Positions 1 through 64,000 of a stretch of DNA of 64,000 nucleotides are shown in pieces. Numbering within the stretch: position 1 is the stretch's first letter; the number at the start of each line of letters is the position of its first letter. Made by a program: the position numbers and the translations under genes. The notes under the pieces were generated by a model, which was given only the letters and a program-made list of their open reading frames with translations, searched no databases and was not told the DNA's origin. Source of the stretch: Mariniphaga anaerophila (GTDB lineage: Bacteria > Bacteroidota > Bacteroidia > Bacteroidales > Prolixibacteraceae); contig NZ_FQUM01000005.1 in NCBI RefSeq assembly GCF_900129025.1, positions 62,001 through 126,000 of the forward strand, read 5' to 3'.

Positions 1-397
1 TTTGTTTAATCAGCGTTTCAAGATTATCAGACATCTCGTCGAAAATAACCTGATGCCAGGTATTATCGGATTGTTTTTCAAAATTTGCCCGGGAAAAATC
101 CCTGAATGCATTCTCAACATTTTTACGCCGGATAAAATCATAAATGGAATTTACCGCAACTTTAAAAATGAACGCTTTAATGTTCTTTGATTTATCCAGC
201 GACTCACGCTTTTCCCAAATCTTCAGAAAAACATCCTGCACCAGTTCTTCTGCATCCTGTTCGTTTTTTAAGTACGAAAGCGAAAACTGGTAAATGCGAC
301 CGGCATACCTTTCAAATATTTCCTGAAATGCCTCTTTTACGCCTGCGTTAATCAGGTATGTCAATTCAGTATCCGATGTATTTTTTAGGTTGGCCAA
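1..397 (-). CDS. ECF-type RNA polymerase sigma factor (3' end outside the window)
   Basis: About 132 residues are visible, reading leftward out of the window. Region 2 is clear: a segment ending in DAEELVQDVFLKIWEKR (core-RNAP binding), followed by a region 2.4-like stretch rich in Arg and Asn (YDFIRRKNVENAF). Region 4, the -35-binding helix-turn-helix, lies beyond base 1. The frame has no ATG: it opens at a TTG directly after TAA-ACT-TCA, and this start sits about 20 nt after a very good promoter, so TTG is preferred. In Bacteroidota, ECF factors of this size usually precede a FecR-like anti-sigma gene and a SusC/D pair; if so, these would lie to the left. The family call is strong; the regulated target cannot be seen. 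Confidence 0.85.
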   Translation of the reverse strand, partial: MANLKNTSDTELTYLINAGVKEAFQEIFERYAGRIYQFSLSYLKNEQDAEELVQDVFLKIWEKRESLDKSKNIKAFIFKVAVNSIYDFIRRKNVENAFRDFSRANFEKQSDNTWHQVIFDEMSDNLETLIKQ

Positions 398-423
398 TGA
401 AGTTTATTTTTCTTTTTGAAGCA

Positions 424-455
424 CAAAACTAATCGATTTTTGACGGATTTTCAAA
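424..455 (-). promoter_or_regulatory. Promoter of the ECF sigma gene
   Basis: On the minus strand TTTG (455-452), 20 bases, then TAGTTTTG (431-424) match the Bacteroidota -33/-7 consensus TTTG-N19-21-TAnnTTTG exactly. Transcription would begin near 420, about 20 nt before the TTG start. Confidence 0.75.
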
Positions 456-530
456 AGTAGAATGTTTTTGATAAATTAGCAGAATCTATTCAATATTTTA
501 TTCGATACCAAATTGTAACGTGTTATTATT

Positions 531-1874
531 ATGAAAAGTAAGCCTGGAATTGATCGCAGGGGATTCATCACAAAAACAGCGCTTGGAACCATTGGCGCAG
601 CCGGATTTTTAACCTCTTGTTCCGGCACAGGTTCAAAAAAAGCAGAAGTTCAGCTTCCGAAGTTATTAAATCAGGCGCCCGACGGCAAAGTCATAAAAGC
701 AGGGCTGATTGGCTGCGGAGGACGCGGAACAGGCGCGGCAATTAATTTTCTGGATGCCGGCCCAAATTTGCAAATTGTGGCTTTGGGCGACGTTTTTCAG
801 GATAAAATAGACAACTGCAGAGCAAAGCTGAAAGAAGAAAGAAACGTTGAAATTGCAGACGAAAAATGTTTTATCGGGTTCGACGCTTACGAAAAAGTAA
901 TCGATTCGGGTGTAGACATGGTACTGCTTTGTACGCCGCCCCATTTTCGCCCGGCACACGTTGAGGCCGCAGTAAATGCGCGGAAACACATTTTTATGGA
1001 AAAACCAATTGCCGTTGACCCGGTTGGTGCAAGGTCGGTTCTGGCTTCAGCAAAAAAAGCAGAAGCTGCCGGGCTGAGCATGGTCAGCGGTACAATTCGC
1101 CGTGTTCAGAAAGATTATATGGAAACGCAACGAAGAGTGGTCAACGGGCAAATCGGGGAAATTACAGGCGCCAGTATTATCAGAAATGGCGGCGCGCTGT
1201 GGTATCGCTCCCGCCAACCCCAATGGACCGACATGGAATACATGCTGCGTAACTGGGTAAATTTCTGCTGGCTTTCAGGCGATCATATCACAGAACAATT
1301 TATTCACGAAATTGACGTAATGAACTGGCACGTTGATAAAATTCCGGTTCGCGCAGTAGGCTGGGGCGGACGCCAACGCAGGGTTACCGGCGACCAGTAC
1401 GACTTTTTCAGTATTGAATATGAATACGACAACGGAATGCGGACTCACTGTGCTGCCCGCCAGATAAACGGGTGCACCAATAAAAAAGTTGAGCAAATAA
1501 ACGGAACAAAAGGGTATGCCGATGCTGCCGGAAAATTGTACGATTTGCAAGGCAATGTTATTTGGGAATATCCCTATCCGGAAGAAGGTGACACCGCTTC
1601 GGAATGGAATGTAACCAATCCGTTCGTGCAGGAACACATTAACCTGGTCACTTCTATCCGCACCGGAAAACCATTCAGCGATGCGATTGCTCAGGTAAAT
1701 TCCACATTAATTACCATTATGGGGCGAATTTCAGCCTACACAGGAAAAGATGTTACCTGGGAAGAACTGATGAATTCTGATTTGTACCTCGGCCCAAAAA
1801 CCTATGCATTTGGACCGGTTCCGGGCATTCCCGAGGAATTTCCTTTGGCAGGTGTTCCCAATACGGCAAGCTGA
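531..1874 (+). CDS. Gfo/Idh/MocA family oxidoreductase, Tat-exported lipoprotein
   Basis: 447-residue NAD(P)-dependent sugar dehydrogenase. The N-terminus has a twin-arginine motif (DRRGFITK), a hydrophobic stretch and a lipobox (LTSC), so the protein is probably exported folded with its cofactor and lipid-anchored. The Rossmann glycine motif (LIGCGGRGTG) starts near residue 61 and the family EKP motif (MEKPIA) near 157; a C-terminal Gfo/Idh substrate domain follows. The DUF1080 gene begins 25 nt downstream. Characterised Bacteroides homologues of this pair oxidise glycosides at C3 and cleave the 3-keto-glycoside, so this is likely the oxidising partner. The substrate is not readable. No consensus promoter was found in front of it. 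Confidence 0.88.
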   Translation: MKSKPGIDRRGFITKTALGTIGAAGFLTSCSGTGSKKAEVQLPKLLNQAPDGKVIKAGLIGCGGRGTGAAINFLDAGPNLQIVALGDVFQDKIDNCRAKLKEERNVEIADEKCFIGFDAYEKVIDSGVDMVLLCTPPHFRPAHVEAAVNARKHIFMEKPIAVDPVGARSVLASAKKAEAAGLSMVSGTIRRVQKDYMETQRRVVNGQIGEITGASIIRNGGALWYRSRQPQWTDMEYMLRNWVNFCWLSGDHITEQFIHEIDVMNWHVDKIPVRAVGWGGRQRRVTGDQYDFFSIEYEYDNGMRTHCAARQINGCTNKKVEQINGTKGYADAAGKLYDLQGNVIWEYPYPEEGDTASEWNVTNPFVQEHINLVTSIRTGKPFSDAIAQVNSTLITIMGRISAYTGKDVTWEELMNSDLYLGPKTYAFGPVPGIPEEFPLAGVPNTAS

Positions 1875-1899
1875 TTTTTTTAACTAAAAACCTTATCCC

Positions 1900-2604
1900 A
1901 TGCGAAAACCAATTGTTCTTTTATGCCTGCTTGTTGCAGCATTTAGTTTTAATATTTCTGCACAGAAACTTGTAGCAAAATTTGGCAAAGAAGTGCCTTG
2001 GCAAAATGTACTCGATAACTCAGATGTGGCCGGCAATACAGTAAGCTGGATGCAGGTAAATACCGAACCGGAAACCTGGAAAGTTGATGGTGAAGTTTTA
2101 ATTTGCTCCGGGTTGCCAATCGGGGTCATCCGCAGCGAAAAAGAGTACGAAAACTTTATTATGCACATCGAGTGGCGGCATATGGAAGCAGGAGGAAATT
2201 CGGGCACATTTGTATGGAGCAAAGCCATTCCCGGCGATAACCGTTTGCCCGATGGCGTGGAAGTGCAGATGCTGGAGCTCGATTGGGTAAACCAGAATAT
2301 GCGCAATGGAGAAAAACCGCCAATAGCTTATGTACATGGCGAATTGTTTGGTGTTGGAGGCGTTGAAATAGTGCCCGACAATCCTCGCGGAAAACGAAGT
2401 AAATCAATAGAAAACCGATGCAAAGGCAAAGGGGAATGGAACACGTATGATGTGGTTTGTGTTGACGGCACCGTAAAACTCTCGGTAAACGGGAAGTTTG
2501 TAAACGGAATCAGCCAATCTTCCCAGAAAAAAGGCTTTATCTGCCTGGAAGCTGAAGGAGCAGAAATTCAATTCAGAAATATAAAGATTGTTAAATTGCC
2601 GTAA
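1900..2604 (+). CDS. DUF1080 protein, probable secreted 3-keto-glycoside hydrolase
   Basis: 234 residues with a type I signal peptide (residues 1-22, ending ISA) and one DUF1080 domain, a concanavalin-like beta-sandwich. The family landmarks are visible: a W-K-V-D-G-E turn near 61, the HIEWR strand near 88, and a G-N-S-G-T segment near 98. Studied family members cleave 3-keto-glucosides formed by a Gfo/Idh dehydrogenase, which fits the gene 25 nt upstream. It belongs to the same transcription unit, which ends at a hairpin 24 nt after the stop codon. It lacks the lipobox of the paralogue at 44829-45542, so it should be soluble in the periplasm. Confidence 0.85.
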   Translation: MRKPIVLLCLLVAAFSFNISAQKLVAKFGKEVPWQNVLDNSDVAGNTVSWMQVNTEPETWKVDGEVLICSGLPIGVIRSEKEYENFIMHIEWRHMEAGGNSGTFVWSKAIPGDNRLPDGVEVQMLELDWVNQNMRNGEKPPIAYVHGELFGVGGVEIVPDNPRGKRSKSIENRCKGKGEWNTYDVVCVDGTVKLSVNGKFVNGISQSSQKKGFICLEAEGAEIQFRNIKIVKLP

Positions 2605-2627
2605 ATACCGCTTTGCAACGCAAAAAA

Positions 2628-2670
2628 AGGAGAGGCTGCCTCGTGAATAAGTTCAGAGACAGCCTTTCCT
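2628..2670 (+). terminator. Rho-independent terminator after the DUF1080 gene
   Basis: Arms 2628-2638 and 2660-2670 pair over 11 bp with one G-U pair. An A7 run precedes the hairpin, but the T-run after it is weak (CTTATT). Confidence 0.55.
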
Positions 2671-2736
2671 CTTATTAAATCAACTCCATAAACCACAACG
2701 CTTTCTCCGGACTACCCATATATGAGCAGATTTTGT

Positions 2737-2744
2737 TAATTTTG
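2737..2744 (+). promoter_or_regulatory. -7 element upstream of purM
   Basis: TAATTTTG matches TAnnTTTG; predicted transcription start about 20 nt before the purM ATG. No clear -33 TTTG was seen. Confidence 0.5.
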
Positions 2745-2768
2745 TCACCGCAAAACCGGATTAATTAA

Positions 2769-3938
2769 ATGGTTACTGAATCGAGATACAACGCAAGAGG
2801 AGTTTCGGCATCGAAAGAGGATGTACACGAAGCGATAAAGAATGTGGACAAAGGGCTTTTTCCAAAAGCTTTTTGCAAAATTGTGCCAGATATTCTTGGG
2901 AATGACCCCGACTGGTGTAATATTATGCACGCCGACGGAGCCGGTACCAAATCGGCGCTGGCCTACCTGTACTGGAAAGAAACCGGCGACCTTTCTGTCT
3001 GGAAAGGTATTGCACAAGACGCCCTGATAATGAATCTGGATGATCTGCTTTGTGTTGGGGCTACCGACAATATCCTGGTCTCATCCACCATCGGGCGGAA
3101 CAAAAACAACATTCCCGGCGAAGTAATTGCCGCCATTATTAACGGCACCGAAGAGTTACTTGCTTCGCTTCGCGAAATGGGCATCAGCATTTACTCCACC
3201 GGTGGCGAAACTGCCGATGTTGGAGATCTGGTGCGGACAATCATTGTTGATTCTACCGTAACCTGCCGGATGAAACGGACAGATGTAATTTCTGCCGATA
3301 AAATTTCTGCCGGCGATGTTATTGTCGGGCTATCATCGTCTGGCCAGGCAACATACGAACAAGCCTACAACGGAGGCATGGGAAGTAACGGGCTGACCTC
3401 GGCACGGCATGATGTTTTTGCTAAATACCTTGCTGAAAAATATCCTGAAAGCTTCGACCCCGAAGTTCCGTCAGATTTGGTTTATTCGGGCAAATGCCGC
3501 TTAACCGACAAAATTAACGGCCTCGGCATCGACGCCGGGAAATTGGTTTTGTCGCCCACACGCACTTACGCGCCGGTTATAAAAAAAGTACTGGACAAAT
3601 TCAGAAATCAGATTTCGGGAATGATTCACTGCTCCGGAGGTGCGCAAACCAAAGTGCTGCATTTTGTAGACAATGTTCATGTAATAAAAAATAACATGTT
3701 TCCGGTGCCTCCGCTGTTTCAGCTTATTCAGGAACAATCGGGAACCGGATGGAAAGAGATGTACAAGGTTTTCAACATGGGACACCGGTTCGAAATTTAT
3801 ACAAAAAAAGAAATTGCGGAAGAGATTATTTCCATCTCAAAATCGTTTAATATCGATGCTCAAATTATTGGGCAGGTAGAGCCCCACAAAGGCAAAAAGC
3901 TCACCATTGAGTCCGACAAAGGGACATACTTTTATTAG
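2769..3938 (+). CDS. purM: Phosphoribosylformylglycinamidine cyclo-ligase (AIR synthase)
   Basis: 389-residue PurM-family enzyme that closes FGAM to 5-aminoimidazole ribonucleotide with ATP, the fifth step of purine synthesis, in the cytosol. Visible motifs: a DGAGTKS segment near residue 56 (AIRS phosphate/Mg loop), DLLCVGA near 92, and a glycine-rich STGGETADVGD segment near 142. The length fits the Bacteroidota form, which is longer than the roughly 345-residue E. coli enzyme. prfA follows 84 nt later and pyrF after that, an order I know from other Bacteroidota, so co-transcription is likely. Confidence 0.9.
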   Translation: MVTESRYNARGVSASKEDVHEAIKNVDKGLFPKAFCKIVPDILGNDPDWCNIMHADGAGTKSALAYLYWKETGDLSVWKGIAQDALIMNLDDLLCVGATDNILVSSTIGRNKNNIPGEVIAAIINGTEELLASLREMGISIYSTGGETADVGDLVRTIIVDSTVTCRMKRTDVISADKISAGDVIVGLSSSGQATYEQAYNGGMGSNGLTSARHDVFAKYLAEKYPESFDPEVPSDLVYSGKCRLTDKINGLGIDAGKLVLSPTRTYAPVIKKVLDKFRNQISGMIHCSGGAQTKVLHFVDNVHVIKNNMFPVPPLFQLIQEQSGTGWKEMYKVFNMGHRFEIYTKKEIAEEIISISKSFNIDAQIIGQVEPHKGKKLTIESDKGTYFY

Positions 3939-4022
3939 CTCCTTCAAAATAAATTCCCCAACACAACACATAGAAATTCAAAAACATATCGCAATTGCGA
4001 AAAGAAAAAGGAGAAATAAAAA

Positions 4023-5108
4023 ATGGCAGAATATACATTACTCGAAAAATACGAATCAGTTAAACACCGGTTTGAAGAAGTTCAGCAGCAAATTACCGAT
4101 CCGGAAGTAATTTCGGATATGAAACGTTACGTAAAACTTAACCAGGAATACAAAAGCCTGGAGAAACTGGTGGCTATTTTCAAAGACTATAAAAATCTGG
4201 TTGACAATATTGAGTCGGGAAAAGAGATACTGGACGAAGAATCTGATCCGGAATTGCGCGAAATGGCCCGCGAAGAGATGGAAATGGCCGAAGAACTGAT
4301 TCCTCAAAAAGAAAAAGAAATTAAATTTTTGTTGGTTCCTGCCGATCCGGAAGACGGCAAAAATGCTATTCTGGAAATCCGTGCCGGAACAGGTGGTGAC
4401 GAAGCCAGTATTTTTGCAGGAGACCTGTTTCGTATGTATTCAAAATTTTGTGAAAAAAAGGGATGGCGGCTTGAAGTAACTCACCTCAACGAAGGAACGG
4501 CCGGCGGATACAAAGAGATTGTGGCAAAAGTTTCGGGTGAAGGTGTTTACGGAATTTTGAAATACGAATCGGGAGTACACCGCGTGCAACGGGTGCCACA
4601 AACCGAAACCCAGGGCCGCGTGCACACTTCGGCAGCAACAGTGGCTGTTTTGCCCGAAGCAGAGGAATTTGACGTGGAACTGAAAGAATCTGATATACGA
4701 AAAGATACTTACTGCTCATCGGGTCCGGGTGGACAATCGGTAAACACCACCTACTCGGCCATCCGGCTGACGCATATTCCTACCGGAATTGTGGTAACCT
4801 GCCAGGATGAGAAATCGCAGCTGAAAAACCTGGCCAAGGCCATGTCTGAGCTTCGAACCAGAATTTACAACATGGAGTACCAAAAGTACATCGACGAAAT
4901 TTCGTCGAAACGTAAAACCATGGTTTCCACAGGCGACCGCTCGGCAAAAATCCGTACTTACAACTGGCCGCAAGGAAGGGTTACTGACCACCGGATAAAC
5001 CTGACACTTTACAACCTGCAGGCAATCATCAATGGCGAAATAGACGAAATTATTGAAAAGCTGATGATTGAAGAAAACGCAGAAAAAATGAAAGAAGCCG
5101 AAATTTAA
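4023..5108 (+). CDS. prfA: Peptide chain release factor 1
   Basis: 361-residue class I release factor acting at UAA and UAG. The stop-codon-reading tripeptide is PQT (consensus PxT, which marks RF1 rather than RF2's SPF), just before the TQGRVHTSA segment. The peptidyl-tRNA hydrolysis motif GGQ is in SGPGGQSVN near residue 237. The helical N-terminal domain covers residues 1-110. Length is standard. It is flanked by purM and pyrF on the same strand; the start ATG follows an A-rich leader containing AGGAG 10 nt upstream. Confidence 0.97.
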   Translation: MAEYTLLEKYESVKHRFEEVQQQITDPEVISDMKRYVKLNQEYKSLEKLVAIFKDYKNLVDNIESGKEILDEESDPELREMAREEMEMAEELIPQKEKEIKFLLVPADPEDGKNAILEIRAGTGGDEASIFAGDLFRMYSKFCEKKGWRLEVTHLNEGTAGGYKEIVAKVSGEGVYGILKYESGVHRVQRVPQTETQGRVHTSAATVAVLPEAEEFDVELKESDIRKDTYCSSGPGGQSVNTTYSAIRLTHIPTGIVVTCQDEKSQLKNLAKAMSELRTRIYNMEYQKYIDEISSKRKTMVSTGDRSAKIRTYNWPQGRVTDHRINLTLYNLQAIINGEIDEIIEKLMIEENAEKMKEAEI

Positions 5109-5159
5109 ATCAGTGAAACACGCATTCCGCAATTTTTCCTTTCACTATAAATAAAGAAC

Positions 5160-5990
5160 ATGAACCGTCAACAACTTTTTGAACAGATACAGAAAAAACG
5201 CAGTTTTCTATGCGTAGGATTAGATACCGATGTGCTGAAAATCCCAAAACATTTAACGGGAGAGGAAGACCCGGTGTTTTCTTTTAACAAAGAGATTGTT
5301 GACGCCACTGCTGCTTTTTCGGTAGCATACAAACCCAACCTTGCTTTTTACGAGAGTTTAGGCTGGCAGGGCTGGCAAAGCCTCGAAAAAACAGTGAAGT
5401 ACATACGGGAAAAATACCCTGAAATATTTTTGATTGCCGATGCCAAACGCGGAGATATTGGCAACACATCCAGCCTGTATGCCCGGGCTTTTTTCGAAAA
5501 ACTGGACTTTGACGCAGTAACAGTTGCTCCATACATGGGAGAAGACTCTGTAAAACCATTTATGAATTACGCCAACAAATGGGTGATTTTGCTTGCGCTT
5601 ACGTCCAACAAAGGCGCCTTCGATTTTCAGTTTATTCGGGATGACAAAACCGGAAACCCGCTTTTTGAAACGGTTTTAACAACTTCGCAGAACTGGGGAA
5701 CCGCAGAAAACCTGATGTACGTGGTTGGCGCCACCAAAGCCGAAAAGCTGAAAGAAATAAGGGAAATAACACCTGACCATTTTCTGCTTGTACCCGGGGT
5801 GGGCGCACAGGGCGGCAGTTTGCAGGAAGTGGCAAAAAATGGGATGAACAGCCAATGCGGATTACTGGTTAATTCTTCGCGCGGAATTATTTACGCTTCT
5901 GCAAATGAAGATTTTGCCGAAAGAGCCGGCGAAGCAGCCCGCACCATTCAGCAGGAAATGGACATGCTACTCAAAGAAAAAGGCCTGTAA
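5160..5990 (+). CDS. pyrF: Orotidine 5'-phosphate decarboxylase
   Basis: 276 residues, the longer (type 2) OMP decarboxylase that converts OMP to UMP in the last step of de novo pyrimidine synthesis. The catalytic Asp-Lys-Asp element is in [12 protein letters not shown] near residue 88, and the phosphate-binding VPGVGAQGG loop is near 212. It starts 51 nt after prfA and is likely the last gene of the purM-prfA-pyrF unit; the next gene is convergent. Confidence 0.95.
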
Positions 5991-6055
5991 AAACAGACCT
6001 CAATCTCCATATTTCTTCTACTATTTAAGTGTTAAAGGGGGATTTATGTTTGTAT

Positions 6056-7402
6056 TTACATCAGCCCTTTTAACATGCCGTGGTAATACATGGGTTTTAA
6101 CCCGTGAACCTTAAGCATCCACCACATTCCGCGCTCAATCCCGGGATCGATAAATGGAATTGTTGGCATCAACTCTTTACCGTAACCAAATTCGCACATC
6201 AACACTTTCCCATATTCGGTAACAATGGGGCATGCAGAATAGCCGTTATATTTTTCTACAGGTTCTTTACCTTCCATTATCGAAACCAGGTTTGCTGCTG
6301 CAACCGGCGCCTGCATACGAATTGCCGCACCTGTTTTACTGGTACCCAGTCCGGCTACATCTCCAAGCACAATTATGTTTTTGTATTTGGTCTGAATTAA
6401 TGTTTCGTTATCCACATCTACCCAGCCGTTGTGCCTCAATTCGCCTTCAGTAATAACCAACGACGAATTTCGAACAAACCCGGGAGTTCTCATGGGCGGA
6501 GTAAAATGCAGAAAATCGTAATCAACAGTTACCAATTTTGAATTTTCATCAATCGGAAGACGTGCGCGTGTTGGTTCTTCAACCTGCTGAAATACGGCTT
6601 TCCTGGCCGATGTATCAACCGATACGAGCCGGTGTTTATAATGAGTTTTCACACCTCGCTCGTCATAAATTTCCTGCAGCCGATCGCCAAAAACTTTCGG
6701 AGTCATTAAATTGGTAGAGTTACAGAAATAATCCATCTGAAAGCCTTCCCGCATGTCATGGCGTTGCAGATAATCTTCAGTAATAAGGCAAATTTTCTTG
6801 GGTGCCCCGCCACATTTCAGCTTGGTGTAAGTATCAGTAAAAACCAACTTTCCCTCTTTGGTCTCCGGCAGCTTAACCAATGCGTCGTGGCATTTTATGG
6901 CGCCTTCGTAATCGTAGATACAATGCACGCCGTTTTGTCCCAGCATCCCTCTCGAAATACCTTCAATCTGGTTAAAATCCATTTCACACCCGGGGACCAA
7001 TACCAGAAAGTCGTAATTAACTTTTCCGTTTTCTCCGGTAATCACATAATTGTTGTCTGGATTTAGTTCCAGCACCCTGTCTTTCATCCATTTTACGTTT
7101 TTGGGGATGAGGCTTTTGGTGGGTTTCTGTATCTCTTCGGGGGTAAAATTCCCCGATGCGATCAATGTATATCCGGGCTGGTAATGGTGAATTTCGTTGG
7201 GCTCGATGATGGTGATATCATCGTATCTCAGTTTGTCCGACAGATACGCGGCCATGGTAATACCGGCAGCGCCTCCCCCAACAATTACGATTTTTCCTTT
7301 TACCTTGCTCTCCGACAAAAAGTCGTATGCCCTTTCGGCCACTATTAAGCCACCCAGGCCTAAAGCACCGGACACAATAAATTTTCTCCTATTAATTGTC
7401 AT
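6056..7402 (-). CDS. Sulfide:quinone oxidoreductase-like flavoprotein with Tat-like leader
   Basis: 448-residue FAD-dependent pyridine-nucleotide-disulfide family protein. After an N-terminal NRRKFIVSG twin-arginine motif and hydrophobic segment (5-25), the FAD-binding GGGAAG motif lies at 42-47. The two redox cysteines of SQR are present: Cys197 (KLKCGGAPKK) and Cys391 (SACPIVTEYG); Cys161 is also present. The segments around them resemble the mitochondrial/type II SQR group more than flavocytochrome c. It would oxidise sulfide and pass electrons to menaquinone, probably on the outer face of the inner membrane. A near-consensus -7 box (TAACCTTG, 7459-7452) lies upstream. It stands alone, convergent with pyrF. 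Other quinone-linked persulfide chemistry is possible. Confidence 0.82.
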   Translation of the reverse strand: MTINRRKFIVSGALGLGGLIVAERAYDFLSESKVKGKIVIVGGGAAGITMAAYLSDKLRYDDITIIEPNEIHHYQPGYTLIASGNFTPEEIQKPTKSLIPKNVKWMKDRVLELNPDNNYVITGENGKVNYDFLVLVPGCEMDFNQIEGISRGMLGQNGVHCIYDYEGAIKCHDALVKLPETKEGKLVFTDTYTKLKCGGAPKKICLITEDYLQRHDMREGFQMDYFCNSTNLMTPKVFGDRLQEIYDERGVKTHYKHRLVSVDTSARKAVFQQVEEPTRARLPIDENSKLVTVDYDFLHFTPPMRTPGFVRNSSLVITEGELRHNGWVDVDNETLIQTKYKNIIVLGDVAGLGTSKTGAAIRMQAPVAAANLVSIMEGKEPVEKYNGYSACPIVTEYGKVLMCEFGYGKELMPTIPFIDPGIERGMWWMLKVHGLKPMYYHGMLKGLM

Positions 7403-8110
7403 CTTTTTTTGATTTATTAATTGGGTTGATATAGGTTTTAAAATGCGGCAGCAAGGTTAGTGCTTTTTTAAGCAAAAAAAAAATTAAAACTCGACAGAAA
7501 TGAAAAAAAATTCACACAAACTTAAAGCACTAAAAAAGCGCCAGCACCATTGAATTCTGTAACGAATACAACAGTGCTGTGCATTACTCTAATACGTTAA
7601 GAAAAAAGATATTTCTTTTCTCCGCTTCTTTTGCTCAGAGGACTTCTGAACTGGATGGATTTTTTTGTTTTGGGTAATTTTGAAGTAGAACAGCCACATC
7701 GCTCTTCCGGTAACTGCCTGCAACCGAAGGCCAACTTCTGTATTCAAAAGTCTCCTTGATGGAAGCTGCAAAAAACGCCTCATTTTGAAGCTTCTGTTCA
7801 GGTAATCTGAACCCGACATTCAGCATTTTTGTCCTCAGCTTTCAGTTGTATAAATTGCTCATCTGCCGTTATATATTCATTACTTTGTAATGTAAGAAAT
7901 ACAAAAAAAAGTTCATAAAAATATTAAAATACGATGTGGAAGTTTTCTTCAAAGAAACTCTTCCATTACAAACCCAAAGAGAGAGAGTAGAGAGAGAACA
8001 GGAGATAGAAATTCGATGCTTAAAAACTGCTGCAACATTTTGCAGTAGTTTTTTTTGTTTATACATACCACTTAATATTCTTTATGAACGTTCAAATCTG
8101 CCTGTATAAA
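7403..8110. other. 708-base gap without a supportable gene
   Basis: It holds the leader of the SQR gene on the right of 7402, AT-rich sequence, and the terminator of the AraC gene (8022-8056). Two overlapping short minus-strand frames (7589-7826, 63 and 76 codons) have no recognisable domain, no promoter and no start signal, and I do not call them. A 6-bp dyad CATTAC/GTAATG flanking TTT occurs near 7880. Confidence 0.6.
8022..8056 (-). terminator. Terminator downstream of the AraC gene
   Basis: 13-bp hairpin, arms 8022-8034 and 8041-8053 with one G-U pair and a 6-nt loop. On the minus strand it ends in a T5 run; on the plus strand it ends in T8, so it could work both ways. Confidence 0.75.
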
Positions 8111-8977
8111 TCACTCATGAAATTTCTGGAAATACGCTGTCGGGGTCATTTTGGCCAGCCGCTTAAAAGTGCGGTTAAAATTCGACAAATTATTAAATCC
8201 ACACTCGAAGCAAACCTGCGAAACCGAAAGTTTGCCTTCAATCAGCAGTTTACACGCATAACTTATGCGCAAATCAGTTATATATGCGGTGAGCGATTTC
8301 CCGGTTTTCTCTTTAAAAAAACGACAAAATGCCGATGGATGCAAATGTGCAATTTCAGCAACTTGTTCAAGCTCAACTTTCTGCTGGTACCTGGTGGTTA
8401 AAAAATGCAACACCCTGGTCAGGCGGTCATCCGTAAAATCATGCCTCTGCAAATTGTACAACTCTCCCGCCAGCAACCTGTAATCCTGCGCTTTGGCCAA
8501 TTCCTGCAAAAATTGCAACAGCAAAATCACCTGTTCAAATCCTGAACTTTGTGCAATGTTTACGATCTGTGCGGCCACTTTTTCAGAAAAAAGAGAAGAA
8601 AAACGAATCCCGCGTGACGACCGGTCAAGCAACTCCTTTATTGCTCTAAACTCGGGGTATTCAAACAGCGACTCACGAAACAAATCGTCGGGAAACTGAA
8701 TTACAATGTAATTTATTTTTTCTTCGCTGTTTGGTGAATGATACTTTTCGTCGCTTCTCCAAAAGTGAGGCAGGTTGCTACCCAGCATGGCAAGGTCGCC
8801 CGCATTAAACTGCTCAATGTTGTCAGCTACAAAGCTGGTTCCCGAACCTTCTATAATGTACAAAATCTCATATTCGCTATGAAAGTGCCACGGATACGTA
8901 AAATGAGGCATTTTCCGCCATTTCACTTTCATGGCCGCACGCAACGGAAAATCAATATACTCCTGCATCACTTTCAT
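8111..8977 (-). CDS. AraC-family transcriptional regulator with cupin sensor domain
   Basis: 288 residues from the ATG at 8977; an in-frame TTG at 8995 is less likely because a near-consensus -7 box (TAATATTG) lies between the two. The N-terminal cupin has the metal/ligand-type H-x-H (YPWHFHSEYEILYI). The C-terminal 100 residues form the double helix-turn-helix, with HPSAFCRFFKEKTG and the second-helix signature CGFNNLSNFNRTFK. It is divergent from the UroD/DUF6807/dehydrogenase operon with only about 110 bp between the start codons, so it most likely controls that operon in response to a sugar-like ligand. Confidence 0.9.
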   Translation of the reverse strand: MKVMQEYIDFPLRAAMKVKWRKMPHFTYPWHFHSEYEILYIIEGSGTSFVADNIEQFNAGDLAMLGSNLPHFWRSDEKYHSPNSEEKINYIVIQFPDDLFRESLFEYPEFRAIKELLDRSSRGIRFSSLFSEKVAAQIVNIAQSSGFEQVILLLQFLQELAKAQDYRLLAGELYNLQRHDFTDDRLTRVLHFLTTRYQQKVELEQVAEIAHLHPSAFCRFFKEKTGKSLTAYITDLRISYACKLLIEGKLSVSQVCFECGFNNLSNFNRTFKRLAKMTPTAYFQKFHE

Positions 8978-9056
8978 AGGTTTCAATATTAGCAAAAATG
9001 CTAATTCAGTACAAATCCTTGTTAAAAAAATACTGTCAAATAATTTATGTAAATCC

Positions 9057-9064
9057 TAATTTTG
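9057..9064 (+). promoter_or_regulatory. -7 element of the UroD-like operon
   Basis: TAATTTTG, exact TAnnTTTG match, about 23 nt before the preferred ATG at 9088. No TTTG -33 is at the right distance, which fits an activator-dependent promoter next to an AraC gene. Confidence 0.5.
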
Positions 9065-9087
9065 GAAACAGGAATCAATCAAAAACT

Positions 9088-10131
9088 ATGACAAATCAAC
9101 AATGGCAACTATTGCTGGAAACTGTGCGGGGGAAAACACCTGAAAAACCCGTAACAGGATTTATAATCGACAGTCCCTGGATTCCGGGATGGGCCGGAGT
9201 AAAAATCCTCCAGTTCTATTCTTCGGAAGAAGTTTGGTTTCAGGCCAACAAAAAAGTTATCGAAACATTTCCCGACATTATTTTCCTCCCTGGCTTTTGG
9301 TCTGAATTTGGAATGTGCACAGAGCCTTCAGCTTTTGGAGCCAAAATGATTTGGGACGAATACAATTTACCACACGCCGGAAAAATTTTTAATGATATCT
9401 CTGAAGCCGTCACACTAAAAGCTCCCAACCCAAAAACTGACGGACTGTTGCCATTTGTTATTCAACGCCTGCAGAACTACCAGAAACCTATGATGGAGAT
9501 GGGACACGAAGTGAAATTTGCTGTTGCTCGCGGCCCGCTGAACATTGCATCTTTTTTAATGGGAACCACCGAACTTATGATGAGTTTTATGATGAATCCG
9601 AAAGAAAGCCATCAACTGCTGGAGACTATCACTCAATTCATCATTAACTGGTTGCTGCATCAAAAAGAAACCTTCCCGACTATAGAAGGAATTTTCGTGC
9701 TCGACGACATTGTTGGCTTTGTTGGCGACGACGAGTGCAGGGAATTTGCAATACCTTATTTTAAACGAATTTTCAACGCATTCGATTCCAACCTAAACTT
9801 TTTCCACAACGACGCCCACGGATTAGTTTCGGCTCCCCACCTGAAAGAAATGGGTGTACACTTGTTTAACTTCAGTTTTGAACATAGCCTGAAAGAGATT
9901 CGGGAACTGGCCGGTGCCGATATAGCGCTAATCGGGAACCTGCCGCCCCGCGACGTTCTTGCCACGGAAACACCGGAACAAGTTCAGGTCGAAACCCGTA
10001 AAATGGTACAAAGTTTTGGCGATAAAAACCGGATTATCTGGTCATGCGGCGGCGGAATGCCACCAAATGTTTCCACCGAAAATATCAGGGCTTTTAAAAA
10101 TACGATTAATGAAGTAGTTCCAACACTATAA
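9088..10131 (+). CDS. Uroporphyrinogen decarboxylase-family (MtaA/MtbA-like) methyltransferase
   Basis: 347 residues from the ATG at 9088; the longer frame starting at 8998 is rejected because the -7 box lies inside it. The fold is the UroD (alpha/beta)8 barrel, but neighbours show no haem pathway genes. Corrinoid-dependent methyltransferases of this superfamily bind Zn with a His/Cys set; here His240 (FFHNDAHG) and Cys320 (WSCGGGMPP) stand at comparable places, while only one Cys is seen where MtaA has H-x-C...C. Gene context (two DUF6807 proteins and a Tat Gfo/Idh dehydrogenase, AraC regulator) suggests handling of a modified sugar, perhaps a methyl ether. The exact reaction is unknown. Confidence 0.72.
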   Translation: MTNQQWQLLLETVRGKTPEKPVTGFIIDSPWIPGWAGVKILQFYSSEEVWFQANKKVIETFPDIIFLPGFWSEFGMCTEPSAFGAKMIWDEYNLPHAGKIFNDISEAVTLKAPNPKTDGLLPFVIQRLQNYQKPMMEMGHEVKFAVARGPLNIASFLMGTTELMMSFMMNPKESHQLLETITQFIINWLLHQKETFPTIEGIFVLDDIVGFVGDDECREFAIPYFKRIFNAFDSNLNFFHNDAHGLVSAPHLKEMGVHLFNFSFEHSLKEIRELAGADIALIGNLPPRDVLATETPEQVQVETRKMVQSFGDKNRIIWSCGGGMPPNVSTENIRAFKNTINEVVPTL

Positions 10132-10143
10132 ATTTTTCACAAC

Positions 10144-11388
10144 ATGAAACTAAAACTGCTTACCCTAATGATTTTGGCTTCTTCTCATCTCGTTTCCCAG
10201 GAGTTGGCCAAGTTTACCGTTCAGGTTGAAAAGGAGCTGATTGATGCTCCGGTTTCGCTTGTTCTCGACGGGCTAAACTACAATACAGATAGCGGAGATT
10301 TGTTGCTTTTTGAAGTTGATGAAAACGGCGAAACACCTATCCCCTCACAGCTGGAAACAGGCCACTCGGCAAAGCTCTGGTTTATTATGAAAGGAGTTTC
10401 TGCAAAGAACTCAAAACGCAATTTCATTTTAAAAACAGAAAAAAACACAGATTTCCAACAGCCTGGAGTCAGGATACAAAAAAAACACAAAGACCTCAGC
10501 TTGCTTTTTAATGAAAAACCGGTTTTAAGTTACCGTTTTGAGACCACGTTCCCGCCCGAAGGAGTTAATCCGTTATACAAACGCTCCGGGTTCATTCACC
10601 CGTTGTGGTCACCGAAAGGCGAAGTTTTGTCTCGCATTCAGGCGCCCGATCACTATCATCATTACGGCATTTGGGGCCCGTGGACACTAACACACATTGA
10701 CGACCGCGAAGTGGATTTCTGGAACCTTGCCAAAGGACAAGGAACGGTAAAGTTCAAATCATTTTTAGCCGAAGTTGAAGGAGAAATTTTCAGTGGTTTT
10801 AAGGCTCTTCAGCAGCACATCGATTTTGGCGGGCAGGGAGAAGACCAGGTTGCCATGAACGAAATTCTGGATGTGAGGGCCTGGAACATCTCAGAAAAAG
10901 TCTGGGTTATTGATTATACTACCTCGCTAAACAGCCCTCTCCCCAATGGAATTATGCTTAACGCCTACCGATATGGCGGAGGAATCGGCTTCCGCGCTAC
11001 AGAAAAATGGCACAAAAACAACTGCTCGGTACTTACTTCCGAAGGAAAAAGCCGCGCCGATGCCGACGGTTCGTTAGCCCGCTGGTGCATTGTTGAAGGC
11101 GAATCAGACACCGACGAAGGCCGTTCCGGAATACTTTTTTTAAGTCACCCGTCAAACCGGATGCACCCCGAGCCGATGCGGGTTTGGCCACTGAATGCCA
11201 ACGAGGACAGGGGCGACATGTATTTTGAGTTTGTTCCTATACGATACGAAGACTGGAAACTGGAGCCACTACACAGCTATACATTGAAATACAGAATGAT
11301 TGTTTTCGACGGAGAAATGAATGCCGAAACCGCTGAAAAGTACTGGAACAGTTTTTCATCAATGCCAAAAATAGAAATTAAAAAATAG
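10144..11388 (+). CDS. DUF6807 ('PmoA') family secreted protein, long form
   Basis: 414 residues with a signal peptide (about 1-18). The DUF6807 domain covers roughly residues 115-405 and shows family marks: HHYGIWGPW near 177, a HPSNRMHP segment near 337 and a late FEFVPI strand. Database entries often say 'methane oxygenase PmoA'; that name has no relation to particulate methane monooxygenase subunits and should not be taken as function. In Bacteroidota and Planctomycetota the family sits in carbohydrate clusters next to Gfo/Idh genes, as here. It starts 12 nt after the UroD-like gene. The N-terminal 110 residues form an extra beta-rich domain absent from the next gene. Confidence 0.8.
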   Translation: MKLKLLTLMILASSHLVSQELAKFTVQVEKELIDAPVSLVLDGLNYNTDSGDLLLFEVDENGETPIPSQLETGHSAKLWFIMKGVSAKNSKRNFILKTEKNTDFQQPGVRIQKKHKDLSLLFNEKPVLSYRFETTFPPEGVNPLYKRSGFIHPLWSPKGEVLSRIQAPDHYHHYGIWGPWTLTHIDDREVDFWNLAKGQGTVKFKSFLAEVEGEIFSGFKALQQHIDFGGQGEDQVAMNEILDVRAWNISEKVWVIDYTTSLNSPLPNGIMLNAYRYGGGIGFRATEKWHKNNCSVLTSEGKSRADADGSLARWCIVEGESDTDEGRSGILFLSHPSNRMHPEPMRVWPLNANEDRGDMYFEFVPIRYEDWKLEPLHSYTLKYRMIVFDGEMNAETAEKYWNSFSSMPKIEIKK

Positions 11389-11470
11389 CAAAATGATGCT
11401 ACATGAAGTGAGCATGTTATTCAACCTCATGCAAATTCCATGTGGTAAAAAAGAATAAAAATTCAAACAA

Positions 11471-12364
11471 ATGAGAAGGTTACAACTAATTATTATTGTG
11501 TGCATTGCTTTTATTGGAACGTCCGCAGCACAACCAAAAGTCACGGCAGAAAAAGTCGGCGACAAAATCGAATTCAGGGTTGACGGAAATTTATTTACCA
11601 GCTACATCCTTTCTGAATTTGAGAAATACCCGTTCTTTTTTCCGGTAAACGGCCCGTCAAAAGCATCGGTCACTTCCATGCGAAATGCCAATTACCCGCA
11701 CCACAGTTCGCTATTTTTCGGATGCGACCGTGTGAACGGCGGCAACTGGTGGCAGGAAGGATTGGAGCGCGGACAAATTATTTCACTGCGGGCTGATATT
11801 CTTGAAACAGGAGCAGCAAAAGCCGTAGTTGAAAATGAATGCATCTGGCGCCGCCCGGGAGCTGATGCACCCATTAAAGACAAACGAAAAATTACCGTTT
11901 CGGCTCCCTCCGCCGACAAGTTCCAAATTGATTTTGACATCGTTATGGAGATGCTGGAAGATGTGACCATTGAAAAAACAAACCATTCGCTTTTTAGCGG
12001 CCGGGTTGACCCCGATTTGGCTGTGGTTAACGGAGGAACCATGATAAATGCAGAAGGAGATTCCGGCGAAAAAGGCACATTCGGAAAACGTTCAGCCTGG
12101 ATGGACTATTCAGGGAAACGAATGGGAAAAACCGAAGGAATAGCTATTTTGCAACATCCTTCAAACGAATGGTTTCCGGCCCCCTGGTTCACCCGCGACT
12201 ACGGATTTTTCTCGCCTACACCAATGTATTGGCCTGAAAATGGTGAAAAAACCCAACTAAAAAAAGGAGAGCAAATAAAACTGAGGTACCGGGTAATTGT
12301 GCATAGCGGAGATTACAGTGAGGCCAATATTTCCGGGGAATTCGAAAAATATAAAGAAGAATAA
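11471..12364 (+). CDS. DUF6807 ('PmoA') family secreted protein, short form
   Basis: 297 residues with a signal peptide ending TSAAQ near 21. It is a distant paralogue of the preceding gene: YPHHSSLFFGCDRVNGG near 78 matches the HHYGIWG site, and LQHPSNEWFPAPW near 235 matches the HPSNRMHP site. Histidines in these two segments are the best candidates for an active or metal site (inference). It lacks the extra N-terminal domain of its neighbour. The 82-base gap to the upstream gene is AT-rich with no promoter match, so it is probably in the same operon. Confidence 0.8.
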   Translation: MRRLQLIIIVCIAFIGTSAAQPKVTAEKVGDKIEFRVDGNLFTSYILSEFEKYPFFFPVNGPSKASVTSMRNANYPHHSSLFFGCDRVNGGNWWQEGLERGQIISLRADILETGAAKAVVENECIWRRPGADAPIKDKRKITVSAPSADKFQIDFDIVMEMLEDVTIEKTNHSLFSGRVDPDLAVVNGGTMINAEGDSGEKGTFGKRSAWMDYSGKRMGKTEGIAILQHPSNEWFPAPWFTRDYGFFSPTPMYWPENGEKTQLKKGEQIKLRYRVIVHSGDYSEANISGEFEKYKEE

Positions 12365-12440
12365 AAAGGCCGATTCTTAATGACGCAATTTTGTTTTCAT
12401 TTCGAAAAACTAATACGAAACAATCAATAAAATTATAACA

Positions 12441-13814
12441 ATGAAACGCAGAACATTTCTTAAAAACACCGCTGCGGCATCAGCCGGAACCTTGATAATA
12501 CCGACAATAGTTCCTTCGTCGGTTTTTGGCAAAAATGCACCCAGCAACAAAATACACATTGGACAAATTGGCTGCGGGCGCATTGCACGCGTTCACGACA
12601 TGCACGAAACGCTAAAGTACGATGTAGCACGCATGGTAGCAGTTTCGGATGTTGACAGCAACCGAATGGCCGACGGGAAAAAGCTGGTTGAAGATTTCTA
12701 CAAAGGGAAAACCGGCAGTTCCAACCCCATAGATGTAAAAATGTATGCCGACTACAAAGACATGCTGGCCGACAAGAATATCGATGCGGTAATAATAAGT
12801 ACCCCCGACCACTGGCACTCGCAGCCTGCAATTGAGGCCGCGCTGGCCGGAAAAGATATTTACCTGCAAAAACCTACGTCGCTAACCGTTGAAGAAGGGC
12901 GCCTGCTCAGCGACATTGTGCACCGGCAAGGCGTTATTCTGCAGGTAGGCACACAGCAACGGTCATCTCCACAGTTTAGGAGGGCTGCCGAACTTGTGCG
13001 CAACGGCCGGATTGGAAAAGTACACACCGTAAAAATAGGATTACCCGGCGACCCTTCCGGACCGGTTTTCGAAGCAGGGCCAATTCCCAAAAACCTGAAT
13101 TTTGACATGTGGCTCGGTTCTACCCCGGAAATTGAATATAAAGAAGACCTGGTTCATCCGCAAAACGATTACAGTCGCCCGGGATGGCTTCGCCATGAAA
13201 ACTACGGTGCCGGCATGATTACCGGATGGGGGCAGCACCATTACGACTCGGCAGCGTGGGGAATGGATACCGAATTTACAGGACCAATCTCGGTTGAGGC
13301 TGTTGCTCAATTCCCCAAGTCGGGCGACTGGAATGTGCATGGCGATTTTATGGTAAAACATGAATACGAAAACGGGATGACTGTTTACACAAGCGGCGGT
13401 TTTCCCAACGGAATCCGTTACGAAGGTACCGACGGGTGGATTTTCGTAACTCGTGGTGCATACCGTGCCACAGAAAGCGATCCGATTCCGGAAGGCTCAA
13501 CAAAAGCGCTGGATGCCAGTAGTGAGGAAATTCTTAAATCGAAAATCGGCAAAAATGAAACGCACCTATATGTCAGCAACGAGCAACACGGAAACTGGCT
13601 CGACTGTGTCCAGTCACGCAAGCAGCCTATTTCGCCTGTTGAAATCGGGCACCGTGCGTGTACTGTTTGTCTCATCAGCCACATTGCAATGAAAATACCG
13701 GGTATTCTGCAGTGGGATCCGAAAGCCGAAAAGTTTGCAAATAACGATCTGGCCAATTCCATGTTAAGCCGGCCGCAACGATATCCTTACGGAACAAACT
13801 ATGTAAAACTTTAA
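12441..13814 (+). CDS. Gfo/Idh/MocA family oxidoreductase, Tat-exported
   Basis: 457 residues. The N-terminus carries a Tat-type signal (KRRTFLKNTAAASAG) with an Ala-rich h-region and a likely cleavage near 31; there is no lipobox. The Rossmann motif is GQIGCGRIARVH near residue 40. The usual EKP motif reads QKP (LQKPTSL), keeping the catalytic-site lysine but replacing Glu. The C-terminal domain has the WGQHHYDSAAW segment seen in the periplasmic Bacteroidota group. It is the last gene of the AraC-linked operon and ends in a strong terminator. Probably oxidises or epimerises a sugar together with the two DUF6807 proteins. Confidence 0.87.
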   Translation: MKRRTFLKNTAAASAGTLIIPTIVPSSVFGKNAPSNKIHIGQIGCGRIARVHDMHETLKYDVARMVAVSDVDSNRMADGKKLVEDFYKGKTGSSNPIDVKMYADYKDMLADKNIDAVIISTPDHWHSQPAIEAALAGKDIYLQKPTSLTVEEGRLLSDIVHRQGVILQVGTQQRSSPQFRRAAELVRNGRIGKVHTVKIGLPGDPSGPVFEAGPIPKNLNFDMWLGSTPEIEYKEDLVHPQNDYSRPGWLRHENYGAGMITGWGQHHYDSAAWGMDTEFTGPISVEAVAQFPKSGDWNVHGDFMVKHEYENGMTVYTSGGFPNGIRYEGTDGWIFVTRGAYRATESDPIPEGSTKALDASSEEILKSKIGKNETHLYVSNEQHGNWLDCVQSRKQPISPVEIGHRACTVCLISHIAMKIPGILQWDPKAEKFANNDLANSMLSRPQRYPYGTNYVKL

Positions 13815-13856
13815 GAGGCTGACCGCCAAAAATCCGGCATTTTGTTCGGGATAAAA

Positions 13857-13909
13857 AGAGGAAAGGCAGGGGTGGCAAACAAACGTTCCTGTTTTTCCTC
13901 TCTTTTTTT
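13857..13909 (+). terminator. Rho-independent terminator of the DUF6807/dehydrogenase operon
   Basis: 14-bp stem, arms 13857-13870 and 13888-13901 with two G-U pairs, followed by a T7 run at 13903-13909. Confidence 0.85.
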
Positions 13910-13945
13910 AAGGAAACATTGTGTTCAAAAAGCTAAAGAAGACTA

Positions 13946-14809
13946 CTACCACTCAATAGGCTCGGGATGAACCGTAGTATAAAACCCAAATTTCTGCATG
14001 ATGGTTCTTTCCACCTTGGTACATATTTCATGTGCTTCTTCGAGGGTCATGTCGGGCGGAAGTTTTATGTGGCAACTCAGTTCGGTATGCCTTCCGTAAT
14101 TATGTAAATGAATATGATGCAGGTGAAGCGGCTCATCAAAATCTTCCTGAATAGCCTTTCGAATGGAAAGCACAAGGTCGTCTGACGGGCTTTCGCCCAG
14201 CAGCGCTTTAATTTCCGTGGCAAGAATCTGATAACTTGCCCAGCCAATCATCAATGCAACAATAAAACTTAAAACAGCATCGGTCCACCAGAATGTGTTC
14301 CCCAGGGCAATACCCACCAAAATAACAACCGACGAGAGTGCATCGGTGCGATGGTGCCAGCCGTCGGCTTTCAATATGGAAGAGTCGGCTTTTTTTGCTG
14401 CCCAAAAAGCATACTGCGCCATTCCTTCTTTTACCAAAATAGAAACAATGGTGGCAACCCATGCAATAGTTCCAAAAACGGTCTGTTCCTGTGCACTAAA
14501 TTTTCTAACGGCATTTATTACAAAATCGAACGCTATTAATGCAAGCAATACGCCGATAATTACAGATGCAATGTGCTCTGCTCTCCCATGTCCGAACGGA
14601 TGTTCATCATCGGCAGGCTTACGCGAAATTTTACCGCCAATTAATACAATTATCGAAGATACCGAGTCGGACAGCGTGTGCCAGGCATCGGCAATCAGGG
14701 CCAGCGACCCGGTAACAACTCCCGCCCAGTATTTCAAGCCAAAAAGAACGATGTTTCCCAAAATGGAAAGCCATCCCTCGCGGTTTATGTATTTTTTACT
14801 CTCTGACAT
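13946..14809 (-). CDS. Cation diffusion facilitator (CDF) metal exporter
   Basis: 287 residues from the ATG at 14809; the in-frame codon at 14830 lies inside the -7 box and is rejected. Six membrane segments are expected. The metal-site residues of the family are visible: H-x3-D in ADAWHTLSDS near 45 and D-x3-D in ADGWHHRTDALSS near 148. The soluble C-terminal domain (HLHHIHLHNYGRHTE) is His-rich. Likely exports Zn2+, Fe2+ or a similar divalent ion by proton antiport. It follows a LytTR regulator gene but has its own -7 box. Confidence 0.9.
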   Translation of the reverse strand: MSESKKYINREGWLSILGNIVLFGLKYWAGVVTGSLALIADAWHTLSDSVSSIIVLIGGKISRKPADDEHPFGHGRAEHIASVIIGVLLALIAFDFVINAVRKFSAQEQTVFGTIAWVATIVSILVKEGMAQYAFWAAKKADSSILKADGWHHRTDALSSVVILVGIALGNTFWWTDAVLSFIVALMIGWASYQILATEIKALLGESPSDDLVLSIRKAIQEDFDEPLHLHHIHLHNYGRHTELSCHIKLPPDMTLEEAHEICTKVERTIMQKFGFYTTVHPEPIEW

Positions 14810-14827
14810 TGTATCATTTATAAACGG

Positions 14828-14835
14828 CAAAGGTA
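14828..14835 (-). promoter_or_regulatory. -7 element of the CDF gene
   Basis: Minus-strand TACCTTTG, exact TAnnTTTG match, about 15-20 nt before the ATG at 14809 and just after the stop codon of the upstream regulator gene. Confidence 0.5.
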
Positions 14836-14841
14836 GTAATT

Positions 14842-15561
14842 CTAAGACTTGTTGCTTCCGATAAGCTTTAATAATTCCGCTTTGTAACTTCTTCCTACGG
14901 GGAGTTTTTTCTTATTTATTTCCACAAACCCGGGTCCCACCGATTCAATTTTCGGAATGGAAACAACAAAGCTCCGGTGAATTTTCAGGAAACAGCTTGC
15001 AGGCAGTATTTCAGCCAGATAGCTGAGCCTCTCTTTTGTTACTATTTTTTTGTCTTTTGTGAAGGCCATCACGTAATCGCCCAAACTTTCGAAATAAAGT
15101 ATTTCGTCGAGATTTACTTTGTAGTGTTTTTTATCGGCCTTCAAAAAAATAAAGCTGGGAACCAATGGCGAACTGTCCGCCGTGATTTCAGCATTTTCAG
15201 CTTTTAAAGCCTGCAACTCCAGAAACTTACCAATGGATTTCGTGAATCGTTCGAACGAAACGGGTTTAAGCAGATAATCCACAACATTCAGTTCAAAAGC
15301 TTCGATGGCATACTCGCGGTACGCCGTGGTAAGAATTACCTGTGGAGGATGGGCAAGCGAACGGATGAAATCAACACCGGTAATTTGGGGCATCTGAATG
15401 TCACAAAACATCAAATCGATTTTTTCTGAAGACAGAACCGGCATGGCATCGAGCGCATTGTGGCATTCGGCAACAACATGAAAGCCGGCAAATGCCGCCA
15501 GGTGTTTTTTAATCACCCGAATGGCAATCGGTTCGTCATCTATAATCAGGCAGTTGTACAT
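14842..15561 (-). CDS. LytTR-family response regulator
   Basis: 239 residues. The receiver domain (1-120) has the acidic pair near residue 9, the phospho-acceptor Asp in FCDIQMPQITG near 56 and the conserved Lys in LLKPVSFERF. The C-terminal LytTR DNA-binding domain (about 140-237) includes LKIHRSFVVSIPKIESV. Its start codon is separated by one base from the stop of the kinase gene, so the two are translated together. The targets of this pair cannot be read; the CDF gene downstream has a separate promoter. Confidence 0.93.
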   Translation of the reverse strand: MYNCLIIDDEPIAIRVIKKHLAAFAGFHVVAECHNALDAMPVLSSEKIDLMFCDIQMPQITGVDFIRSLAHPPQVILTTAYREYAIEAFELNVVDYLLKPVSFERFTKSIGKFLELQALKAENAEITADSSPLVPSFIFLKADKKHYKVNLDEILYFESLGDYVMAFTKDKKIVTKERLSYLAEILPASCFLKIHRSFVVSIPKIESVGPGFVEINKKKLPVGRSYKAELLKLIGSNKS

Positions 15562-15562
15562 A

Positions 15563-16627
15563 TTACGATTGTAGTTTCACGGTTAAAATTACAGAAAAAG
15601 CATCCTCCGCTTCGTCTATTTTTAGATTATATGTGCCGGGATAAATAAGCTCGAGACGTTTTCGAACGTTACTCAATCCAACGCCGTTGCTGCTTCCCAA
15701 CCTCTTTTTCATTGCCGGATTTTTAGAATTTTCAACACGAAAAAACAACGTTCCGTTTTCTGTTTTTATATCGATATTAATAAATGCCATTCCGGGAAAA
15801 TGGCTCACCCCGTGCTTAAAAGCATTTTCGATAAACGGCAGCAGAATGAGCGGAGCGATTTTCAGATCGCCCGGCGATTCCGGAAAAACGCAAGACAGCT
15901 TCAGTTTTTCGGGATACCTGATTTTTTCTATTTCAATGTAATTTTTCAGATTGGTGAGCTCTTCGGCCAATGCCACTTCCTTTTCTTCGCAACGGTATAA
16001 AATATAGTCCAAAATTTCGGAAAGCCGCAAAACCAGCTTGGGGGCCTCGTCCGATTTTTCCAACGTTAATCCGTACAAATTATTAAGCGTATTAAAAAGA
16101 AAGTGAGGATGAACCTGGGCTTTCAGCAACTTCAGCTCGGCTTCTTTTAGTTTTAGCTCCATTTTTAAACGCCGGTTGTTGAGATCGGTATTTTTCTTTT
16201 GAATCTGAAATGAGCGGCGCACCATTTTTATGGCAACCGCAATAAGAATTGTAAAATAAAGGCCAACCATTAACAGCAACCCGTCAAACGACGACGGATT
16301 CATTTTATCCGACTGGTAATTGGTAATTAAAATGAAAACACCCAGCGAAATAAGCAGTTCAATCCACATGGACACAACCAACGTGTAAAACACGAACAGC
16401 GCAAATTTGCCGTACTTTTTGGTGAACAGAAACCGGGGGATGAGAAAATAATTCAGAAAATAGGTGGTCGCTATTGACAGCGGCAGCAGCATTGAAACGA
16501 AAATAATGGTCACCGAATAATCGCGGCTGGAGCGTCCGTAGAAAACTATAAAAAAAAGATACGCCGCCAACCAGAATAGAAGGTGCATAAAAAAACGCCG
16601 GTATTTAAACTGTAGCCGCTTTATCAT
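15563..16627 (-). CDS. LytS/YehU-type sensor histidine kinase
   Basis: 354 residues. Four hydrophobic segments fill residues 10-145, with no extracytoplasmic sensor domain. A coiled coil (about 146-175) leads to the His_kinase domain with the phospho-acceptor in QVHPHFLFNTLNNL near 178 and the N-box LLPFIENAFKHG near 264; a GVGLSNVRKRL G-box ends the ATPase domain. Partner of the LytTR regulator one base downstream. It lacks a consensus -7 box. Confidence 0.92.
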   Translation of the reverse strand: MIKRLQFKYRRFFMHLLFWLAAYLFFIVFYGRSSRDYSVTIIFVSMLLPLSIATTYFLNYFLIPRFLFTKKYGKFALFVFYTLVVSMWIELLISLGVFILITNYQSDKMNPSSFDGLLLMVGLYFTILIAVAIKMVRRSFQIQKKNTDLNNRRLKMELKLKEAELKLLKAQVHPHFLFNTLNNLYGLTLEKSDEAPKLVLRLSEILDYILYRCEEKEVALAEELTNLKNYIEIEKIRYPEKLKLSCVFPESPGDLKIAPLILLPFIENAFKHGVSHFPGMAFINIDIKTENGTLFFRVENSKNPAMKKRLGSSNGVGLSNVRKRLELIYPGTYNLKIDEAEDAFSVILTVKLQS

Positions 16628-16842
16628 TACTGCAATTTACACATTCAGCAAAAATGATATCCTTTTTTGCAAAAACATTTTTTTATCGACGAACATCCAC
16701 GGGGCGAGGCAGAACGACAAAAATTCTGTTCTAAAAAGCAAAGTCATTAATTTCGTGCGGCCCAAACACGATTTGATGTTGTTGGTCGACAAAATTTCCG
16801 ACTCATGATTCAACCCCGTAAACTTGTTCCAATAAATAACAC

Positions 16843-16850
16843 TAATTTTG
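16843..16850 (+). promoter_or_regulatory. -7 element upstream of the ExbB/MotA-like gene
   Basis: TAATTTTG with a TTG at 16824-16826 (16-base spacing, short). It ends 6 nt before the preferred ATG, implying a nearly leaderless message if used. Confidence 0.35.
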
Positions 16851-16855
16851 AAATC

Positions 16856-17239
16856 ATGAGTATACTTGCATCTCTCGTTGAAACTTACCGAACAGGAGGA
16901 CCGTTGTTTATGACCATTGTAACGGCAACCGGCCTTTCAATGGTATTCTTTGCTTCAAAGTCATGTATCGCAATTTTCGCAAAAAAGAATTATTCAGGCA
17001 GGGGAATCAATTACATTCTTATGTTCGGAAGCCTCTCTTTTATACTGGGGCTTTTAGGGCAGGCCGTCGGGATGGTTGAAGCATTTGCTGCAATACAGAG
17101 GGCCGGCGACATTTCTCCGGCTCTGGTTGCAGGCGGATTGCGCGTAAGTATGATTGCGCCGTTGTACGGAATGTTTTACTTCATTATCTCCATTCCAATT
17201 TGGATGGTGCTTCGGGAAATCGTAAAACATAAAAGTTAA
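16856..17239 (+). CDS. Small MotA/TolQ/ExbB-family membrane protein
   Basis: 127 residues from the ATG at 16856; an earlier in-frame ATG at 16805 adds 17 polar residues and is less likely. Three hydrophobic segments are seen (about 15-35, 50-75, 95-120). The segment GLRVSMIAPLYGMFYF resembles the conserved third helix of ExbB/TolQ, which lines the proton path. There is no ExbD/TolR gene beside it, and it lacks the long cytoplasmic loop of full-size ExbB. Role unknown; it may pair with a distant ExbD-like partner. Confidence 0.65.
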   Translation: MSILASLVETYRTGGPLFMTIVTATGLSMVFFASKSCIAIFAKKNYSGRGINYILMFGSLSFILGLLGQAVGMVEAFAAIQRAGDISPALVAGGLRVSMIAPLYGMFYFIISIPIWMVLREIVKHKS

Positions 17240-17286
17240 ACGACTAATCAGTCCGTGAAAAAGGTCGGTGTTCTTTTGGCACTGAC

Positions 17287-17979
17287 CTATTTCAGTTTGT
17301 CTGCAATCTTTCCAATCACCTTATTAAAAAAAGGAATTTTTTCAAGCTTCGAAAAAAGGCTGCCATATCCGAAGTGCAGTAAAATATTACGGATGTATAT
17401 AAAAAGGCCAAGACTGTGTGCCGCAAACAAAACCGGATCGAGGCGATAAATTGCGTAGGTAAAAATCATAAGCGACCCCACGGTACTAATAATCCAAAAC
17501 CCCAGAGGCAAAAAAGAGTCTTTCCTTTTTTCAGAATAAATCCACTGGTAAATAAACCTGAACGTAAAAATAATTTGCCCGGCTGTTCCCCAAATCATTA
17601 ACAAAACCGAAACTTCTTCGTTTTTCAGAATAGAGCTAAAGTTATAGGACTCGCCCCAGAACAGCCAGCCCAGGTACGCTAACGGGACAGCAACAGCCAA
17701 AATACGTGATACAATATGCATCCGGCGCCAGGCTTTTTTCAACTGTAAGTTTCGGATGTAAATGAGGTACACAATAAACTGCCCGAGGACAATGGCAAAA
17801 TCGTTACGCAAAATACCGTAGGTAAGCATCAGAATGGAAGCTGCCAGGCTGATTTGCCAGTAAACTACCGGAGAAATTACTTCCCCCTCCTTTTCAGACA
17901 AAAACCACTGGGCAATATTCCGGGCAAAGAATAGCACCTGCGATAAAAAACCTAATGTGTAAATAAAAATGTCGCTCAT
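17287..17979 (-). CDS. Membrane protein with two LAB_N (lipid-A-disaccharide synthase N-terminal) repeats
   Basis: 230 residues with six or more membrane segments arranged as two LAB_N repeats: the first contains FFARNIAQWFLSEK, S-P-V-V-Y-W and YIRNLQL; the second contains FTFRFIYQWIYSEKR, LPLGFW and FIYIRNILL. The matching R-x2-x-Q-W and YIRN motifs show the duplication. LAB_N occurs in some LpxB proteins and in separate membrane proteins of lipid A or glycolipid metabolism; no LpxB catalytic domain is attached. Probably a small-molecule or lipid membrane protein; function not established. A -7 box lies about 13 nt before the ATG. Confidence 0.8.
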   Translation of the reverse strand: MSDIFIYTLGFLSQVLFFARNIAQWFLSEKEGEVISPVVYWQISLAASILMLTYGILRNDFAIVLGQFIVYLIYIRNLQLKKAWRRMHIVSRILAVAVPLAYLGWLFWGESYNFSSILKNEEVSVLLMIWGTAGQIIFTFRFIYQWIYSEKRKDSFLPLGFWIISTVGSLMIFTYAIYRLDPVLFAAHSLGLFIYIRNILLHFGYGSLFSKLEKIPFFNKVIGKIADKLK

Positions 17980-17995
17980 CTGTTATTTTCGGGGG

Positions 17996-18003
17996 CAAAT
18001 ATA
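17996..18003 (-). promoter_or_regulatory. -7 element of the LAB_N gene
   Basis: Minus-strand TATATTTG, exact TAnnTTTG match; predicted leader about 13 nt. A TTTG occurs upstream but with only 14 bases of spacing. Confidence 0.5.
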
Positions 18004-18039
18004 GCAATTATGAATTCCAAAGCAGAGCATGTACAATTT

Positions 18040-18771
18040 CTAATTCTGAAGCTTTTTAATTGTATCCTGCGCTGCGTTTTGCTGTGCTTCTTTCTTCGAA
18101 GTCCCGGTCCCGGTTCCCAGCTTTTTGTCTTCTACAATTACTTTTGCAACAAACCGGGGTTGTTTCGATTTGTCAGAAGCCGGTTCTTCGGTTGTCTCAA
18201 ATTTAATGTCCTTCTTATTTTTCTGGCTCCACTCAATTAGCTGACTTTTAAAGTTGGTATCGTTTTGTTCAACTTCATTCAGATTAACAAATTGAGAAAG
18301 AATTCTTTTGGTTACGAAATATTTCGTTTTCCGGTAGCCGGCATCCAAATATATTGCTCCGATTAGGGCTTCAAGCGCATCTCCGTAAATGTGACTTTTA
18401 TCGATATTTTTTGTTGTGTTGGAATCGATAAAAACGTTGAGCCCCATATCGAAGGTCAGATGTGTTAAAAAGGCACGATTAACCAGTTTCGACCGGTTTT
18501 TAGTAAGGAAACCTTCGTCTTGTTGCGGAAAGCGGTTATAGAGAAAATCGGCAATAATTGCCCCCAGAATGGCATCTCCCAAAAACTCTAGCCGCTCGTT
18601 ATTTACCAGGTTCCCTTGCGAATCGTGAACCGAAGCCGATTTGTGCACAAAAGCCAAATCGTACAATTTCAGATTTGAAGGGTAAAACCCAAGTAAATCT
18701 TTTAAAAACAAATAAAACTCTTTTCTAGGAGAAGAAAAGAGCTTTATTCGTTGTGTTATTTTTCTAACCAC
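18040..18771 (-). CDS. rnc: Ribonuclease III
   Basis: 243 residues. Cleaves double-stranded RNA, including rRNA precursors. The signature motif NNERLEFLGDAILGAI is near residue 57 and the second acidic site is in YGDALEALIGAIYLDAGY near 130; the C-terminal double-stranded RNA-binding domain covers about 172-243 with GTGTSKKEAQQNAAQ. It follows fabF by 6 nt and is the third gene of the acpP-fabF-rnc unit. Confidence 0.96.
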   Translation of the reverse strand: MVRKITQRIKLFSSPRKEFYLFLKDLLGFYPSNLKLYDLAFVHKSASVHDSQGNLVNNERLEFLGDAILGAIIADFLYNRFPQQDEGFLTKNRSKLVNRAFLTHLTFDMGLNVFIDSNTTKNIDKSHIYGDALEALIGAIYLDAGYRKTKYFVTKRILSQFVNLNEVEQNDTNFKSQLIEWSQKNKKDIKFETTEEPASDKSKQPRFVAKVIVEDKKLGTGTGTSKKEAQQNAAQDTIKKLQN

Positions 18772-18777
18772 AGAATG

Positions 18778-20019
18778 TCAAAATTTTTTAAAAACGAGAG
18801 TTGCATTATGTCCACCAAAACCAAATGTGTTACTAACAGCAATGTTAACCGGTCTCTCTTTTGCAACGTTAAATGTAAAATCGAGCCTGTTATCGATTTC
18901 CGGATCGTCAGTAAAGTGGTTAATGGTAGGAGGAATAATCCCCTCCCTCATTGCCTGAATGCAGGCAAGTCCTTCCACTGCACCGGCGGCACCCAGCAGG
19001 TGTCCGGTCATAGATTTTGTGGAACTAATACTTATTTTTAATGCATGTTCACCAAAAGCCTTCTGAATAGCTTTTGACTCGGCTATATCTCCTAACGGAG
19101 TAGAAGTTCCGTGAACATTAATATAATCAACATTTTCCGGTAATATTCCGGCGTCTTCCAGAGCCCATTTCATCACAAGCTGTGCGCCATGTCCTTCAGG
19201 ATCGGGTGCCGTCATGTGATAAGCATCTGCAGACATACCTCCGCCAATCATTTCAGCATAAATTTTGGCGCCTCGTTTTTTGGCACTCTCGTATTCTTCG
19301 AATATGAAAGCACCTGAACCTTCGCCAATTACAAAACCATCGCGGTCTTTATCAAACGGCCTGGACGCCGTTTTGGGGTCATCGTTCCGTGTTGAAATGG
19401 CGCGCATAGAGTTAAATCCAGCAACACCCGCCTGATTTACTGCAGCTTCCGAGCCTCCGGTAATCATTATTTTTGCTTTCCCGAGGCGAATCATGTTGAA
19501 AGCTTCAATCATGGCATGCGATGCTGATGCGCATGCGGTAACTGTTGTAAAATTAGGACCCCTGAAATGGTATTTGATAGAAATTAACCCCCCGGCAATA
19601 TTGGCAATCATTTTAGGGATAAAGAAAGGCGAAAACCGGGGATTTTCTTCACGGTAGTTTTTTGTTTCTTCGTAAAAGGTTTGAAGGCCTCCAATTCCTG
19701 CACCCCAAATAACACCTGCCCTATCGTGGTCAATTTCGTCCAGATTAAGTCCTGAATCGTCCATTGCCTGTGTAGCAGCAGCCATTGCATATTGCGTGTA
19801 AAGGTCATATTTTCGTGCTTCTTTACGTTCTACGTATTCTTCCACATCGAAATTTTTGACCTCACAGGCGAACTGGGTTCTATGCTTTGAGGCATCGAAC
19901 CTTGTAATGGGTGCGGCACCGCTAACCCCGTTTTTTAGGTTTTCCCAAAAATCGTTAACCGTGTTTCCCAAAGGATTAACGGTGCCCACTCCGGTAATAA
20001 CTACCCGTTTAAATTCCAT
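18778..20019 (-). CDS. fabF: Beta-ketoacyl-ACP synthase II
   Basis: 413 residues. Condenses malonyl-ACP with acyl-ACP in fatty-acid elongation. The Cys-His-His triad is visible: Cys in TVTACASASHAM near 166, His in NVHGTSTPLGD near 304 and His in KSMTGHLLGAAGA near 341. Length and N-terminus (RVVITGVGTVNPLG) are standard. It starts 17 nt after acpP and overlaps no other gene. Confidence 0.97.
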   Translation of the reverse strand: MEFKRVVITGVGTVNPLGNTVNDFWENLKNGVSGAAPITRFDASKHRTQFACEVKNFDVEEYVERKEARKYDLYTQYAMAAATQAMDDSGLNLDEIDHDRAGVIWGAGIGGLQTFYEETKNYREENPRFSPFFIPKMIANIAGGLISIKYHFRGPNFTTVTACASASHAMIEAFNMIRLGKAKIMITGGSEAAVNQAGVAGFNSMRAISTRNDDPKTASRPFDKDRDGFVIGEGSGAFIFEEYESAKKRGAKIYAEMIGGGMSADAYHMTAPDPEGHGAQLVMKWALEDAGILPENVDYINVHGTSTPLGDIAESKAIQKAFGEHALKISISSTKSMTGHLLGAAGAVEGLACIQAMREGIIPPTINHFTDDPEIDNRLDFTFNVAKERPVNIAVSNTFGFGGHNATLVFKKF

Positions 20020-20036
20020 GAAATTAATCTTCTGGA

Positions 20037-20273
20037 TTACTTAGTTGCTTGTTCTATATGAGCAATAGCTTCACCTACAGTCGAAATTTTTTCGGCCTGA
20101 TCGTCCGGAATAGCCAAATCAAATTCTTTTTCAAACTCCATAATGAGTTCTACTGTATCAAGTGAATCGGCTCCAAGGTCGTTGGTGAATGATGCTTCGT
20201 TGGTTACTTCACTTTCGTCAACTCCCAATTTATCAACAATAATTGCTTTTACTTTTGCTGCAACGTCAGACAT
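20037..20273 (-). CDS. acpP: Acyl carrier protein
   Basis: 78 residues, acidic, with the phosphopantetheine-accepting serine in [12 protein letters not shown] near residue 38. Carries fatty-acyl intermediates for FabF, whose gene follows 17 nt later. First gene of the acpP-fabF-rnc unit, divergent from purN. Confidence 0.97.
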
Positions 20274-20408
20274 AATTCTAAAATTTTAGTTAATACTAAT
20301 TTGTGTTTTTAAATAATTCGCTGCAAAGTAATACATTTACAGTTTATATTTCAAAGAAAAAATATAAAAAAGATGATTCAAGGCCCGTATATTAAAAATG
20401 TAATATTC

Positions 20409-20416
20409 TAAATTTG
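20409..20416 (+). promoter_or_regulatory. -7 element of purN
   Basis: TAAATTTG, exact TAnnTTTG match, about 38 nt before the purN ATG at 20459. It overlaps the longer in-frame opening at 20414 and so decides for the later start. Confidence 0.5.
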
Positions 20417-20458
20417 AACCAATTATTCAAATGTTCCAATGTATTAATACAATTTAAA

Positions 20459-21034
20459 ATGAATGTTAAGAGAATAGCCATTTTTGCCTCAGGTTCAGGC
20501 ACAAATGCTCAAAATATCATCCACTATTTTTCAGATAATGAAGCCATTGAGGTAGATTCTTTATGGAGTAATAAACCAAAAGCATATGCACTTTCGAGGG
20601 CAGAAGCCAATGGAGTAAAAACCTTTGTTTTTAACCGGGAACAGTTTTACGAAACCGAACAAATTGCACAAAAGCTCAAGGAACGAGACATCGATTTGGT
20701 TGTTCTTGCCGGTTTTTTGTGGCTTGTTCCAGACAATTTGGTGGAAAATTTTAGAATCATAAACATTCATCCGGCGCTTCTTCCCAAATACGGAGGAAAA
20801 GGCATGTACGGAATGAAAGTACACCAGTCGGTGGTTGACAACAAGGAAAGCGAAACCGGAATTTCAATCCACTTTGTAAATAAGAAATATGATGAAGGGG
20901 AGCTGATTTTTCAGGCGAAATGCCCGGTTTTGCAAACCGATTCGCCCGAAGAAGTAGCCACAAAAGTACATGAACTGGAATACAAGCATTTTCCGGTAGT
21001 AATTGAGCAAATATTGTTACCGGAAGGGAAATAA
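20459..21034 (+). CDS. purN: Phosphoribosylglycinamide formyltransferase
   Basis: 191 residues from the ATG at 20459, the usual length. Transfers formyl from 10-formyl-tetrahydrofolate to GAR in purine synthesis. Motifs: FASGSGTNAQNI at the N-terminus, the catalytic Asn-His segment INIHPALLPKYGG near 104 and the catalytic Asp in HFVNKKYDEGE. Divergent from acpP. Confidence 0.95.
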   Translation: MNVKRIAIFASGSGTNAQNIIHYFSDNEAIEVDSLWSNKPKAYALSRAEANGVKTFVFNREQFYETEQIAQKLKERDIDLVVLAGFLWLVPDNLVENFRIINIHPALLPKYGGKGMYGMKVHQSVVDNKESETGISIHFVNKKYDEGELIFQAKCPVLQTDSPEEVATKVHELEYKHFPVVIEQILLPEGK

Positions 21035-21120
21035 GTTTTTAGATTTAAAGAGATTGAACCTCCCTGAGGTTAATAATAATTACATTGAAGGCTGTCCTGT
21101 TAAATAATGTTAAGAGGAAT

Positions 21121-21150
21121 TTTGCCGATTTTTCATTAAAATTATCTTTG
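21121..21150 (+). promoter_or_regulatory. Promoter of the RprXY-like two-component operon
   Basis: TTTG (21121-21124), 18 bases, TATCTTTG (21143-21150). A strong match to the Bacteroidota promoter, ending only 4 nt before the annotated ATG at 21155. Confidence 0.65.
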
Positions 21151-21154
21151 CTGC

Positions 21155-22723
21155 ATGAGCAGGAAAATGTTATTGACATTAATCGTTTTAATGGCATTGG
21201 TGCTTTCAGGGTTAATCCTGATTCAGACCAACCTCATCAAAACTGCATCTGACATTCGGGAGGAGCAATTCAACCAAATGGTAAAAGGTGCGTTAAAAAG
21301 GGTGGTCGATCAGATGGAACTGCACGAACAGCGTGTTGCCCGGGAAAGCGCACGGTTAGGCCGTTTGCCGGGAACAAATAACCCTCAGCGAAACCTGAGT
21401 GTTTTTCCGCGGCAAAGGGCAAGTCAGTTGTCGGGCAGTTTTCAGTTCCGCTACTCCGATGGAAACTTTTTCGGTAATTTTCAGGAAGAATTTCAGGTTA
21501 TCATAACTGACTCGATTAGTGCTCAGCAGCCAGATCATTTATTAAAGCCGCCAAACGACGCTTCTTCATTTGATCAGTTACACGAGTTCAACATGGATTT
21601 GGAGCGAAGAAGAGAACAATGGCTAAAAGATACGCACTGGCTCAACTACAAAATTCTGCTGGAAGGAAGACCGCTGGAAGAACGAATTGACTCGGCTTAC
21701 CTTGCCGAATCTATTCGCACTGTATTTCAGGAATCGGGCATCGAACCGGAATACCGCTATGCTGTTCGGAGTTCAAACCAGGGCACAGACAAATTTATTA
21801 CCGGAAGCCAGGGGTACAACCCCTCAAAAACCAAAGAGTATTACAGTCTGCTTTTTCCATACGATTTTGACGGGCAGCAGCCCAACTATCTGTATGTTTA
21901 TTTTCCGAAACGCTCAGGGTATATTTTACGGGCAACCGGTTTTACCATTATCCCCACCGTTATTTTAACGGGGTTGCTAATTGCCATCTTTGCTTATACC
22001 ATCATGGTTATTTTCAGGCAAAAGAAATTATCCATGATCAAGAACGACTTCATTAATAATATGACGCATGAGTTGAAAACGCCAATCTCTACTATTTCGC
22101 TGGCGAGCCAGATGCTTGAAGACGGAAGCATTACAAACACTCCGAAAACCATCGAGCACATTTCGAGAGTTATCAATCAGGAAAGCAAACGGCTCAGTTT
22201 TCAGGTAGAAAAAGTGCTTCAGATGGCAGTATTTAATGAAGGCCGGTTAAAACTGAAATTCAAAGAGTTTGATGTAAACAACACGCTTCAAAATGTATTA
22301 AATAATTTTGAACTGAGGGTAAAAAGCAAAAACGGCGTACTTCATTCTGATCTGAAAGCAGAAGATACTATTATAAAAGGTGACGAAATACACATCACCA
22401 ACGTTATTTTTAATCTGCTCGACAATGCGATGAAATACAGCAACGGAGAGCCTGAAATTACCGTGGGAACCGAAAACAAGAACGACAATATTATTATTTC
22501 AGTTAAAGACAACGGGATTGGTATTTCAAAAGAACACCAGGCACAAATTTTCGACCGCTTTTACCGGGTACCTACCGGCAATGTACATAATGTTAAAGGA
22601 TTTGGGCTTGGACTTAGTTACGTGAAGAAAATTGTGGATTTGCACAATGGGAAGATTAAAGTAGATAGTGCTGTAAACAAAGGCACAAAGTTTAGTATAT
22701 TGTTACCAAAATTAAAAAAATAA
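21155..22723 (+). CDS. Sensor histidine kinase (RprX-like)
   Basis: 522 residues. First membrane segment at about 5-25, a periplasmic domain of about 240 residues, second membrane segment near 268-288, then HisKA with the phospho-acceptor in NNMTHELKTPIS near 312, and HATPase_c with the N-box (NVIFNLLDNAMKYS), DNGIGIS and GFGLGLSYVKKIV. The topology and length resemble Bacteroides RprX. Because the promoter nearly touches 21155, the ATG at 21167, preceded by AGGA, may be the real start. The response-regulator gene follows after 2 nt. Confidence 0.92.
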   Translation: MSRKMLLTLIVLMALVLSGLILIQTNLIKTASDIREEQFNQMVKGALKRVVDQMELHEQRVARESARLGRLPGTNNPQRNLSVFPRQRASQLSGSFQFRYSDGNFFGNFQEEFQVIITDSISAQQPDHLLKPPNDASSFDQLHEFNMDLERRREQWLKDTHWLNYKILLEGRPLEERIDSAYLAESIRTVFQESGIEPEYRYAVRSSNQGTDKFITGSQGYNPSKTKEYYSLLFPYDFDGQQPNYLYVYFPKRSGYILRATGFTIIPTVILTGLLIAIFAYTIMVIFRQKKLSMIKNDFINNMTHELKTPISTISLASQMLEDGSITNTPKTIEHISRVINQESKRLSFQVEKVLQMAVFNEGRLKLKFKEFDVNNTLQNVLNNFELRVKSKNGVLHSDLKAEDTIIKGDEIHITNVIFNLLDNAMKYSNGEPEITVGTENKNDNIIISVKDNGIGISKEHQAQIFDRFYRVPTGNVHNVKGFGLGLSYVKKIVDLHNGKIKVDSAVNKGTKFSILLPKLKK

Positions 22724-22725
22724 GC

Positions 22726-23415
22726 ATGGAACAGAAAACAAAATTACTTTTGGCTGAAGACGATGAAAACCTGGGTGTGCTTTTAAAAGAGTACCTGGTT
22801 GCCAAAGGATTCGGCGCGGACCTTTATCCGGACGGCGAAATAGCCTATAAAGGTTTTATGAAAGAGCATTACGATATCTGTATCCTGGATATTATGATGC
22901 CCAAAAAGGATGGTTTTTCTCTTGCTAAAGATATCAGGGTTGTAAATCCTGACATCCCCATTATTTTTCTGACTGCAAAAAATCTGAAAGACGACGTAAT
23001 TGAAGGATTTAAACTGGGTGCCGATGATTACATCACCAAGCCTTTCAGCATGGAAGAGCTCATATTCAGAATTGAAGCCATTTTACGCAGAACATCGGCA
23101 GAATCGCAGGTTGCAAACGAGCCTGTTTTTACGCTGGGCAAATATACTTTCGATACAAGAAAACAAACATTGGCAGATGCTGAAGAGACGGTAAAACTGA
23201 CAACCAAAGAATCTGACCTGCTTAAATTATTGTGTCAGAATGCCAACAAAGTTCTGGAACGAAATTATGCTTTAAAATCGATTTGGATTGACGACAACTA
23301 TTTCAATGCCAGAAGCATGGATGTTTACATTACCAAACTGAGGAAGCACTTAAAAGACGAGCCCTCTGTGGAAATTATCAATGTTCACGGGAAAGGATAT
23401 AAATTAATAGTATAA
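22726..23415 (+). CDS. OmpR-family response regulator (RprY-like)
   Basis: 229 residues. Receiver domain with acidic pair AEDDE near 12, phospho-acceptor Asp in CILDIMMPKKDG near 54 and Lys in YITKPFSMEE; winged-helix DNA-binding domain from about 130, ending with DVYITKLRKHLK and VHGKGYKLIV. Cognate regulator of the kinase 2 nt upstream. Convergent with the efflux genes, separated by a bidirectional terminator. In Bacteroides this pair influences envelope and stress genes; the targets here are unknown. Confidence 0.94.
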   Translation: MEQKTKLLLAEDDENLGVLLKEYLVAKGFGADLYPDGEIAYKGFMKEHYDICILDIMMPKKDGFSLAKDIRVVNPDIPIIFLTAKNLKDDVIEGFKLGADDYITKPFSMEELIFRIEAILRRTSAESQVANEPVFTLGKYTFDTRKQTLADAEETVKLTTKESDLLKLLCQNANKVLERNYALKSIWIDDNYFNARSMDVYITKLRKHLKDEPSVEIINVHGKGYKLIV

Positions 23416-23508
23416 CATTACGTTAATTCAGATCTGAAGAGAACTCCTTTTCGCGCAAAAATCCCCGTCTTCGGAATTCACGGAAATAATAGAACAGCCA
23501 AACAATAT

Positions 23509-23555
23509 AAAAAGCAGGCACTGAAATTTCAAAAAAAACTCAGTGCCTGCTTTTT
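23509..23555. terminator. Bidirectional terminator between the RprY-like and TolC-like genes
   Basis: Perfect 16-bp inverted repeat, arms 23509-23524 and 23540-23555 with a 15-nt loop. A5 at one end and T6 at the other let it terminate in both directions. Confidence 0.88.
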
Positions 23556-23633
23556 TATGTGTCACCTGAAAAGATTCACTGCTTCTTCGGGAAACACCGC
23601 TTATCCACAAAAATCGCAAAACGCTCGGTTCTG

Positions 23634-25139
23634 TTAAAAAACAAACCGGTCGACCTTTTCCTCCAGCATTGGGTTTCCGTAGGTAATATTTTGCCCTCTC
23701 TCAAAATCAAACAAAGTCAGCATTCTTAACCGGTAAAAAGCAACCCAGTAACTTCGCACCGAACGTATGTAATCGCGTTTTGCCTGCTCCCGCTCCTGTA
23801 ACGCAATATTTAAATCGGTAATGCTAAGCTCGCCATTCTGAAATTTGCGAAGTGCAATTTGGTAACCGTTTTCAGCAACCTTGTCCGCTTCATCCGCAGT
23901 TTTCAACTGATCTTTCATAAGACTGAACTGTTCGACCTGAACAACAACTTCCCGGTCAAACTCTTCCATATCCTTATTAACGTTGTAAATAGTAAGTTCC
24001 CTTTCAGATTCTGCCAGCTTTACCGTTGACGCAGATTTTCCCCAGTCGAGAATAGGAATACGCAAAGAAACCCGCAACATTTTATCTTTTTCGGCCTGCT
24101 CGTAAATTCCAAGAATCTCATCTGCACTATTAGACAGCCCAAAACTCCCTGAGAGGGTGGCTCTTAAACCAGTGCTGTTTTTTGCTTCTGCCAAATCACG
24201 ATCGGCATTAATAAGCCTTCGCTGATAAAGGGAAGTTTCTCTACGGTTTTCTTTGGCCTTTTCCAAAGCAAGCCCCGGGTCAATTTCGAAAAGAGTGAAA
24301 CCCAGCGGAATTATCAGATCAATGTCCATTCCCTGTTCGATACCGACATATCTTTTTAGCTCAAAATCAGCATTCTTCAATTCAATATTCGATTGATTAA
24401 GGGCTTTTTGTGCATTTAATACCGAAAGCTCAATGCGCGAAAAATCATTATCAGAAATTTGACCAAGCTGCTTTTTTGTTTGCGAGATTTTCAAATTGTC
24501 CAGGCTGTTTTTCAAATTGCTTTCAGCAAGTTTAAAATTGGTTTGCACGGTGAGGTAGTTAAAAAACCTGCTGGTTGTGTTTAAAGCAATCTGCTCAATT
24601 TGCGCCACAAACAGCTTTTGCGCCTCGTCGTAAACCATAGGTTCCGTTTTACGGTACCACTTCATCCAGTTGTAGGCAAAAAGCGGCTGGCTAAAACCAA
24701 TTACAAACGGGCTTCCTGAATAACCTATTTCGTTTTTATTTAAGTTTTTTATACCATGAGCCGAAGTGCTTGCCCACACAGATGTTCCCAATTGAGGAAT
24801 CGACTGGCTTAACGAAAGGTTGGCTGATGCCGCCAGATTGGAAACCTGTTTAAATTCGATGCTCCCGTCGGGCTGGGTAATTGGCTGGGTAGAATGAGTG
24901 TAGTTGGGCAAATCGCCGGAAAGCGTCAACTGCGGCCTGAATCGGGTCTTAAAATTTCGATACCGCCAGTAATAATTCACATTTTGGTTCTGAATGTATT
25001 TTGCGGTGGGTGAATGTAAAAGTGCCATCTCAATTACCTCGTCAAGCGTGAGGCTGTAGCCGATAGAATCGGTTTGCCCCGACAGCGGATTCGCCGCCAA
25101 CAAAAAAACCGTCAGAATTAACAACAACAATCGCTTCAT
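23634..25139 (-). CDS. TolC-like outer-membrane efflux protein
   Basis: 501 residues from the ATG at 25139, which opens a signal peptide (MKRLLLLILTVFLLAANPLSG). The longer frame up to 25214 reads back into the adaptor gene and is rejected. Two OEP domains follow, with long helical stretches rich in Asn, Gln and Leu (NFKLAESNLKNSLDNLKIS and DRDLAEAKN) that build the periplasmic tunnel. It starts 10 nt after the HlyD-like adaptor, so the two are coupled. No pump gene is in the operon. Confidence 0.88.
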   Translation of the reverse strand: MKRLLLLILTVFLLAANPLSGQTDSIGYSLTLDEVIEMALLHSPTAKYIQNQNVNYYWRYRNFKTRFRPQLTLSGDLPNYTHSTQPITQPDGSIEFKQVSNLAASANLSLSQSIPQLGTSVWASTSAHGIKNLNKNEIGYSGSPFVIGFSQPLFAYNWMKWYRKTEPMVYDEAQKLFVAQIEQIALNTTSRFFNYLTVQTNFKLAESNLKNSLDNLKISQTKKQLGQISDNDFSRIELSVLNAQKALNQSNIELKNADFELKRYVGIEQGMDIDLIIPLGFTLFEIDPGLALEKAKENRRETSLYQRRLINADRDLAEAKNSTGLRATLSGSFGLSNSADEILGIYEQAEKDKMLRVSLRIPILDWGKSASTVKLAESERELTIYNVNKDMEEFDREVVVQVEQFSLMKDQLKTADEADKVAENGYQIALRKFQNGELSITDLNIALQEREQAKRDYIRSVRSYWVAFYRLRMLTLFDFERGQNITYGNPMLEEKVDRFVF

Positions 25140-25149
25140 TTCCCCGGGT

Positions 25150-26373
25150 TTATTTTTCAATTTCAATTTCATCAAATTGCCTGTATGCTCCGAGGCCGTC
25201 GGTAATAACAACATCGCCTTCTTCCAGTCCCGAAAGAATCTCGCAGTAATCGTTCCCGATAATTCCCAACGTAAAATCCTTTTTAACTGCCTTATCTCCT
25301 TTCACCACAAACATTTTGTGTTTCTGCCCGTTCTCAATTTCCGGTATTCTTTTTATACGCAGGGCATCTGCTTTTGAATTTACAATAATCTGAATTTCAA
25401 TCTGTTGATTTGCAATCAGCTTCGGATGACTGCTTTCCTGAAGATGCACGTTAAACTGAACTTTGTTGTTTTCTACCATTGGAGTGATATTTCCAACCGT
25501 ACCTTCCAATTGTTCTTCGCCCAAATTCACAAACACTTTGTCGCCGGTTTTAAGCTGAACCGCATGTTGCTCTTCAACCGAGCCAATTATTTTAAACGAT
25601 GTAAGATCAGACATGCGCACCAGCAGGTCATCGGTTTTAACTTTCTCACCTGCCCTGCCCGAGATGGACAAAATTATTCCGGAAGAGGGTGCCCGGATAC
25701 TCATTTTCTGGATAAGCTCCTGCTTTTCTTCCAGCTCCTTTTGTTGCATTCTTATTTGCAACAGAATCCCGGCTTCTTCTGTTTTGAGCTGCTTCAATCT
25801 GATTGAATTTTTTTCAACTAAAGTCTGGAGGTCTTTCTCTGCCAGCGTGATTTCCTGCTTGGTTTGCGCAATTCGTGCCGGAGATATTCCGCCTACTTCC
25901 AGCAACTGCTCCTGATCGGCCAACTGCGATTTTAGCGAGGTAATTTTCAGCTTTTTCACTTCTTCGTTATAATCCAGGTCGAGGCGTGTGCTTTGTGCAT
26001 TCAGCCGGGTGCGCTCCAAATTATTCTGCCTTACTTCGAGTTGGTCTTTTATGCTTTCAATGGCATCAGTAACCCCGTCGGTATTCAGTTGCAAAATAAC
26101 ATCTCCTTTTTTTACTTTGCTCCCCGGCTCGGCAACAACGCTTTTAATTATCCCCGCAGCAGGGCTCAAAATAAGTACTTCGCTCTCTGAATCAACAACT
26201 CCGGTGGCATGCAGCGAAAGTATCACCGGGCCTCTGTCTACAACCTCAGAGACTAAATTGTTTTTTTTGATGGCAGAAGGTAAAAAAAGGCGGTAAAAAT
26301 AAGCTGCTCCGGCTATTACGGCAATCGCCAAAACAGAAATAACTGCAATTCGAAATTTACTGTTTTTTCCCAT
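25150..26373 (-). CDS. HlyD/AcrA-type periplasmic adaptor subunit
   Basis: 407 residues from the ATG at 26373. N-terminal membrane anchor (10-30), split biotinyl-lipoyl domain (VLILSPAAGIIKSVVAEPG and APSSGIILSISG), a coiled-coil hairpin of about 130 residues between, then beta-barrel and membrane-proximal domains. It would link an inner-membrane pump to the TolC-like protein encoded next. An ABC (MacB-type) or RND partner is expected but is not in the window. The in-frame codon at 26418 lies inside the upstream terminator and is rejected. Confidence 0.88.
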   Translation of the reverse strand: MGKNSKFRIAVISVLAIAVIAGAAYFYRLFLPSAIKKNNLVSEVVDRGPVILSLHATGVVDSESEVLILSPAAGIIKSVVAEPGSKVKKGDVILQLNTDGVTDAIESIKDQLEVRQNNLERTRLNAQSTRLDLDYNEEVKKLKITSLKSQLADQEQLLEVGGISPARIAQTKQEITLAEKDLQTLVEKNSIRLKQLKTEEAGILLQIRMQQKELEEKQELIQKMSIRAPSSGIILSISGRAGEKVKTDDLLVRMSDLTSFKIIGSVEEQHAVQLKTGDKVFVNLGEEQLEGTVGNITPMVENNKVQFNVHLQESSHPKLIANQQIEIQIIVNSKADALRIKRIPEIENGQKHKMFVVKGDKAVKKDFTLGIIGNDYCEILSGLEEGDVVITDGLGAYRQFDEIEIEK

Positions 26374-26406
26374 AGTTCTTTTTCGTTGGTTAAGGCAAAA
26401 AATAAT

Positions 26407-26440
26407 AACAGAACCCATCCGCTCGCAAATGGGTTCTGTT
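26407..26440 (-). terminator. Terminator after the hypothetical gene 26486-27190
   Basis: Perfect 12-bp stem, arms 26407-26418 and 26429-26440 with a 10-nt loop. On the minus strand it is followed by ATTATTTTTTG. It separates this gene from the adaptor gene. Confidence 0.82.
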
Positions 26441-26485
26441 AACCAGAGGCTAAATTAAAAAAATCGTCGAATTTTTCGGGAAGGG

Positions 26486-27190
26486 TTACCGTATTTTTTC
26501 AAGAAACAGCTTTCTCAGCTTAACCAAATATTCAGCATTTATTTTATTCGAAAGTATCCTCACAAACTCAACCAGGGTTCCGTCTTTGTAAAACGATCCG
26601 GATGCAGCGTCAAATTCATGCCCCATCCAGTTGTATTTTACGTCCATGGTAACTTTCACAAAAGTATCGTACTTCAGGTATTTCGGAATTTCGATGTAGC
26701 CGAAATTATCGTCTTGCAATTCCTGATACACACCGTCTGCAAGCTGTTCCAGCGACAAGAACTTAACAATTTTCACTTCTGCTTCCAGTTTTCCTTTCAG
26801 CTTTTTGTTCATCAAAAACTGAATGCCCTGTTTTTGATAGGCTTCCTGAATTTTTTCCACCAAATCTATTTCAGAAAGATGCCTTAACCGAATGACATTC
26901 AGCAGTTGCGTGCCAATTAGCATGTAACCTTTACCCGAATCGAATTTCCAATCGTATTCTTTCTCAATATTTTGCGTTGCCCGCAACACTTCCTCCAGCG
27001 GATATTGTTTGTCGAGCACAAGGTAAATGTAAATAGGCTTCGGTTTGGTGGGCGTTTCGTGATAATACCCGGGGAACTGATTCTGTGCTTCAAATACCAG
27101 ACTGCCCTGCAGCACCTTCTCTTCTACCGAAACAATAGTAACTTGTTTTGTGAGGTTGGAGAATACTTCCATTTTTTTGTTCTGTTCCAT
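26486..27190 (-). CDS. Hypothetical protein, no recognised family
   Basis: 234 residues with no signal peptide or membrane segment and a mixed alpha/beta composition. Two copies of a similar idea may be present: an I-Y-I-Y-L-V-L-D strand near 56 and the later YNWMGHEFDAASGSFYKDG strand-turn near 190. The first 30 residues form a beta-rich opening after MEQNKKMEV. It has its own terminator and overlaps the promoter region of the divergent metalloprotease gene. I do not recognise it; likely a cytoplasmic protein conserved in related Bacteroidota. Confidence 0.7.
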   Translation of the reverse strand: MEQNKKMEVFSNLTKQVTIVSVEEKVLQGSLVFEAQNQFPGYYHETPTKPKPIYIYLVLDKQYPLEEVLRATQNIEKEYDWKFDSGKGYMLIGTQLLNVIRLRHLSEIDLVEKIQEAYQKQGIQFLMNKKLKGKLEAEVKIVKFLSLEQLADGVYQELQDDNFGYIEIPKYLKYDTFVKVTMDVKYNWMGHEFDAASGSFYKDGTLVEFVRILSNKINAEYLVKLRKLFLEKIR

Positions 27191-27206
27191 AATGTGGTAT
27201 ATTTGG
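27176..27206 (+). promoter_or_regulatory. Promoter of the YgjP-type metalloprotease / dgt operon
   Basis: TTTG (27176-27179), 19 bases, TATATTTG (27199-27206): an exact consensus promoter, with transcription starting about 15 nt before the ATG at 27226. Its -33 box lies inside the 5' end of the divergent gene. Confidence 0.78.
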
Positions 27207-27225
27207 TTTTATTTTTATAAAACGA

Positions 27226-27924
27226 ATGCCAAACAAAGTAGTTCATTTTAAAAGCATAGGACCGGTTACTTTTTTTCGCAACCGGCGTTCGAAAAACATG
27301 AAGATTAGTGTAAAACCGGACAAATCAGTACTCATTTCTTTTCCCTATTTTATTTCTGAAAAAGAGGCACTTTCCTTTCTTTCAAAAAACGAAACGTGGA
27401 TAAAAACGCAACAGGAACGAGTTTCCGAGCGCAGAAAAAAATACGAGTCGGGCGAGGTGTTCAGCACCAAACTTCACACCGTTCAATTACTGTCAGGAAG
27501 TGAAAATGATGTAGAAACTGCCGGCAACGTGGTAAAAATATATTCAGATAACTTTGAATCAGAAAAAGGCAGAGTCTTTTTGGATAATATTCTCACCCAG
27601 GTTTTCCGCTACGAAGCACGTACTTTGCTGCCTCCCCGCATAAAAACACTGGCCCTGGCCCACAATTTCAGCTTCAATAAAATTACCATCAGGAACAACA
27701 AACGCAACTGGGGAAGCTGTTCTTCTCAGAACAACATCAGCCTCAACCTGCAAATGATGAAACTGCCCGACCACCTTATCGACTACATTTTGCTGCACGA
27801 ACTGGTGCACACCGAAATAAAAAACCACAGCGAAAAATTCTGGAAAAAACTCGACCAGGTGAGCAACGGGAAAGCCCGCGAGCTGGCCGGAGAAGTAAAA
27901 AAATATTCAACTTACACAATATAA
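27226..27924 (+). CDS. YgjP/DUF45-family zinc metallopeptidase
   Basis: 232 residues. The zinc site is L-H-E-L-V-H-T near residue 188, with the family's third ligand in the downstream H-S-E-K-F-W segment. NKRNWGSCSSQNNISLN before it is the other landmark of the family. No signal peptide, so cytoplasmic. E. coli YgjP is encoded near stress and nucleotide genes and its substrate is not known to me. dgt starts 2 nt after the stop, so the two are co-expressed. Confidence 0.9.
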   Translation: MPNKVVHFKSIGPVTFFRNRRSKNMKISVKPDKSVLISFPYFISEKEALSFLSKNETWIKTQQERVSERRKKYESGEVFSTKLHTVQLLSGSENDVETAGNVVKIYSDNFESEKGRVFLDNILTQVFRYEARTLLPPRIKTLALAHNFSFNKITIRNNKRNWGSCSSQNNISLNLQMMKLPDHLIDYILLHELVHTEIKNHSEKFWKKLDQVSNGKARELAGEVKKYSTYTI

Positions 27925-27926
27925 AA

Positions 27927-29261
27927 ATGGATTGGAACAAATTACTTTCAACCAAACGTTTGGGTATGGAAGAATGGAAAACCCCGGCAAGACCGGAAGA
28001 CCGTACCCAGTTTCAGCGCGATTACGACCGCATTATTTTCTCGTCGCCGTTCCGAAGGATGCAAAATAAGACCCAGGTTTTTCCTTTGCCTGAGCATATT
28101 TTCGTGCACAACCGACTTACCCACAGCCTCGAAGTAGCCAGTGTTGGACGTTCGCTGGGCAATCTGGCCGTAGAAAAAACAGTTGCCGAAAATCCGGACA
28201 ACCCGTTGATCCCGGAAATCGGAACCATTGTTTCCACGGCATGCCTCGCTCACGATCTGGGAAATCCTCCTTTCGGCCATTCAGGCGAATCGGCCATTTC
28301 CAACTTCTTTAAAAACGGAGCCGGCAAAGAATTCAAAGAAAAACTCACTCCAAGCGAATGGAACGACTTTACGCAATTCGACGGAAATGCCAACGCTCTC
28401 CGCATTCTTTCCCACCAGTTTAGCGGAAAACGTCCGGGCGGTTTTGCCCTCACTTATCCCACGCTGGCCAGCATTGTAAAATATCCGTTTGAATCGCCAC
28501 TCGCCACCAAACAAAAATTCGGATTTTTCCAATCAGAAAAAGAAGCTTACACAAAAATAGCAGAGGAGCTGCAAATCCTCCGGGCCGAAAATGAACATCT
28601 TTCTTTCAGACGCTATCCATTGGTTTACCTGGTAGAAGCGGCTGATGATATTTGTTACCAGATAATGGATTTGGAAGATGCCTGCAAGCTGGGCATACTC
28701 AGCTACGACAAGGTAAAAGAACTGTTTCTTAATTTTTATGATCCGACAGAAGACAGCAGGGCGCTAAAAAGTATTGAAGAAACACTGCGGCGGGTCTCCG
28801 ATAAAAACGAACAAATTAGTTACATGCGTGCCGGAGTTATCGGCAAACTCATTCGGGAAAGCATCCGAATTTTCAAAGAAAACTACGATGCTATTTTGTC
28901 CGGAAATTTCGATGGCACGCTTATCGGCTCACTGCAAAACCCGCAGGCAACTGCCATGAAACAGGTAAAGGAAATTTCGTTTAAAGAAGTGTATGCCCAT
29001 CGAACAGTGGTAGAAATTGAAATAGCCGGTTTTAAAATTATCGGCACCCTGCTGGAAGAATTTGTAGGGGCTTTTGTGGAGCCAGACAACAAATACAACA
29101 AAAAAATAATGTCGTTACTTCCGGAGCAGTACCATCCGCAAAGCGAAAGTTTATACCACAAAATTCAGTCGGCAGTGGACTTTATTTCGGGAATGACTGA
29201 TGTTTTTGCCCTCGATTTGTATCGAAAAATAAAAGGTATCAGTTTGCCGGGAGTCGTATAA
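27927..29261 (+). CDS. dgt: Deoxyguanosinetriphosphate triphosphohydrolase (dGTPase)
   Basis: 444 residues. HD-domain enzyme that hydrolyses dGTP to deoxyguanosine and triphosphate. The metal ligands are in NRLTHSLEVASVG (His) near 62 and CLAHDLGNPPFGHSGE (HD pair) near 110, with a later Asp in EAADDICYQIMDLEDA. Length fits the long dGTPase group. Co-transcribed with the upstream metalloprotease (2-nt gap) and ended by a hairpin shared with the convergent gene. Confidence 0.95.
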   Translation: MDWNKLLSTKRLGMEEWKTPARPEDRTQFQRDYDRIIFSSPFRRMQNKTQVFPLPEHIFVHNRLTHSLEVASVGRSLGNLAVEKTVAENPDNPLIPEIGTIVSTACLAHDLGNPPFGHSGESAISNFFKNGAGKEFKEKLTPSEWNDFTQFDGNANALRILSHQFSGKRPGGFALTYPTLASIVKYPFESPLATKQKFGFFQSEKEAYTKIAEELQILRAENEHLSFRRYPLVYLVEAADDICYQIMDLEDACKLGILSYDKVKELFLNFYDPTEDSRALKSIEETLRRVSDKNEQISYMRAGVIGKLIRESIRIFKENYDAILSGNFDGTLIGSLQNPQATAMKQVKEISFKEVYAHRTVVEIEIAGFKIIGTLLEEFVGAFVEPDNKYNKKIMSLLPEQYHPQSESLYHKIQSAVDFISGMTDVFALDLYRKIKGISLPGVV

Positions 29262-29277
29262 AACAGCAACAAATAGC

Positions 29278-29320
29278 AATTTCAGCCTGCAGCTTTAATT
29301 TGAATCTGCAAGCTGAAATT
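29278..29320. terminator. Terminator between convergent dgt and AIM24 genes
   Basis: 9-bp outer stem (29278-29286 with 29312-29320) and, after one mismatch, a 5-bp inner stem. Flanks are AT-rich but not pure T-runs. Confidence 0.6.
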
Positions 29321-29332
29321 ATTATTCGAAGT

Positions 29333-30103
29333 TTAACTTTCCAATAAACTATCCAGCAGCCCCGGCCGCCCTTCTTTCCGGGTGTTTCCGCCAACAGGAG
29401 AAAGCTCCCGAATCAACTTCCGGATGGGCATGCTTTGCAACCACACTTTTCCGGTTCCACGCAGCGTAGCCAGAAAAATGCCTTCGCCGCCAAACACCAT
29501 AGAACGCAATCCACCGGCCTGTTCAATGGAGTATTCAATTGACGGCTCAAAACCAACAATACACCCGGTGTCAACCCGCAGCGTTTCGTTATTCAACTGC
29601 CGTTCAATTACGGTTCCGCCGGCATGTACAAAAGCATTGCCATCGCCCTGCAGTTTCTGCAAAATAAATCCTTCACCGCCAAAAAATCCGGCGCCCAGTT
29701 TTTTACTGAACGTAATAGAAATTTTTGTTCCCATGGCTGCGCACAAAAAGGCATCGCGCTGCACAATAATTTGTCCACCCAATGCGGCCAGATTCATTGG
29801 AATAATGGTGCCCGGGTAAGGCGCTGCAAAAGCCACATGCTTTTTTCCCCACCCCTGATTGGTAAAATGAGTTAAAAACAACGACTCACCTGTTATCAGC
29901 CTCGAACCCGCAGACAGCAGCTTGTCAAAAAAACCGGCGTTTGGATTAGAACCATCGCCCATTCGCGCAGTAAATTCTATCCCGTCTTCCATATACAGCA
30001 TGGCGCCGGCCTCTGCAATTACGGTTTCTCCCGGGTCGAGCTCAACTTCCACCAATTGAACATCATGCCCTAAAATCTTATAGTCAATTTCGTGCGACTG
30101 CAT
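29333..30103 (-). CDS. AIM24 / TIGR00266 family protein
   Basis: 256 residues forming a beta-rich AIM24 fold throughout, with Gly-rich strands ([16 protein letters not shown] near 138 and [16 protein letters not shown] near 203) and no signal peptide. Bacterial members are cytoplasmic and have no settled function; the yeast relative is a mitochondrial organisation factor. Single-gene unit, divergent from rluB and convergent with dgt. A near-consensus -7 (TACCTTAG) lies upstream. Confidence 0.88.
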
Positions 30104-30215
30104 AAATGTATTTTTTAGATTTTATTTTATGCTAAGGTAAATAAATTTGAAATGAATGGAAACACCGTTTTAATCGGTATTTTTTTCCGACCTTTGCAAA
30201 AAAAAGGGGACAATT

Positions 30216-31118
30216 ATGAACAGAAATTCGAACAGGGGCCGCACCGGCAATTCGGGCGCAAAATACAAGGGAAGACAGGAACGTGCTCAATCTGGAGGAC
30301 GCAAACCAGCAGGAGGAAGAAAAATAATTCGGTTAAAGAAAAGAACTGAATTGCCGTACCAACAAGAAGCTCCCGTTACTCGCAGAACCCCTCGAAAATC
30401 AGCTGCGCCAACCGAAATGCGGCTGAACAGGTTTATTGCAAATGCAGGTGTTTGCTCGCGACGTGAAGCCGACAAATATATTTTGGCCGGACTGGTTACC
30501 GTAAACGGAAATATTGTTACCGAGCTGGGCACAAAAGTAAAAACATATGACGATATACGTTTTGACGGGAGGAAACTGAATGCCGAAAAAAAAGTGTACC
30601 TGCTTCTTAACAAGCCCAAAGATTTTGTAACTACTACTGACGACCCGCATGCAGAGCGAACTGTAATGGATTTGTTAAGAGAAGCCTGCCCCGAACGAAT
30701 TTATCCTGTTGGGCGCCTCGACAAATCGACCACTGGCGTTTTGCTGTTTACCAACGATGGAGAACTCTCTGACCGTTTAACACACCCCAGCCACAACATC
30801 AAAAAAATATACCAGGTTTCGCTGGATAAACCGCTCACGAAACACGACATGCTCCAGATTGCCGAAGGCATCGAACTGGAAGACGGCGCTATTGCCGCCG
30901 ATGCAGTCAGCTACATTGACGGAGACAACAAAACAGAAATCGGCATTGAAATACACTCCGGCCGAAACCGCATTGTTCGCCGTATTTTTGAGCATCTCGG
31001 ATACAAGGTAAAAAAGCTTGACCGTGTTTTCTTTGCCGGGTTGACCAAAAAGAATATTTCCCGCGGCAAATGGCGCTTCCTTTCACAAAAAGAAGTGCAA
31101 TTCTTAAAAATGAAATAG
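30216..31118 (+). CDS. rluB: 23S rRNA pseudouridine synthase, RluB/RsuA family
   Basis: 300 residues. A basic low-complexity N-terminal tail of about 65 residues (Arg, Gly, Lys, Asn) precedes the S4 RNA-binding domain (RLNRFIANAGVCSRREAD near 68). The catalytic Asp is in VGRLDKSTTGVLLFT near 167. Makes pseudouridine in 23S rRNA near position 2605 (E. coli numbering) by family analogy. The basic tail is common in Bacteroidota versions. The stop codon directly abuts the stop codon of the convergent CHAD gene. Confidence 0.9.
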   Translation: MNRNSNRGRTGNSGAKYKGRQERAQSGGRKPAGGRKIIRLKKRTELPYQQEAPVTRRTPRKSAAPTEMRLNRFIANAGVCSRREADKYILAGLVTVNGNIVTELGTKVKTYDDIRFDGRKLNAEKKVYLLLNKPKDFVTTTDDPHAERTVMDLLREACPERIYPVGRLDKSTTGVLLFTNDGELSDRLTHPSHNIKKIYQVSLDKPLTKHDMLQIAEGIELEDGAIAADAVSYIDGDNKTEIGIEIHSGRNRIVRRIFEHLGYKVKKLDRVFFAGLTKKNISRGKWRFLSQKEVQFLKMK

Positions 31119-31985
31119 TCAGAGTTTAAAGAAACGCTCCAGTTTTTGATCAAACTCGGAGGGAGGCGCAGCAAAAAACTGCTTTAACCGCAATTGAAGT
31201 TTCTGCTGGTTTAACTGACGAAGGTGTTCCACCTGATTTGTAAGAATCAGCATCTCTTCATCGTTAAAGTCGCGACGTTCGGCAACTGCATCCTCAATAA
31301 AAACATGTAAATCATGATCGTCGCCCAGCTGATCGGTAATTTTGTTCAGCTGGTCGGTTTTCATTTTGAAGTACCGCGGATGGAGAAACCGTATAAAATC
31401 GAATTGATACCAAAGTCTTTTTAGCTTTTTACGCAGCTCGTGCAACTCTTCGGGATGAGGGCTGGCCGGCAATTGATGATAAACAGAGTTGCTTTTCAGA
31501 TACGATTTGCTTACCTCGCGAAACAGCTGGACACGTGACGGAAATTCACTTCCTTTTTTAGTAAGGATTGATTCAAATCCATCAAAGAATGTGCGAATAG
31601 TGTTGTTGAGGTTATTTTCCAAAAATCCTCGTTCCACCAACAATTTATTCTGCTGAACCAGCAACTCCCGGGCGTTTCGGATTTTTCTCTCGGGCAGCAG
31701 TTTATTCAACGAAATTTCTTTTTCAAAAAGCTCTACATTTACTGCCGATTCACGCAAAGGAGCCAGCAGCTTTCCAAAATTACGAATGTCCTCATTCAAC
31801 TGAATAGCAGGGCTGTCGGGTATCTCCTTAAAAAAACGAAGCAACGCACGCAACCGCTTAAAACCGCGGCGCAATTCGTGCACCTTCTGGTTTGAAGAAA
31901 TATTTTCAGCGATACAAAAATAACCGGCCTTTTCAGCCTGATGTGAAATTGTTTGAATCAGTCTGTTCCCAATGTTCTGAACCAT
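31119..31985 (-). CDS. CHAD domain protein
   Basis: 288 residues from the ATG at 31985 (an upstream TTG at 32009 is less likely). All-helical CHAD repeats carry the conserved basic and histidine positions: HELRRGFKRLRALLRFF near 38 and HELRKKLKRLWYQFDF near 180. CHAD domains bind inorganic polyphosphate through these residues. No CYTH phosphatase domain is fused and no polyphosphate kinase is nearby. Its stop codon meets rluB's stop with no spacing, so their 3' ends overlap as transcripts. Confidence 0.88.
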   Translation of the reverse strand: MVQNIGNRLIQTISHQAEKAGYFCIAENISSNQKVHELRRGFKRLRALLRFFKEIPDSPAIQLNEDIRNFGKLLAPLRESAVNVELFEKEISLNKLLPERKIRNARELLVQQNKLLVERGFLENNLNNTIRTFFDGFESILTKKGSEFPSRVQLFREVSKSYLKSNSVYHQLPASPHPEELHELRKKLKRLWYQFDFIRFLHPRYFKMKTDQLNKITDQLGDDHDLHVFIEDAVAERRDFNDEEMLILTNQVEHLRQLNQQKLQLRLKQFFAAPPSEFDQKLERFFKL

Positions 31986-32363
31986 AATTAAAAACAACGG
32001 TTTGAACAAAAATAGAGATTATTCCGGGAAATACGAAAAACCTACAAATTACCACGGCAGACTTCGCTAATCAACAGTTCCAACCTAATTTTAAAAATCA
32101 ACAAGAACCTTCGACGAATTAAAATACTCTGAAATTCAAAAAGTAAAGTCGGTTCTAAAAGAGACTTACATCGACTAGAAAAATCTGGAAATCACTCCTT
32201 CCCGCTGATTACTATTTTTCGTCATTCAGCATGAATTGCGAGTTGTGTTCCGGCAGCAAATGATTTGCCGTTTCGGGATTCCGCAAAACTATATTTATCC
32301 TACCGGACAAATTTCTCCCGGAAACCCGAAGCGACAAAAGTCAATTTTTTGATAAAAACTCCG
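31986..32363. other. 378-base gap without a gene
   Basis: It holds the 5' leader of the CHAD gene and the 3' flank of serS. A plus-strand frame of 27 codons at 32095-32178, ending TAG and followed by 9 more open codons, has no start codon and may be chance or decay. No hairpin with a T-run and no exact TAnnTTTG was seen. Confidence 0.55.
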
Positions 32364-33635
32364 TTAAATTTTTTCGAACCCGGTATACGGAACCAGCGCT
32401 TTTGGAATTCTTATTCCATCGGATGTCTGATTATTTTCCAACAGAGCAGCCACAATACGAGGCAGAGCCAAAGCACTTCCATTCAGGGTGTGTGCAATTT
32501 GCGGTTTCTTTGAGTTTTCGTCGCGAAAACGAAGCTTCAACCGATTAGCCTGGAATGATTCGAAATTGGAAACAGAGCTAACTTCCAGCCATTTTTGCTG
32601 TGCTGCCGACCAAACTTCAAAATCGTAGGTCAAAGCAGAGGTGAAACTTAAATCGCCACCACACAACCGTACAATACGATAAGGCAGTTCCAGCTTTTCG
32701 ACCAATCCGGCAACATGCTGCACCATTTCGTCCAAAATACCGTAAGATTTATCGGGATGAGCGATTTGTACAATTTCCACTTTATCGAACTGGTGCAGGC
32801 GGTTTAAGCCACGTACATCTTTCCCGTACGAACCGGCTTCGCGACGGAAACAGGCACTGTACGCAGTATTTTTTAAAGGGAGGTCTTTTGCATCGAGAAT
32901 TACATTGCGGTAAATATTTGTTACCGGAACTTCGGCGGTGGGAATCAGATACAGGTTATCCAAATTAACGTGGTACATCTGACCTTCTTTATCGGGTAAC
33001 TGACCTGTACCAAAACCAGAATCTTCGTTTACCACCAGCGGCGGCTGAATCTCTTCGTACCCGGCATTCCGGTTTTCATCCAGGAAAAAATTAATCAGAG
33101 CCCGCTGCAGCCGGCAGCCTTTTCCACGATAAACCGGGAAACCGGCACCGGTAATTTTTACACCCAGTTCAAAATCTATTAAATTGTATTTCTGCGCCAA
33201 TTCCCAGTGAGGCATTGCCCCATCAGGCAGTTGTGGCATTTCGCCAACTGTTTTTACAATTTCGTTGTCTTCTTCGCCTTTACCAAACGGCACTGATTCG
33301 TGCGGAAGATTGGGCAACAAGACCTGCAGTTCGGCCACTTTGTTTTCAATGTCGGAGAACTGACTATCCAATTGTTTGATCGTATCTTTTAGTTCCGAAG
33401 TACGTGCTTTTGCTGCATCGGCTTCATCTTTTTTTCCTTCGCGAAACAAAACTCCAATCTCTTTCGAAATTTTATTCATTTCGGATTTTGCCTGTTCTGC
33501 CTTTTGCTGTGCATCGTTTTTCTGACGGTACAAGTCAACAATTTTGTCGACGATTTCCCGGGCATCAAAATTTTTCTTTTTCAATTTTTCGATGACCAAC
33601 TCGGGAGAATCCTGTATAAATTTCAAATTGAGCAT
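32364..33635 (-). CDS. serS: Seryl-tRNA synthetase
   Basis: 423 residues. Charges tRNA-Ser. The N-terminal tRNA-binding coiled-coil arm spans about 30-105. Class II motif 2 is FRREAGSYGKDVRGLNRLHQ near 265, preceded by the serine-site segment LIPTAEVPVTN, and motif 3 is GSALALPRIVAALLENNQ near 386. Length and N-terminus are typical. Confidence 0.97.
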   Translation of the reverse strand: MLNLKFIQDSPELVIEKLKKKNFDAREIVDKIVDLYRQKNDAQQKAEQAKSEMNKISKEIGVLFREGKKDEADAAKARTSELKDTIKQLDSQFSDIENKVAELQVLLPNLPHESVPFGKGEEDNEIVKTVGEMPQLPDGAMPHWELAQKYNLIDFELGVKITGAGFPVYRGKGCRLQRALINFFLDENRNAGYEEIQPPLVVNEDSGFGTGQLPDKEGQMYHVNLDNLYLIPTAEVPVTNIYRNVILDAKDLPLKNTAYSACFRREAGSYGKDVRGLNRLHQFDKVEIVQIAHPDKSYGILDEMVQHVAGLVEKLELPYRIVRLCGGDLSFTSALTYDFEVWSAAQQKWLEVSSVSNFESFQANRLKLRFRDENSKKPQIAHTLNGSALALPRIVAALLENNQTSDGIRIPKALVPYTGFEKI

Positions 33636-33674
33636 ATCAACATACTTTTTGAGATTGCAAAGCTAACACAAAAA

Positions 33675-33706
33675 AAAATCTCCTGCCTTTGCCGACAGGA
33701 GATTTT
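33675..33706 (-). terminator. Terminator of the rplU-rpmA operon
   Basis: 11-bp perfect stem, arms 33675-33685 and 33696-33706, 10-nt loop. On the minus strand the stem runs into a long T-run. Confidence 0.88.
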
Positions 33707-33739
33707 CCGTAATATTTTTGCAGGCTTAACCTGAGTCAA

Positions 33740-34255
33740 CTATTTACCTGCCAATTCTTTTGCCTGTTCAATCCAGGGAGCAGGATCTTTAGATGCGTAG
33801 CGGCTTCCGGCTTCTGCCAAAACTTCATGCAATTTTTCAACTGACGAAGCAGCCATTTCTGCATAAGTACCAATACCTGCGGCATTTAATACTTCTTCCA
33901 GTTTCGGACCAATACCTTCAATTTTTTTCAGGTCGTCAGTTCCGGCAACTGCTGCTTTTTTTTCTGCAGCCGGTGCTTCAGCAACTGCTACATCTGCGTC
34001 AACAATAGGTTCAACCGATACATACGAGCGGTTTTTCCTTTTTTTCTGAAACATAACTGTTCCTTCGATAAGAGCGAAGAGAGTATGGTCTTTTCCCATT
34101 CCCACATTTTCGCCCGGATAATGTTGTGTTCCACGCTGGCGAACTAAAATATTACCAGCTTTTGCATACTGACCTCCGTAAATTTTTACTCCCAGTCGTT
34201 TGCTTTCCGATTCGCGTCCGTTCTTCGAACTACCTACACCTTTCTTATGAGCCAT
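33740..34255 (-). CDS. rpmA: Ribosomal protein bL27 with a C-terminal helix-hairpin-helix extension
   Basis: 171 residues, about twice the normal length of bL27. Residues 1-85 are a standard bL27 ([20 protein letters not shown] at the start, [20 protein letters not shown] next). After an Ala/Glu/Val-rich linker (about 86-108), residues 109-171 form a helix-hairpin-helix/SAM-like domain with the hairpin signature [19 protein letters not shown]. Such domains bind nucleic acid nonspecifically. The reading frame is continuous and the terminator lies 34 nt after the stop, so this is a real fusion. I recall similar tails on bL21 of some Bacteroidota. It follows rplU by 18 nt. Confidence 0.92.
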
Positions 34256-34273
34256 GGTAATCTATTTTTTTAG

Positions 34274-34585
34274 TTATCCAACAATGTTTTCAATTTGAAT
34301 TTGCGTAAACTGCTGACGGTGGCCGTTCAGTTTCCTGTAGCCTTTTCTCCGTTTCTTTTTAAATACCAGCACTTTATCGCCTTTCAGATGTCCCAGCACT
34401 TTGGCTGTTACTTTCGCACCTTTTACAGTGGGAGTTCCTATGGCTACATTACCATCGTTATCAACAAGTAAAACCTTGTCGAAATCAACCGAGTCGCCTT
34501 CGTTGGCTTCCAGCTGATGAACAAACAGTTTTTTCTCTTTTTCAACTCTAAACTGTTGCCCTGCAATCTCTACAATCGCGTACAT
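34274..34585 (-). CDS. rplU: Ribosomal protein bL21
   Basis: 103 residues from the ATG at 34585, the standard length and N-terminus ([16 protein letters not shown]). The C-terminus has the basic [11 protein letters not shown] segment that binds 23S rRNA. The longer frame to 34945 overlaps the divergent gene and its own promoter and is rejected. First gene of the rplU-rpmA operon. Confidence 0.96.
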
Positions 34586-34668
34586 AATTTCAACTTTTAA
34601 TGTTACACCGGCAGGCGGGATTCCCGTTGGATTCCTCTTTTTAAGCCTGAGCGGTTCAAAATTTCGGA
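34586..34668 (-). promoter_or_regulatory. About 80-nt leader of rplU
   Basis: Between the predicted transcription start (about 34668) and the rplU ATG. It contains a GGAATCC repeat around an 11-nt dyad and a CAGGC/GCCTG pairing that could fold, the size range of ribosomal-protein autoregulatory leaders. No known class is recognised. Confidence 0.3.
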
Positions 34669-34671
34669 CTG

Positions 34672-34701
34672 CAAAAGTAGTTATTTTTAGCACATTGGCA
34701 A
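34672..34701 (-). promoter_or_regulatory. Promoter of rplU-rpmA
   Basis: On the minus strand TTG (34701-34699), 19 bases, TACTTTTG (34679-34672). Confidence 0.68.
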
Positions 34702-34800
34702 GAGTTGCCTTAATATTTTCCTCAAAAAAACCAAAAATATAGCCGGGGTTTACAAAAACAAAACAAATTAACATTTCAGAGCTAATCCCAAAATGATTGT

Positions 34801-34808
34801 TATATTTG
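34801..34808 (+). promoter_or_regulatory. -7 element of the DUF151 nuclease / NupC operon
   Basis: TATATTTG, exact TAnnTTTG match, about 28 nt before the ATG at 34840. Confidence 0.5.
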
Positions 34809-34839
34809 TTTTCACAATAAAAACCAGATTTTTGGTGGG

Positions 34840-35433
34840 ATGCAAAAAATACGATTGAATATTCTGGGACTATCGGTAAGCCAAACACAATCAGGTGCTT
34901 ACGCGCTGGTTCTATCAGAAGAAAGCGGAGAAAGAAGAATTCCAATTATAATTGGACCGGTTGAAGCACAAGCCATTGCAATCCAGCTGGAAGGATTAAA
35001 ACCTCCGCGCCCTTTAACTCACGATTTAATTAAAAATATCGCCCTTGCTTTTAACATTGTTTTACTCGAAGTAGTAATATATAAACTGGAGGAAGGGATT
35101 TTCTATTCGGAACTCCTTTGCGAAATGGATGGCCGGGAAGTAAAAATTGATTCGAGAACGTCTGACGCAGTAGCGTTGGCGTTGCGGTTCAAATGCCCGA
35201 TATACACCACCGAAGAGATATTAAACAAAGCAGGAATTGTATTGGAAGGAGAGGAAGGCAAACAGGAATCAACCACAACTTCTGAAGAAGAAACAGGAGG
35301 TTCAGTTACTTCGCCTTTTGCCAGATACACACTGCAGGAGCTGGAAGAAATTCTTAACGAAGCAGTACAAAATGAGGACTATGAAAAAGCCTCGACACTG
35401 CGCGATGAAATTAATAACCGAAAAAAGAATTAA
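34840..35433 (+). CDS. DUF151 bifunctional nuclease-family protein with C-terminal UVR motif
   Basis: 197 residues. DUF151 domain at about 3-130, with [18 protein letters not shown] near 23 and [18 protein letters not shown] near 101. After an acidic linker rich in Glu, Thr and Ser, a UVR motif ([18 protein letters not shown]) occupies the last 35 residues, as in UvrB/UvrC and McsA. Plant relatives have combined RNase and DNase activity. It precedes a nucleoside transporter by 9 nt, a pairing that suggests nucleic-acid salvage. Confidence 0.87.
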
Positions 35434-35442
35434 ACCAAAGAG

Positions 35443-36903
35443 ATGAATAAAATCCTCGCCCTGCTGGTCGTTTGTACCGGCATTTTCTTTTTCACTCCGG
35501 CGTTTGCCCAGGAAACCGAAAACATCATCTCAGACGACAGACCCGAGCTGGTTGAAACTACCAGCCCCGAAACATCTGCCATTCTGCTCGATAAAGAAAG
35601 GGAAGGCAATTTTTCACTGGCCACACTTCTTCGGGGAATGCTGGGGATGACAGTGCTGCTGCTAATTGGGTTTGTTTTTAGCACCAATCGCAAAAACATT
35701 CCGTGGAAGACCGTTGCAACAGGGCTTTTCATTCAGGTGATACTGGCAATAGGGGTGCTTTACGTACCATTTATCAGGCATGGGTTTGAATTCTTTGGGC
35801 AGATTTTCGTAAAAATACTCGACTTCACAAAAGCCGGTAGTGAATTTTTGCTGGGAGATTTAATGAATTCCAGCACCTACGGATTCATCTTTCTATTTCA
35901 GGTGCTGCCTACCATTATTTTCTTTTCGGCCTTAACCAGCCTGCTGTTTTACTGGGGAATCATTCAGAAAGTAGTTTGGGCACTGGCATGGGTGTTTACC
36001 AAAGCACTAAAAATATCCGGAGCAGAAGCTCTGTCGGTTGCAGGCAATATTTTTCTTGGGCAGACAGAATCGCCATTGATGATTAAAGCTTACCTGGAGA
36101 AGATGAGCAAATCAGAAATTCTGTTGGTTATGTCAGGAGGAATGGCCACCATGGCCGGCGGTGTTTTAGCGGCCTACATTGCAATGCTTGGCGGAGACGA
36201 TCCGCAGATGCGGCTCGAGTTTGCCAAACACCTTTTGGCGGCATCGGTTATGGCCGCACCAGCAGCCATCGTTTTTTCCAAAATGCTGGTTCCGCCTACC
36301 GAAGCCATCAACAAACAAATAGAAGTTAGCAAAGATAAAATTGGCAGTAACGTGCTCGACGCCATTACCAACGGAACCAGCGAGGGGGTGAAGCTGGCCG
36401 TAAATGTTGCTGCCATGCTACTCACATTCATCGCGTTTATTGCCATGTTCAATTTTATAGTAGGAAAAGTCGGAGAATGGACGTCGCTAAACGATTTAAT
36501 AGTTGAAGGCACTAACGGCAAATACGACGGACTTTCGTTGCAGTTTATTCTGGGATACACTTTTGCCCCGCTAATGTGGTTAATTGGGGTAAGCCCCGAA
36601 GACATTATTGTTGTTGGACGACTGCTGGGCGAAAAACTAATTCTTACTGAGTTTATCGGTTACATCAGTCTGGCAGAATTAAAAACCGCAGGAATTCTCT
36701 CCAACCCGAAATCGGTAATAATGGCCACTTACATTCTGTGTGGTTTTGCCAACTTTTCTTCCATTGGAATACAAATTGGCGGAATTGGCGCCCTGGCTCC
36801 GGGAAGACGGGTTTTGCTGTCGAAATACGGAATGCCGGCCCTGCTGGCCGGAACACTGGCTTCGCTAATGAGCGCCACAATCATTGGTATGATAATGGGC
36901 TGA
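35443..36903 (+). CDS. NupC-type concentrative nucleoside transporter
   Basis: 486 residues. Unusual for the family, it begins with a signal peptide (1-23, ending FAQ) and a 40-residue acidic periplasmic segment before the CNT core. CNT landmarks: GIIQKVVWALAWVF near 172, SVAGNIFLGQTESPL near 200 (nucleoside and Na+ site) and GGMATMAGGVLAAYI near 228; C-terminal GFANFSSIGIQIGG near 426. Na+-coupled nucleoside uptake. Co-transcribed with the DUF151 gene. Confidence 0.9.
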   Translation: MNKILALLVVCTGIFFFTPAFAQETENIISDDRPELVETTSPETSAILLDKEREGNFSLATLLRGMLGMTVLLLIGFVFSTNRKNIPWKTVATGLFIQVILAIGVLYVPFIRHGFEFFGQIFVKILDFTKAGSEFLLGDLMNSSTYGFIFLFQVLPTIIFFSALTSLLFYWGIIQKVVWALAWVFTKALKISGAEALSVAGNIFLGQTESPLMIKAYLEKMSKSEILLVMSGGMATMAGGVLAAYIAMLGGDDPQMRLEFAKHLLAASVMAAPAAIVFSKMLVPPTEAINKQIEVSKDKIGSNVLDAITNGTSEGVKLAVNVAAMLLTFIAFIAMFNFIVGKVGEWTSLNDLIVEGTNGKYDGLSLQFILGYTFAPLMWLIGVSPEDIIVVGRLLGEKLILTEFIGYISLAELKTAGILSNPKSVIMATYILCGFANFSSIGIQIGGIGALAPGRRVLLSKYGMPALLAGTLASLMSATIIGMIMG

Positions 36904-36953
36904 CTCCCAGAAATGTATAAGACTTCAATGTATACAGCCTCGCCACAAACACA

Positions 36954-37952
36954 TTAATTTACTGCTCCCTGCGCAGTAACGTCAATGGCAAAAGAAGAGG
37001 TTCTGGCATCATTCGATTCCAGATAAATTGTTGCAGTGTTTACTCCAGGGTTCAGCTTACTACGGTCGCAGGTAAATACAACTCCTCCCTGGTAATTATT
37101 GCTTTCATAAATGCCGCTTTGCTGCGAAACGGAAAGCCAGTCCGGAAGATTTTCAAAATGCCAAACGAGTAAACCGCTTCCCCCATTAGTAAAGTTGAAG
37201 TAGTAGGATGTACCACTCCGGCCAAAATTAACAGATGAATCATAGGCTCCAACAGATAAACGTGGAGACCCCAAACTCACAGAAACAGGCACCTGTATCA
37301 TTAGATTATTTCTATCATTTGTCTGCAATACGATTGTTCCGCTCAGACCACTATTTATTGCCTTTTCCACATTAACAGTAAAAGGCACATAAGCATCGGC
37401 ATCCCTGCCCAAAAATACCGACATAGGAACAAACCCATCCAAATTCACCTCAAGCCATTCGGGCATGTCAACAATATCCCAAACCAATATGCCATCGCCT
37501 TTGTTAGAAATCTTCAGTTTGGTTTCTCCACTATAATTCACCTCAAGCGTTTTGATCACCTCAACAGACGGATCTCCTTCAGTAATATAATAGAGGGGCA
37601 CTGCATATTTTTTATCGTTTACAGAAACAAGCATCTGGTCAGCATAAATGCCTAATTCCGAAAAACGTGGCTCTACATCTGCTTCACAATGTATTATTGC
37701 CATTCCGTTGATAAACGTTCCGGTGTTACTGTCAACTTTCAGCCAATGCGGCTTGCTCACAATTTCAAAATCGGCACTCCCTGCTCCGTTTATTGAAAAC
37801 ATATAATCACCAGCCGTCCATGTTGGTGAAATAATAATCATTGATGCCCCCACATCTGAAACATCAAGGCTTTCATTTAAAAATTCATCGTTGCATGCAA
37901 AAAGTAAAAGCACTGCAAAAAAGAGTATAATATTTTGACAAGTTTTTTTCAT
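36954..37952 (-). CDS. Surface lipoprotein with BACON-like Ig repeats
   Basis: 332 residues. Type II signal peptide with lipobox LFAC near 19. Three beta-sandwich repeats carry the BACON-like pattern: a short strand, then P-x-W-L or P-E-W-L-x-V/S (PHWLKV near 67, MPEWLEV near 163, LPDWLSV near 265), then a threonine- or serine-rich strand. Such domains occur in Bacteroidota surface glycan-binding and adhesion proteins. It follows the outer-membrane gene by 34 nt in the same operon. Confidence 0.75.
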   Translation of the reverse strand: MKKTCQNIILFFAVLLLFACNDEFLNESLDVSDVGASMIIISPTWTAGDYMFSINGAGSADFEIVSKPHWLKVDSNTGTFINGMAIIHCEADVEPRFSELGIYADQMLVSVNDKKYAVPLYYITEGDPSVEVIKTLEVNYSGETKLKISNKGDGILVWDIVDMPEWLEVNLDGFVPMSVFLGRDADAYVPFTVNVEKAINSGLSGTIVLQTNDRNNLMIQVPVSVSLGSPRLSVGAYDSSVNFGRSGTSYYFNFTNGGSGLLVWHFENLPDWLSVSQQSGIYESNNYQGGVVFTCDRSKLNPGVNTATIYLESNDARTSSFAIDVTAQGAVN

Positions 37953-37986
37953 CGGAATACTTTTTTTCGATTAAAACAACAGTTGT

Positions 37987-38973
37987 TTAAAATTGATAAC
38001 GCACCGTAAAACCATAATCAAGGTGAGAAACCACTATAGCGTCTGCAAGCTTCTGCTCTGTATGGCCATAGCTACTATCATAACCTATTTTATTAAGCTC
38101 TGCCCAAGTATAATTCACTGCAACACCTGCCGATAATATTGACGAGAAGCAATATTCAAGTGACAAACCGCCCTTTACCCCAAATGTAGTGCCCTTAACC
38201 AGGCCGTTCGAATTATCGTAATAATTTACCAGCTCATATTCTCCTTCGTAGCCTTCAAATGAGATTGTTTGAAGTTCAAAAGCTCTGATTTCATTTCTCA
38301 ACCAGACAATGCCCGGTGACACTGTTCCCCAAAATTTAATGTTCTTCTCCTCCCCCAAAAAATGCTGAGACAACACAGAAACTCCAGTAAAATGGGTACT
38401 AAACTCTTCTTCTTGATTCAGTTTGGCAAAATACGGAACATTAAGTCCATCTCCACTATCCCCGCCAACCAAAAAACTGCCCTCTGAATCAGCAAAATAC
38501 ATAGAATACTCGGCACCAACACCAATATATGAGTTCAGCAGGTAGTGTCCTCCTACGTTTACATAAAACCCGTTCTTAAGGCTTCTTGTGTAATCGCGGG
38601 CATCCCGCTTAGGAATACCGGCCCCTTCCAATGTAGACTGCATTCCGGTTAAATCGATAAACGAATGCGCAAATCCTTCCTGCAAAGTAATCATAAATCT
38701 GTACTCGCGTTTCTGAAGGATAGCTTTCTGCTGCCGAATCCCAGAATTATCACCGCCCGGGTTGGTTCTCAAATAACGCAACACTTCCGAAATTGCAATT
38801 GATTTTCCTTCGACGTAATTTTCGGAAGTATTTTGCTCGTAGGTTATTCGTTCCTCGCCTACAGATAAAATTCTGCATTCGATGGTGTCCTGCCGAATGG
38901 TAATAATTCGATCCTGCGCCTTTGTTGCACCCCAGAGCACGGTGCACAACAAAATCAAAAGTGTCGTTTTCAT
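37987..38973 (-). CDS. Outer-membrane beta-barrel protein of unknown function
   Basis: 328 residues with a signal peptide (1-19, ending KAQ). Residues 20-75 form a soluble part with T-I-R-Q-D-T-I-E-C-R and SVGEERITYEQN, a pattern seen in several Bacteroidota proteins that carry a small N-terminal domain. From about 92 the sequence alternates amphipathic strands and ends in a Phe-terminated strand (GFTVRYQF), typical of barrels folded by BamA. Precedes the BACON-like lipoprotein in a two-gene operon. Confidence 0.7.
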   Translation of the reverse strand: MKTTLLILLCTVLWGATKAQDRIITIRQDTIECRILSVGEERITYEQNTSENYVEGKSIAISEVLRYLRTNPGGDNSGIRQQKAILQKREYRFMITLQEGFAHSFIDLTGMQSTLEGAGIPKRDARDYTRSLKNGFYVNVGGHYLLNSYIGVGAEYSMYFADSEGSFLVGGDSGDGLNVPYFAKLNQEEEFSTHFTGVSVLSQHFLGEEKNIKFWGTVSPGIVWLRNEIRAFELQTISFEGYEGEYELVNYYDNSNGLVKGTTFGVKGGLSLEYCFSSILSAGVAVNYTWAELNKIGYDSSYGHTEQKLADAIVVSHLDYGFTVRYQF

Positions 38974-39387
38974 CGGGAAAGTGTTGTTGTGGTTTTTATA
39001 AAATAGCGCATTAAACTAACATATTATTCCCCTCTTTTCCAAAGCTTTTATCAAAATTTTTCACACGTTTTTACAATACAAAAACACTTGCCATTTCAGC
39101 AACTGACGGTACTTCCCATATTTAAAGCCGACGAAAAAAAACACCGGACGAAACATGTTGTTTCAGTTCATTTGAAGAAATTCATCAAAAAAAAGAAAAA
39201 ATATTTTCATTTTCACTACCCTTTCTAAGTCCTAATCTTCAACACCATATCAACAAAACCCTTATCAACAGGGCAAAAAACAAAAAAAATATTTGCACCG
39301 GCACGCAACCATAAAGAATATCACGCATCATAAAATAAATTCTAATTCTATTAGTTAGAATTCTTACCATAATCTTTAAAATTAAAA
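38974..39387. other. 414-base divergent intergenic region
   Basis: It separates the barrel/lipoprotein operon (minus) from the lipoprotein at 39388. A 7-of-8 -7 box (TAGTTTAA, minus strand) 21 bases after TTTG may serve the barrel gene. An 8-bp inverted repeat lies at 39338-39362. The rest is AT-rich with no coding frame. Confidence 0.5.
39338..39362. repeat. Inverted repeat upstream of lipoprotein 39388-40137
   Basis: Perfect 8-bp arms (39338-39345 and 39355-39362) around 9 bases. Sits 26 bases before the ATG; could be an operator or a leader hairpin. Confidence 0.45.
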
Positions 39388-40137
39388 ATGAAAAAAGACA
39401 TGAAGACGAAGAGAGTTATTTGGAGAAGTATTGGCGCGTTAATGATGGGTTCATTAGTATTAACCTCTTGTGTTGACGATCCCGAACCGATTGCATTAAA
39501 TGCTGCAACCGATGTTTTTGTTCAAAAAATTGTACAAAATGATGTAGAAAAGTATAGCGTTGCGTTTTGGGTATATGGCAACAAAGACCTCGATTCAGTT
39601 AAAGTAGAAGGCCCCAACGATGAAAGCTGGAAACTTGAAAAAACACCTTCTAACAGCCAGTTATTCAGCCTTTATCCTGAAGACGAAGACTACACAGAAA
39701 CAATGCCGGCAGAAGGAGAATACGTTTTCACAGTAAAAAGTACACAGGCCGACGAAGCTGCCATAACTTTTAAAGACAAACTGGGAGCCGACGAGCTGCC
39801 TGCCGTTACTATTGAAACATCCGTGTTTAAAGACTCGAAACAAAAAACAACCTGGCTGGAAGCAGAAGATGCAGACGCTTATTATGTAAGGCTTTATGAC
39901 AGTTCAGACAAACTCGTTTTTACGAGTTCAATACTAAGCAAAGTAACCGAATATGCATTTGGGTTGGCCGACAACGGCTGGGCTGACAATAACAAAAAAG
40001 CAGAAGCAGGAGAAACTTACCGAATCGAAGTTTTGGCAATTCTGTACGAAGACGGTGCTACCGATTCTAACCGTGGCTACAACGTTCAGTTCATATCTAT
40101 CGGCTCCGATGAAATCGTTTGGGGCGAAGGCGAATAA
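39388..40137 (+). CDS. Lipoprotein of unknown function
   Basis: 249 residues; an ATG at 39400 is an alternative start. Lipobox VLTSC near residue 28. The mature part is acidic and beta-rich, with two Ig-like or fibronectin-like regions (YVFTVKSTQADEAAITF near 111, YRIEVLAILYED near 211). No family recognised. It stands alone, followed by a strong terminator. Confidence 0.7.
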   Translation: MKKDMKTKRVIWRSIGALMMGSLVLTSCVDDPEPIALNAATDVFVQKIVQNDVEKYSVAFWVYGNKDLDSVKVEGPNDESWKLEKTPSNSQLFSLYPEDEDYTETMPAEGEYVFTVKSTQADEAAITFKDKLGADELPAVTIETSVFKDSKQKTTWLEAEDADAYYVRLYDSSDKLVFTSSILSKVTEYAFGLADNGWADNNKKAEAGETYRIEVLAILYEDGATDSNRGYNVQFISIGSDEIVWGEGE

Positions 40138-40160
40138 AAATTTTTAATCAATTCTTTCTT

Positions 40161-40196
40161 AAGGGTGTCTCTATACAGAGGCACCCTTTTTCTTTT
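40161..40196 (+). terminator. Terminator of the lipoprotein gene
   Basis: 11-bp stem with one G-U pair (40161-40171 and 40178-40188), 6-nt loop, then a T-rich tail. Confidence 0.85.
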
Positions 40197-40209
40197 AAAG
40201 TTTTCCTTG

Positions 40210-40217
40210 TACATTTG
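40210..40217 (+). promoter_or_regulatory. -7 element of valS
   Basis: TACATTTG, exact TAnnTTTG match, about 33 nt before the ATG. Confidence 0.5.
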
Positions 40218-40253
40218 CACCTCAATTTTTATAGAATTCTGAAATAAAAAAAC

Positions 40254-42881
40254 ATGGAAATTCCGAGCAAATATACCCCTGCAGAAATAGAAGAAAAATG
40301 GTACAAATACTGGACAGAACGGAGATTCTTTCATTCAGTGCCTGATGACCGGGAACCGTACACGATTGTAATTCCCCCACCAAATGTTACCGGTGTTTTG
40401 CACATGGGGCACATGCTCAACAATACCATTCAGGATATTCTGGTGCGGCGTGCGCGAATGACCGGGAAAAACGCCTGCTGGGTGCCGGGAACCGACCATG
40501 CATCGATTGCCACCGAAGCCAAAGTGGTAAACAAATTAAAAGAAGAAGGCATTGACAAATACGACCTCACGCGCCAAGAATTTCTGGAACACGCCTGGAA
40601 CTGGACCCACAAACACGGGGGAATAATTCTGGAACAATTGAAAAAGCTGGGAGCGTCGTGCGACTGGGACCGTACTGCATTTACAATGGACGAAGCCCGC
40701 AGCGAATCGGTTATTAAAGTTTTTGTGGATTTATACAACAAAGGACTTATTTACCGTGGAGTGAGGATGGTTCACTGGGATCCGGCTGCAAAAACAGCGC
40801 TCTCAGATGAAGAAGTCATCTATAAAGAACTTAAGTCGAAATTATATTACCTGAAATATAAAATTGATGGCGAAGACGGGTTTGTAACCATCGCCACTAC
40901 CCGCCCCGAAACAATTCTGGGAGATACCGCAGTATGTGTAAATCCTGCAGACGAAAGATTTGCCCACCTCAAAGGAAAACGGGTACTGGTGCCGCTGGTT
41001 AACCGTTCCATCCCGATTATTGAAGACGACTATGTTGATATGGAATTTGGTACCGGATGCCTGAAAATTACGCCGGCGCACGACATCAACGACTACGAAA
41101 TAGGAATGCGCCACAACCTGCCTTCCATCGATATTTTTAACGATGACGGAACGCTGAGCAAAGACGCAGAATTATTTGTTGGTGAAGACCGTTTCGATGT
41201 TCGCGATAAAATTATTCCCGAACTGGAAAAGGCCGGGAATATGGCAAAAATAGAAGACTACACAAATAAGGTAGGATTCTCTGAGAGGACAGACGCCATT
41301 ATTGAGCCGAAACTTTCGGCACAGTGGTTCCTGAAAATGGAAGAGCTGGTAAAACCGGCTCTCGAAAATGTGATGAACGACACAATCAGTTTCCATCCGC
41401 CGAAATTCAAAAATACTTACCGCCACTGGATGAACAACATCAAGGATTGGTGCATTAGCCGGCAATTGTGGTGGGGACATCAGATACCTGTTTACTATTT
41501 ACCGCAAGGCGATTTTGTTTGTGCTGAAACAGCAGAAAAAGCGCTGGAATTGGCCAAAGAAAAAACAGGAAATACCAATTTAACAATCGCCGATTTACGG
41601 CAAGATGAAGATGCACTCGACACCTGGTTTTCCAGCTGGTTGTGGCCAATCTCGGTGTTCGACGGAATTCGCTTCCCCGAAAACGAAGAGATAAAATATT
41701 ACTACCCGACTTCTGATTTGGTAACTGCGCCCGACATCATCTTTTTCTGGGTAGCACGCATGATTATTGCAGGCTACGAATACCGCGACGAGCTTCCTTT
41801 CAAAAATGTATATTTTACAGGAATGGTTCGTGACACCCAGCGCCGTAAAATGTCGAAATCGTTGGGGAATTCTCCCGACCCGCTCGACCTGATTGCAAAA
41901 TATGGTGCCGACGGAGTTCGCGTGGGAATGCTGCTCTGCTCGCCTGCCGGAGGAGATCTTCTTTTCGATGAAAATCTGCCCCAACAGGGCGCCGGCTTTG
42001 TTACAAAAATATGGAACGCATTCAGGTTGGTAAAAAACTGGGAGGTTGCTGAAAACATTGAACAACCAGAGCATTCTAAACTGGCCATCGAATGGTTCCG
42101 GAATAAATTGCACCAGGTTGTGGAAACGCTCGACGAGCAGTTCAACCAGTTCCGCATTTCGGAAGCGCTGATGACCATATACACTACAGTTCGCGATGAA
42201 TTTTCGGGCTGGCTGCTGGAAGTTGTTAAACCGCCCTACCAGCAACCCATCGATGCAAAAACATACAACGAAACGGTTGATTTGTTTGACCAGTTGCTTC
42301 GGTTAATGCATCCGTTTATGCCATTTGTTACCGAAGAAATTTGGCAGTTGCTGAAAAACCGGGAAGATGGCGAAAGCATTATGATGTGCCAGTTGCCTCC
42401 GGTGGAAAGTTACAACAGCGAAATGCTTGCCGCATTTGAAAATGTAAAAGAAGCCATCTCAGGAATTCGTAATATCCGCAAAGACAAAAACATCCCGAAT
42501 AAAGATACGCTGGAATTATGCATTCAGCAGGGCGACAAAGGTTTTGAACCGCAATTCAACAGCGTAATCATAAAAATGGCTCACCTCTCGTCGTTGGAAA
42601 TGGTTACCGACGAAGTTCAGGGTGCTGCATCTTTCAGGGTAAAATCTACCAACTTTTATGTTCCGCTGGAAGGTTTTATTGACGTGGAAGAAGAGTTGAA
42701 AAAACTGGAGGAAGAACTGAAATACACAAAAGGATTCCTCAACTCGGTAATGAAAAAACTGAGCAACGAACGCTTTGTAAATAATGCGCCCGAAGCTGTT
42801 GTTGCCAAAGAAAAAGCAAAACAATCCGACGCTGAAGCCAAAATTAAGGTTTTGGAAGAACGAATTGCCGGATTAAAATAA
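40254..42881 (+). CDS. valS: Valyl-tRNA synthetase
   Basis: 875 residues. Class I signature HMGHM in [14 protein letters not shown] near 45 and KMSKS in [14 protein letters not shown] near 525. The editing (CP1) domain lies between, with [13 protein letters not shown] near 216. The C-terminal coiled-coil tRNA-binding arm covers about 805-875. Single-gene unit with its own promoter and terminator. Confidence 0.98.
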
Positions 42882-42891
42882 CTCCAAAATA

Positions 42892-42931
42892 AATTCGAAG
42901 GATGGTCTCCGGATCGTCCTTTGAATTATTT
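42892..42931 (+). terminator. Terminator of valS
   Basis: 11-bp stem with one G-U pair (42892-42902 and 42917-42927), 14-nt loop, followed by ATTTTCTC. Confidence 0.7.
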
Positions 42932-43084
42932 TCTCTTTCGTTATTCTCATTGGGGAAAAACATTCTCTCCCTCTCGGGCAAATAAACTTGCAGTAAAAGT
43001 CTGCCCGGAAATTGTACCCTTTAAATGATGTTAAAAGCGCTGTTAAAATAAATTAACAAGGCTTCCTGTGTTATTAATTCCCCC

Positions 43085-43092
43085 TAAATTTG
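43085..43092 (+). promoter_or_regulatory. -7 element of gene 43174-43860
   Basis: TAAATTTG, exact TAnnTTTG match. It overlaps the longest frame opening at 43090, which argues for the ATG at 43174 and a leader of about 78 nt. Confidence 0.5.
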
Positions 43093-43173
43093 AATACCAT
43101 TTCAAATGGATCAGTATTTGAGCGTTACAACCGAATTGAAATTGAAACACAAAAAATAACATCACAACAAACC

Positions 43174-43860
43174 ATGCCACAGAAAGTAGCCACTGCTTTT
43201 ATTTTCCTGTTGTTTTACCAGTTTGCGTACTCACAGGCTGAGCTCCGGCCGGTGATGCCCGAACCGGATTCGGTTCAGACAACCAGATACAACCTGCTTG
43301 ATAATTTATCAGGAAGTCAGCTTTGGGTTCCGGGGCAATCTTTCATTTCGTCGCCTCCTTTTCCGGTGTTTAGTAATTTGCAGAATCGTTTCAGTTTTCA
43401 GAATGAACCTGCATTCAAAACACTTACGTTTACACCAAATAAAATTGAATGGGAAATGCCCGGGCTAGGGTCAGTTAACCATTTTTCCAATCAGCTCCGC
43501 TGGAATGCCGGCAACAATTTTTCAGTTGACTTTGCTGCCGGACTGGCCATTCAAAATACAATATCGAATCTGTACGCTCCCAACTACCAGCTCATTTCAC
43601 AGGCGCAAATCGAATACTCTTTTAACGATAAAACGAGTACCTACCTGCGCGGGCAGTACCTTACAAAACCACTCAATAAACCGAGTACGTTTTTCGACCC
43701 GTTCATGTATAACAATCCTCTCTTTTTGCAAAACGAAATTGGGGCAGGATTCAAAACAAAATACAAAAACACCACCATCGATTTTCAGGTTATTTCAATT
43801 TACGGCCCCGAATCGGTGATAAGTAACCCGGGGCATTCGAAAATACGCATTGGCTTTTAA
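43174..43860 (+). CDS. Secreted beta-rich outer-membrane-type protein, unknown function
   Basis: 228 residues from the ATG at 43174, which opens a signal peptide (MPQKVATAFIFLLFYQF, ending YSQ). The mature part is Asn-, Phe- and Ser-rich with alternating strands (NNFSVDFAAGLAIQNT, QAQIEYSFNDKTSTYLRGQ) and ends in a Phe (RIGF), the pattern of an outer-membrane barrel of about 8-10 strands. No family recognised. The next gene, a secreted CarboxypepD_reg protein, starts 120 nt downstream. Confidence 0.65.
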   Translation: MPQKVATAFIFLLFYQFAYSQAELRPVMPEPDSVQTTRYNLLDNLSGSQLWVPGQSFISSPPFPVFSNLQNRFSFQNEPAFKTLTFTPNKIEWEMPGLGSVNHFSNQLRWNAGNNFSVDFAAGLAIQNTISNLYAPNYQLISQAQIEYSFNDKTSTYLRGQYLTKPLNKPSTFFDPFMYNNPLFLQNEIGAGFKTKYKNTTIDFQVISIYGPESVISNPGHSKIRIGF

Positions 43861-43980
43861 ACAATTGCGCAATGCAAAACAACCAGAACCGGCATAAAAC
43901 ATGTTAAAATACCAGTTAAAAACTGTTATGTTTCTTATGAGAAAAATCTTTTACATATTTTTGAATCTTATTTTAAAAGC

Positions 43981-44736
43981 ATGAGAAGTTCAATTTTCAT
44001 CGGCTTAATATTGTTGCTTTTCTCCGGGCTGCAAAGCCGGGCACAAACCGACTTGTCCCTTGTGGATCCAATTCTGGTTCGGTTAAAAGGCAGAATTGTG
44101 AGCGCTGCCGACAGCTCGGGTATTCCTTACGTTAATATTGTAAACAACCGGTATCGCGGGGGCACCATCACCAACAACGACGGGTACTTTTCGCTCGACG
44201 CGCTAAATATCGACAGCCTTATTGCAACCTCTGTGGGCTACGAGAAAAAGGTGATTTATATTCCGCACAGCTACATGGGACAGGAAGTTCTAACATTTGT
44301 TATGAATCCAGTTAACTATGCAGTAGGAGAGGTAGAAGTGAAAGGAGAAAGCCCAAGTCTGGATTTGGGAGTCAGCACCGGAAAACCGGTAGATATTGCG
44401 CCCGAATTGCGCGGGAATGCATTCAATGAAAAACCGCCTGTTCTTGCGGCATTATTCAACCCGGTTTCTTTTTTACAGTATTACCTGAGCGACAACGAAC
44501 GCCGCAAGCGCGAAGTGCGACAAGCTATGGCCATACAGAAAAACTGGGAAATGCACTCGAAAAACTACAACAAGGAAATGGTGATGAAGCTGACCGGATT
44601 AAACGAAGCTGAAGCCGATACATTTATGCTTTGGTTCAATGCAAAAAATGTACTTCCATACACATCAAGCGAATACGAAGTGAGGGCTTCAATTGTTTAC
44701 TACTACCAAATGTTCAAACAGGATAAAAATAAGTAA
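43981..44736 (+). CDS. Secreted protein with carboxypeptidase-like regulatory domain
   Basis: 251 residues with a signal peptide ending SRAQ near 22. Residues 34-105 form a CarboxypepD_reg-like Ig domain (LKGRIVSAADSSGIPYVNIV, then GTITNNDGYFSLD), as in TonB-dependent receptor plugs, but no TonB-plug or barrel follows. The C-terminal 120 residues are helical and charged, with SDNERRKREVRQAMA near 178, and are not recognised. Likely periplasmic. Confidence 0.75.
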   Translation: MRSSIFIGLILLLFSGLQSRAQTDLSLVDPILVRLKGRIVSAADSSGIPYVNIVNNRYRGGTITNNDGYFSLDALNIDSLIATSVGYEKKVIYIPHSYMGQEVLTFVMNPVNYAVGEVEVKGESPSLDLGVSTGKPVDIAPELRGNAFNEKPPVLAALFNPVSFLQYYLSDNERRKREVRQAMAIQKNWEMHSKNYNKEMVMKLTGLNEAEADTFMLWFNAKNVLPYTSSEYEVRASIVYYYQMFKQDKNK

Positions 44737-44773
44737 GGGAAGAAACGTAATTGAAATTATCGCTCCTTCCCTT
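44735..44773. terminator. Terminator between convergent genes
   Basis: 8-bp outer stem (44735-44742 with 44766-44773) with a partly paired interior. Overlaps the stop codon of 43981-44736. Confidence 0.45.
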
Positions 44774-44828
44774 TCCGAAATATTTTTTGAGTTGATGCAG
44801 ATTCTCGCTGCAAAGAAAATAAAACAGG

Positions 44829-45542
44829 TTATTTTATTTCCCTGATTTTCATATTTCTGAACATGGTTAATCCGCCATGATCCTGCAACCCGATATGCCC
44901 GGATTTAGACATGCCGTAGTATGGTTTGTCGCGCCACTTGCTTTCTTCTTTTCTTGCTTTCCAGTCGTCGCTCCAAAGTTCGTATTCTACTACTTTTTTG
45001 CCGTTCAGCCAGTGCTCTACATGCGGGCCATCAACAAGTATACGTGTTTTGTTCCATTCGTCAATCGGAACAACTTCTGCGTTTACAGGAGCATTCATGT
45101 CGTAATTAGAGCCCGAATACTGACTGTCTTTCAGCTTGGTTGGCCAGCCTTTGTCGTCAATAAGCTGGTATTCCGGAGCTGATTCGTAAATGGCATTTAC
45201 AACGCCTTCCTGGCAATGGTAAAAAATACCGGAATTACTTTCAGCAGCAATTTTCCATTCTACGTACAATTCAAAATTCTGGAACTCTTTTTTTGTGATG
45301 ATGTCGCCACCATGGTCGGCTCCAACGCCGGAATTATGCAAAATACCGTCAACAATTTTCCATCCGGTTACTTCTCCGCCATTAAAAGTTTTCCAGTTGC
45401 TCAACGATTTTCCATCAAACAACAACTCCCATCCCTCTGCAATTTCTTTTTTGGTTAAGGTGTTAATTTCGGGTTCTTTCGGTGTACAGCCTGCTACAGT
45501 CAACAGAAGAGCAGACATAACAAAATAAATCAGGTGTTTCAT
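44829..45542 (-). CDS. DUF1080 lipoprotein, probable 3-keto-glycoside hydrolase
   Basis: 237 residues. Lipobox VAGC near residue 19 marks a lipoprotein. The DUF1080 sandwich is complete: WELLFDGKSLSNWKTF near 43, WKIVDGILHNSG near 66, ELYVEWKIAAESNSGIFYH near 96, and a closing LTMFRNMKIREIK. Same family as 1900-2604 but lipid-anchored and without a neighbouring dehydrogenase. Own -7 box and convergent terminator, so it is a single-gene unit. Confidence 0.87.
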   Translation of the reverse strand: MKHLIYFVMSALLLTVAGCTPKEPEINTLTKKEIAEGWELLFDGKSLSNWKTFNGGEVTGWKIVDGILHNSGVGADHGGDIITKKEFQNFELYVEWKIAAESNSGIFYHCQEGVVNAIYESAPEYQLIDDKGWPTKLKDSQYSGSNYDMNAPVNAEVVPIDEWNKTRILVDGPHVEHWLNGKKVVEYELWSDDWKARKEESKWRDKPYYGMSKSGHIGLQDHGGLTMFRNMKIREIK

Positions 45543-45574
45543 TTCGATTTTTGTTTTTGAGTTTTAAAACAGTA

Positions 45575-45582
45575 CAAAATTA
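45575..45582 (-). promoter_or_regulatory. -7 element of the DUF1080 lipoprotein gene
   Basis: Minus-strand TAATTTTG, exact TAnnTTTG match, about 28 nt before the ATG at 45542. Confidence 0.5.
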
Positions 45583-45820
45583 AAGATTTGCCAGCACATC
45601 CAGAAACAATAGGATTGCAAAATTTTACGATTATTCCGTACAAAAGCAACCAAAAGAGAATTCCCGACACACGAAAGCCATTCGCCCGATTTTCAACATT
45701 TTGTAAGTTCGTCTAAAACCAAACATACGAAATACGGCAAATATCGTTTTTAATGAAAATACTTGCTATTCAATCCAAAAAAATTGAAAGGCCATTTTTG
45801 TGAGCCCGAAATGAAAACGC

Positions 45821-45865
45821 TTTTTAATGCGCTGAACGGCCTGACACCGCTTAGCGCATTAAAAA
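45821..45865 (-). terminator. 13-bp hairpin after metH, probable terminator
   Basis: Perfect 13-bp arms (45821-45833 and 45853-45865), 19-nt loop, starting 11 nt after the metH stop codon. The tail on the minus strand is only T4 after GCG, so it is weaker than the other terminators here. Confidence 0.55.
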
Positions 45866-45876
45866 CGAGTTGCCTC

Positions 45877-48800
45877 TTACTTGTAATTCAGATTAAACGA
45901 AAGGAATTTTTCCAGGTACTCCTCCGGTTTTCCTTTTCGGCGTGCATAATCTGCCACCTGATCGCGCCCCACTTTTTCGAGACTGAAATAGCGCGACTCC
46001 GGATGAACAAAATACTGGCCCGACACAGAAGCGTTGGGATACATCGCAAAATGCTCGGTTAATTTGATGCCAATTTCATCTGCTTTTAAAAACTCAAAAA
46101 GGCTTTCCTTTTCCGAGTGCTCAGGACAGGCAGGGTAACCAAGCGCCGGCCTTATTCCCTGGTATTTTGCTTTCAGCAAATCATCATGCGAAAGATGTTC
46201 GTCGGGTGAGTAGCCCCAGTATTCTTTTCTGATTTTCAGGTGCAGCACCTCGGCAAAAGCTTCACTCAACCGGTCAGCCAGGGCTTCCAACATAATGGCT
46301 TTGTAGTCGTTATGGTCTTTGCGGAATTTTTCTTTCCACGGTTCAATTCCAATGCCGGCGGTAGTTGCAAATCCGCCCACATAATCACGCTTTCCGGAAT
46401 TTACAGGCGCCACAAAATCAGAAAGGCAAAGATTTGGCGCTCCACCTTTCTTTTTCTCCTGCTGCCGGAGGTGGAAAAAACGCCCGATTTCTTTTTTACG
46501 CGATTCATCCTCAAAAAGGATAATATCGTCGCCATCGGCATTGGCGGGCCAGATTCCAAATGCGGCATTGGCCCGAAGCATTTTTTTCTCGATAATTTCA
46601 TCGAGCAGTTCGTTGGCCTCTTCATAAAGTTTTTTGGCCGCTTCGCCCTGCTTTTCATCCTGAAGTATTTGCGGATAATGTCCTCGCATTCCCCAGGTAA
46701 GAAAAAAGAAAGTCCAGTCGATGCTTTTCCGCAGCTCTTCCAACGGATAGTCCAGTAAATGTTTTACCCCGATAAAATTGGGCGTGTAAAGCGGAGCATT
46801 ATCCCAGTCTAGTTGCAGCTTATTGGCTCGTGCTTCTTCCAGCCTCAAATACTCTTTGGGTTTTCGCTGCCCCTGAAATTGCCTGATTTGCTCGTAGTCG
46901 TCTTTTACAGACTGAATATATTTTTCGTTTTTTGCAATGAGGTTTGCAACAACATTTACGGCCAGCGATGCGTCTTTCACGTGCACAACCGGATGCGAAT
47001 ATTCCGGCTCAATTTTTACGGCAGTATGGATTTTTGAAGTGGTGGCGCCACCAATCATCAGCGGAATATTCATTTTTCGCCGTTCCATTTCCCGGGCAAT
47101 ATCTACCATAATTTCCAGAGAAGGAGTGATTAACCCGCTCAGCCCGATAACATCAACATTTTCCTGCAGTGCAGTGTCCAGAATTTTTTCGGTTGGCACC
47201 ATTACGCCAAGGTCAATAATTTCGTAGTTATTGCAGCCCAGCACCACTCCAACAATGTTTTTGCCGATGTCGTGCACATCGCCTTTTACTGTGGCCATCA
47301 ACACTTTTTTCTGGCGGCTTACTCCTTTCATTTGAGCCTTTTCGGCCTCGATAAACGGCAAAAGATAAGCGACTGCCTTTTTCATTACGCGGGCAGATTT
47401 AATAACCTGCGGCAGAAACATTTTCCCGGAGCCAAACAAATCACCTACCACGTTCATGCCGTCCATCAGCGGCCCTTCAATAATACTCAGCGCCGGCTGG
47501 TATTTTTTCAACGCCTCTTCCATATCTTCGTTTGCAAAATCGGGAATACCCTTTACCAAAGCGTATTCCAGCCGTTTTTCCAATGGCTGATCCCGCCAAA
47601 CGTCTTTTCTGGTTTCCTTTTTATCTTCCTGAATTACCTGCTCTGCAAACTCCAGCAACCGCTCGGTAGCATCGGGTCTCCGGTTCAAAATAAGATCTTC
47701 GGTTTTCTCCAGCAGGTCTTTCGGAATTTCATCGTAAATCTGCAACATCCCGGGATTTACAATTCCCATATCGAGGCCGGCCCGGATGGCATAAAAAAGA
47801 AAAACCGAGTGCATGGCTTCACGCACCAAATTGTTGCCGCGGAATGAGAAAGAGACGTTGCTGATTCCCCCGCTGGTTTTGGCATGAGGCAGATTTTCCT
47901 TGATCCATTTCACTGTTTCAATAAAGTCAACCGCATAATTATTATGCTCTTCCATTCCTGTTCCAATGGTCAGCACATTAGGATCGAAAATGATGTCCTG
48001 AGGTGGAATCTCTACTTCTTCGGTAAGAATTTTATAAGCCCTTTTGCAAATTTCTATGCGCCGCTCGTAAGAATCGGCCTGCCCTTTTTCGTCGAACGCC
48101 ATAACAACCACCGCTGCCCCAAAACGTTTAATGGTTTCAGCTTCAGCTATAAATTTTTCTTCGCCTTCTTTTAAACTGATTGAATTTACGATGGCTTTTC
48201 CCTGCAAACATTTTAAGCCTGCCTTAATTACATTCCATTTCGATGAATCAATCATCACCGGGAGTTTGGCAATATCGGGTTCTGCCATCATCAGATTCAG
48301 AAATGTTACCATTTCCGTTTCGGCATCAAGCATGGCATCGTCCAGGTTGACATCGATAACCTGCGCTCCGTCTTCTACCTGTTTACGGGCAACGGAAAGC
48401 GCTTCCTCGTACTTTTTTTCGCGAATTAGGCGTGCAAACTTTCGCGATCCGGAAACATTACACCGTTCGCCAATATTTACAAAGTTCGTTTCAGCAGTAA
48501 GCGTTACCGGCTCGAGCCCGCTCAGGTGCGTATTTTCATCTCTGGGGTTTGTTTTATGCGGCCGGGCATGTTCTGCCAGTTTTGCAAACTCCCTGATATG
48601 AGCAGGCGTGGTTCCGCAACATCCGCCAATAATATTTACAAAGCTGTTATCCAGGTAATCTTTTATGTGTCCGGACATGATTTCCGGTGTTTCGTCGTAA
48701 CCGCCAAATTGATTGGGCAACCCGGCATTGGGATGAGCGCTGATGTTGAACGGCGCTTTTTGCGAAAGCTCTTTCACGTAGGGCCGCAAATCGGTAGCTC

Positions 48801-49545
48801 CCAGCGAGCAGTTCAGCCCGATACTCAGCAAATCGATATGAGATACCGAATTCAGGAAAGCTTCCAGCGTTTGCCCGGAAAGCGTTCGTCCGCTGGCGTC
48901 GGTAATGGTTCCGGAAATCATCAGCGGCAACCGCAGTTTCTTTTCGTCCAGAGCCTCTTCAATGGCAAAAATAGCCGCCTTGGCGTTTAGCGTATCAAAA
49001 ATGGTTTCAATAAGAAGCAAATCTACACCGCCATCAATCAGCGCCTCTGCCTGTTCGCGGTATGCAGTTCGTATTTCGTCAAACGAAACCGCCCGGTAAC
49101 CAGGGTCATTTACATCTGGCGAAAGCGATAATGTTTTGTTAGTTGGCCCAAGTGTTCCAGCCACATACCTTGGTTTTTTCGGGTTTATTTCAGTAAATCG
49201 GTCGGCCGCCGCCCGTGCAATTTCTGCCGAGGCTCTGTTCATTTTATACACCAGCTCCTGAGCATTGTAATCGGCCTGGGAAATACGGTTAGCATTGAAC
49301 GTGTTGGTGAGTATTATGTCAGCACCGGCCTCCAGATATTCATTATGAATTTTGGAAATAATCTCAGGATAAGTAAGCGAAAGAATATCGTTGTTTCCTT
49401 TTTGGTCGTATGTTGAATCTTTCAGGAGGCTACCCCGGTAATCTTCTTCCGTAAGTTTGTACTCCTGAATCAGGGACCCCATTGCCCCGTCGAGCACCAG
49501 CACGCGGGATTTCAGTTCAGTCCGAATGTCTTTTTTATTATGCAT
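45877..49545 (-). CDS. metH: Cobalamin-dependent methionine synthase
   Basis: 1222 residues, all four MetH modules in order: homocysteine/Zn domain (about 1-330; ligands Cys246 and the Cys309-Cys310 pair), methyltetrahydrofolate (pterin) domain (about 350-610), cobalamin domain with the DxHxxG motif in [15 protein letters not shown] near 750, and the AdoMet reactivation domain (about 900-1222). Transfers methyl from methyl-THF to homocysteine. It is the last gene of the DUF39/ferredoxin/UPF0280 cluster; together they can supply homocysteine and methylate it. Confidence 0.97.
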
Positions 49546-49559
49546 ATTTTCTTCTTAAC

Positions 49560-49607
49560 CCGCACAAATCAGGTGCTGAAATTTTATTTTTCTTCGCACC
49601 TCTGCGG
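49560..49607 (-). promoter_or_regulatory. Structured element in the UPF0280-metH gap
   Basis: Two nested 5-bp helices: 49603-49607 with 49560-49564, and 49596-49600 with 49572-49576, separated by short internal loops. It lies 14 nt before the metH ATG and fills most of the 66-nt gap. It does not match the SAM-II, SAH or cobalamin consensus I know. May be a small regulatory leader or intercistronic hairpin. Confidence 0.35.
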
Positions 49608-49611
49608 CAAA

Positions 49612-50361
49612 CTACTTTAACAATTTAATTTCAAACCCGCCCGTTATACCGACTTTGTCTTTACAAATAATCAGCAACGACAGGATTTCGGGAAACTCTT
49701 CTGCCCGCCCGATTACCTTTTCCACATCTTCCGGCGACTTTACTTCGTTACCCAGCGCTGTTGCCAGCGCATCTGCCAGCAACACATCGCGGCAAATTAC
49801 CGCAACGGCATCGGCTTTTCCAAAGCTAAAGGAAGGGCCGACTGTTCCTGCCGAAGTGCAGATTCCGACCTCTCCTATCCCGGCAGGAATTACAATCCCG
49901 ATTTTCTCGGAAAGCGGCGAACTGCCAGCAAACACAGAAAGAACGAGTTCTTTTTTCAACAGGGCAAAAATATCGCCACCGTTCTCTATAACCAATTCTT
50001 TTACCGAAAAGTTTTCGAGTATTGCCCGGCCTGCTTCGCGCGAAAACAACCCGGCCACCGATCCCATTGGCCCGATACCGGCTCTGGCAGCTGCCTGCGC
50101 CATCTCTTTTGCCTCGGCTGGCGCAGCATTTACCGAATTATAAGGAATCAGGCTTTTTGCAAATTGCGGTTCCGATTCAATATAAACATCCAGTTTTTGC
50201 CTTAACTCAACTATCTTCCGACGAACCACTTCTTCCATTTCGTTTTCGAAAGAATCCGGGTCGACGCCAATCCAAAGATCCGTTTCCCGATGACTCACCT
50301 GAAATCCCCTGAAACGCTGAGAATTAAATTTATTCCGATAAAAACGTTGTTCGTATTTCAA
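49612..50361 (-). CDS. UPF0280 (COG2122) protein, sulfide-assimilation factor
   Basis: 249 residues starting at TTG (no ATG in the frame; TTG follows a good leader). ApbE-like fold with the family's glycine-rich segments: AARAGIGPMGSVAGLF near 93, ELVIENGGDIFAL near 120, and TSAGTVGPSFSFGKADAVAV near 170. In Methanosarcina a COG2122 protein helps sulfide assimilation at low sulfide; this fits the DUF39 and ferredoxin genes upstream. It has its own -7 box and is followed by metH after 66 nt. The FAD/FMN-transferase activity of ApbE is not implied. Confidence 0.85.
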   Translation of the reverse strand: MKYEQRFYRNKFNSQRFRGFQVSHRETDLWIGVDPDSFENEMEEVVRRKIVELRQKLDVYIESEPQFAKSLIPYNSVNAAPAEAKEMAQAAARAGIGPMGSVAGLFSREAGRAILENFSVKELVIENGGDIFALLKKELVLSVFAGSSPLSEKIGIVIPAGIGEVGICTSAGTVGPSFSFGKADAVAVICRDVLLADALATALGNEVKSPEDVEKVIGRAEEFPEILSLLIICKDKVGITGGFEIKLLK

Positions 50362-50405
50362 ATTACGTTCGTGTTTTTTAAAATGATGTCAGTGTTATTG
50401 AATTG

Positions 50406-50413
50406 CAAAATTA
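50406..50413 (-). promoter_or_regulatory. -7 element of UPF0280-metH
   Basis: Minus-strand TAATTTTG, exact TAnnTTTG match, about 40 nt before the TTG start at 50361; a TTTT lies 20 bases upstream. It gives UPF0280-metH a promoter separate from DUF39-ferredoxin. Confidence 0.45.
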
Positions 50414-50532
50414 CCAGTCCGAAACGAATTACGAAAAAGCGATTTGCCAGTTACTAACAACAGCTTTTCGCAATTAGCAATCTGCTTGTTTTCAACAAAA
50501 AAACGGTTTCGAGGCCGACAATCTTAATTTTT

Positions 50533-50943
50533 CTACCTGAAATCAATCTCGAACAGGTGCAACGGACAGGCGGGGATGCAAAGCTCGCAAACCACGCACT
50601 TGTCTTTATCAAATTGCAGTTTCCATGTTTCTCTGTTCATGGTAAGAGCGCCGGCAAAACAAACTGCAGTGCAATTGCCGCAGTCAATGCATTTTTCGTG
50701 TTGAAAATGAATCCGCTTATCCAGAGGCTCGCAAATTACCTGGTGGGTAGTAAGATAATCTACGCCCTTTTCTATGTTCTCTTTTTTCCCTTGCAGTTCC
50801 AGCAGCAGGCTTCCTCTTTTTCCCGGATAAACTTCTGCTTTCAAAATATTTATGCGCAAATCATAATCCCTGACCAGATGGTAACTCAGCGCTTTGTCTC
50901 CGCTGTCGGGCGGAAAATTCAGCACGTATCTTTTTTTAATCAT
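50533..50943 (-). CDS. NIL-domain ferredoxin with two [4Fe-4S] clusters
   Basis: 136 residues. NIL (ACT-like ligand-binding) domain at about 1-75, then two ferredoxin cluster motifs: Cys85-88-91-95 (CIDCGNCTAVC) and Cys116-119-122-126 (CVVCELCIPAC). Its start codon overlaps the DUF39 stop by 8 nt, a sign of translational coupling. In methanogens and sulfate reducers, DUF39 plus NIL-ferredoxin pairs are needed for homocysteine synthesis from aspartate semialdehyde and sulfide; the ferredoxin probably reduces a bound intermediate. Confidence 0.92.
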   Translation of the reverse strand: MIKKRYVLNFPPDSGDKALSYHLVRDYDLRINILKAEVYPGKRGSLLLELQGKKENIEKGVDYLTTHQVICEPLDKRIHFQHEKCIDCGNCTAVCFAGALTMNRETWKLQFDKDKCVVCELCIPACPLHLFEIDFR

Positions 50944-52099
50944 TGTCTGCCTCCGTTTCTTTTAAGCTGTTCAACGATGTATTTTTCGGAAACATTTGTA
51001 CAGGTTGTGTTATTTCAAATTTCCCGTTTTGCAACCAGGCTTTCAATTCATCTGCTATTTTTCGGGCTTTTGCGAGGCTCGAAACCGGCGCTGTCCTGAT
51101 TTTCTTTCCCTTCACTTTAATAGATCCCGATTGCAGTTGTTCGTACGTAACCTGTCCGAGTTTGGGTTGCCCAACGGTTCCGTAATCAAGTACCGAGGTT
51201 TCAATCTGGCTGTTTGCGATGGAAACCCGGCGGGCCATATCCTCATCGAGAATGGGAACAGGAATACCAATTCCGATAAACATGCTCACTCCGTATTTGT
51301 CGTAATAAACGCCCTGCAAATACTCCGGCGACATCTCTTTCAGATTGCCGATAACCGCAATGGTGGCCGCGTTGGTAACCGGAACTCCATATTCATTTTT
51401 TGGTTTGGTGGTATGAAACTGAGTCCCGTTCCAAATCACAAACCCCTGTGCTCCGCCAAGAAAAATGCGGGTACCAATTCCGATGGTTCGCAAGTCGGGG
51501 TCATTCAGCAACGGGCTGAGTTCTCCTGATGTGGAATAGGTGGCATTCCGCATATTCGGAAGCAACGTCCCCATGTAGGTGTGAATCATCTTTTTAGTGG
51601 TGTTCACCGCCACGTTGTAATTCTGGTACGCGTTTCTCGGATTGAAAAGAGTAAACTCGTTGATGGTTTTAATATTGATTTTCGTCCGGATATATTTTCG
51701 CGGATAGCAGTCGGTTCCTTTTCCCCAGGCTTCCAGCAGCACATCTTTCCCTTCCAGCAAATCCTGAATAACATGCGCCCCTCCGTACGATGGGTTTTCG
51801 GGATCGCAGGCAGTAGCGCCAATATAACTGTCAACGGCAGCAAGCCCCTCGTAGCAGGGCACTCCGTTGAGCCTGATTTTTTCCATTCGGATGGGCGGGT
51901 TGGTATGGCCAAAATTTATTATTGCCCCGGAAGAGCACATCGCTCCAAAAGTAGCGGTGGTTACTACATCAACTTTTTCGACAATTTCGGCCGGACTGGC
52001 GTGTTGAGCCATTTGGGTTACCTCTTCAGCAGTAAGCACAACAGCTTTCCCCTGCCGGAGTTTCTGGTTAATTTCCTCGTAAGTTTTTGTTTTTGGCAT
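50936..52099 (-). CDS. DUF39 (COG1900) homocysteine biosynthesis protein
   Basis: 387 residues, no signal peptide. The DUF39 domain fills about 1-360. Four cysteines are notable: Cys55 (ATFGAMCSSGA) and Cys131 (KGTDCYPRKY) lie in the best-conserved segments, with Cys82 and Cys98 between them. It lacks the CBS domains fused in the methanogen protein MA1821. Family members are implicated in making homocysteine from aspartate semialdehyde and sulfide (inference from homology). It starts the operon, with a -7 box 30 nt upstream, and overlaps the ferredoxin gene by 8 nt. Confidence 0.9.
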   Translation of the reverse strand: MPKTKTYEEINQKLRQGKAVVLTAEEVTQMAQHASPAEIVEKVDVVTTATFGAMCSSGAIINFGHTNPPIRMEKIRLNGVPCYEGLAAVDSYIGATACDPENPSYGGAHVIQDLLEGKDVLLEAWGKGTDCYPRKYIRTKINIKTINEFTLFNPRNAYQNYNVAVNTTKKMIHTYMGTLLPNMRNATYSTSGELSPLLNDPDLRTIGIGTRIFLGGAQGFVIWNGTQFHTTKPKNEYGVPVTNAATIAVIGNLKEMSPEYLQGVYYDKYGVSMFIGIGIPVPILDEDMARRVSIANSQIETSVLDYGTVGQPKLGQVTYEQLQSGSIKVKGKKIRTAPVSSLAKARKIADELKAWLQNGKFEITQPVQMFPKNTSLNSLKETEADND

Positions 52100-52131
52100 G
52101 CGGTAAAGTGCAAAGAAAATTTGACATCCTG

Positions 52132-52139
52132 CAAATTTA
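52132..52139 (-). promoter_or_regulatory. -7 element of the DUF39-ferredoxin unit
   Basis: Minus-strand TAAATTTG, exact TAnnTTTG match, about 30 nt before the DUF39 ATG. No TTTG at the -33 distance. Confidence 0.5.
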
Positions 52140-52205
52140 GCTCAAAATCCCTCATTTTTTTAACCATTCTGCTAATTTTACGTGCTAAACTCAGAATCAA
52201 TAAAA

Positions 52206-53579
52206 ATGCTACAAATCGACTTTCAGCTTTGCCCGGAAGATTTGCAAAAAAAACTGGAACTGTTCTGGGAGCTTTCGGCAGAAAAAATCAAACGTATCGA
52301 CAGAAACTATGATGCATCAAACGGTTCTCCCGTTTTTACTGTTGAAGGAAAATACGCAACGCGCGGGTGGACTGAATGGACTCAGGGATTTCAGTTTGGC
52401 TCTTCTATTTTACAGTTTGATGCCACCGGAGATCAATATTTTTTAGAGTCGGGGAAAAAAGCCACTCTCGAAAAAATGGCTCCGCACTTATCCCACACCG
52501 GCGTTCACGACCACGGGTTCAATAACCTGAGCACTTACGGAAATTTGCTGAGACTGATGAACGAAGGCAAAATCCCGTTCAACGAGTGGGAAAAGAATTT
52601 TTATGAACTGGCGTTGAAAATTTCGGGTGCGGTGCAGGCAGGCCGCTGGACAAAGACAACTGATGGCGGTTTTATTTACTCTTTTAACGGACCACACTCG
52701 CTGTTTGTGGACACGCTCCGGTCGTGCCGGATTCTGATTGCATCGCATCGTCTGGGTCACGTTTTGCAGGGCGAAAACGACAAAAAAATTTCACTTTTGG
52801 AGCGGGCAATCCAACACATTTCTGCCACAGCCAAATATTCTGTTTTTTATGGCGAAGGAAGGGACCAATACGATGTTTGGGGAAGAACAGCCCACGAAAG
52901 CATTTTCAATGTAAACGACGGGAACTTCAGGTGTCCCAATTCACAACAGGGATACTCCGGTTTTTCTACCTGGACTCGCGGCCTGGCTTGGGCAATGCTC
53001 GGTTTTGCAGAAGAGCTGGAAGCCTTTCAACAGTTCACGGCAGAGGAGCTGAAACCTTTCGGAGGGGAACAACCGTTAACCGAAATGATGCTGAGAGCAG
53101 CAAGGGCAACCTGCGATTTTTATATAGAAAATACTCCTACAGACGGAATTCCCTATTGGGATACCGGAGCACCCAACCTACACCGGCTGGGCGATTATCT
53201 GCAAAAGCCGGCAGATCCATACAACGATTGGGAACCGATTGACAGTTCTGCGGCAGCAATTGGCGCACAGGGATTGCTCCGACTGGGAAAATTTCTAAAA
53301 GAAAAAGAAGAACAGGAATCCGGCTCAAAATACTGGCAGGCCGGGCTGACTGTGATGAATTCGCTGCTTGACTATCCGTACATGAGTACTAATCCACGGC
53401 ATCAGGGACTAATTCTTCACAGCATTTACCACCAGCCAAACGGCTGGGATCATGTGCCGGCAAAACAGAAAATTGCCTGTGGTGAATCATCCATGTGGGG
53501 CGATTACCATGCCCGGGAAGCGGCTCTGTATTTGCAGCGCATAATTCACAACAAACCATATCTCACTTTTTGGGGATAA
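52206..53579 (+). CDS. GH88-family unsaturated glucuronyl hydrolase
   Basis: 457 residues from the ATG at 52206; a GTG at 52182 is in frame but lies outside the domain. The (alpha/alpha)6 barrel of GH88/GH105. The two catalytic Asp are in GVHDHGFNN (Asp102) and SLFVDTLRS (Asp169). There is no signal peptide, so it acts in the cytoplasm on small products of polysaccharide lyases or on 4,5-unsaturated uronides. It opens a four-gene cluster (isomerase, dehydrogenase, SDR). A 7-of-8 -7 box (TAATTTTA) lies before it. Confidence 0.88.
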   Translation: MLQIDFQLCPEDLQKKLELFWELSAEKIKRIDRNYDASNGSPVFTVEGKYATRGWTEWTQGFQFGSSILQFDATGDQYFLESGKKATLEKMAPHLSHTGVHDHGFNNLSTYGNLLRLMNEGKIPFNEWEKNFYELALKISGAVQAGRWTKTTDGGFIYSFNGPHSLFVDTLRSCRILIASHRLGHVLQGENDKKISLLERAIQHISATAKYSVFYGEGRDQYDVWGRTAHESIFNVNDGNFRCPNSQQGYSGFSTWTRGLAWAMLGFAEELEAFQQFTAEELKPFGGEQPLTEMMLRAARATCDFYIENTPTDGIPYWDTGAPNLHRLGDYLQKPADPYNDWEPIDSSAAAIGAQGLLRLGKFLKEKEEQESGSKYWQAGLTVMNSLLDYPYMSTNPRHQGLILHSIYHQPNGWDHVPAKQKIACGESSMWGDYHAREAALYLQRIIHNKPYLTFWG

Positions 53580-53686
53580 ATAATTTCAAAATCGTTAAAA
53601 CGAATCAATCGGGGGACAAACGTTTCCCGGAAAAAACCGTACAACTTTTTTGTTCTTCAACAAAAATTGCAAATAAAAATACTTTA

Positions 53687-54517
53687 ATGGCAACTGCATT
53701 AACCGATTTATCAAAGCTTTGTGTACACACGCTAACCACCAAACCCTGGAATTTAAACCAGTGTATAAAACATTACAGCGAAGCCGGCATTCACGGAATT
53801 ACAATCTGGCGAAATGTTTTGGAAGGGCAAGACCCGAGCAGCATCCGGACAATGTTAAACGACCAGGGAATGAATGTGGTATCAGTAGCTCGTGCCGGGT
53901 TTTTCCCATCGGTAAAAAAAGAAAAAAGGCAGGCAGCCATTGACGACAACCTGCAAGCAATTAGCGACGCATTTTTGGTGCAAGCCCAAATGCTGGTGCT
54001 GGTTTGCGGCGCAGACCCCGGCCAGTCTTTAGAAAAATCAAGGGAACAAATAAAAGAAGGAATAATCCGGATTCTGCCCGAAGCACAAAGCGCAGGCGTA
54101 AAACTGGCCATTGAGCCGCTGCACCCCATGTACGCCGGCGACCGTTCTGCCATTAATTCGCTGGAGCAGGCCAACCAGATGGCAGAGGAAATCAATTCTG
54201 AATTTGTAGGAGTAGCCGTGGATGTTTACCATTTGTGGTGGGACAACAACCTGCAACGCGAAATCAAGAGATGCGGAAAAAATAAAAATCTGTTTGCTTT
54301 TCATGTTTGCGACTGGAACGTGCCAACTACCGATTTTTTAAACGACCGCGGGTTAATGGGCGACGGGTGCATTAATGTTCCCCAAATAAGAAGCTGGGTG
54401 GAAGAGACCGGATTTTCAGGATACAACGAAGTGGAAATCTTTTCGGATAAATACTGGGCAATGGACCAAAAGGCGTATCTTGAAAAAATTAAAAATGCAT
54501 ACTTAAACCACACCTAA
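53687..54517 (+). CDS. Sugar phosphate isomerase/epimerase (xylose isomerase-like TIM barrel)
   Basis: 276 residues from the ATG at 53687; the open frame extends back to 53495 inside the GH88 gene and is rejected. Metal-ligand positions of the AP_endonuc_2 barrel are visible: Glu in LAIEPLHPMY near 140, Asp in VAVDVYHLWWD near 180, His in FAFHVCDWNVP near 205 and Glu in YNEVEIFSDKYW near 248. No signal peptide. Probably isomerises or epimerises a keto-sugar for the neighbouring dehydrogenase. Confidence 0.87.
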   Translation: MATALTDLSKLCVHTLTTKPWNLNQCIKHYSEAGIHGITIWRNVLEGQDPSSIRTMLNDQGMNVVSVARAGFFPSVKKEKRQAAIDDNLQAISDAFLVQAQMLVLVCGADPGQSLEKSREQIKEGIIRILPEAQSAGVKLAIEPLHPMYAGDRSAINSLEQANQMAEEINSEFVGVAVDVYHLWWDNNLQREIKRCGKNKNLFAFHVCDWNVPTTDFLNDRGLMGDGCINVPQIRSWVEETGFSGYNEVEIFSDKYWAMDQKAYLEKIKNAYLNHT

Positions 54518-54592
54518 AGCCGAAAGCAAACGATGCAGGTTGGCTGAAGACAAAAGAATAAGAAAAGCAAAAACAACTGAAAAATTCATAGC

Positions 54593-55735
54593 ATGATTCA
54601 CAAAGTAGGGATTATTATGAACGGCGTAACCGGCCGTATGGGAACCAACCAACACCTGATGCGGTCGATTGTAGAAATAATAAAGCAGGGCGGCGTGCAA
54701 GTCAGTCCGTCCGAGTTCATTTTACCAGATCCGGTACTGGTTGGCAGAAACGAAATCAAGCTAAAAAAACTGGCAGAAATGTCGGGGGTTGAAAAATGGA
54801 CAACCGATTTGGATTCTGTTCTGAATGATCCGTACTACTCCATTTATTTTGATGCACAAACAACAGGCCGCCGGGCCGATGCAGTAAAAAAGGCAGCCCG
54901 GGCCGGAAAACATATTTATTGTGAAAAACCGGTAGCAATCGACACCAAAACCGCACTGGACCTGTACCATATTTGCGAACAAGCCGGGGTGAAACACGGC
55001 GTTGTTCAGGATAAACTATGGCTGCCGGGACTAATCAAACTAAAACGCCTGATGGAAAACGGATTCTTCGGAAAAATTCTTTCCGTGCGCGGCGAGTTTG
55101 GATATTGGGTTTTTGAGGGGCATTCGATTCCGGCGCAACGCCCCAGTTGGAACTACCGAAAAGAAGACGACGGCGGAATTATTGTAGATATGCTTTGCCA
55201 CTGGCGGTATGTCCTCGACAATCTTTTTGGAAACGTAAAAGGACTGTTTTGCATGGGCGCCACCCACATTCCCGAACGGGTGGATGAACAGGGACAACCC
55301 TACGTTTGCACTGCCGACGATGCAGCTTATGCTACGTTTGGGCTGGAAGGCGGAGTTATTGCCCATTTTAACTCTTCGTGGGTAACCCGCGTGCGCCGCG
55401 ATGATTTGCTCACGCTGCAGGTAGACGGAACAAAAGGGTCAGCGGTGGCCGGCTTGCGGGAATGCTGGACACAACACTACGGAAATACGCCAAAGCCGGT
55501 ATGGAATCCGGACATCAAACAACCCATCGATTTTTACGAAGGCTGGAACAGAGTACCTGAACAAGAGAATTACGATAATGCTTTTAAAGCACAATGGGAA
55601 CTTTTTCTGAAGCACGTGGTAAAAAATGATCCTTTTCCGTGGAACCTGCTCGAAGGAGCAAAAGGCGTTCAACTGGCAGAAAAAGGACTGGAAAGCTGGG
55701 CAAAAAAAGCATGGGTGGAAGTACCCGAAATTTAA
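54593..55735 (+). CDS. Gfo/Idh/MocA family oxidoreductase, cytoplasmic
   Basis: 380 residues with no Tat signal, unlike the other two family members here. N-terminal Rossmann domain with IMNGVTGRMGTNQH near 7 and the EKP motif in YCEKPVAID near 113. The C-terminal domain follows with FNSSWVTRVRRDDLL near 263. Third gene of the GH88 cluster, 75 nt after the isomerase gene and 50 nt before the SDR gene. Likely NAD(P)-dependent oxidation of the sugar released by GH88 action. Confidence 0.88.
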   Translation: MIHKVGIIMNGVTGRMGTNQHLMRSIVEIIKQGGVQVSPSEFILPDPVLVGRNEIKLKKLAEMSGVEKWTTDLDSVLNDPYYSIYFDAQTTGRRADAVKKAARAGKHIYCEKPVAIDTKTALDLYHICEQAGVKHGVVQDKLWLPGLIKLKRLMENGFFGKILSVRGEFGYWVFEGHSIPAQRPSWNYRKEDDGGIIVDMLCHWRYVLDNLFGNVKGLFCMGATHIPERVDEQGQPYVCTADDAAYATFGLEGGVIAHFNSSWVTRVRRDDLLTLQVDGTKGSAVAGLRECWTQHYGNTPKPVWNPDIKQPIDFYEGWNRVPEQENYDNAFKAQWELFLKHVVKNDPFPWNLLEGAKGVQLAEKGLESWAKKAWVEVPEI

Positions 55736-55785
55736 CACACTAAAATCAGATAGCAGAAGCAAATAAAAGCAAGCATTAAAAAGAT

Positions 55786-56556
55786 ATGAGAAAAACAGCA
55801 CTTGTCACCGGGGGTTCGCGCGGAATAGGACTGGGAATAGCCAACGAGTTGGCGAACGAAGGATTCAACCTGGTTATTAACGGAGTGAGGCCAGAAAACT
55901 CGGTTCAAAGCGTACTGGACGAGCTTTCCCGTTTTGGGACCAAAGTTATTTACGTGCAGGGAGACATCTCCCAAAAAGAGGATCGGCAAAAAGTGTTTCA
56001 GACGGTCACAAATAAGTTTGGAGCATTAAACGTACTGGTAAATAATGCCGGGGTTGCGCCCCGCGAACGAAAAGACATTCTTGAGGCTTCGGAAGAAATT
56101 TTTGACGAAGTACTGGGAATCAATCTCAGGGGACCATACTTTTTAACGCAATTATTTGCAAATCAGATGGCCGGCATCAAAAAAGAAAATCCCGATTTTG
56201 AATGCTGCATCATAAATGTTTCTTCAATTTCGGCAACTGTTGCTTCTGTTAACAGGGGAGAATATTGCATTTCCAAAGCAGGAATTGCAATGGCTACCAA
56301 GCTGTGGGCCGCCCGGCTGGGCGAATTTGACATCCCGGTTTACGAGATTCAGCCGGGAGTAATAGCAACAGACATGACTTCCGGAGTAACCGAAAAATAC
56401 AACCAGCTTTTCGACCAGGGGCTGAGTATTCAAAAACGCTGGGGAATGCCCGGAGACGTTGGAAAAGTTGCTGCCGCAATGGCAACCGGAATGCTGCCTT
56501 ATTCTACCGGCCAGGTTGTTATGGTGGATGGCGGAATGACGGTGCAAAGGTTGTAA
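55786..56556 (+). CDS. Short-chain dehydrogenase/reductase (3-oxoacyl-ACP reductase-like)
   Basis: 256 residues. Cofactor motif TGGSRGIGLG near 7, NNAG near 86, catalytic Ser in VSSISATV near 145 and Tyr-x3-Lys in YCISKAG near 162. The FabG-like name reflects similarity only; in this operon it more likely reduces or oxidises a sugar intermediate than a fatty-acyl chain. Last gene of the GH88 cluster. Confidence 0.88.
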   Translation: MRKTALVTGGSRGIGLGIANELANEGFNLVINGVRPENSVQSVLDELSRFGTKVIYVQGDISQKEDRQKVFQTVTNKFGALNVLVNNAGVAPRERKDILEASEEIFDEVLGINLRGPYFLTQLFANQMAGIKKENPDFECCIINVSSISATVASVNRGEYCISKAGIAMATKLWAARLGEFDIPVYEIQPGVIATDMTSGVTEKYNQLFDQGLSIQKRWGMPGDVGKVAAAMATGMLPYSTGQVVMVDGGMTVQRL

Positions 56557-56650
56557 AAAAATATTCTGCCAGCAATTTACTGAAGCGCAACAATCTGTAA
56601 AATGCAAACAAAGAAATAACTTCGCGGGATGTAATAAATGCGCCGACTGT

Positions 56651-57157
56651 TTGACCAATAACCCGATTTTGGAAAAGAAATTTTTACACATAATTGGAGA
56701 AAACCAGGGCATCATTCACAAGGTCTGCAATATGTATTGTGATGCAGAAGAAGATCGGCATGATCTTTTTCAGGAGATTGTTGCCCAGTTGTGGAAGTCT
56801 TTTCCAACATTCAGAAACGAATCGAAGGTAACAACCTGGATGTACAGGGTGGGATTAAATACCGCCATTACGACTTTCAAAAAAAGCAAACGGCGGCCCG
56901 ACAGGAATTGGCTTTCCTACGAAAACTTTCAGGTAGCCGACGAAAACCACGAGGCAGAAACCGAAGAAAGCATAAAAATGTTGCATCGTGCTGTTGCCCA
57001 ACTTACAGGCATTGAAAAATCGATTATTCTGCTGTTCCTCGAAAACAAAAAGTACGAAGAAATTGCAGAAATAACCGGCATCACCCAAAACTATGTGCGG
57101 GTAAAAATGAACCGAATCAAAAAGAAACTTAAAATTTTGATGGATAAGGAGGAATAA
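56651..57157 (+). CDS. ECF-type RNA polymerase sigma factor
   Basis: 168 residues starting at TTG (a second TTG is at 56669, giving MEKKFLHIIG); there is no ATG in the frame. Region 2 is DLFQEIVAQLWKSFPTF near 43; region 4 ends with YEEIAEITGITQNYVRVKMN, the -35-binding helix-turn-helix. The membrane protein gene 5 nt downstream is a plausible anti-sigma or signal partner. Complete, unlike the sigma factor at the left end. Confidence 0.9.
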   Translation: MTNNPILEKKFLHIIGENQGIIHKVCNMYCDAEEDRHDLFQEIVAQLWKSFPTFRNESKVTTWMYRVGLNTAITTFKKSKRRPDRNWLSYENFQVADENHEAETEESIKMLHRAVAQLTGIEKSIILLFLENKKYEEIAEITGITQNYVRVKMNRIKKKLKILMDKEE

Positions 57158-57162
57158 ACGAT

Positions 57163-57819
57163 ATGGAACTTAATGAATTGAAAAAAACCTGGGAACAATT
57201 GTCGCCCCGCAAAGAGTTGGACGAAACCCAACTGAGGGAGATGTTGCGCCACAGAACGAGGAACCTGCTCGACCGCATTGAGCGAAACGTTCGCATTGGT
57301 TTTGTTTTGTTGTTTGTTCTGATTGCATTGTTTCTTCTCGACGACTTTGTGCTCACTCCCATGCTTATAAAAGAGATGAGCGTTAATATTGAAATACCTG
57401 TTTGGCTGACTTTTCTGAGCGCTTTTAGCAACGTGCTTATTTTTGCAACTTTCATCTATTTTATGGTACAATACTTTAAAATAAAAAAGCGGCACGACAT
57501 TTCGGGGAACATGAAAGAAACCCTGGAAAAAATTATCAGTGCCATGCAGATTTATCAGAAGTTGTTTTACATGGCGCTTATAACACTTTCTTTTGCAATG
57601 GTTCTGCAATTTATTTCCGGAATGAGTTACGGCATTGAAAACCAGAATATAGATATTTCGCAAGTGCCACTTTACAAATGGATTTTTGCATTGGGGGTAT
57701 TAATTTTTACGGTAGGAAGCATTTACCTGCTTTGGCGTTGGGGTTTTCGTAAACTGTACGGAAAATACATTGCAAAACTCAGGCAAACGTTACGGGAACT
57801 AAACGAAATCGATAATTAA
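57163..57819 (+). CDS. Membrane protein, probable partner of the sigma factor
   Basis: 218 residues, starting 5 nt after the sigma gene. A charged cytoplasmic N-terminus (about 1-45, LKKTWEQLSPRKELDE) precedes four membrane segments (about 48-68, 83-108, 128-153, 168-188) and a charged C-terminus. The N-terminal helix could bind the sigma factor, as in anti-sigma proteins, but no zinc-binding anti-sigma motif is seen. Function inferred from position only. Confidence 0.72.
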   Translation: MELNELKKTWEQLSPRKELDETQLREMLRHRTRNLLDRIERNVRIGFVLLFVLIALFLLDDFVLTPMLIKEMSVNIEIPVWLTFLSAFSNVLIFATFIYFMVQYFKIKKRHDISGNMKETLEKIISAMQIYQKLFYMALITLSFAMVLQFISGMSYGIENQNIDISQVPLYKWIFALGVLIFTVGSIYLLWRWGFRKLYGKYIAKLRQTLRELNEIDN

Positions 57820-57853
57820 CACCAAAATAGACCCTACTCTCCCAATCGGTTAT

Positions 57854-57861
57854 TACTTTTG
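57854..57861 (+). promoter_or_regulatory. -7 element of glmM
   Basis: TACTTTTG, exact TAnnTTTG match, about 22 nt before the ATG. Confidence 0.5.
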
Positions 57862-57886
57862 TCAATTCATATTCAATCATAAAACA

Positions 57887-59269
57887 ATGGCACTCATAAA
57901 GTCTATCTCAGGAATTCGTGGAACAATTGGCGGAAAACCGGGCGAAGGCCTCAGCCCGATCGATGTAGTTAAATTTACAGCCGGGTATGCCGCCTGGGCA
58001 AAACAGAACTCAGCAAATGATAAACTCAAAATAGTGGTTGGCCGCGACGCCCGTATTTCGGGAGAAATGGTAAGCTCACTGGTTATTGCCACATTGGTTG
58101 GCATGGGTTGCGACGTAACAAATATCGGGTTGGCAACCACTCCTACCACCGAAATAGCGGTAACAGAAGAAAATGCCGACGGCGGATTGATTTTAACAGC
58201 GAGCCACAACCCCAAACAATGGAATGCCCTGAAGTTGCTTAACTCAAAAGGAGAATTTTTAAATGCCCAGGAAGGCGCTTTGGTGCTCGATTTGGCAGAA
58301 TCAGGAAACTTCACTTTTGCCGAGGTAGACGACCTTGGAACAGTTGTGAAAAAAGATTACACAGCTATTCACATTCAGAAAGTGCTTGACCTGAAACTGG
58401 TAGACAAAGCCGCCATCGAAGCAGCCGGCTTTTCGGTTGCCATAGATGCCGTTAACTCAGTTGGAGGAATTGCCATGCCCAAACTGCTGAACGCACTGGG
58501 TGTTAAAAATATTATTGAAATTAACTGCGAACCCACCGGCCACTTTGCACATACTCCCGAACCGTTGCCCGAAAATCTGGTGGAAACTTCGGAAATCATA
58601 AAAAAGAACAATGTAGATGTTGGCTTTGTGGTAGACCCCGACGTAGATCGGCTGGTGTTTATTAACGAAGACGGCAGCATGTTCAGCGAAGAATACACCT
58701 TGGCTGCGGTTAGTGATTATGTTCTGGGACAAACACCCGGCAACACAGTATCCAACCTTTCTTCGAGCAGGGTGCTGCGCGATGTAACGGAAAAACACGG
58801 GCAGAAATACAACGCTGCTGCAGTTGGCGAAGTAAACGTAGTTGCAAAAATGAAAGAGACCAACGCTGTAATTGGCGGCGAAGGAAACGGAGGAGTCATC
58901 TATCCGGCCAGCCATTACGGACGGGATGCACTTGTTGGTACCGCACTGTTCCTTACCTTTCTGGCAAAAAGCGGAAAAAAATGTTCGGAGCTGAGGAAAA
59001 CTTATCCCGACTATTTCATGTCGAAAAATAAAATTCAGCTTACTCCCGAAATTAACGTAGACGGGCTTCTTCTCCAAATGAAAGAAAAGTATGCCAATGA
59101 GCAGGTTAATGATATTGACGGTGTAAAAATTGACTTCGCCGATTCATGGGTTCATCTACGAAAATCCAATACCGAACCCATTATTCGGATTTACTCAGAG
59201 GCCAAATCTCCGGAAGCTGCCAACCAGCTTGCGTTAAGAATTATTGACGAAATAAAGGGGTTGCTTTAA
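57887..59269 (+). CDS. glmM: Phosphoglucosamine mutase
   Basis: 460 residues. Interconverts glucosamine 6- and 1-phosphate for UDP-GlcNAc. The phosphoserine is in LTASHNPKQWNALK near 101, the Mg2+ loop is DPDVDRLVF near 248, the sugar-binding loop is GEGNGGVIYP near 330 and the phosphate site is RKSNTEPIIRIYSEA near 422. I prefer GlmM over phosphomannomutase because of the length and GEGNGG loop, with modest certainty. Own -7 box. Confidence 0.85.
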   Translation: MALIKSISGIRGTIGGKPGEGLSPIDVVKFTAGYAAWAKQNSANDKLKIVVGRDARISGEMVSSLVIATLVGMGCDVTNIGLATTPTTEIAVTEENADGGLILTASHNPKQWNALKLLNSKGEFLNAQEGALVLDLAESGNFTFAEVDDLGTVVKKDYTAIHIQKVLDLKLVDKAAIEAAGFSVAIDAVNSVGGIAMPKLLNALGVKNIIEINCEPTGHFAHTPEPLPENLVETSEIIKKNNVDVGFVVDPDVDRLVFINEDGSMFSEEYTLAAVSDYVLGQTPGNTVSNLSSSRVLRDVTEKHGQKYNAAAVGEVNVVAKMKETNAVIGGEGNGGVIYPASHYGRDALVGTALFLTFLAKSGKKCSELRKTYPDYFMSKNKIQLTPEINVDGLLLQMKEKYANEQVNDIDGVKIDFADSWVHLRKSNTEPIIRIYSEAKSPEAANQLALRIIDEIKGLL

Positions 59270-59279
59270 ACAGCCCCTT
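59255..59279 (+). terminator. Hairpin overlapping the glmM stop codon
   Basis: 9-bp stem with one G-U pair (59255-59263 and 59271-59279), loop carrying the TAA stop. Weak T-tail. Confidence 0.4.
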
Positions 59280-59390
59280 AACTTACTTGTTTTCAGAAAA
59301 CAACATTCTGTTGGGATGAAAGTAGGTTAAATAATCAATAAACCCGGTTCCGTTGTGTTGACCCCGCCATTCCCGACATGGGAATTAGAA

Positions 59391-59398
59391 TATCTTTG
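59391..59398 (+). promoter_or_regulatory. -7 element of mgsA
   Basis: TATCTTTG, exact TAnnTTTG match. It would give mgsA an unusually long leader of about 170 nt. Confidence 0.45.
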
Positions 59399-59457
59399 TC
59401 TTTGAAAACAATTATTATTTCGCTATAAATTAGAGAAATAGAACTATTTTAAAAGCC

Positions 59458-59517
59458 ATGAAACGAGCCGCACCAAAGTCATCAATAAACAAAACCAGAC
59501 TGTTGCGGCAAGTTTAA
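59458..59517 (+). CDS. Possible 19-residue leader ORF before mgsA
   Basis: ATG to TAA, 19 residues, basic (MKRAAPKSSINKTRLLRQV). It lies within the long leader of mgsA, 57 nt before its start. Only its position supports it; the length is compatible with chance. Confidence 0.2.
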   Translation: MKRAAPKSSINKTRLLRQV

Positions 59518-59574
59518 ATTGAAAAATGCCATTGCGCATAAATTATTTTCAAAAACAATTAAAAACACCCGACG

Positions 59575-60048
59575 ATGAAAAAAAAGAAAAACATAGCCAT
59601 TGTTGCACACGACAACCGGAAAAAAGATATTATTGAATGGGCTGAATTTAACTGGAAAGAGCTGATACAGCACAACCTGATTTGCACCGGCACCACAGGG
59701 AAACTGGTAGAAGACGCTCTGGCTGTCAAATGCCTGGAAGAAAGCGTGGTTCCGCCAACGGTATCCCGGCTGAAGTCTGGCCCGCTGGGAGGAGATCAGC
59801 AGCTGGGCGCCCTGATTGTTGAAGGCGCAGTAGATATTCTGATCTTTTTCTGGGACCCGATGCAGCCACAACCGCACGATGTTGACGTGAAAGCGTTGTT
59901 GCGAATAACTGTTTTGTACAATATTCCAACAGCTTCGAACCGCTCTACCGCAGACTTTCTGGTTTCGAGCTCGCTGTTTCACGAAAACTACCAGCCGATA
60001 TTAAAAGATTACGAGCACTACATTAAACGAGACGTAAATTTGGACTAG
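59575..60048 (+). CDS. mgsA: Methylglyoxal synthase
   Basis: 157 residues. Converts dihydroxyacetone phosphate to methylglyoxal and phosphate. Motifs: AIVAHDNRKKDIIEW at the N-terminus, CTGTTGKLVED near 42, GPLGGDQQLGALI near 69 and FFWDPMQPQPHDVDVKAL near 92, the last carrying the conserved Asp and His residues. Own promoter; monocistronic. Confidence 0.96.
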   Translation: MKKKKNIAIVAHDNRKKDIIEWAEFNWKELIQHNLICTGTTGKLVEDALAVKCLEESVVPPTVSRLKSGPLGGDQQLGALIVEGAVDILIFFWDPMQPQPHDVDVKALLRITVLYNIPTASNRSTADFLVSSSLFHENYQPILKDYEHYIKRDVNLD

Positions 60049-60120
60049 CGTAATAGTCCGCGAATTACACAGGCAGCTTTCCACATCCGAACAGGAATTT
60101 AAAAATCGCAGATAAATTCC

Positions 60121-60128
60121 TACTTTTG
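60121..60128 (+). promoter_or_regulatory. -7 element of the preQ1-regulated transporter gene
   Basis: TACTTTTG, exact TAnnTTTG match, giving a leader of about 58 nt that contains the riboswitch. Confidence 0.55.
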
Positions 60129-60151
60129 CTGCCTGAAACAAATGTTGAATT

Positions 60152-60190
60152 CCCGCAGGTTCCATCACCCTGCGGCTAAAATTAAAAAAA
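60152..60190 (+). promoter_or_regulatory. PreQ1-I riboswitch
   Basis: 7-bp stem (60153-60159 with 60169-60175) closed by a 9-nt loop TTCCATCAC, followed by an A-rich tail (60176-60189) that runs into the ATG. GG-TTC...CAC-CC around the loop and the A-rich tail match the class I preQ1 aptamer, whose loop C recognises preQ1 and whose tail forms a pseudoknot. The tail covers the ribosome site of the transporter gene, so preQ1 binding would block translation. Confidence 0.83.
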
Positions 60191-60894
60191 TGCAAAACGA
60201 ATTATTATGGCTGGCCATGTTGCTGGCAAACTTCCTTTTCATTATTCTGGCGTACAGACTATTTGGCAAATGGGGCCTTATTATGTGGATTCCCGTTTCG
60301 GTAATTGTGGCCAACATTCAGGTTGTGCAAACGGTACAACTGTTTGGACTGGCGGCAACTCTGGGCAATATTGTGTACGCTACTTCATTTTTGGTAACTG
60401 ATATTCTTTCGGAAAACTACGGAAAGCAAGAGGCAAAAAAAGCGGTCTGGATTGGCTTTTTCAGCCTTATTTCCATGACGCTGCTAATGAACCTTGCATT
60501 GTTTTTTCATCCGTTGGAAGGTGATGATTTTTCAACGGTCAGCCACGATGCACTGAGCACGATCTTTAAGTTGATGCCGCGAATTGCCTTGGCCAGCCTG
60601 GCAGCCTACATGCTTTCGCAACGGCACGACGTGTGGGCTTTCCATTTTTGGAAAAAACGGTTTTACAAAGAAAACCAGTTGTGGCTGCGCAACAACCTCA
60701 GCACAATGGTTTCGCAGCTAATCGACAGTTCTGTTTTTGTATTGATTGCCTTTTACGGCGTTTTTGAAACAGAAGTGCTTTTCGAAATTTTTATCACCAC
60801 CTATTTTCTGAAATGGATTGTTGCTGCTGCCGACACGCCTTTTGTTTACTGGGCCCGGCGCATTCACAAAAACGAAAGCTTTCTGGTAAAATAA
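60190..60894 (+). CDS. yhhQ: YhhQ-family queuosine precursor transporter
   Basis: 234 residues from the ATG at 60190; the longer frame from 60142 runs through the riboswitch and is rejected. VUT/YhhQ family with six membrane segments; landmarks YATSFLVTDILSENYGK near 69 and WLRNNLSTMVSQLIDSSVF near 176. Imports a 7-deazaguanine such as queuine, preQ1 or preQ0 for tRNA queuosine. The riboswitch supports this assignment independently. Convergent with the next gene, 9 nt apart. Confidence 0.93.
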   Translation: MQNELLWLAMLLANFLFIILAYRLFGKWGLIMWIPVSVIVANIQVVQTVQLFGLAATLGNIVYATSFLVTDILSENYGKQEAKKAVWIGFFSLISMTLLMNLALFFHPLEGDDFSTVSHDALSTIFKLMPRIALASLAAYMLSQRHDVWAFHFWKKRFYKENQLWLRNNLSTMVSQLIDSSVFVLIAFYGVFETEVLFEIFITTYFLKWIVAAADTPFVYWARRIHKNESFLVK

Positions 60895-60903
60895 GTTACT
60901 ATG

Positions 60904-61728
60904 TTAAAAATTGATATGGTCGGGATGAGGGCCAATCCTCTTATTATTATCCAACCTGTCGATTTTAGCCATGTCTTCATCGGTTAATTCAAAATCGAAA
61001 ATGTCGGCATTCGAGACAATTCGTTCGGGGTTAACCGATTTTGGTATCGCCACCACTCCTTTTTGAATATCCCAGCGAAGCACAACCTGAACCGGCGTTT
61101 TCCCGTATTTTACTGCCAGCGCCTGCAATACAGGAATATCGTTTACTTTCCCTTTCATTATCGGGCTCCAGGCTTCGGTCTGAATTCCTTTTGTCTGGCA
61201 GTAATCCAACAACTCAGGCTGAATAAGCCCGGGATGAAATTCCACCTGGTTTACGGCCGGCACCAAATTGCACTCGGGTAAAAATTCCTTCAGGTGGTGC
61301 ACCAAAAAGTTGCTTACGCCAATGGCTCGTATTGCACCTTTCCCGTAAAGTTCTTCCATGGCTTTCCACGTTTCAACCGAAAGCTTTCCCTTTGGCCAGT
61401 GAATCAGGTACAAATCCAGATAATCTGTTTGCAGCCGGTTAAGACTTTCCTCAAAGGCTTTCAACGTGGTTTTGTATCCCTGGTCGCTGTTCCACACTTT
61501 TGAGGTCAGAAAAATTTTATCGCGGGGGACACCACTATTTTTTATCCCTTCGCCAACACCCTTTTCGTTTTGGTAAACTGCTGCTGTGTCAATACTGCGG
61601 TATCCGTTTTGGAGTGCGGTAATAACCGCATTTTCTACTTCTTTCCCGTCTTCAGCCCTAAAAACGCCTAATCCGAGCCAGGGCATTTCCACGCCGTTAT
61701 TCAATTTTACTGCAGATGAAATATTCAT
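60904..61728 (-). CDS. Aldo/keto reductase
   Basis: 274 residues, NADPH-dependent. The tetrad is visible: Asp in SIDTAAVYQNE near 47, Tyr in the same segment near 52, Lys in FLTSKVWNSD near 77 and His in LYLIHWPKGK near 110. The cofactor-binding C-terminal segment is AIPKSVNPERIVSNADIF. Closest in form to the 2,5-diketo-gluconate/methylglyoxal reductase group; mgsA upstream hints at methylglyoxal removal, but this is inference. Confidence 0.9.
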   Translation of the reverse strand: MNISSAVKLNNGVEMPWLGLGVFRAEDGKEVENAVITALQNGYRSIDTAAVYQNEKGVGEGIKNSGVPRDKIFLTSKVWNSDQGYKTTLKAFEESLNRLQTDYLDLYLIHWPKGKLSVETWKAMEELYGKGAIRAIGVSNFLVHHLKEFLPECNLVPAVNQVEFHPGLIQPELLDYCQTKGIQTEAWSPIMKGKVNDIPVLQALAVKYGKTPVQVVLRWDIQKGVVAIPKSVNPERIVSNADIFDFELTDEDMAKIDRLDNNKRIGPHPDHINF

Positions 61729-61849
61729 AGTTATTTGCTTTGAAGATCCTCCAATTTACTATTTTTTTACCAGATCACCAGAATCTGGTTATTGCTCTTA
61801 AAAGGTTCAGTAATATTTTTTTATTTTGCTGCAGTTAAAATTTAATAGA

Positions 61850-63100
61850 ATGAAAGTTTTCAAGTTTGGTGGTGCTTCGGTTAAAGACCCCGCTGCGGTT
61901 CGTAATCTGGCCAAAATTATTTCAGGGTACAACGAAGATCTGGTTGTGGTTATTTCTGCCATGGGGAAAACCACCGATTTGCTGGAAACGCTGGCTAAAG
62001 CTTATTTTGAAAGGAAAGATAATATACAAGACATTTTTAGTCAGTTCAAAAACTACCATACCGATATTTGCAACGACCTTTTCGGTGCAGGAAATATTCC
62101 TCCAATTGTATCAGAACAGTTTGATGAATTGCTGGAGAAACTGGACAAGAAACCTTCGCTGGACTTTAATTTCGAATACGACCAGATTGTTTCTTTCGGT
62201 GAGCTGACGTCAACGTGTATTGTAAGCGAATTTTTGAACAAGGAGGGCAAAACCAACCGCTGGGTTGATGCACGTACCGTAATACGCACCGACGACATGT
62301 ACCGCGACGCAACCATCGACTGGGTACTAACCGAAGAATTTTGCAAAGAGACATTCAAATTTAACGGCCACAATTTATATATCACACAAGGTTTTATCGG
62401 ATCTACACCGGCCAACTTAACCACAACTCTCGGGCGGGAAGGTTCGGACTTTACTGCCGCCATTATCGGGAATGTGCTAAATGCCGAAAGCGTTTCTTTC
62501 TGGAAAGATGTTCCGGGAGTTTTAAGTGCCGACCCAAAAAAGATGGAAGGGACAACAAAAATTGATTTGCTCTCCTATCGCGAAGCAGTGGAAATGACCC
62601 ACTCGGGTGCGAAAATTATCCATCCGAAAACCATGAAACCTCTGCACAACAAGCAGATTCCATTGTACGTAAAATCATTTCTGGCTCCCGACAATTCAGG
62701 AACGGTTATTCACGAGATTGACCATAAAATTCTGCTCCCTCCAATTTTTATTTTCCGCGAAAACCTGGTCTTGATCACGTTGTCGCCCAAAGATTTTTCA
62801 TTCATCAGCATCGAAGACATCGAACGCGTGGTAAATTTTCTGGCCGAAAACAGAGTTAAAGTCACATTAATGCAGCAGTCGGCCATCGACCTCAACCTGG
62901 TACTCGACGCAAAAGATGCCGACTGGGACTGGCTCATGGACGAACTTTCTCCCTACTATACAATTCGATACAACACCGGGCTTACCCTAATAACAATCAG
63001 GCACTACACCGAAGAGGTGCTCGACTGGATGGTTAAAGAAAAAGACATTTACCTGGAACAACACAGCAGGCTCACAGCACGAATGCTGGTAAAAGAGTAA
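61850..63100 (+). CDS. Aspartate kinase
   Basis: 416 residues from the ATG at 61850. Phosphorylates aspartate in the first step of the lysine, threonine and methionine pathways. Motifs: VFKFGGASVKDP at the start, VVISAMGKTTDLL near 40, SFGELTSTCIVSEF near 121, and REGSDFTAAIIGNVLNA near 199; an ACT region fills about 300-416. Monofunctional, with no homoserine dehydrogenase fused. Its product leads to aspartate semialdehyde, the proposed substrate of the DUF39 route. Confidence 0.92.
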   Translation: MKVFKFGGASVKDPAAVRNLAKIISGYNEDLVVVISAMGKTTDLLETLAKAYFERKDNIQDIFSQFKNYHTDICNDLFGAGNIPPIVSEQFDELLEKLDKKPSLDFNFEYDQIVSFGELTSTCIVSEFLNKEGKTNRWVDARTVIRTDDMYRDATIDWVLTEEFCKETFKFNGHNLYITQGFIGSTPANLTTTLGREGSDFTAAIIGNVLNAESVSFWKDVPGVLSADPKKMEGTTKIDLLSYREAVEMTHSGAKIIHPKTMKPLHNKQIPLYVKSFLAPDNSGTVIHEIDHKILLPPIFIFRENLVLITLSPKDFSFISIEDIERVVNFLAENRVKVTLMQQSAIDLNLVLDAKDADWDWLMDELSPYYTIRYNTGLTLITIRHYTEEVLDWMVKEKDIYLEQHSRLTARMLVKE

Positions 63101-63213
63101 AATATTTTTTTTGGGTTCAGGTCTAAATCTTTGTCCGTAACCGGATTCAAATTGTTTTTCTTTAGTGTAATTTTAGGGTGATATACTTTACCAATGAAGC
63201 AAAATTGCCTGAC

Positions 63214-64000
63214 ATGAAAAAGAACAGAATGCTGCCGCTAGCTATTGTATTGCTGGTAGTTATTATTGCCCTGCTTGTTGTGGGGAAAAAAGCCGGCTGG
63301 ATTGGGAAAGAACTAGCCATTAGTGTTGCCACGCAGAAAGTGGAGAGCAAAACAATAACGGAATACATTAATGCCAACGGGAAAATACAACCCGAAACCG
63401 AAGTAAAAATTAGTCCTGACGTTTCGGGAGAAATTATAGAGCTGTACGTTGCAGAAGGAGATCAGGTGAATGCAGGCGACCCGCTGTGTGTTATAAAACC
63501 CGACATATATATTTCTGCGCTAAACCGTGCCGAAGCAGCTCTCAATTCATCCAAAGCAAGGCAGGCGCAAGCCGAGGCGCAGCAAATTGAGCGAGAACTG
63601 GCATTTAAACGAGCTCAGCAACTTTACCAAACCAACACCATTCCGGTTTCCGAATTTGAAACCGCCGAAGCAGCCTTTAAAGTAGCGGAGGCCGAGGTTC
63701 GGGCAGCCCGGTTTTCGGTAAAAAGCGCAGAGGCGTCTGTTGCAGAAGCGCAGGAACAACTTACAAAAACCCGTATTTATGCGCCCATTACAGGAACCAT
63801 TTCTTCTTTAAATGTAGAAAAAGGAGAAAGAGTTGTGGGAACCAGCATGATGGTGGGAACCGAAATGATGGTAGTTGCCGACCTGGATAAAATGGAAGTT
63901 CAGGCCGAAGTAAATGAAAATGACATTGTAAAAGTTTCGCTGAACGACACCGCGCTCATCGAAGTGGATGCTTACCTCAACAGAAAATTCAAAGGAGTGG
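63214..64000 (+). CDS. HlyD/AcrA-type efflux adaptor subunit (3' end outside the window)
   Basis: 262 codons are visible, open to the window end. N-terminal membrane anchor (7-24), first half-lipoyl domain (ISPDVSGEIIELYVAEGDQV near 70), a coiled-coil hairpin of about 90 residues (ALNRAEAALNSSKARQAQAE near 105), second half-lipoyl domain (IYAPITGTISSLNVEKGE near 190) and the start of the beta-barrel. A transporter partner, probably a MacB-type ABC permease, is expected to the right. Start ATG at 63214. Confidence 0.87.
   Translation, partial: MKKNRMLPLAIVLLVVIIALLVVGKKAGWIGKELAISVATQKVESKTITEYINANGKIQPETEVKISPDVSGEIIELYVAEGDQVNAGDPLCVIKPDIYISALNRAEAALNSSKARQAQAEAQQIERELAFKRAQQLYQTNTIPVSEFETAEAAFKVAEAEVRAARFSVKSAEASVAEAQEQLTKTRIYAPITGTISSLNVEKGERVVGTSMMVGTEMMVVADLDKMEVQAEVNENDIVKVSLNDTALIEVDAYLNRKFKGV

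Follow-up and report, generated by a model that had tools for sequence, protein, structure and literature searches.

The window analysed here is a 64,000-nt stretch of Mariniphaga anaerophila contig NZ_FQUM01000005.1 (GCF_900129025.1), and the cluster under study occupies positions 8111-13814. All five genes were present where the earlier note placed them, with Pfam scores far above the gathering cut-offs. The features are as follows.

8111..8995, minus strand: AraC-family regulator with a cupin sensor domain (Pfam HTH_18 81.6 bits, AraC_binding 37.6 bits)
8978..9087, no strand: divergent intergenic region, a probable promoter/operator judging from the sequence
9088..10131, plus strand: UroD-superfamily protein of 347 aa (Pfam URO-D 115.4, gathering 23.9)
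10144..11388, plus strand: DUF6807 protein A (PF14100 207.9 bits, gathering 27)
11471..12364, plus strand: DUF6807 protein B (PF14100 212.7 bits, gathering 27)
12441..13814, plus strand: Gfo/Idh/MocA oxidoreductase (Pfam GFO_IDH_MocA 60.6, gathering 24)

The AraC gene diverges from the other four. Its protein probably starts at 8977 rather than 8995, because orthologues begin MKIMHE. For the UroD-like protein, the start is very probably ATG 9088 rather than 8998: orthologues align from the Met there, and the longer frame would begin only 2 bp from where the AraC frame ends. The previously given residue numbers His240 and Cys320 fit the protein counted from 9088. A candidate for a TAnnTTTG-type box, which we take to be a Bacteroidota motif, was seen by eye approximately 20-30 bp before this ATG. 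No signal peptide was seen on the UroD-like protein, and both DUF6807 proteins carry signal peptides by eye. Tat export of the Gfo/Idh protein, as previously proposed, was borne out in part: a twin-arginine leader (MKRRTFLKN) was visible by eye, but the Pfam TAT model scored 13.7, below its cut-off of 22.7.

The five genes are conserved as a group. The same gene set recurs in the same order in many genomes, so the cluster exceeds what chance would give. In the window's family, 80 of 140 genomes have a UroD-like orthologue, as do 11 of 395 genomes drawn from the phylum. The UroD-like gene stays with its neighbours: among 77 window-type loci, counting those on short contigs, DUF6807 lies within 10 kb at 63 and Gfo/Idh at 58, the latter count possibly including paralogues. 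An AraC orthologue lies within 10 kb at 44 of these loci, nearly always on the opposite strand. The presence of two DUF6807 genes holds for the window but is not constant, with D68A at 52/80 loci and D68B at 28/80. The gene was present at 116 loci and absent from L198 and L199; merging identical proteins reduced the 116 to 103. The tree and conservation rows comprise proteins longer than 300 aa plus the window, giving 103 rows (100 in-group and 3 outgroup). Support for the branch joining window-type rows is middling (92/86), and the placement of the long branches L219, L141, L145, and L116 is unsure.

The UroD-like protein has the UroD-superfamily TIM-barrel fold of corrinoid O-demethylases of the MT I type (methyl-donor:corrinoid-protein methyltransferases). 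Its best fold match was UROD (4zr8; Z 30.8, rmsd 3.0, 332 aligned), and MtaA (4ay7) gave Z 28.6 and rmsd 3.1 with 328 aligned. By sequence, only UROD entries of the PDB matched, at E <= 0.03 with the single protein and at E <= 0.01 with the alignment. Residues E73, E79, R127, R148, D206, D207, H240, N241, and D242 are unchanged in 100/100 in-group and 3 outgroup rows, and DSSP places several of these residues at C-terminal strand ends of the barrel. Haem UROD (HemE) shares this fold, but the protein was rejected as HemE. It scored 51.7 bits against the hemE equivalog cut-off of 302.95, and a separate, far better URO-D match in the same genome (G000:C17, 321.5 bits) aligned as HemE. We take the UROD catalytic residues to be Arg37, Asp86, Tyr164, and His339 (human numbering). 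In the alignment with the genome's own HemE, the N-terminal Arg segment is absent from the UroD-like protein, the His339 column is Gly322 (GHG/GGG segment, judged by eye), and the Asp86 column falls close to Glu73 in an uncertain part of the alignment. In keeping with the earlier note's methyltransferase assignment, the residues do not match those of true uroporphyrinogen decarboxylase.

MtaA/MtbA coenzyme M methyltransferases and type 1 mlp clusters belong to the same superfamily, but the corresponding NCBIfam scores were 33-62 bits against cut-offs of 235-600. The Zn ligands of MtaA are presumably His237, Cys239, and Cys316 (His-x-Cys ... Cys). The thiol-methylating MtaA type was rejected: with the residue register set by eye from alignments, His240 is kept, but Asp242 and Gly322 occupy the Cys columns in 100/100 in-group rows, turning HxC...C into HND...G. 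The Zn site proposed for His240 and Cys320 did not hold up either. His240 is present in 100/100 in-group rows, whereas position 320 varies (Cys in 86, Val in 12, Ala in 2), and Gly322 stands in what we take to be the third MtaA ligand column. A second UroD protein of linked loci (UroD2) has HxC in 5/5 and the GC motif in 4/5, one frame being short. According to sections of PMC13222342 and PMC10418091, the UroD superfamily includes corrinoid O-demethylases of the MT I type, some of which lack zinc. We consider the UroD-like protein highly likely to be the MT I of a corrinoid system.

The tie to corrinoid genes was followed through a stand-alone corrinoid protein (COR, called present at a best match under 1e-40), a homocysteine S-methyltransferase (HMT, PF02574), and an activation-domain protein (ACT). 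Within the window's family, COR was present in 73 of 80 UroD-like carriers and in 21 of 60 non-carriers (Fisher p 1.3e-12). Stratified by genus, the co-occurrence gave an odds ratio of 24.8 (Mantel-Haenszel, p 4e-8), and six of the seven carriers without COR are genomes less than 90% complete. Window-type carriers alone had COR in 64/70 against 21/60 non-carriers, and genus g6 in 19/19 carriers against 4/18 non-carriers. In the phylum sample, COR was found in 10/10 carriers against 0/20 non-carriers, the latter being 20 listed genomes only. It was also present in 14 of the 16 genomes behind the named loci, which span several phyla; at least one of these genomes, G155, looks identical to G100. 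Both the UroD-like gene and COR might be markers of an anaerobic life-style.

Gene order adds to this co-occurrence. COR, HMT, or ACT lay within 10 kb at 12 of 16 base-clade (sister-clade) loci, COR at 11 and HMT at 11. At three linked sister-clade loci, the corrinoid-system genes form one tight run with a GH115 alpha-glucuronidase and a GH43. The order at L213 is COR-HMT-ACT-UroD, the last two genes sharing 4 bp, and in G275 and G383, whose UroD-like proteins are outgroup members of 35% identity, the COR match starts 92 and 98 bp past the UroD match. Corrinoid-linked loci are not independent events because of shared ancestry. L112 was rejected as such a locus, its sole support being an ACT-like match of 137 bits 9.5 kb away. 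Neither COR nor HMT lay within 10 kb at any of the 77 window-type loci, and seven Planctomycetota/Kiritimatiellota loci had no corrinoid gene within 10 kb. COR (G000:C19:63730-64392) and HMT of the window genome lie outside the window, on another contig. COR there adjoins a GntP permease; GntP was found near COR at 8 of 20 loci fetched for this question, a count that leaves out four further loci chosen because GntP had already been seen there. The window genome gave no stand-alone activation-domain protein at E <= 0.001, only MetH, and seven of ten genomes tested have one. In G049 and G067, AraC-COR-HMT lies approximately 13 kb beyond the window-type cluster. This proximity, from a single genus, is not far above chance, with an estimated 0.4 or so expected in 70 genomes.

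The genes around UroD-like orthologues point to glycans and uronates. GH115 lies near the gene in L213, L214, L215, and L219. In the phylum sample it was present in 9/10 carriers against 11/50 non-carriers, the latter being the 20 of the corrinoid test plus G221-G250, assumed to be from the same draw and none among the 11 carriers. At two Planctomycetota loci, GH10/GH43 and an MFS_2 symporter adjoin the gene. In the Planctomycete locus L155, the gene is immediately preceded by UxaC (glucuronate isomerase) and immediately followed by a fusion of Gfo, 3-keto-disaccharide-hydrolase, and CBM35. UxuA (D-mannonate dehydratase) lies near the gene in L214-L218, and so do matches to D-mannonate oxidoreductase above the cut-off of 281 bits in L214 (344) and L047 (373). 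The SDRs of L136, L142, L156, and L217 matched this oxidoreductase weakly (104-194 bits) and were set aside as evidence, although they figure in the unfiltered SDR count. The earlier suggestion of a corrinoid-type methyltransferase involved in handling an O-methylated sugar gained support from these relatives, whose UroD-like genes adjoin corrinoid-protein and glucuronoxylan/uronate genes. We infer that the substrate is probably an O-methylated sugar or uronate. Family-wide, 4-O-methyl-D-glucuronate is the best candidate.

The window's own substrate is less certain, because GH115 is not associated with the UroD-like gene within its family (35/80 carriers against 32/60, p 0.31) and because its corrinoid genes lie on another contig. 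Among family carriers, GH115 occurs in 26/70 of the window-type and 9/10 of the base clade, and in the window's genus three of the four genomes have no GH115. As the substrate of the window copy itself, 4-O-methylglucuronate is a tentative assignment at slightly less than even odds. The same chemistry might act on another sugar in the marine window-type clade, such as 6-O-methyl-galactose from algal galactans, leaving 4-O-methylglucuronate to the older clades only. This alternative appears rather unlikely, although the missing GH115 association speaks for it, as do GH2 beta-galactosidase at 14/80 and sulfatase at 7/80 loci of the window's relatives (one sulfatase locus being Pontiella; one member of each cluster confirmed by Pfam). 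SusC/SusD lies near the gene in some loci. Given the GH2 and sulfatase neighbours, a methylated galactan would fit equally, and UxuA lies within 10 kb at only five of 77 window-type loci. However, the putative active-site residues are identical across clades, and strong D-mannonate oxidoreductase-type SDRs (>350 bits) lie within 10 kb at nine window-type loci, with UxuA also present at five of the nine.

The UroD-like protein might instead be a different uronate or keto-sugar enzyme, e.g., a decarboxylase or lyase, with the corrinoid tie reflecting a shared anaerobic life-style. The absent MtaA Zn triad would fit, as would the nonadjacent corrinoid genes of the Planctomycetota/Kiritimatiellota and window-type clades. 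The tight COR-HMT-ACT runs in the base clade and in the distant outgroup, together with the contrast in COR inside genus g6, make this improbable. A comparably low probability attaches to a split, folate-independent methionine synthase made of UroD-like protein, COR, HMT, and ACT, with the methyl donor unspecified. HMT, COR, and ACT do correspond to MetH parts, and the split system of Ruegeria has dual roles, as a portion of PMC12478193 describes. However, the window genome also encodes a full-length MetH, and the UroD-like gene is associated with genes of glycan type and with an AraC regulator. A methionine synthase departs from the O-demethylation reading mostly in purpose. Demethylation of lignin-type methoxy-aromatics, as by MtvB, OdmB, and VdmB, is very doubtful: known aromatic O-demethylases are UroD-superfamily or MtvB-related (passages of PMC13222342 and PMC8630106) and xylan genes would be nearby because lignin and xylan occur together, but the identified neighbours are sugar, uronate, and glycan genes, with no aromatic-ring gene recognised among the neighbours viewed, mostly by eye.

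Both window DUF6807 proteins exceed the PF14100 gathering cut-off. Protein A was modelled with a galactose-mutarotase-like beta fold (pLDDT 89.4), and its best fold match was the PL26 exo-rhamnogalacturonan lyase 5xqo (Z 19.5, rmsd 3.4, 324 aligned, 10% identity), with other mutarotase-like folds close behind. By sequence, DUF6807 had no PDB match at E <= 0.1, and no tested activity for it was found in the literature. In PMC5342196, a metagenomic operon showing two beta-galactosidase activities includes a PF14100 gene; PMC10291797 uses PF14100 as a methane-oxygenase marker, and PMC10971088 mentions DUF6807 by name in passing. The best NCBIfam model for the Gfo/Idh protein was glycoside 3-dehydrogenase BT_2158_fam, at 127.1 bits against a cut-off of 750. 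A secreted Gfo/Idh is common to this cluster and the 3-keto-glycoside pathway of BT_2158-type Gfo/Idh and DUF1080 hydrolases such as BT2157. Relatives have DUF1080 partners, once as the L155 fusion, whereas the window cluster has no DUF1080 and its Gfo/Idh falls far below the BT_2158_fam cut-off. DUF1080 is identified as a 3-ketoglycoside hydrolase in part of PMC9007349.

The UroD-like protein shares its superfamily with MtvB, OdmB, VdmB, MtoB, and the chloromethane enzyme CdmB. According to a section of PMC13222342, such systems comprise an MT I, a corrinoid protein, and a second methyltransferase (plus an activating enzyme), as proposed here, and do not always need zinc. In contrast, the neighbours here are glucuronoxylan/uronate or secreted sugar-protein genes, and HMT (PF02574) adjoins COR. 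In the Ruegeria MtgBCDE glycine-betaine demethylase/split methionine synthase, too, a PF02574 homocysteine module shares a stand-alone corrinoid protein (passages of PMC12478193), but the methyl-donor enzyme there is PF06253, whereas that proposed here is UroD-type in a sugar context.

Taken as a whole, the cluster is read as the substrate-specific part of a corrinoid-dependent O-demethylation pathway for a methylated glycan, with a probability of roughly 0.6. Outside the cytoplasm, the secreted Gfo/Idh and the two DUF6807 proteins would free or pre-process a methylated uronosyl/glycosyl residue, perhaps by way of a 3-keto intermediate; in other genomes, ThuA-like and PF16490 proteins are putative helpers. 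The methylated sugar acid would then be imported, perhaps via the GntP permease beside the corrinoid genes. The UroD-like protein would take the ether methyl off the sugar and load it onto Co(I) of COR, leaving the free sugar acid; the linkage of UroD and COR is seen in relatives. The HMT encoded near COR would, judging from its family, hand the methyl to homocysteine. The demethylated uronate may enter the route of UxaC, mannonate oxidoreductase, and UxuA, whose genes are neighbours in several clades. More broadly, and somewhat short of an even chance, this may be a corrinoid-dependent sugar O-demethylase family of several phyla that moves the 4-O-methyl of glucuronoxylan-derived methylglucuronate to homocysteine, the window-type clade adding secreted 3-keto release with DUF6807 proteins as new lyases/hydrolases.

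4-O-methyl-glucuronic acid is a side-chain sugar of wood xylan, and 4-O-methyl-glucuronate is a very common ether-methylated sugar of plant biomass. No bacterial enzyme demethylating 4-O-methylglucuronate was named in the open-licence PMC literature searched. The GH115-containing operons are unusually clear candidates for in vitro assay. If the proposed pathway is correct, a gene annotated as UroD and a domain of unknown function would gain a directly testable role. Corrinoid O-demethylation would reach sugars, beyond aromatics, amines, and thiols, and a source of one-carbon units in anoxic sediments and wetlands would be accounted for.

The window spans G000:C25:62001-126000 and encodes a UroD-like protein whose most likely role is methyl-donor methyltransferase in a corrinoid O-demethylase acting on O-methylated sugars. 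Sequence data show the protein's family, its predicted fold and invariant residues, and the linkage and co-occurrence of its gene; the chemistry is inferred. The UroD-like gene opens a run of four genes in one direction, with an AraC gene divergent:

9088-10131 (+), UroD-like protein
10144-11388 (+), DUF6807 protein (DUF6807-A)
11471-12364 (+), DUF6807 protein (DUF6807-B)
12441-13814 (+), Gfo/Idh/MocA oxidoreductase (Gfo/Idh)

The four are spaced by 12, 82 and 76 bp. The UroD-like start was set at 9088 because orthologue alignments begin at that Met. The closest named relatives are Mariniphaga, Draconibacterium and Maribellus (Prolixibacteraceae). Of 140 genomes from this family, 80 have an orthologue, mostly as a single copy; of 395 sampled from the phylum, 11 do, the window's genome counted among the 11. 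A collection scan with the UroD-like protein gave 534 relatives, and neighbourhoods were taken from the best 80, which include records titled Planctomycetota, Kiritimatiellota and KSB1. Among these best 80 of 534, many on short contigs, the neighbourhood of the UroD-like gene had DUF6807-A and Gfo/Idh in 52 each (the Gfo/Idh count takes in paralogues), AraC in 39, and less often DUF6807-B (28) or a PF16490 oxidoreductase lipoprotein (25). A larger comparison covered 103 non-identical UroD-like loci. Of the 77 belonging to the clade with DUF6807 neighbours (window-type), 63 have DUF6807, 58 Gfo/Idh, 44 AraC, 25 PF16490 and 23 a ThuA-like gene. Together, the window's genes thus form a genuine cluster that is conserved.

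When 103 UroD-like proteins were placed in a maximum-likelihood tree, all DUF6807-linked members fell in one group (support 92/86), along with one KSB1 row and some further Bacteroidota. Outside it lie Planctomycetota/Kiritimatiellota rows and 16 rows linked to a corrinoid protein and GH115 (support 99/100).

Upstream of the cluster, at window 4023-5990, are prfA-pyrF (names assigned by eye). In loci L059/L108 and L112, pyrF and the UroD-like gene are same-strand neighbours, so the cluster's chromosomal location is partly conserved. In another locus (L057:10811-13216), EutB and EutC of the B12-dependent ethanolamine ammonia-lyase form a single frame of about 800 aa immediately upstream of the UroD-like gene.

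The UroD-like protein falls far short of the hemE model (51.7 bits, cut-off 302.95) and of the MtaA/MtbA-type models (33-62 bits, cut-offs 235-600). A second, far better URO-D match in the same genome aligns as HemE. The predicted structure (pLDDT 88.9, pTM 0.90) matched UROD best (Z 30.8, rmsd 3.0, 332 aligned) and also MtaA 4ay7 (Z 28.6, rmsd 3.1, 328 aligned); since both fit, the fold does not decide identity. With the register set by eye, His240-Asn-Asp242 and Gly322 occur in 100 of 100 in-group rows, in columns that we take to be the His-x-Cys and Cys of MtaA. Position 320 varies across these rows (86 Cys, 12 Val, 2 Ala). Glu73, Glu79, Arg127, Arg148, Asp206, Asp207, His240, Asn241 and Asp242 are invariant in the 100 in-group and 3 outgroup rows; DSSP on the model places Arg148, Asp206/207 and His240-Asp242 at or just past barrel-strand ends. 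Arg127 and Arg148, both invariant, could bind a carboxylate. OdmB and VdmB are phenolic O-demethylases of the UroD superfamily, according to PMC10418091.

The corrinoid tie was examined by searching the same 140 family genomes for a stand-alone corrinoid protein (COR), scored present at a best match below 1e-40. COR occurred in 73/80 genomes carrying a UroD-like orthologue versus 21/60 non-carriers (Fisher p 1.3e-12). The association held by genus (Mantel-Haenszel OR 24.8, p 4e-8), with 19/19 carriers versus 4/18 non-carriers in genus g6, and window-type carriers had COR in 64 of 70. In the phylum sample, it was present in 10/10 carriers versus 0/20 non-carriers, the latter showing only MetH-sized frames (>=892 aa) or no match. 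It was also present in 14 of the 16 genomes behind named loci, of which at least G155 seems identical to G100 of the family set. Both this co-occurrence and the linkage described below could be inflated by common descent and by an anaerobic life-style that the carriers share.

A PF02574 homocysteine S-methyltransferase (HMT) adjoins the UroD-like gene in three genera of the family (g4, g5, g19), whose loci mostly add COR (PF02607+PF02310) and an activation-domain protein (ACT, PF02965). In the phylum sample, COR lies within 2 kb of the UroD-like gene on one contig in six genomes (G206, G343, G488, G532, G275, G383), about 6 kb away in G194, and elsewhere in G169, G355 and G414. Window-type loci had no corrinoid gene within 10 kb of UroD-like, save one ACT-like match. 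The window genome's COR is on another contig (G000:C19:63730-64392), surrounded by a UroD-thioredoxin fusion, HMT, CobW, an AraC gene and a GntP permease; among 20 newly fetched family loci, 8 have such a permease close to COR. No stand-alone ACT was found in the window genome, versus 7 of 10 genomes tested. In G049 and G067, AraC, UroD, DUF6807-A, DUF6807-B, Gfo/Idh, SusC, SusD (SusC/SusD Pfam-checked in G067 only) and PF16490 form a run, with one or two small or extra genes interspersed, directly followed by AraC-COR-HMT in G049 and AraC-COR-UroD-thioredoxin-HMT in G067. These neighbours are suggestive only, because we estimate about 0.4 such cases by chance in 70 carriers.

The window genome's fusion of a UroD-family domain with a thioredoxin-like domain (PF13192; L067:7925-9544), between COR and HMT, keeps both MtaA-type cysteines but not the His. 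In six other family loci (L080, L082, L083, L250, L251, L262), a similar COR adjoins genes like MtaB, the methanol:corrinoid methyltransferase (PF12176 by Pfam in L080, by likeness in the other five), which suggests methanol use in those members.

Several loci carry genes that point to a substrate:

L213, L214: GH115, GH43, COR, HMT, ACT, UroD-like
L215: GH115, GH43, COR, HMT, UroD-like, without ACT
L149 (Planctomycetota): UroD-like, divergent from a GH43-GH10-symporter operon
L151 (Planctomycetota): symporter-type frame and GH10-GH43 fusion, then UroD-like
L155 (Planctomycetota, Phycisphaerae genome): UxaC, UroD-like and a fusion protein, directly adjoining

GH115 enzymes are alpha-glucuronidases removing (4-O-methyl-)glucuronic acid from xylan. 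GH115 was Pfam-confirmed in L213, L214, L215 and L219. Gaps in the L213-L215 runs are below about 75 bp, with 4 bp overlaps between some genes, and a second UroD protein follows immediately in L214 and one or two genes on in L213 and L215. L214-L218 have UxuA on the opposite strand; L214 also has a D-mannonate oxidoreductase (344 bits, cut-off 281), and L215 a similar gene. The L155 fusion (11085-13622) joins Gfo/Idh, 3-keto-disaccharide hydrolase and CBM35 in a single protein. GH115 was present in 9/10 phylum-sample carriers versus 11/50 non-carriers (p 9e-5); within the window's own family, it showed no association with the UroD-like gene. Nine window-type loci have a D-mannonate oxidoreductase-type gene (>350 bits) within 10 kb, and five have UxuA. 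Some members have GH2 and sulfatase neighbours, so their substrate may differ.

Of the secreted proteins, DUF6807-A is predicted (pLDDT 89.4) to have a galactose-mutarotase-like beta fold, and its closest structural match (Z 19.5, rmsd 3.4, 324 aligned) is a PL26 exo-rhamnogalacturonan lyase. Histidines 152, 170, 172, 173 and 225 are invariant in 30 rows. DUF6807-A might plausibly cleave an oxidised or uronic-acid glycoside, as a lyase or a hydrolase. The Gfo/Idh protein bears only a distant likeness to glycoside 3-dehydrogenases. A 3-ketoglycoside hydrolase role is described for DUF1080 proteins in PMC9007349.

We found no description of such a sugar O-demethylation system within the open-licence library searched. 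In the proposed pathway, the substrate, for which 4-O-methylglucuronate is the best candidate, would be released via a 3-keto route and taken up by GntP. The methyl group would pass from the sugar ether to Co(I), with homocysteine as the putative acceptor. Ruegeria MtgC offers a precedent, one corrinoid protein serving both demethylation and homocysteine methylation (PMC12478193). In outgroup locus L221, Pfam identified a methylenetetrahydrofolate reductase and a pterin-binding enzyme alongside HMT, which makes folate a possible acceptor in that locus. The window also holds a 1225 aa MetH-sized frame (about 45931-47553 and beyond, minus strand; G000:C25:107931-109553) matching corrinoid and activation domains; B12-dependent methionine synthesis therefore exists besides the split corrinoid system.
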